Shown: positions 1-18,367 of the stretch, piece by piece
Layout of the letters: each line of letters begins with the position of its first letter
Position numbering within the stretch: position 1 is the stretch's first letter
Source of the DNA: an uncultured Hippea sp.
GTDB lineage: Bacteria > Campylobacterota_A > Desulfurellia > JAADFJ01
NCBI GenBank assembly: GCA_913009315.1
Contig: CAJVZA010000037.1
Location: 1 to 18,367 of the forward strand
DNA length: 18,367 nucleotides
Reading direction: 5' to 3'
Notes under the pieces: generated by a model
The model's input: only the letters and a program-made list of their open reading frames with translations
Told to the model about the DNA's origin: nothing
Database searches by the model: none
Program-made: the position numbers and the translations under genes

Positions 1-57
1 TATTAAAGCTATACTTAAAACAGATAAAAAAAATATCGTCAATCGGCAGCCTTTTTA

Positions 58-1263
58 TTACAGATCGGCGGCAAGATTCCGACCAAGCTCCTTTATCTGT
101 GCAAAATCTTCCTCTGTGGGACGAAACTTTATTCTGAAAGGTTCATGCGGCACCCTCATCCTCAAACTTTTCATATGCCTGCTAATTGAGACCGGGCCCT
201 CTCCGCTCCAGCCGTAGGAACCGAATGTAAATCCGAATTTCCCCTTTCGTTTTATGGTAGCGGTGCTTGTCAAAAACTTCCATATCGGTTCGGGGGCATC
301 ACCGTTTATTGTCGGGGTTCCTATAGCAATTCCGTCTGCGCGTTCCGCAACATCAATTACAGAAGAAAGCTCCATTTCTGAAAGATTTCCTACATCCATC
401 ATTGCAACACGCACGCCCGACTCCTGAACTCCTCTGCCAAATGCCTTTGCAAGATTTGCAGTATTGCCGTAAGCCGTAGTATATGCAACCAGCATAAGCT
501 TGCCCTTTTTTTTCGTATCGGGCTGACTCCACTCTCTGTAACGTTCCATATACGATCCGGCATCTTCTCTTAATATGGGGCCATGGCTCGGGCATATAAT
601 ATCAATATTGAACCGATCAAGCTTTTTAAGTGCTCTCAATACATATTCTTTGTAAGGCCTCATAATTATATTGAAATAGTAATGAAACGGTCTTGCAAAA
701 TCATTTGTCAGATCATTGAACATTCGCTCGTCACAGTAGTGAGATGCAAAAATATCGCAGGAATAGAGCAGTTTATCTTCAGGTACGTAGGTACACATGG
801 TGTCAGGCCAGTGGAGAAAAGGGGTAATCGCAAACTTAAGCGTTTTTCCGCCCAGATCTATTTCCATATCATCGGAAGCCAGTATGGGATCGGTTTTTCT
901 ATTCAGGATATTTTGTAGAAAACCTTTTCCGGCTGCTGAAACTATCAGTTTTGCGTTCGGCAGTTTATCAAGGATAAGCGGCAAAGCACCCGAATGATCC
1001 GATTCATTATGATTTACTACCACATAATCAACTTCAGCAGGGTCAACGAGACTGCACAGATTTTTCCAGAACAAATCTTTGAACGGCTCTTTTACCGTAT
1101 CAATTATTGCCGTTTTTTTGCTGCCTCTGATCAGATATGAATTATATGTTGTGCCTGATTCGGTACGCATAATTATATCGAAAATTCTTAAATCAGGATC
1201 AAGAGCCGCAAGCCACCAGCTGTTGTCGGTAACTTGTAAAGGCCTCTTTTCCTCTATGTTCAT
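58..1263 (-). CDS. Flavodiiron protein (FprA/ROO-type O2 or NO reductase)
   Basis: Cytoplasmic flavodiiron protein of 401 aa, full length for the family. The N-terminal metallo-beta-lactamase-like half carries every diiron ligand: H85-x-E87-x-D89-H90, H151, D170 and H227. The C-terminal flavodoxin half (about residues 255-401) has the FMN phosphate loop at 261-270 (YTTAYGNTAN) and a second FMN loop at 348-355 (GSYGWSGE). Family members take electrons from rubredoxin and reduce O2 to water and/or NO to N2O without pumping protons. The rubredoxin gene ends 10 bp upstream on the same strand, so the pair forms an operon and supplies its own electron donor. There is no C-terminal rubredoxin fusion as in NorV, in keeping with the separate gene. 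O2 versus NO preference cannot be read from the sequence. The start is the ATG at 1261-1263. Confidence 0.96.
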   Translation of the reverse strand: MNIEEKRPLQVTDNSWWLAALDPDLRIFDIIMRTESGTTYNSYLIRGSKKTAIIDTVKEPFKDLFWKNLCSLVDPAEVDYVVVNHNESDHSGALPLILDKLPNAKLIVSAAGKGFLQNILNRKTDPILASDDMEIDLGGKTLKFAITPFLHWPDTMCTYVPEDKLLYSCDIFASHYCDERMFNDLTNDFARPFHYYFNIIMRPYKEYVLRALKKLDRFNIDIICPSHGPILREDAGSYMERYREWSQPDTKKKGKLMLVAYTTAYGNTANLAKAFGRGVQESGVRVAMMDVGNLSEMELSSVIDVAERADGIAIGTPTINGDAPEPIWKFLTSTATIKRKGKFGFTFGSYGWSGEGPVSISRHMKSLRMRVPHEPFRIKFRPTEEDFAQIKELGRNLAADL

Positions 1264-1273
1264 ATACTAGCCT

Positions 1274-1453
1274 CTACTCGTACATTTCTTTGGTTCGCAT
1301 GTTTTCAAAAAGCTCCTTTTCCGCCCCGCAATCAGGGCATACCCAATCGTCGGGCAGATCATCAAACGATGTCTCGGGATCAATGTCATTATCCGGATCT
1401 CCGACTCTCGGATCGTATACATAATCGCAAACCGTACATCTGTATTTATCCAT
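1274..1453 (-). CDS. Rubredoxin
   Basis: Small one-iron electron carrier of 59 aa. The two CxxC knuckles are C6-T-V-C9 and C39-P-D-C42, with the usual aromatic residues (Y4, Y11, Y13) and the [13 protein letters not shown] core. It is the likely electron donor to the flavodiiron protein encoded 10 bp downstream. The reading frame stays open to 1504, but the start is set by a perfect AGGAGGT (plus-strand ACCTCCT at 1459-1465) 5 nt before the ATG at 1453. The 17-residue upstream extension is therefore not translated; it would also run through the promoter and inverted repeat described separately. The C-terminal tail after the second knuckle is slightly longer than in minimal rubredoxins and rich in Glu and Lys. 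Confidence 0.96.
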
Positions 1454-1470
1454 GAAATACCTCCTGAATT

Positions 1471-1494
1471 TTATCAAATGTAATCTTTTGATAA
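1471..1494. promoter_or_regulatory. Perfect inverted repeat, candidate operator
   Basis: TTATCAAA, 8 nt, TTTGATAA is a perfect 8+8 dyad. It covers the predicted -10 and most of the spacer of the rubredoxin/flavodiiron promoter. A dimeric repressor bound here would block RNA polymerase. The half-sites do not match the FNR (TTGAT-N4-ATCAA) or CRP arrangement, so the regulator is unknown. An O2-, NO- or redox-responsive protein is a reasonable guess from the target genes. The dyad is not followed by a T-run on either strand, which argues against a terminator. Confidence 0.5.
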
Positions 1495-1504
1495 CGGATG
1501 TCAA
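1477..1504 (-). promoter_or_regulatory. Predicted sigma70-type promoter of rubredoxin-flavodiiron operon
   Basis: Read on the minus strand, a consensus -35 TTGACA (1504-1499) is followed after 16 nt by TACATT (1482-1477, 4 of 6 matches to TATAAT). Initiation would fall near 1470, leaving a short leader with the strong AGGAGG before the rubredoxin ATG. This is a prediction from sequence only. Confidence 0.5.
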
Positions 1505-1850
1505 GCATTTCAGCTAAGCTGTTGTTTGTGTCAATAATTTACCTTACTGCAAAATTATATGAAAGCGGCAAAACTCAAAAGGCATAACGGAGCAGCCGGC
1601 AAAGCAGATGCAGCATATAAAAGTTAAAATGCAGGAAGGATGTTAAAGAATATGATGAAAATTATAACTTTATCTGTATTCTTATGAAATCGGTTCAAGG
1701 ACACCATGCCTTGATGCCGTAAAAAAGCTGCAGGCGATGACTTTAAAAATCTTTTTTGACATTTAACATCGATAAAACAGGAATAAGGTTGCAAAAGTAT
1801 ATCGAAAAACAGCTTGGAAGCTATAAAATCAGGATATAAAGCGAATAAAC
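1505..1850. other. Intergenic region without recognisable gene
   Basis: This divergent gap of about 350 bp separates the rubredoxin operon from the bax operon. A 77-codon minus-strand frame (1624-1857) has no recognisable domain, a composition typical of chance frames (many Phe, Ile and Ser) and no clear ribosome-binding site, so I do not call it. I see no RNA gene or repeat shared with the rest of the window. Confidence 0.5.
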
Positions 1851-1878
1851 TTGACATTCTGAAATATACTCCTATTGT
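1851..1878 (+). promoter_or_regulatory. Possible promoter of bax-deacetylase operon
   Basis: TTGACA (1851-1856), a 16-nt spacer, and TATTGT (1873-1878). Initiation would fall near 1885, only a few bases before the first candidate ATG at 1888, giving a nearly leaderless transcript unless translation begins at the ATG at 1900. The -10 is weak and the assignment is tentative. Confidence 0.35.
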
Positions 1879-1887
1879 TCCAAAGTT

Positions 1888-2790
1888 ATGATGATTATAA
1901 TGCGTTTTTTCGTTCCCGTGTTTTTAATTCTGTTTGCTGCCGTACATATTGAGATAATAGGTTTGGAAATTGCACCTCAAGTATCAAAAACAGCTGCCGC
2001 CGGCAACGGCATAAGCAAAATCGAAACTGCGGCGCAAAAGATTGAATCTCCAAAAACAACGTCTGATCTCGTTAAATTATTGGGAAACAGATCGAAATGG
2101 TTTACCTATAGGAATGCTCCGATAATAAAAAGATTGCCGGACGACTTTTCAAAGATAGCGGCCGGTTACAGGAAAAGAGTTTTCATTGCCGCAATATTGC
2201 CTCTGGCAGTTGTTGTTAAGAAACAGTTTGATACCGAACATCAATATGTTATTGATATGAGAAACAAAATTCGCAGGAATGCTGCGATAAACAGTAGTGA
2301 GAAAGAAAAACTCGACCGCATGTTTTACCGTTATAAAATCAAAAGCGGCAGTTTAAGGCAAAAGATCAATAAGCTTTGGGTGAGAACCGGAAGTGTTCCG
2401 ATCAGTCTTATTCTTGCGCAAGCTGCCATAGAATCAAACTGGGGAGCATCACGCTTTACCATAAAAGGCAACAATCTTTTTGGTATAAGAACATACAGCT
2501 CCAGAGGAATGAGACCGAGAGACTGTTCCGACTGCGGACAGGAGTTCAGAGTTGTCGCCTACAAAAATCTTGAAAGCTCCATAAGAAGCTATATCATTAA
2601 TTTTAATACGGGATGGGCGTATAAAGAGCTGAGAAAAACAAGAAGTGCAATGTATCCTAATGATAATCCGTATATTTTTGCCGACAAACTTATCTATTAT
2701 TCCATAAAAAGAAACGATTATATAAGAACCGTAAAAAATATAATAGGTCGAAACAACTTTGAAAGATTTGATAAAAACCATTCGACATAA
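1888..2790 (+). CDS. Bax-family glucosaminidase (periplasmic murein hydrolase)
   Basis: Protein of 300 aa with an N-terminal hydrophobic signal segment (about residues 6-25), so it is exported or membrane-anchored. The C-terminal half is a lysozyme-like glucosaminidase domain of the Bax/GH73 type. The segment at 173-200 (SLILAQAAIESNWGASRF, then KGNNLFGI) contains the predicted catalytic Glu182 and the family GNNLFG signature. C213 and C216 sit in the extension after this motif. The predicted role is cleavage of the glycan backbone of peptidoglycan or a related N-acetylglucosamine polymer. Candidate starts are ATG at 1888, 1891 and 1900; none has a good ribosome-binding site, and 1900 gives the most compact signal peptide. 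The polysaccharide deacetylase frame begins inside the 3' end, overlapping by 32 bp, so the two are probably translationally coupled. Confidence 0.85.
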   Translation: MMIIMRFFVPVFLILFAAVHIEIIGLEIAPQVSKTAAAGNGISKIETAAQKIESPKTTSDLVKLLGNRSKWFTYRNAPIIKRLPDDFSKIAAGYRKRVFIAAILPLAVVVKKQFDTEHQYVIDMRNKIRRNAAINSSEKEKLDRMFYRYKIKSGSLRQKINKLWVRTGSVPISLILAQAAIESNWGASRFTIKGNNLFGIRTYSSRGMRPRDCSDCGQEFRVVAYKNLESSIRSYIINFNTGWAYKELRKTRSAMYPNDNPYIFADKLIYYSIKRNDYIRTVKNIIGRNNFERFDKNHST

Positions 2791-3784
2791 CCTTATTTTA
2801 GTTTTTGTTATAATTTTTTATGCCGAAACCGCTTTTGCGGGCTCTGCAGTCATTCTGCTGTATCATAAATTCGGTAATCCGAATTCACCTTCAACAAACA
2901 CACCTATAAAAACTTTCACCAGTGAGATGAATTATCTGAAAATTGGACATTATAATGTTATAAAACTCTCCGCACTCTGCGATCTGATAAAAAATCACGT
3001 AAACATACCGGATAAAACCGTTGCAATCTCAATAGATGATGGCTATAAATCTACCGTAAAGGCCATAAAAATCTTACAAAAGTATAGATTTCCGGCGACA
3101 ATTTTTCTCTATACAAACGCATATCATTGGCCTGCTTTTCTTAACTGGAATCAGATTAACCGAATTGTTTCGGATCCGCTTTTCGATATAGGAAACCATA
3201 CCACAGATCATGCCGAACTTGACAGGCTGAGTGGTAAACGGATTGACAGGGATATCGCGGCGGCTCAAAATAGTATTAAGAAATTAACCGGAGTGCAGGC
3301 AAAGTTGTTTGCCTATCCCTATGGATATTATAACATAAATGTCATTAAGAATGTTAAGCATTTCGGATTCAGCTGCGCCTTCAGCCAGGATGTAGGTGCG
3401 GTTGATGATCGTACCGATCCGTACAGGATTCCGAGAATTGCAATGACGGGCAGCAGCTTTGATATGAAAGAGTTTGTAAAAAAACTTTCCATTAAGCCAC
3501 TTCATCTTTCTGCTTATTCTCCAAAAGAGAAAATCGACGGCGGAGATATTATCAGAATTACCATCGCTCATCCCAATTATTATTCAACTGCTCAAATCTA
3601 CATATCCGAACATGGATGGCTGAAGACGGTTTATGACAAAAAGAGCGGTATAGCCTATGCAAAAACAGGCAGCATAACCCGTTTTCGCAACCGTATTGTG
3701 GTTAAAGCTTTCGATAATACATCAAAAGAATCCGCATACTTTACATGGATGGTTCACAAACTTCATACTGACAAGCATCTCTAA
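2759..3784 (+). CDS. Secreted polysaccharide deacetylase (NodB fold, CE4)
   Basis: Protein of 341 aa. A hydrophobic segment (11-22) ending in AETAFA-G gives a Sec signal peptide with an AxA cleavage site near residue 27. The NodB domain shows motif 1 SIDDG (D93 base, D94 metal), motif 2 NHTTDH (H147 and H151, metal) and motif 3 AYPYG (184-188, the PgaB/IcaB-like form rather than RxPYG). About 85 residues after the catalytic domain look like a beta-sandwich with no recognised family. The predicted reaction is de-N-acetylation of GlcNAc units in peptidoglycan or an exopolysaccharide. The TTG start at 2759 is the only one in frame that retains the whole signal peptide. It lies inside the bax 3' end with only a weak Shine-Dalgarno (TAGGT), so translation probably depends on coupling. 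Confidence 0.88.
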   Translation: MKDLIKTIRHNLILVFVIIFYAETAFAGSAVILLYHKFGNPNSPSTNTPIKTFTSEMNYLKIGHYNVIKLSALCDLIKNHVNIPDKTVAISIDDGYKSTVKAIKILQKYRFPATIFLYTNAYHWPAFLNWNQINRIVSDPLFDIGNHTTDHAELDRLSGKRIDRDIAAAQNSIKKLTGVQAKLFAYPYGYYNINVIKNVKHFGFSCAFSQDVGAVDDRTDPYRIPRIAMTGSSFDMKEFVKKLSIKPLHLSAYSPKEKIDGGDIIRITIAHPNYYSTAQIYISEHGWLKTVYDKKSGIAYAKTGSITRFRNRIVVKAFDNTSKESAYFTWMVHKLHTDKHL

Positions 3785-3804
3785 ACTAATTTTATGCGTC
3801 AGGT

Positions 3805-3879
3805 TTGAGAGTCTGAATTTGTCTTAAAGCATACCTCACATTCAATAAACAGTAATGCAGAGGGACTGTTTCTCAAGAT
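3805..3879 (+). repeat. Eroded copy of the dispersed module (copy 1)
   Basis: TTTGAGAGTCTGAAT followed by GTCTT-AAAGC (3804-3830) resembles 13147-13175, and AATGCAGAGG (3854-3863) plus CTCAAGAT (3872-3879) match 13216-13225 and 13240-13247 in the same order. The spacing is shorter, and the central hairpin arms are lost. It lies directly downstream of the deacetylase stop codon. The match is by eye and the copy is degenerate. Confidence 0.4.
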
Positions 3880-3961
3880 TGCAGAGCCAAGCGCAATCTA
3901 ATATAAATGTTCTTATATCTCAATAGATCAATAAATTGTTTCAGACCAATTTAGCAGCTGA

Positions 3962-3998
3962 TCTTTCGCTCCAAACTTATTGTTTGCAAAGCGAAAGA
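3962..3998. repeat. Inverted repeat / hairpin
   Basis: A 9-bp stem, TCTTTCGCT (3962-3970) with AGCGAAAGA (3990-3998), is extended inward after a small internal loop by AAAC (3973-3976) with GTTT (3982-3985). No T-run follows. Function is unknown. Confidence 0.6.
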
Positions 3999-4131
3999 GC
4001 GTGAATGCCAAACAGAATCTTGAGCCCTGCAGTCACTACGGATATCTTGCCCGTGGTCATTCCTCATTTTTGTCAAAGCTTTGTGTTAAAAAAATAAGAC
4101 CGTTTTTTTGGCAGATTTCAAATAGCGGCAG

Positions 4132-4173
4132 CTTTTCTCTTACCTTTTGGTCATTTAAAAAATAAGAGAAAAG
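4132..4173. repeat. Inverted repeat / hairpin
   Basis: An 11-bp perfect stem, CTTTTCTCTTA (4132-4142) with TAAGAGAAAAG (4163-4173), around a 20-nt AT-rich loop. No downstream T-run on the plus strand, so it is not a standard terminator in that direction. Function is unknown. Confidence 0.6.
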
Positions 4174-4233
4174 AATAAAAGAAACCTAAGATAAACGATA
4201 AAATTAAATGATATATATGGAGCAATATATATA

Positions 4234-4286
4234 ATGAGACCACTGCACAATAAACAGATTCACAGCTTATTGTTCAGTGATCTCGT
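4234..4286. repeat. Dispersed palindrome, copy 1 (complete)
   Basis: The left arm ATGAGACCACTGCACAATAA (4234-4253) pairs with TTATTGTTCAGTGATCTCGT (4267-4286) over 20 positions with two mismatches and one G-T pair. The 13-nt loop is 4254-4266. The same arms and loop recur at 16792-16844, and the left half recurs at 13064-13093. The right arm ends 14 bp before the -35 box of the liv operon promoter, so the cruciform or hairpin sits immediately upstream of it. Confidence 0.85.
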
Positions 4287-4300
4287 AATCAATAGAATGC

Positions 4301-4328
4301 TTGACATTTGATAATTTTATTGTATAAA
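4301..4328 (+). promoter_or_regulatory. Strong predicted sigma70-type promoter of the liv operon
   Basis: Perfect -35 TTGACA (4301-4306), a 16-nt spacer, and -10 TATAAA (4323-4328). Initiation is expected near 4335, giving a leader of about 55 nt before the livG start. This is the best promoter match in the window. It lies between the palindromic repeat and the first gene of the eight-gene operon. Confidence 0.7.
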
Positions 4329-4389
4329 AAAGTAGAGTATTCTGATATACAAAAACTTATTTCACTATGTGGAATAGTTGGGGGTAATT

Positions 4390-5169
4390 TTGATAAAGCT
4401 TGAGGTGCATGACCTGTTTCTTTCTTTTGGCGGGATAGAAGCGTTAAAAGATATAAGTTTTTCGGTTAACAATAAAGAAATATTTTCAATTATAGGGCCC
4501 AATGGTGCCGGAAAAAGCAGTCTTTTGAACTGTATCAACGGCTTGTATCATCCTCAAAAAGGTAAAATTATATTTAAACAAACAGATATTACCAATTGGC
4601 CTGCAGACAAAATAGCTAAATTAGGTATAGGAAGAACATTTCAAAATCTTGAACTTTTTAAAGGTATGAGCGTTTTGGATAATCTTATGCTTGGCAGGCA
4701 TAATCATCTTAAATACGGTATTATGCCGTCTATTGTATGGATTGGAAGAGCATCAAAAGAAGAGATAACCTCAAGAGTTAAAGTTGAAAAGATCATTGAT
4801 CTGCTGGAGATTCAATCCGTAAGGAAAAAGACCGTAGGTACATTGCCCTACGGTCTGCAAAAACGGGTTGAACTCGGAAGAGCGCTGGCAGTTGATCCTG
4901 AAATTATGCTGCTTGATGAACCGATGGCCGGAATGAATGAAGAAGAACGGGAAGATATGGCACGGTTTATTCTTGATATCAATGAAGAAATGGACAAAAC
5001 TATTATATTAATTGAGCATGATATGTCTGTTGTTATGGATATATCCGACCGCATTATGGCGCTTGATTTCGGAGAGAAAATAGCAGACGGAACACCTGAG
5101 CAGATACAAAATAATTCTGATGTTCTCAACGCTTACATAGGAGGCAAAGAGAAGGGACAGGTGGCATGA
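4390..5169 (+). CDS. livG: HAAT-family ABC transporter ATP-binding protein LivG
   Basis: Cytoplasmic ATPase subunit of a branched-chain-amino-acid-type importer, 259 aa from this start. It has Walker A GPNGAGKSS (residues 36-44), a Q-loop in GIGRTFQNLELF, the signature LPYGLQKRVELGRAL (a LivG-style variant of LSGGQ), Walker B IMLLDEP followed by the D-loop MAGMN, and the H-loop histidine in IEHDM. I chose the TTG at 4390 because the GGGGG run at 4380-4384 gives a Shine-Dalgarno 5 nt upstream and the protein then begins MIKLEVHDL, like other LivG proteins. A TTG at 4378 would add four residues. Its stop overlaps the next gene's start (ATGA at 5166-5169), so translation is coupled to the acyl-CoA synthetase. 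Confidence 0.93.
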   Translation: MIKLEVHDLFLSFGGIEALKDISFSVNNKEIFSIIGPNGAGKSSLLNCINGLYHPQKGKIIFKQTDITNWPADKIAKLGIGRTFQNLELFKGMSVLDNLMLGRHNHLKYGIMPSIVWIGRASKEEITSRVKVEKIIDLLEIQSVRKKTVGTLPYGLQKRVELGRALAVDPEIMLLDEPMAGMNEEEREDMARFILDINEEMDKTIILIEHDMSVVMDISDRIMALDFGEKIADGTPEQIQNNSDVLNAYIGGKEKGQVA

Positions 5170-7052
5170 CATACAAAACCCTGCCCTCTTTGCTTATAAG
5201 AAATGCAGAAAAATGGCCTGATAAAATCGCCTTGCGTGAGAAGGAATTCGGGATATTTAACGATATTAGCTGGTTGGAGTATCTTGCCAATGTAAAAAAT
5301 TTTGCTCTCGGGCTTCTGTCAATAGGGTTTAAAAAAGATGATAAAGTTGCGATTATCGGAGATAATCGCCCTGAGTGGATTTATGCGGAAATGGCAAGTC
5401 AGTCCGTAGGAAGCGGCAGCGTCGGAATTTATCAGGATTCAATATTGAAGGAGATCAGCTATATTATTAACAACTCCGATTCAACGATTGTAGTAGCGGA
5501 AGATCAGGAACAGGTTGACAAGCTTTTAGATATGAAACATGAAATAAAAAATATAAAAAAAATAGTGTTTACGGATCCGAAAGGTATGAGACATTATAAT
5601 GATGATCTGCTCATCTATTTTCCCGATTTTTGTGAAGATGGAAAGAAATACGGGAATATACATAAAGGAATTTTTGAACAACATGTTAATACTCTGTCTG
5701 AAAATCATACGGCTCAGATTTGTACCACCTCAGGAACAACAGGGATACCGAAGTTAGCTATGCTTTCTCATAGAAATCTCATAACTATGGCAAAAAATCT
5801 TGGGATGGTGGATCCGAAATATCCTACAGATGAGTTTGTATCCTTTCTCCCCCTGTCATGGGTTGGTGAACAGATGATGGCTGTAGCTTCTGCGCTGTTT
5901 TTTGGATTTACCGTAAATTTTCCGGAAGAACCTGAAACCGCTCAGGACGATTTTAGAGAAATAGGCCCTAATTTTATGTTCTCTCCTCCGCGTGTCTGGG
6001 AAAATCTTGCAGCAAGTGTTCAGGTAAAAATTTCCAATGCAACATGGCTTAAAAGAAAAGTTTTTCATAGTCTTGTTCCCATCGGTTATAGATCGGCTGA
6101 GCTCAAATTCAAAAAGCTTAAAGCTTCTTTTTTTCTTAAAACAGCATATAGATTTGCCGATTTTCTGCTTTTTAGGCCTTTAAGAGACAGAATGGGTTTT
6201 TCGAATATAAGATCGGCTATGACAGGCGGTGCCGCATTGGGACCCGATACATTCAAATTCTTTCATGCGCTGGGAATAAATCTCAAACAGATTTACGGTC
6301 AAACCGAGATATCGGGAATCTCGTGTATTCATCGCAACGATAATATCGATCCGGATACTATGGGTGCGCCTCTTCCGGAAACAGAGATAAAAATTATAGA
6401 TGGAGAAATCTGTTCAAAAAGCCCTGCTCTTTTTCAGGGATATTATCAAAATGAAAAAGCGACATCCGATACTCTTATAGACGGGTGGCTGCACTCAGGT
6501 GATGCAGGTTATTTGACCGATGATGGTCAGATAGTTGTAATTGACCGGCTGAAAGATCTTATGAAGCTTGCAGATGAAACAAAATTTTCACCTCAATTTA
6601 TAGAGAATAAACTCAAATTCTCTCCATATATAAAGGAAGCGGTAGTTTTTGGTAACAACCGGGAATATATAGCTGTTTTGATCAACATAGACTACGAAAT
6701 TGTGGGTAATTGGGCAGAAAAGCAGCATCTTTCTTATACTACATATACTGATCTGGCAAGCAAAAAAGAGGTATACGGACTTATTGAAAAAGAGGTGAAA
6801 AATATTAACAACTCTTTAAAAAAGGAGATGAGAATTGCAAAATTTACGCTGCTTTATAAAGAACTTGATGCAGACGACGGAGAATTGACAAGAACAAAAA
6901 AGGTTAGAAGGCATTTCATCGGCGAACGTTACAGTACCATTATAAAAGCACTTTACAGCGATAAAGATACAGTACCTGTTGATGCTGAAATCAAATTCCA
7001 GGATGGTAAAACTGCAGCCGTTCATACAGAACTTTTTATAAAGAGTGTATAA
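5166..7052 (+). CDS. AMP-forming long-chain acyl-CoA synthetase
   Basis: ANL-superfamily acyl-CoA ligase of 628 aa, activating a carboxylic acid to acyl-AMP and then acyl-CoA. Core motifs are present: P-loop TSGTTGIPK (188-196), YGQTE (377-381), DGWLHSGD (439-446), hinge region IDRLKD (459-464), and a C-terminal lysine region in LTRTKKVRR. The length and the motif set resemble long-chain fatty acyl-CoA ligases (FAA1/FadD15 type) rather than the short acetyl-CoA type. There is no signal peptide; these enzymes are usually cytosolic or membrane-associated. It lies between livG and livH with a 4-base start/stop overlap, so it belongs to the transporter operon. Coupling of uptake to CoA activation of the same or a related acid is an inference. 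The substrate cannot be read from the sequence. Confidence 0.92.
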   Translation: MTYKTLPSLLIRNAEKWPDKIALREKEFGIFNDISWLEYLANVKNFALGLLSIGFKKDDKVAIIGDNRPEWIYAEMASQSVGSGSVGIYQDSILKEISYIINNSDSTIVVAEDQEQVDKLLDMKHEIKNIKKIVFTDPKGMRHYNDDLLIYFPDFCEDGKKYGNIHKGIFEQHVNTLSENHTAQICTTSGTTGIPKLAMLSHRNLITMAKNLGMVDPKYPTDEFVSFLPLSWVGEQMMAVASALFFGFTVNFPEEPETAQDDFREIGPNFMFSPPRVWENLAASVQVKISNATWLKRKVFHSLVPIGYRSAELKFKKLKASFFLKTAYRFADFLLFRPLRDRMGFSNIRSAMTGGAALGPDTFKFFHALGINLKQIYGQTEISGISCIHRNDNIDPDTMGAPLPETEIKIIDGEICSKSPALFQGYYQNEKATSDTLIDGWLHSGDAGYLTDDGQIVVIDRLKDLMKLADETKFSPQFIENKLKFSPYIKEAVVFGNNREYIAVLINIDYEIVGNWAEKQHLSYTTYTDLASKKEVYGLIEKEVKNINNSLKKEMRIAKFTLLYKELDADDGELTRTKKVRRHFIGERYSTIIKALYSDKDTVPVDAEIKFQDGKTAAVHTELFIKSV

Positions 7053-7067
7053 CAAAGGAGAAAGTGA

Positions 7068-7952
7068 GTGAACTATTTTATTCAGCTCATTGTTAGTGGA
7101 GTTGTGCTGGGCAGCATATATGCACTTATTGCTTTAGGCTTTGTATTAATATACAAGGCGACAAGAGTACTGAATTTTGCACAAGGTGAACTTCTTATGG
7201 CTGGAGCCTATATAGCATTTGCTCTTACAGTTCAGCTGCATATCCCGTTTTGGAGTGCTTTTTTTATTGCGATGCTTTTGTGTGCGCTTCTCGGCCTTAT
7301 TATCGAAATTCTGATTTTGAAACCGCTTATAGGAGAACCGATTATCTCAATTGTAATGATAACAATAGGTTTATCGATAGTGCTGAAGGCAATTGTCGAG
7401 ATGATCTGGGGCACGGAAACGAGAGTATATCCGGCGATATTTTCGACCCAGCCAATAACTTTGGGGGCTATAAGTGTATCAAAAAGCTCTCTGTTTTCTT
7501 TGGGAGCAGCCATAACGTTGTTTATTATATTCCATCTCTTTTTCAAATTTTCATCAACAGGCATAGCTATGAGAGCAGTAGCGGATGATCAGCAGGCGGC
7601 GCAATCGATGGGAATCAACATAAAAAAGATATTTGCAATAAGCTGGATGGTGGCGGCTCTGGTTGCCGGTATAGGAGGTATCCTGATAGGCAATATGAAC
7701 GGAATTAATGTTTCTTTGGGGATGTTCGGTCTGAAGGTTTTTCCTGCAGTTATACTTGGCGGACTTGACAGTGTTCCGGGTGCAATTATAGGAGGTATAA
7801 CAATTGGAGTACTGGAAAGTCTATCAGGCGGATATTTGGATCCTCTTGTGGGCGGAGGAGTAAAAATGGTAGCCCCATTTGCTATTTTGCTTGTAATTCT
7901 TTTGATTAAACCGTACGGACTGTTCGGAACCGAAGAGATAGAGAAGGTATAA
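7068..7952 (+). CDS. livH: HAAT ABC transporter permease LivH
   Basis: Inner-membrane permease of 294 aa with about eight hydrophobic segments and the LivH signature near the N-terminus (GVVLGSIYALIALGFVLIYK, then FAQGELLMAGAYIA). The cytoplasmic coupling region GIAMRAVADDQQAAQSMGI contacts the ATPase in this family. The C-terminal GGLDSVPGAIIGG is also typical. The start is the GTG at 7068, supported by AGGAG at 7056-7060. It lies 15 bp after the acyl-CoA synthetase and 1 bp before livM. It forms the heterodimeric channel with LivM. Confidence 0.95.
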   Translation: MNYFIQLIVSGVVLGSIYALIALGFVLIYKATRVLNFAQGELLMAGAYIAFALTVQLHIPFWSAFFIAMLLCALLGLIIEILILKPLIGEPIISIVMITIGLSIVLKAIVEMIWGTETRVYPAIFSTQPITLGAISVSKSSLFSLGAAITLFIIFHLFFKFSSTGIAMRAVADDQQAAQSMGINIKKIFAISWMVAALVAGIGGILIGNMNGINVSLGMFGLKVFPAVILGGLDSVPGAIIGGITIGVLESLSGGYLDPLVGGGVKMVAPFAILLVILLIKPYGLFGTEEIEKV

Positions 7953-7953
7953 A

Positions 7954-9003
7954 ATGGCTATAAAATGTGGAATATTTAAAACATCATACAGATCCGATAT
8001 GGCAATGTGGCAAACAAAAAACAGTCGATTCTGGATGGCTCTGTTCTTTATAGGCCTGATAGTGTTTCCATTTTTTGTAAGTAAATATTTTCTTTATATG
8101 GCAAACATTATTGCAATCGGAGTGATTGCTGCAGTTGGCCTTAATATCTTAACCGGCTTTGCCGGACAGATTTCTTTGGGACATGGTGCATTTATAGGCG
8201 TAGGGGCATATTTTGCCGGATATCTTACAAGTCAGTTCAATATAAATTTTATACCGGCTTTTATTGCAGGAGGCCTGGTAACAGCAGTTGTCGGAATGTT
8301 TTTCGGTCTTCCGTCGCTGAGGCTTAAAGGGTTTTATCTTGCCATAGCAACAATGGCTGCGCAGTTTATACTCGCATTCGTGTTTATACACCTGCGTTCT
8401 GTCACAGGCGGAAGTCAGGGAATGATAGTGTCGCCTCCTGAAATTGCCGGATTTTCGTTTGATTCCGATTTCAGATATTACTTTTTATCAATCGGAACTG
8501 CAATAGTTATGACTTTGGCGGCAAAAAATCTGATCAGAGGCAAATTTGGAAGAGCATTTATGGCAATACGGGATAACTATATAGCGGCAAAAACTATGGG
8601 CGTAAATATATTTCTTTATAAAATCATTGCGTTTGGCATATCATCATTTTACGCCGGAATAGCAGGGGCACTTTGGGCTCACTATATTCAAATCATTACA
8701 CCCGAACATTTTACATTTTCAGTTTCGATAGAATATCTTGCAATAATTATAATCGGCGGACTTGGAAGTCTTCTCGGTACTGTTTTTGGAACAATCTTTA
8801 TTATGGTTCTGCCTGAATTTTTGAGATTTATAAACGGAATAGTCTCTTTGCATTATCCTATGCTTGTCAATATGTTTGATGCCATAAGAGAAGGTTCTTT
8901 CGGTCTGGCTATAATCGGTTTTCTTATATTCGAACCTGATGGTCTTGCTGCACGCTGGAAAACCATAAAAAATTACTGGAAATTGTGGCCATATTCATAT
9001 TAA
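7954..9003 (+). CDS. livM: HAAT ABC transporter permease LivM
   Basis: Inner-membrane permease of 349 aa. The N-terminal stretch before the first helix (about 30 residues) is hydrophilic. The LivM signature follows (GLNILTGFAGQISLGHGAFIGVGAY). The coupling loop is GRAFMAIRDNYIAAKTMGVN, and IIIGGLGSLLGTVFG matches the conserved C-terminal region. It starts 1 bp after livH stops. A second ATG at residue 16 (MAMWQTKN) is a possible shorter start. Together with LivH it forms the membrane channel driven by LivG and LivF. Confidence 0.94.
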   Translation: MAIKCGIFKTSYRSDMAMWQTKNSRFWMALFFIGLIVFPFFVSKYFLYMANIIAIGVIAAVGLNILTGFAGQISLGHGAFIGVGAYFAGYLTSQFNINFIPAFIAGGLVTAVVGMFFGLPSLRLKGFYLAIATMAAQFILAFVFIHLRSVTGGSQGMIVSPPEIAGFSFDSDFRYYFLSIGTAIVMTLAAKNLIRGKFGRAFMAIRDNYIAAKTMGVNIFLYKIIAFGISSFYAGIAGALWAHYIQIITPEHFTFSVSIEYLAIIIIGGLGSLLGTVFGTIFIMVLPEFLRFINGIVSLHYPMLVNMFDAIREGSFGLAIIGFLIFEPDGLAARWKTIKNYWKLWPYSY

Positions 9004-9084
9004 GGGTAACTTTATCAATCCATGAACGATCATCTTGGCCTCGAATCGGGAGCACCCGAAATTAATAGAGATATCCTTAAAAAT

Positions 9085-9094
9085 AAAGGAGGTG
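9085..9094 (+). promoter_or_regulatory. Orphan perfect Shine-Dalgarno sequence
   Basis: AAAGGAGGTG, continuing with A at 9095, is complementary to the usual bacterial 16S rRNA 3' end over about eleven bases, yet no ATG, GTG or TTG follows at normal spacing. It lies 66 nt upstream of the binding-protein ATG, between livM and that gene. It may be a ribosome standby or pausing site, or a leftover from a rearrangement. Confidence 0.45.
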
Positions 9095-9132
9095 AACAGC
9101 TTACACAGAAAGGGGAAGGAGTGAGAATTAAA

Positions 9133-9176
9133 AAAAAGATTTTATCGAAGGGGGTAAAAATGAAAAAGATTTTATC
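9133..9176 (+). repeat. 14-nt direct repeat at the binding-protein start
   Basis: AAAAAGATTTTATC occurs at 9133-9146 and 9163-9176, 30 bp (ten codons) apart and in the same frame. Each copy follows a purine-rich ribosome-binding-like stretch (GGGGAAGGA before GTG at 9121; AAGGGGG before ATG at 9160). This looks like a duplicated translation-initiation region. Confidence 0.6.
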
Positions 9177-10317
9177 AGTTAGTCTGTTTTTAGCATCGAT
9201 ATTGTTTGTTTTTGCATTAAACGGCAATGCAGCTTCAATACCGATCGGAGGTATTTGGGATATGACGGGACCTACAGGTGATGTGGGTGCGCCTTATGCA
9301 ACTGCGCAGAGAAATTATATCAGTTATGTAAACTCTCATGGAGGAATTAACGGGAAAAAGATTGCTCTGTTCGGCGAGGATTACGCGTATAAAATTCCTG
9401 CTGCTGTGGCATTATACAAAAGACTGACAGAAAAACATGTTTTGGCAATTCTTGGATGGGGTACCGGTGATACTGAGGCACTTAGCCGCTTTATCGCAAG
9501 AGATAAAATTCCTTATATCTCGGCATCATATTCGGAAGGATTATCAAATGTAAAAAAAGCTCCGTACAATTTTCCGGGAGCCGTTACCTACTCTGATCAG
9601 GCGAGAATTGCGCTGGCATTTATAAAAAGTCACTATAAAGGCAGCGGCAATCCTAAGGTGGCATTACTTTACAATGACAAGGGATTTGGAAGATCTCCCA
9701 TAAATGATGCAAAGAAATACGCAAAAAAAATAGGTGTAAATATTGTAGATGATGAGATTGTTCCTTTGAGAGCCCTGGATGTCACAAGTCAGCTTTTAAG
9801 CATGAAAAAGCATGGAGCGCAATATGCGCTTATTCAGGAAACCATAATGGCCACATCCACAATTCTTAAAGACGCAAAAAAACTTGGAATAAAAACAAAA
9901 TTTTTTGCGTTAAACTGGGCAGCCAACGAAAAACTTCTCGCACTTGCAGGTTCCGCAGCCGAAGGTTTGTACTGGACATCTCCGTTCTCTCTGTGGACAG
10001 ACACAAATCTGAAAGGAATACGTTTTGTTCACAAGGTAAGCAAGCTGTACAACGGAAACAAGGCTCAATCGGTAAATTATATTCAGGGATTTATTGCCGC
10101 TTATACGCTCGTTCAAGCGTTAAAAAAAGCGGATAAAGAGGGAAGGTTAAACGGTCCTGGAATAAAGTATGCACTTGAGCATAACAAATTTCCCAATGGC
10201 GGATTGTCCGCTCCCGCGTCTTATAGTCCAAAGCTTCATAAATTTGCAACTAAACTTAGAATATATCAAGTTCAAAACGGTAAATTTGTTCCTGTAACAG
10301 GTTATATTTCTCCATAA
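9160..10317 (+). CDS. Periplasmic substrate-binding protein of the HAAT transporter
   Basis: Type I periplasmic binding protein (LivK-like, 385 aa). A Sec signal peptide covers residues 1-25 (MKK, a hydrophobic core, then NGNAA-S); there is no lipobox cysteine, so the mature protein should be soluble. The mature part opens with IPIGGIWDMTGPTGDVGAPY, the usual first strand and ligand loop, and has FGEDY and the GWGTGDTEAL region. The frame is open from 9022, but the ATG at 9160 has a GGGGG-rich ribosome-binding site at 9148-9153 and starts a normal signal peptide. A GTG at 9121 would add 13 basic residues. The substrate is uncertain: the family binds branched-chain amino acids, aromatic acids, amides and urea. 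The neighbouring CoA ligases favour a carboxylic acid, by inference only. Confidence 0.92.
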   Translation: MKKILSVSLFLASILFVFALNGNAASIPIGGIWDMTGPTGDVGAPYATAQRNYISYVNSHGGINGKKIALFGEDYAYKIPAAVALYKRLTEKHVLAILGWGTGDTEALSRFIARDKIPYISASYSEGLSNVKKAPYNFPGAVTYSDQARIALAFIKSHYKGSGNPKVALLYNDKGFGRSPINDAKKYAKKIGVNIVDDEIVPLRALDVTSQLLSMKKHGAQYALIQETIMATSTILKDAKKLGIKTKFFALNWAANEKLLALAGSAAEGLYWTSPFSLWTDTNLKGIRFVHKVSKLYNGNKAQSVNYIQGFIAAYTLVQALKKADKEGRLNGPGIKYALEHNKFPNGGLSAPASYSPKLHKFATKLRIYQVQNGKFVPVTGYISP

Positions 10318-10347
10318 TTAGAATCTGTCAATCGATATAATAAGTTC

Positions 10348-10382
10348 AGCGGACAGCCGGTCGGTTTCCACGGCTGTCCGCT
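10348..10382 (+). promoter_or_regulatory. GC-rich intra-operon hairpin after the binding-protein gene
   Basis: A perfect 12-bp stem, AGCGGACAGCCG (10348-10359) with CGGCTGTCCGCT (10371-10382), around an 11-nt loop. It is much more GC-rich than its surroundings. The stem is followed by A-rich sequence rather than a T-run, so it is not a standard terminator. It sits in the only larger gap before livF. The likely role, by analogy with malE-malF-type intergenic hairpins, is to protect the upstream mRNA 3' end so that the binding protein is made in excess over the ATPase. Confidence 0.75.
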
Positions 10383-10406
10383 CTAAAAAATAATACGGGT
10401 GAGGAT

Positions 10407-11198
10407 GTGCTAAAGATTAAAAATATTGAAGTTGTATATGATGATGTAATTTTAGTCCTGAGAGGGATGTCCATTGAGGCAAAAAAAGGATCCATAACTG
10501 TTTTGCTCGGCTCAAACGGGGCAGGCAAAAGCACGACACTTAAAGCAATATCGGGTCTTCTTAAATCCGAAGAAGGCAAGATCACAGATGGTGATATACT
10601 CTTTGAAAACAGGTCTCTAAAAAATAAAAATCCGGAGGAAATTGTCAGTGCCGGCATATTCCAGGTTATGGAAGGAAGAAGAATTTTTGGAACTCTGACA
10701 ACGGAAGAAAATCTCAAGGTGGCCGGATACTGCCGCAAATACGGCAAAAAAATATTAAAAGGCAAAATCGAAAAGATATATGAATATTTTCCGCATTTAA
10801 AAGAAAGGCGAGAGATAAGAGCCGGATATCTGTCGGGTGGAGAGCAGCAAATGCTCGCAATAGGAAGAGCTCTGATATCGGAGCCTAAAATGATTTTGCT
10901 TGATGAACCCTCACTTGGTCTTGCTCCGCTTTTAGTTAAAGAACTCTTTAAAATCATAGAACGCATAAATCGAATTGATAAAATTACAATTTTGCTGGTC
11001 GAACAAAACGCCGATATTGCGCTTTCGATTGGCAGCTATGGGTATATTATGGAGAACGGAAAGGTTGTGCTTGAGGGCAGCTGCGCTAAATTACGGGAAA
11101 ACGAGGATGTTAAAGAATTTTATCTGGGAATATCGGCAGAAGGGAAGAAAAGTTTTAAAAATGTAAAACATTACAGGAGAAGAAAAAGATGGCTTTGA
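10407..11198 (+). CDS. livF: HAAT-family ABC transporter ATP-binding protein LivF
   Basis: Second ATPase subunit, 263 aa. It has Walker A GSNGAGKST (35-43), signature LSGGEQQ (142-148), Walker B MILLDEP (162-168) with SLGLAP, and an H-loop region in LLVEQN, where the usual His is Gln as is normal for LivF. It is about 25 residues longer than stand-alone LivF, with a basic C-terminal tail at 245-263 (KSFKNVKHYRRRKRWL). I recall similar tails in LivF proteins encoded next to PaaK-like ligases; this is from memory. The start is the GTG at 10407, with a GGTGAGGA-type ribosome-binding region just upstream. The 3' end overlaps the ligase start by 10 bp. Confidence 0.93.
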   Translation: MLKIKNIEVVYDDVILVLRGMSIEAKKGSITVLLGSNGAGKSTTLKAISGLLKSEEGKITDGDILFENRSLKNKNPEEIVSAGIFQVMEGRRIFGTLTTEENLKVAGYCRKYGKKILKGKIEKIYEYFPHLKERREIRAGYLSGGEQQMLAIGRALISEPKMILLDEPSLGLAPLLVKELFKIIERINRIDKITILLVEQNADIALSIGSYGYIMENGKVVLEGSCAKLRENEDVKEFYLGISAEGKKSFKNVKHYRRRKRWL

Positions 11199-12376
11199 GC
11201 CAAACTAAGAATAAAAAGTTCAAATTTATCATAAAGCATGCCTCGCAATTCAGCAAATATTATTCAAATCTTTTTGAAAAATATTCAATTAATTCATCAG
11301 AGATCGAATTGGATAAAATTGAGAAAATACCGATTACTCATAAATCGGAAATGCCTGAACTTCATAAAGATAACCTGCCTTTCGGTAATCTTCTGACAAC
11401 TGAAAAAACCGAACTAAAACATATCTATCTTTCGCCGGGTCCAATTTATGATGCAGAAGGAAGAGAAAAAGATTACTGGGGAATTGAGTATGTATTGAAA
11501 AAATTGGATTTCGGCAGCGGAGACATAGTTCTCAACAGTTTCAGTTATCATTTAACTCCTGCCGGTCTTTTTTTTGATAATGCGTTGGTTGATGCAGGCT
11601 GTACGGTTTTTCCTGCAGGCGTCGGAAACAGCAGTGTTGCTGTGCAGGCAATTTATGATATACCATGCAACGCATTTATCGGAACACCCTCATATCTTTA
11701 CAGCTTGAAGAAAAAATATTACGAGTTTTTTAAAAAACCGTTTCCTATAACAAAGGCAATTGTAGCCGGAGAGCCTGTATCCGAGACAATCAGAAATGAC
11801 TTTAATAAAACAAAGATGGATGTCAGAGGGGTATATGCAACCGCCGAAGCGGGATTGATAGGCTATGAATGCAAAAATTTTCCAGGTTTTCATATAGCTG
11901 ACAGAGTTTTTGTGGAAATTGTTGATGCAAACGGCAAAAAGATTCCGGCAGGAAAATCCGGAGAGGTTGTAATAACACTGCTTTCAAATTATACATATCC
12001 TCTTATACGATACGGCACCGGAGATATAGCCAGATTCATAACATCCGACTGTCACCTGGAAAATGATTTATATCTGCTTTCAAGCATTGAGGGCAGGGTA
12101 GATCAGACGGTAAAAATTAGAGGAATGTTCGTATATCCTTCGGCCGTTAAGGAACTTTTATCAGATTTTAAACAAATAAAAAGAGCGAAACTTGTTGTTG
12201 AGAGAAAACATGAAAGAGATTATGTCATATTATTTCTGGAAATAGAATCGGATATGGATTATAATAAGCTTGTCTTGAACGCAAAAAGAATAATGAAAAT
12301 CAAGATTGACTCTATAAAAAAGGCAAAGATTGATCGCGACGATGATAGATTGATCGAAGACAGAAGAAGATTCTAA
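11189..12376 (+). CDS. PaaK-like AMP-binding enzyme (phenylacetate-CoA ligase family)
   Basis: ANL-superfamily protein of 395 aa, related to phenylacetate-CoA ligase (COG1541) but shorter than PaaK (about 430-440 aa). Recognisable are YATAE (216-220, the YGxTE position), GEVVITLL, PLIRYGTGD (271-279), GR at 302-303, and KIRGMFVYP (309-317), a strong PaaK-family C-terminal-domain signature. The usual glycine-rich ATP loop (SSGTTGxPK) is replaced by LSPGPIYDAEG (81-91), so whether it forms acyl-AMP normally is open. It overlaps livF and is followed 16 bp later by the CBS/ACT gene. Its role could be CoA activation of an imported aromatic or other acid. Confidence 0.85.
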   Translation: MALSQTKNKKFKFIIKHASQFSKYYSNLFEKYSINSSEIELDKIEKIPITHKSEMPELHKDNLPFGNLLTTEKTELKHIYLSPGPIYDAEGREKDYWGIEYVLKKLDFGSGDIVLNSFSYHLTPAGLFFDNALVDAGCTVFPAGVGNSSVAVQAIYDIPCNAFIGTPSYLYSLKKKYYEFFKKPFPITKAIVAGEPVSETIRNDFNKTKMDVRGVYATAEAGLIGYECKNFPGFHIADRVFVEIVDANGKKIPAGKSGEVVITLLSNYTYPLIRYGTGDIARFITSDCHLENDLYLLSSIEGRVDQTVKIRGMFVYPSAVKELLSDFKQIKRAKLVVERKHERDYVILFLEIESDMDYNKLVLNAKRIMKIKIDSIKKAKIDRDDDRLIEDRRRF

Positions 12377-12392
12377 TAGTTGGAGGTAGACA

Positions 12393-13064
12393 ATGTATGT
12401 TAAGAACTGGATGAAAACAGAGGTAATAACTTCGGAGCCGAACGACACATTCTATAAAGTTGCAAAAATCATGAAAGAGAAGAAGATTAGGCATATGCCT
12501 GTTGTGGATAAGCAAAAAATAGTAGGCATGATAAGCGACAGAGATGTGAGATTGGCTTCACCGTCTAACGCAACCAGTCTATCAAAAGGAGAAATCGGGT
12601 ATCTTTTGGAAAAGATAACTGCGGCTGAGATTATGAACCGCCAGCTTTTTACCATCGAACCGGATGCAACCATAGAATATGCCTCGGAGGTGATGAAAGA
12701 ACACAGGATAGGATCACTTCCTGTTGTTGATGATGAGAACAGAATAGTGGGTATAATCTCAACAATAGATATTTTGGAGGCATTCTTCGATGTCATGGGA
12801 GGATCGGCCGAAAGCTACAGATTGACAATACAAACTTCAGATAAAATAGGTGTATTGGCCGAAATTACCAAAATAATAGCCGATCACGAGGGATTCATAA
12901 TAAGCATTGTTACACCATATTACGGCACAAATAGAACAAGAAGGCAGGTAGTTGTCAGAATTCAGGTATCGGATATAAAAGATATTATAGCTGATTTAGA
13001 AAGGCATGATAAAAAGGTCGTCACTATGCATAAATGCAACCTTGACGGATGGCAGCGAACATAA
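12393..13064 (+). CDS. Tandem CBS domains plus C-terminal ACT domain (AcuB-like)
   Basis: Cytoplasmic regulatory protein of 223 aa. CBS1 covers about residues 1-57 (VKNWMKTEVITSEP, then RHMPVVDKQKIVGMISDRDV). CBS2 covers about 76-132 (AAEIMNRQLFTIEPDAT, then RIGSLPVVDDENRIVGIIST). An ACT-like domain covers about 142-210 (RLTIQTSDKIGVLAEITKIIADH). CBS pairs bind adenine nucleotides and ACT domains bind amino acids, so it may sense energy charge together with a transported or related ligand. The start has GGAGGT at 12381-12386. It is the last gene of the operon, 16 bp after the PaaK-like gene. Its stop codon abuts the half palindrome: the last A of TAA is the first base of the repeat arm. Confidence 0.88.
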   Translation: MYVKNWMKTEVITSEPNDTFYKVAKIMKEKKIRHMPVVDKQKIVGMISDRDVRLASPSNATSLSKGEIGYLLEKITAAEIMNRQLFTIEPDATIEYASEVMKEHRIGSLPVVDDENRIVGIISTIDILEAFFDVMGGSAESYRLTIQTSDKIGVLAEITKIIADHEGFIISIVTPYYGTNRTRRQVVVRIQVSDIKDIIADLERHDKKVVTMHKCNLDGWQRT

Positions 13065-13093
13065 TGAGATCACTGCACAATAAACATATTCAC
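13064..13093. repeat. Dispersed palindrome, half copy (copy 2)
   Basis: ATGAGATCACTGCACAATAA (13064-13083) plus loop ACATATTCAC matches the left arm and loop of the complete palindromes at 4234 and 16792. The right arm is missing and is replaced by GG and a T6 run. The arm begins on the last base of the CBS/ACT stop codon. Confidence 0.8.
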
Positions 13094-13111
13094 GGTTTTT
13101 TATGAGGTTTT

Positions 13112-13300
13112 CCGCAGGGCAACTCTGTTAATTCCAAGCGTTCCAAATTGAGAGTTCGAATCAGTCTCATCAAGTGCAAATCGCAGATAGCAACTGGACT
13201 GTTGCCAAAATTTGCAATGCAGAGGAGACGTATTCGGGACTCAAGATGATCGTTTACGGATCAATGGCGTCCGGCAGGGCAATACCTCTGTTTGATAATT
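13112..13300. repeat. Imperfect direct repeats flanking module copy 2
   Basis: CCGCAGGGCAA-CTCTGTT-AATT (13112-13133) recurs as CCGGCAGGGCAA, TAC, CTCTGTT, TGAT, AATT (13271-13300), with three small insertions. The two copies bracket the repeat module at 13147-13262. They could be the ends of a small nonautonomous element or an older target duplication; I did not find them around the other copies. Confidence 0.45.
13147..13262. repeat. Dispersed structured module, copy 2
   Basis: This 116-bp segment aligns end to end with 16956-17071, both starting with ATTGAGAGTT and ending with GGAT plus one base. Shared blocks include AATGCAGAG, ATTCGGG, CTCAAG and ATCGTT. It contains an outer stem TGCAAAT (13175-13181) with ATTTGCA (13210-13216) and an inner hairpin GCAAC/GTTGC. 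It lies in the convergent gap between the CBS/ACT and UbiA genes. The frame across it is not conserved between copies, so it is probably noncoding. Confidence 0.7.
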
Positions 13301-13322
13301 GTAGCCGCTGTCAGCAGAAGAA

Positions 13323-14201
13323 TCAGAGCAGTTCTATCGCAACTGCAATAAGCACAATAGTACCGACAAAACTATTTATATTGAAAAAGGCAGCATAAAT
13401 TTTTCCTTTCTTCATTGATGCCGCCAAAATCTGTTCATAAATTAAAAGAGATCCTATAATTGCAGTAGCAATGTAATAGATAACTCCAAATCCGCTTAAA
13501 ATGCCTGCCGTCACAAGAAATATAAGGCTTATAAAATGAAACAGTTTCGATAACAGAATAGCGCCGTTTTTGCCATACGCCGATGAGGCTGAATAGAGAT
13601 GATGCTTAACATCAAATTCATGGTCAAGCATACTGTAGATCATATCAAAACCGGCAACCCAGAAACTTACCGAAAGTCCAAACATAATGATCGGAAGTGA
13701 AAAATGAGGAGAAATGGCCAAATATGCACCGATCGGTGCCAATCCATCAATAATTCCCAAAAGCAGGTGGCATATTATGCTGAATCGTTTCGTAAATGGG
13801 TATATTATAAAAAGTAACACAACTATAAAAGAAAGTTTGAATACGAGCATATTAATCAGATAAGCAGAAACTTCAAATATTATAAACATGCTTAATGAGA
13901 AAAACCATGCGGATGATTCTTTTATTTGTCCTGAAGGAATTTCACGCTCGCTTGTTCTTGGATTTTGTTTATCGATATTTGCATCTATGATCCTGTTGAG
14001 TGCCATCGCAAGCGAACGAGCTGAAATCATCGCAACAGAAATCAAAATAAAGATTTCGAAATTAGGTAATCCGTTTGCAGCTATCAGCATTCCTACGAAT
14101 GCAAACGGAAGTGCAAAGACCGAATGTGAAAACTTAATCATCCTTAAAAGAGTATTAAATGTTTTTGTAATTTTTTTGATATTATTTGTTAGAATAATCA
14201 T
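13323..14201 (-). CDS. UbiA-family prenyltransferase (probably MqnP/4-hydroxybenzoate type)
   Basis: Integral membrane prenyltransferase of 292 aa with about eight hydrophobic segments. The first Asp-rich motif is N69RIIDANID (N69, D73, D77), followed by PRTSEREIP. The second is YSMLDHEFD (Y189, D193, D197), which binds Mg-prenyl diphosphate. The N-terminus (MIKFSHSVFALPFAFVGML) is characteristic of the 4-hydroxybenzoate polyprenyltransferase/MqnP group rather than MenA or heme O synthase. It would attach the polyprenyl tail to an aromatic acid in quinone synthesis; with an apparently anaerobic host, the futalosine menaquinone route is a plausible setting. The ATG overlaps the pgsA stop (ATGA), so it is the last gene of a four-gene operon. 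No rho-independent terminator is evident downstream. Confidence 0.88.
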   Translation of the reverse strand: MIILTNNIKKITKTFNTLLRMIKFSHSVFALPFAFVGMLIAANGLPNFEIFILISVAMISARSLAMALNRIIDANIDKQNPRTSEREIPSGQIKESSAWFFSLSMFIIFEVSAYLINMLVFKLSFIVVLLFIIYPFTKRFSIICHLLLGIIDGLAPIGAYLAISPHFSLPIIMFGLSVSFWVAGFDMIYSMLDHEFDVKHHLYSASSAYGKNGAILLSKLFHFISLIFLVTAGILSGFGVIYYIATAIIGSLLIYEQILAASMKKGKIYAAFFNINSFVGTIVLIAVAIELL

Positions 14202-14731
14202 ATTTTATTTATTACCTTAAAGTAGTTTATTAGATAGATTATAACAGAAAAAACTGCCAGAATCACTGCAATATAAAGAACGATGGTGCCGAGTTCTCTT
14301 TTCCCCATCAACAAAATTATAAGTGCCGCAAATTGAAATCCCGTCTTAAATTTTCCCCACCAATTGGCAGATATTACTACTCCGGAATCTGCCGCTATTG
14401 CCCTGATGCCGGTAGCCAACAGTTCTCTTGCTACGATAATTATAACAATCCAGCCTGCAATCATATTAATATCCGTCATAGCAATCATGACAGATACAAC
14501 CATTAGTTTATCAGCTACCGGATCAAGCAGTTTCCCGATATTTGTAACCTGGTTTGTCCGTCTTGCAATCTGTCCATCCAGGATATCCGTAAAAATCGCC
14601 AAAACCAGCACAATAATAGTAAGCGTGAAAAACGATTGCTTGTTCTGATATATAAAAATTACAGCCACCGGAATTAGCGCTATTCTCAAAAGCGTTAAGA
14701 TATTAGGAATCGTTACAATTCGGTTTTTCAT
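14198..14731 (-). CDS. pgsA: CDP-diacylglycerol-glycerol-3-phosphate 3-phosphatidyltransferase
   Basis: Inner-membrane enzyme of 177 aa making phosphatidylglycerophosphate, the committed step to phosphatidylglycerol. The CDP-alcohol phosphotransferase motif is complete: D49-x2-D52-G53-x2-A56-R57-x8-G66-x3-D70-x3-D74. The protein has about five to six hydrophobic helices, and its length is normal for PgsA. The N-terminal TIPNILTLLRIALIP is a standard PgsA opening. It lies 3 bp after the transglycosylase gene and overlaps the prenyltransferase start by 4 bp. No strong ribosome-binding site is visible, so translation is probably coupled. Confidence 0.95.
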   Translation of the reverse strand: MKNRIVTIPNILTLLRIALIPVAVIFIYQNKQSFFTLTIIVLVLAIFTDILDGQIARRTNQVTNIGKLLDPVADKLMVVSVMIAMTDINMIAGWIVIIIVARELLATGIRAIAADSGVVISANWWGKFKTGFQFAALIILLMGKRELGTIVLYIAVILAVFSVIIYLINYFKVINKI

Positions 14732-14734
14732 AGT

Positions 14735-15268
14735 TTATGTACCATAATTTTTGAAATAACTTTCCCATTTAATAACCGATTTGAGATATTCTATAGCTTT
14801 CGGCTCAATTATTTTATTTTTTTTGATGCTGTTTTCTCCGCCATAATAAGATGCTATCACCAGCGATTTTTTGTGAAACCGTCTCATGAGAAATTTAATA
14901 TAACGTATTGAAGCTTCGAGATTCAATTCGGGGTCATATAAGCTGTTTTTATCGATTCCAAAACGTTTTGCCGTTTCAGGTTTAACCTGCATCAATCCTA
15001 TTGCACCGGCATTAGAAAGAGCATTAGGATTGAAATCGGATTCAACCTTTGCAATAGCCATCAGCAGATTAGGATCTATTTGATTGTTTCTGGCTTTTAA
15101 AATAATCAAATTTTTAATTCTATTTTTATCCGTTATTCTCGGCAAAACAGGCTTATCAAGATTGCTTATGTAAATCGCCCCTTCATGATCATAAAGAGAC
15201 AGCTTCCCGGCCGATGCGTAACCATAAGATAGATTAAGCATAATAATTAAGATAGCGATTTTATACAT
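14735..15268 (-). CDS. Small SLT-type lytic transglycosylase
   Basis: Exported protein of 177 aa. A signal peptide covers about residues 1-20 (hydrophobic core, then SYGYASA-G). A short strand-rich segment follows (LSLYDHEGAIYISN). The SLT lysozyme-like domain (about 55-170) has catalytic Glu76 in AIAKVESDFNP, the family motif GAIGLMQVKPETA (88-100) and SYYGGEN (140-146) in place of the usual AYNAGE. It is predicted to cleave peptidoglycan strands to 1,6-anhydromuropeptides in the periplasm. It overlaps the 3' end of the phosphohexomutase gene by 22 bp with no clear Shine-Dalgarno, suggesting coupling. Confidence 0.88.
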   Translation of the reverse strand: MYKIAILIIMLNLSYGYASAGKLSLYDHEGAIYISNLDKPVLPRITDKNRIKNLIILKARNNQIDPNLLMAIAKVESDFNPNALSNAGAIGLMQVKPETAKRFGIDKNSLYDPELNLEASIRYIKFLMRRFHKKSLVIASYYGGENSIKKNKIIEPKAIEYLKSVIKWESYFKNYGT

Positions 15269-16665
15269 TGAGTCACTATGTTGTTGATCCTAAATTTTAT
15301 ATTTTCTAAGTTTTCTTTGGTATCGGCTTCAAATCGAGATACTAAGACAGGCTGGGTGTTGCTTGCTCTGACAAGCGCCCATCCGCTATCAAAAACTATC
15401 CTTACACCGTCTATCGTAACAATTTCTTTAACATCACTATAGTTTTTGTCATTTACAGCCGCTTGAACAAGCTCCGGAATCTTGTGCTTTATGGTATCGG
15501 GACAATTGGTTCTAATTTCAGGAGTAGCAACGGTTTTGGGCATATTTTCTATCAATTCCGATAATTTGAATTGCCTGTTATTAATTTTCTTTTTTACGAA
15601 GATTTCAGCTAACCTTAAGCCTGCATAAATAGCATCATCATATCCATAATATCTATCCTTGAAAAACAGATGGCCGCTCATTTCTCCGGCTAATATTGCA
15701 CCGGTCTCTTTCATTTTAGCCTTTATCAACGAATGACCTGTTTTCCACATAATAATTTTTCCGCCGGCCTTTCGAACGCCTTCATACAGAACGCTGCTGC
15801 TTTTTACTTCGCTGATTATCACAGGTGGTTCCTTTTGTTTCCATTCATTGATAATATCAAGCGCAAAAATAAGTAAAAGCTTGTCTCCCCATATGATGGT
15901 TCCTCTTTCGTCCACAACTCCAATTCTATCAGCATCTCCATCATATGCTATTCCAAAATCCGATCCCGTCTCTTTAACTTTCTTTCTCAGATCCTTCAAA
16001 TTTACCTCTACCGTAGGATCAGGATGATGATTGGGGAAATTACCGTCAGGCTTGCTGTAAAGATCAATTAGCTCAAATCCCATGTTTCTAAAAAGTTCCG
16101 GTGCAATTATACCGGCAGTCCCGTTTCCTGAATCTATAACAATCTTTACAGGCCGCTCAAGCCGTTTCAGCATCTCTGAGATTCCGGAAAAACCGCTTTG
16201 AATCATTTCAATATAACTGCCGGAAATGTAAGTTTTTGCATAGGTACCGATTTTATTTTCCTTTATAGTTGTTTCTTCCATCTTTTTCTCAATCTCTTTG
16301 ATAGCCTCTCCATAAATCGTGTCATTGCCGATACATAATTTTATACCATTATATTCCGGAGGATTGTGAGAACCTGTTATCATCATCGCTCCGGTAACGG
16401 CAAGCTTGAATGTTGCATAATATAGAATAGGTGTCGGGACAAGTCCAATGTCAGTTACATTAACTCCGCTTGCAAGCAGTCCTTCTACTGCCGCCCTACT
16501 CAAGCTTTCTGAGCTTAATCTTGCATCATGTCCAATGGCCACAAAAGCGTCCTCCGTTCTCTGCTTCAGCATCCTTCCGAATATGTATGCAATCTTTTGA
16601 GCCGTACTTTTTTTTAGCGTTTTCCCGACAATGCCCCGTATATCGTACTGTCTAAAAATTGACAT
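15247..16665 (-). CDS. Phosphomannomutase/phosphoglucomutase (alpha-D-phosphohexomutase)
   Basis: Cytosolic enzyme of 472 aa interconverting hexose 1- and 6-phosphates for nucleotide-sugar and surface-polysaccharide synthesis. Visible are the phosphoserine loop GSHNPPEYNG (active Ser99), the Mg loop DGDADR (242-247), the sugar loop GEMSGH (327-332) and the phosphate loop RASNTQP (433-439). The N-terminal FRQYDIRG is the AlgC/ManB-type opening. The frame is open upstream to 16821, but the start is fixed at 16665 by AGGAGGC (plus-strand 16671-16677) 5 nt away; the upstream extension crosses the promoter and a palindromic repeat. It is the first gene of the operon with the transglycosylase, pgsA and the prenyltransferase. 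Sugar specificity (mannose versus glucose) cannot be decided. Confidence 0.94.
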   Translation of the reverse strand: MSIFRQYDIRGIVGKTLKKSTAQKIAYIFGRMLKQRTEDAFVAIGHDARLSSESLSRAAVEGLLASGVNVTDIGLVPTPILYYATFKLAVTGAMMITGSHNPPEYNGIKLCIGNDTIYGEAIKEIEKKMEETTIKENKIGTYAKTYISGSYIEMIQSGFSGISEMLKRLERPVKIVIDSGNGTAGIIAPELFRNMGFELIDLYSKPDGNFPNHHPDPTVEVNLKDLRKKVKETGSDFGIAYDGDADRIGVVDERGTIIWGDKLLLIFALDIINEWKQKEPPVIISEVKSSSVLYEGVRKAGGKIIMWKTGHSLIKAKMKETGAILAGEMSGHLFFKDRYYGYDDAIYAGLRLAEIFVKKKINNRQFKLSELIENMPKTVATPEIRTNCPDTIKHKIPELVQAAVNDKNYSDVKEIVTIDGVRIVFDSGWALVRASNTQPVLVSRFEADTKENLENIKFRINNIVTQCIKSLS

Positions 16666-16695
16666 AAACAGCCTCCTAATGCAAATTACATAAAG

Positions 16696-16707
16696 CCGCA
16701 GCTGCGG
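16696..16707. promoter_or_regulatory. Perfect 12-bp palindrome in the mutase leader
   Basis: CCGCAGCTGCGG is fully self-complementary. It lies between the predicted promoter and the ribosome-binding site of the phosphohexomutase gene. It could be an operator or a leader hairpin; no evidence distinguishes these. Confidence 0.35.
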
Positions 16708-16732
16708 TATTCTGTGACCATCTGAGTTATAA

Positions 16733-16760
16733 ATAATAACATACTTTTGCGGTGGTTCAA
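16733..16760 (-). promoter_or_regulatory. Predicted promoter of the mutase-prenyltransferase operon
   Basis: On the minus strand, TTGAAC (16760-16755), a 16-nt spacer and TATTAT (16738-16733). Initiation would be near 16726, giving a 60-nt leader that contains the 12-bp palindrome. Four of six and five of six consensus matches respectively. Confidence 0.45.
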
Positions 16761-16791
16761 ATAGAATAGTACCTGATATCTTTTTTGGGTC

Positions 16792-16844
16792 ATGAAACCA
16801 CTGCACAATAAACGTATTCACTGCTTATTGTGCAGTGATCTCAT
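16792..16844. repeat. Dispersed palindrome, copy 3 (complete)
   Basis: ATGAAACCACTGCACAATAA (16792-16811) pairs with TTATTGTGCAGTGATCTCAT (16825-16844), 18 of 20 positions, around the 13-nt loop ACGTATTCACTGC. It is nearly the same as 4234-4286, and its loop is conserved as well as the stem. It lies between the divergent promoters of the mutase operon and the diguanylate cyclase gene. Confidence 0.87.
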
Positions 16845-16929
16845 AAAATTGTCGTTAAAGAAAAGCATGCTTATTGAGAATACCGGCTGTGACGATTGGT
16901 ATTTACAGCGGATTAAATATAAGATATAC

Positions 16930-16957
16930 TTGATAATTAATAGCTATAACTTAATAT
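16930..16957 (+). promoter_or_regulatory. Weak possible promoter of the diguanylate cyclase gene
   Basis: TTGATA (16930-16935), a 16-nt spacer and TAATAT (16952-16957). If real, transcription would start just inside the repeat module, which would then form the 5' leader of the diguanylate cyclase mRNA. Confidence 0.3.
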
Positions 16958-17071
16958 TGAGAGTTAAATCTGCCGGTAAAGCGTAAATTGCAGGTAATAG
17001 TTGAGCTATTGCCGGGATTTACAATGCAGAGCAGGCTAATTCGGGGGGCTCAAGGTAATCGTTCATGGATT
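16956..17071. repeat. Dispersed structured module, copy 3
   Basis: This 116-bp segment is homologous to 13147-13262. It forms an outer stem GTAAAT (16983-16988) with ATTTAC (17017-17022) and an inner stem GGTAATAG (16994-17001) with CTATTGCC, including one G-T pair. Relative to copy 2, the outer stem changes C-G to T-A and the inner stem changes C-G to T-A at aligned positions, keeping pairing. It ends about 10 bp before the ribosome-binding site of the diguanylate cyclase gene. Confidence 0.7.
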
Positions 17072-17091
17072 CCTTAATATAGAGGTAACAT

Positions 17092-18060
17092 GTGTATCAT
17101 AAAGATAAAAGCGACTTTTATATCAATAAACAAAGCGAACAGATGAATAAGAGTGATATGAATGCATCTGTAAAAAGAATTAGTTCTAAAGTATATAAAT
17201 ATGCTGAAGATAGAAATAAAAGACTTGTACCTACGCTTTATAAAATACTTTTTAAAAAAATGGCACTAAAACTCGGCTTCACGAATGAAGACCTTGAGAT
17301 GTTTGATTCGGGACTGTTTATTGAAAAGCAGCAAAAAACTCTTGAAACCAAAAGATCCAAGGACTTGTCGAAAGTTCACGGCAGCATCTCCAACAAGGTC
17401 AAAAAGCTGTTATTGGCGACTGTCTCATACAGCAGCAAAATTAAAAACAGCAAAGATCTGAAGGATCTGTCAAAAGATACGCTTGGATATCTGTCCAAGT
17501 TGAATAAAACAAAAAAAGGCCTCGAAGCCGACGAAAATATTTTAAGCAATATAGCAGACATGATATTCAAAGATCCTCTTACCGGCTTACTTAACAGACG
17601 TTTTATGAATATGATTCTAAAAAGAGAATTTTACAGACTTAAACGATATGGTACCGAACTGTCCATTATTATTGCAGATATTGATAAGTTTAAAGATGTA
17701 AACGATACATACGGTCATATGGTCGGCGATAGAGTGCTGTCAAGTATTGCGGAATTGCTCATTAATTCATCGCGCACATCTGATACAATCATCAGATACG
17801 GAGGTGAAGAGATAATCATAATATGTCCTTCAACAAAGATAGAATGTGCTGTGCTGCTTGCAGAGAAGCTTCGATATCTTCTTTCAAAACTTAAGTTCAA
17901 GGTCAAATCAAAACTGTTTTCCGTTACTTTATCATTTGGAGTAGCTGAATGCAGAGCGGATGACGGAGAAGACGAACTGCCAATCAAGGCACTCAAAAGA
18001 ATGGATGACGCATTATATCAATCAAAAAGAAATGGCCGTAACAAAGTTTCTGCGCTCTGA
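17092..18060 (+). CDS. GGDEF diguanylate cyclase with helical N-terminal domain
   Basis: Cytoplasmic protein of 322 aa predicted to make cyclic di-GMP from two GTP. The C-terminal GGDEF domain (about 152-322) has DPLTGLLNRR (161-170), the metal aspartates in DIDKFKDVNDTYGH (D196, D198), the active-site loop RYGGEEI (235-241) and a product-inhibition I-site R228-x-x-D231 at the correct five-residue distance. The fifth active-site position is Ile instead of Phe, while the catalytic GGEE is intact. Residues 1-150 are charged and Lys-rich, probably helical, without transmembrane segments or a recognised sensor domain. The GTG start at 17092 has AGAGG at 17081-17085; an ATG at 17143 is an alternative. 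The gene stands alone between the mutase promoter region and a terminator. Confidence 0.9.
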   Translation: MYHKDKSDFYINKQSEQMNKSDMNASVKRISSKVYKYAEDRNKRLVPTLYKILFKKMALKLGFTNEDLEMFDSGLFIEKQQKTLETKRSKDLSKVHGSISNKVKKLLLATVSYSSKIKNSKDLKDLSKDTLGYLSKLNKTKKGLEADENILSNIADMIFKDPLTGLLNRRFMNMILKREFYRLKRYGTELSIIIADIDKFKDVNDTYGHMVGDRVLSSIAELLINSSRTSDTIIRYGGEEIIIICPSTKIECAVLLAEKLRYLLSKLKFKVKSKLFSVTLSFGVAECRADDGEDELPIKALKRMDDALYQSKRNGRNKVSAL

Positions 18061-18169
18061 TTTTATATTTTGCGTTACCGATGGATGACTGCAAAGTATG
18101 TTCAAGTATCTGTTCAGCTGCAATACAAAATAAGCTGTTGATTGTTGTCGATTGTCTTTTCCCGACTTC

Positions 18170-18215
18170 GCCCACTTATTCGAATAAACCCTTATTCTGT
18201 GGGCATTCTTTTTTT
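18170..18215 (+). terminator. Rho-independent terminator of the diguanylate cyclase gene
   Basis: The stem GCCCAC (18170-18175) with GTGGGC (18199-18204) encloses an inner hairpin GAATAA/TTATTC, and is followed by ATTC and seven T residues (18209-18215). It lies 110 bp after the diguanylate cyclase stop codon. Confidence 0.75.
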
Positions 18216-18232
18216 AAGTTGGGCACTACAAT

Positions 18233-18367
18233 CTATATCCTATAGACAGATCTGCGGAGAGGGACATCCATCAATCTGTAGATCTTTTTAATATCCAGGC
18301 AGGCAACCGCAGAAGGCAGAACGAATCTGTTTTTGGTTTTTCTGTCAAAGAGTATTGTAGCCTGAAC
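18233..18367 (-). CDS. Possible 3' end of an unidentified minus-strand gene
   Basis: The frame is open from the window edge to a TAG at 18235-18233, encoding 44 residues that end in DVPLRRSVYRI. Codon choice (AGA, ATA and AAA alongside CTG and GAT) resembles neighbouring genes. It would run convergent with the diguanylate cyclase gene. I recognise no family in this fragment, and a frame of 44 codons can arise by chance, so it is tentative. Confidence 0.35.
   Translation of the reverse strand, partial: VQATILFDRKTKNRFVLPSAVACLDIKKIYRLMDVPLRRSVYRI

Follow-up and report, generated by a model that had tools for sequence, protein, structure and literature searches.

The 53-bp palindrome that recurs in the window (the whole stretch of DNA analysed, 18,367 nucleotides, contig 37 of its genome) is, with a probability of about 0.88, part of an IS5-type MITE family that carries GAGACC ends, designated here element A, the short forms being internally deleted remnants. 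Element A is a fresh example of an already-known kind of mobile DNA. Less ordinary are its high density, the recurring 51–57-bp derivatives, the occupation of one site by a long form in one sister species and a short form in the other, the nesting of a second fold-back repeat (element B) and the co-varying arms. The analysis identifies a dispersed repeat that is abundant in an uncultured genus of Campylobacterota and links it to an IS5-type transposase. With the sister genomes, one can follow site by site how a bacterial MITE is gained, nested and internally deleted.

The genome of the window (G000, 1.74 Mb in 96 contigs) was compared with those of a sister species (G001, 91–94% identical to the window DNA) and a more distant congener (G002, 73–82%). 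Element lengths, empty sites, placement and flanking 3-mers were compiled over 191 kb in G000 and 483 kb in G001.

Copies in the window and in other genomes

All three repeat copies reported in the original prediction are present. The first is a 51-bp short form of element A (4235–4285, + strand) with TAA on both sides (4232–4234 and 4286–4288). The same place is occupied in G001; the copy was not found in G002, where the upstream region is unalignable. The promoter-like TTGACA region just downstream of the copy aligns in G002, which lacks the element, and is therefore older than the element or independent of it. The second 51-bp form (16793–16843, + strand) lies between TCA (16790–16792) and TAA (16844–16846), one of which must have mutated if the duplication was TNA; in G001 this site is empty and reads TTTTTTGG-ATAAAGTTG. 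The third copy (13065–13116, + strand) is what remains of a long form, namely its left 52 bp; the right end is lost. The TAA preceding this copy (13062–13064) doubles as the stop codon of a CBS-domain gene.

The extent of 53 bp originally assigned to the palindrome holds when the neighbouring A and T are counted; the element itself is 51 bp. The supposed left half at 13064–13093 does have the left end, which begins at 13065, yet it is not a simple half: the 265-bp form contributes its first 52 bp, and element B comes directly after them. The window palindromes have arms of 19–20 nt, with 17–18 positions paired, and a 13-nt loop. Arms of 19 nt with 17 matches were found twice in the window and never in five dinucleotide shuffles (best 16). 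The listed GTG start of a phosphomannomutase-like gene (16660–16821) falls within the repeat; its true start is likely MSIFRQYDIRG near 16660.

The genome-wide arm search shows that the repeat is not limited to the window copies: the arm 13-mer CACTGCACAATAA, with no more than one mismatch, occurs at 131 sites in G000, and its reversed control at one. The 18-mer GAGACCACTGCACAATAA (up to two mismatches) detects 142 termini in G000 (none with the control), 122 in G001 and 3 in G002; across 58 further genomes it gave 3 matches in total, each with two mismatches. Element A is abundant in G001, rare in G002 and essentially absent elsewhere. Scans of IMG/VR by pattern and by transposase produced no match, nor did a search of a plasmid collection with the 265-bp element DNA. 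Both element A ends, about 243 bp apart, were observed on a 5.2-kb contig binned as Chlorobiota (JAADIB010000398.1), which is either mis-binned or the product of inter-phylum transfer.

Four long copies in G000 are 98–100% identical, which points to recent spread. A contig start lies less than 200 bp away from 12 of the 96 listed arm sites in G000 (about one expected by chance). This excess indicates that the assembly breaks inside the element, as with near-identical repeats, and element A accounts for at least some contig breaks in these assemblies.

Long forms, short forms and nested element B

Two-ended copies of element A are 51, 53, 54 or 57 bp, about 158 bp, 259–277 bp or about 400–460 bp long. 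The complete element is the 265-bp form (class of about 263–267 bp), in which two ~31-bp terminal inverted repeats, TGAGACCACTGCACARTAARCAGATTCACAG, surround a pair of internal palindromes whose tips resemble TAACCGGTTA. In the long copies these tips are strongly conserved between subfamilies. The features defining a MITE (absence of coding capacity, inverted termini, many copies, length of 50–1000 bp) were found in element A. The 51-bp window forms retain both ends, and the middle is almost entirely gone. The conservation of the loop was correctly noticed in the original prediction, where it was taken as a sign of a specific protein or a self-copying element. A different explanation is given here: the loop represents the inner portion of one of the ~31-bp terminal inverted repeats, which remains once the middle of the 265-bp element is deleted.

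Internal deletion in place as the origin of the short palindromes is best supported by sites where one sister species has a long form and the other a short one. At C2:18960 the G000 copy is a 54-bp form and the G001 copy a long form enclosing element B; at window position 13065, a long-type copy containing element B in G000 corresponds to a complete 53-bp palindrome in G001. The change at both sites would have run from long to short. The 51-bp form could be produced by a deletion fusing ...CACAGCTT to CTTATTGTG... at their common GCTT, a junction read from the sequence.

Alternatively, the 51–57-bp palindromes could be a transposon jumping as such instead of remnants of the 265-bp form. In its favour, several short copies occupy precise or near-precise empty sites (window 16793, C51:10255, C1:41988), and nine short copies of G000 have one common length. 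This alternative is nonetheless unlikely, considering the two loci that are long in one sister species and short in the other. In addition, the junctions vary (51, 53, 54 and 57 bp) in a manner that fits microhomology deletions of the long form, and no perfectly identical pair of short copies was noted at different sites. A related proposal, slightly more doubtful, is that the 51-bp form, with two putative transposase-binding ends and 13 bp between them, is itself mobile, with hairpin-templated repair, extruded-cruciform recognition or another process at the DNA level keeping its arms matched. If true, it would be among the smallest known transposable units. Derivation of the short forms by deletion, not by their own transposition, appears the better account.

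The long element has a very stable predicted fold (−114.5 kcal/mol, z −13). In 14 long copies, double-sided pair-keeping changes affect 21 of 91 pairs compared with 10.3 in shuffles, although these counts are inflated by relatedness among the copies; sliding the partners abolishes the signal. Such stability and co-variation could suggest a structured RNA gene retained for its transcript. This is very improbable: the two strands fold about equally well, neither consistently better, so that the pattern fits matched DNA palindromes and not a one-stranded RNA; moreover, Rfam gave no match on the window and element loci, and the insertion sites are polymorphic. Co-variation could plausibly be a result of subfamily diversification, in which both ends suit a transposase, together with a further process matching the internal palindromes.

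Element B is a fold-back repeat of about 160 bp with ends GGGCAACTCTATTAAT; G000 has 52 matches to it, G001 has 49 and G002 has none. Of 21 B copies that retain both ends, at least 12 are located inside element A sequence (counted from flanks), and several of the 400–460-bp forms of element A carry B. In the window, the copy nested in element A occupies 13117–13277 (+ strand); its right end is degenerate, and it is 85% identical to the B consensus (query 1–150, matched at 13117–13265). An older incomplete copy (16956–17071, + strand; 75% identical) was aligned with G001 and is common to both genomes. An end fragment at about 8997–9040 (− strand), recognized by its inverted match to 17051–17097, lies between ABC permease and binding-protein genes. 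The listed start of the binding-protein frame (9022–9160) crosses this fragment, and the later signal peptide MKKILSV is likely the true start. A partner of element B was searched for and not found.

Insertion sites and the candidate transposase

Empty orthologous sites, named in the original prediction as support for mobility, were found between the sister species. Five G000 elements (C43:9261, C51:10255, C2:11144, C5:14123 and window 16793) have no counterpart in G001, where the flanks are kept, and the clearest of these sites hold a single target copy. The element at C43:9261 is 265 bp long (9261–9525), and the corresponding empty site in G001 reads ACAATAATGC. Conversely, the G001 elements C73:7450 and C94:9983 are absent from G000.

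Target duplication was assessed for 65 elements with both flanks, using 1000 random flank re-pairings as the null. Flanking 3-mers are identical in 34 of them, always as TNA (18 TAA, 14 TTA, one TGA and one TCA); re-pairing gave a mean of 19.4 and at most 29. The flanking 3-mers of about half the elements differ, which is expected for old copies, though not clean. The flanking A and T extend the preferred target to ATWAT. Element A thus shows two further features of a MITE, target duplication and empty orthologous sites.

Insertion points were related to reading frames of at least 120 aa after the element and one target copy had been deleted by script, with random positions as the control. Only 4 of 28 points in G000 and 3 of 29 in G001 fall within such a frame, compared with 67% and 84% of random positions, which bears out the intergenic bias. 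The copy at C43:9261 interrupts an 891-codon frame whose G001 counterpart is continuous at this position; from the sequence, read by eye, we take the encoded protein to resemble a formate dehydrogenase alpha subunit.

A 291-codon frame on G000 contig C15, detected by a DDE_Tnp_1 search, is a remnant of an IS5-type transposase comprising DUF772 and the start of DDE_Tnp_1. DUF772 scores above the cut-off and DDE_Tnp_1 just below it (20.7 of 23 bits). The NCBIfam equivalog scores (IS1182, 123 of 270 bits; IS5_4, 113 of 140) are below their cut-offs, as would be expected of a truncated protein. About 140 bp 5′ of the gene lies TGAGACCACTGCACAGTAAAC, in which 21 bp are identical to a MITE end; the other end of the remnant is lost. 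Of the transposase flanked by the same arm that was sought, one matching 21-bp end beside a truncated gene was recovered. An intact autonomous partner was found in none of the three genomes G000, G001 and G002, a gap that could reflect the draft state of the assemblies. A search for paired ends 0.6–2.5 kb apart enclosing a transposase returned ordinary genes only.

The closest relative of the C15 protein in the plasmid collection is intact and annotated as IS5 family (Aliarcobacter cibarius plasmid, 56% identity over 281 residues). This IS, which has a 12-bp matching end, starts with GAGACCACTGCA 128 bp before the gene and has TGCAGTGGGCTC at the far end. Ends of the GAGACC..TGCA class were found with the C15 remnant and the A. 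cibarius IS; beyond about 21 bp, IS and MITE ends are unlike. Published IS5-family ends include GAGACCATTGCA (ISPg1, ISPg9) and GAGACCTTTGCA (ISNme1), and such elements have their own MITEs (PMC4596501). The C15-type IS5 transposase is probably the mover of element A.

The other DDE_Tnp_1 and DUF772 genes of G000 were considered as partners and rejected, element A ends not being in the expected arrangement. Contigs C1 and C10 each end in a near-identical terminal part of another DUF772 transposase gene, which represents a separate multi-copy IS without element A ends.

In the proposed mechanism, the outer ~20 bp of element A would be recognized in trans by an IS5-family transposase, which would excise or copy the element, with insertion at ATWAT-like sites and duplication of the central TNA. 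Insertions would persist mainly between genes. Element B is often nested inside element A. Internal deletions would then join the ends at short microhomologies (e.g., GCTT), giving 51–57-bp palindromes whose loop is the inner portion of one terminal repeat.

If the copies were REP/BIME-like palindromes mobilized by a RAYT (a Y1 tyrosine transposase), they would likewise be short, intergenic, palindromic and numerous, and Y1_Tnp genes do occur in G000 (six) and G001 (one). These genes, however, are not flanked by an element A end at up to three mismatches (one 3-mismatch end is more than 1 kb away), and two inverted ends, TNA duplication and a 265-bp complete form are features of DDE transposons. 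TNA duplication at clean empty sites largely refutes this possibility, which has very little probability left. The earlier suggestion of a nonautonomous element outside the REP/RAYT families agrees with the many intergenic copies, the empty orthologous sites, the TNA duplications and the IS5-family remnant with the same end.

Equally remote is a host-conserved DNA site under selection (nucleoid, replication or regulatory), including the nucleoid or replication-associated site once proposed: the sequence is conserved and intergenic, with one copy beside a promoter, but positions vary between sister species of 91–94% identity with precise empty sites, the two arms of the shared copy at 4235 have diverged independently in G000 and G001, and the promoter-like sequence beside it is also present in G002 without the element.

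Comparison with known systems

Eukaryotic MITEs of the PIF/Harbinger type (Tourist-like) are similar to element A in their TWA target, IS5-related transposase and short palindromic elements. REP/BIME sequences with RAYT resemble element A as many short intergenic palindromes; element A differs in the lack of an adjacent Y1 transposase, in its DDE-type ends and in target duplication.

RUP of Streptococcus pneumoniae (IS630-Spn1) is also a MITE whose presumed mover is an IS that acts in trans and shares its ends, and its preference for insertion near other mobile elements is a further likeness. Unlike element A, it belongs to the IS630 class, with a TA target and 9-bp ends (PMC2229807).

The nearest counterparts are IS5-family MITEs with GAGACC ends: ATR of Neisseria meningitidis (with ISNme1) and BrickBuilt and MITEPgRS of Porphyromonas gingivalis (PMC4596501). 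As in element A, GAGAC is followed after a few bases by TGCA, and these elements are non-coding and intergenic, with an IS5-family mover proposed. Element A is far commoner, with 142 termini in 1.74 Mb compared with 19 copies of BrickBuilt or ATR. It is further distinguished from all three by a clear TNA duplication, two internal palindromes, 51–57-bp derivatives retaining two ends, and a nested second MITE.
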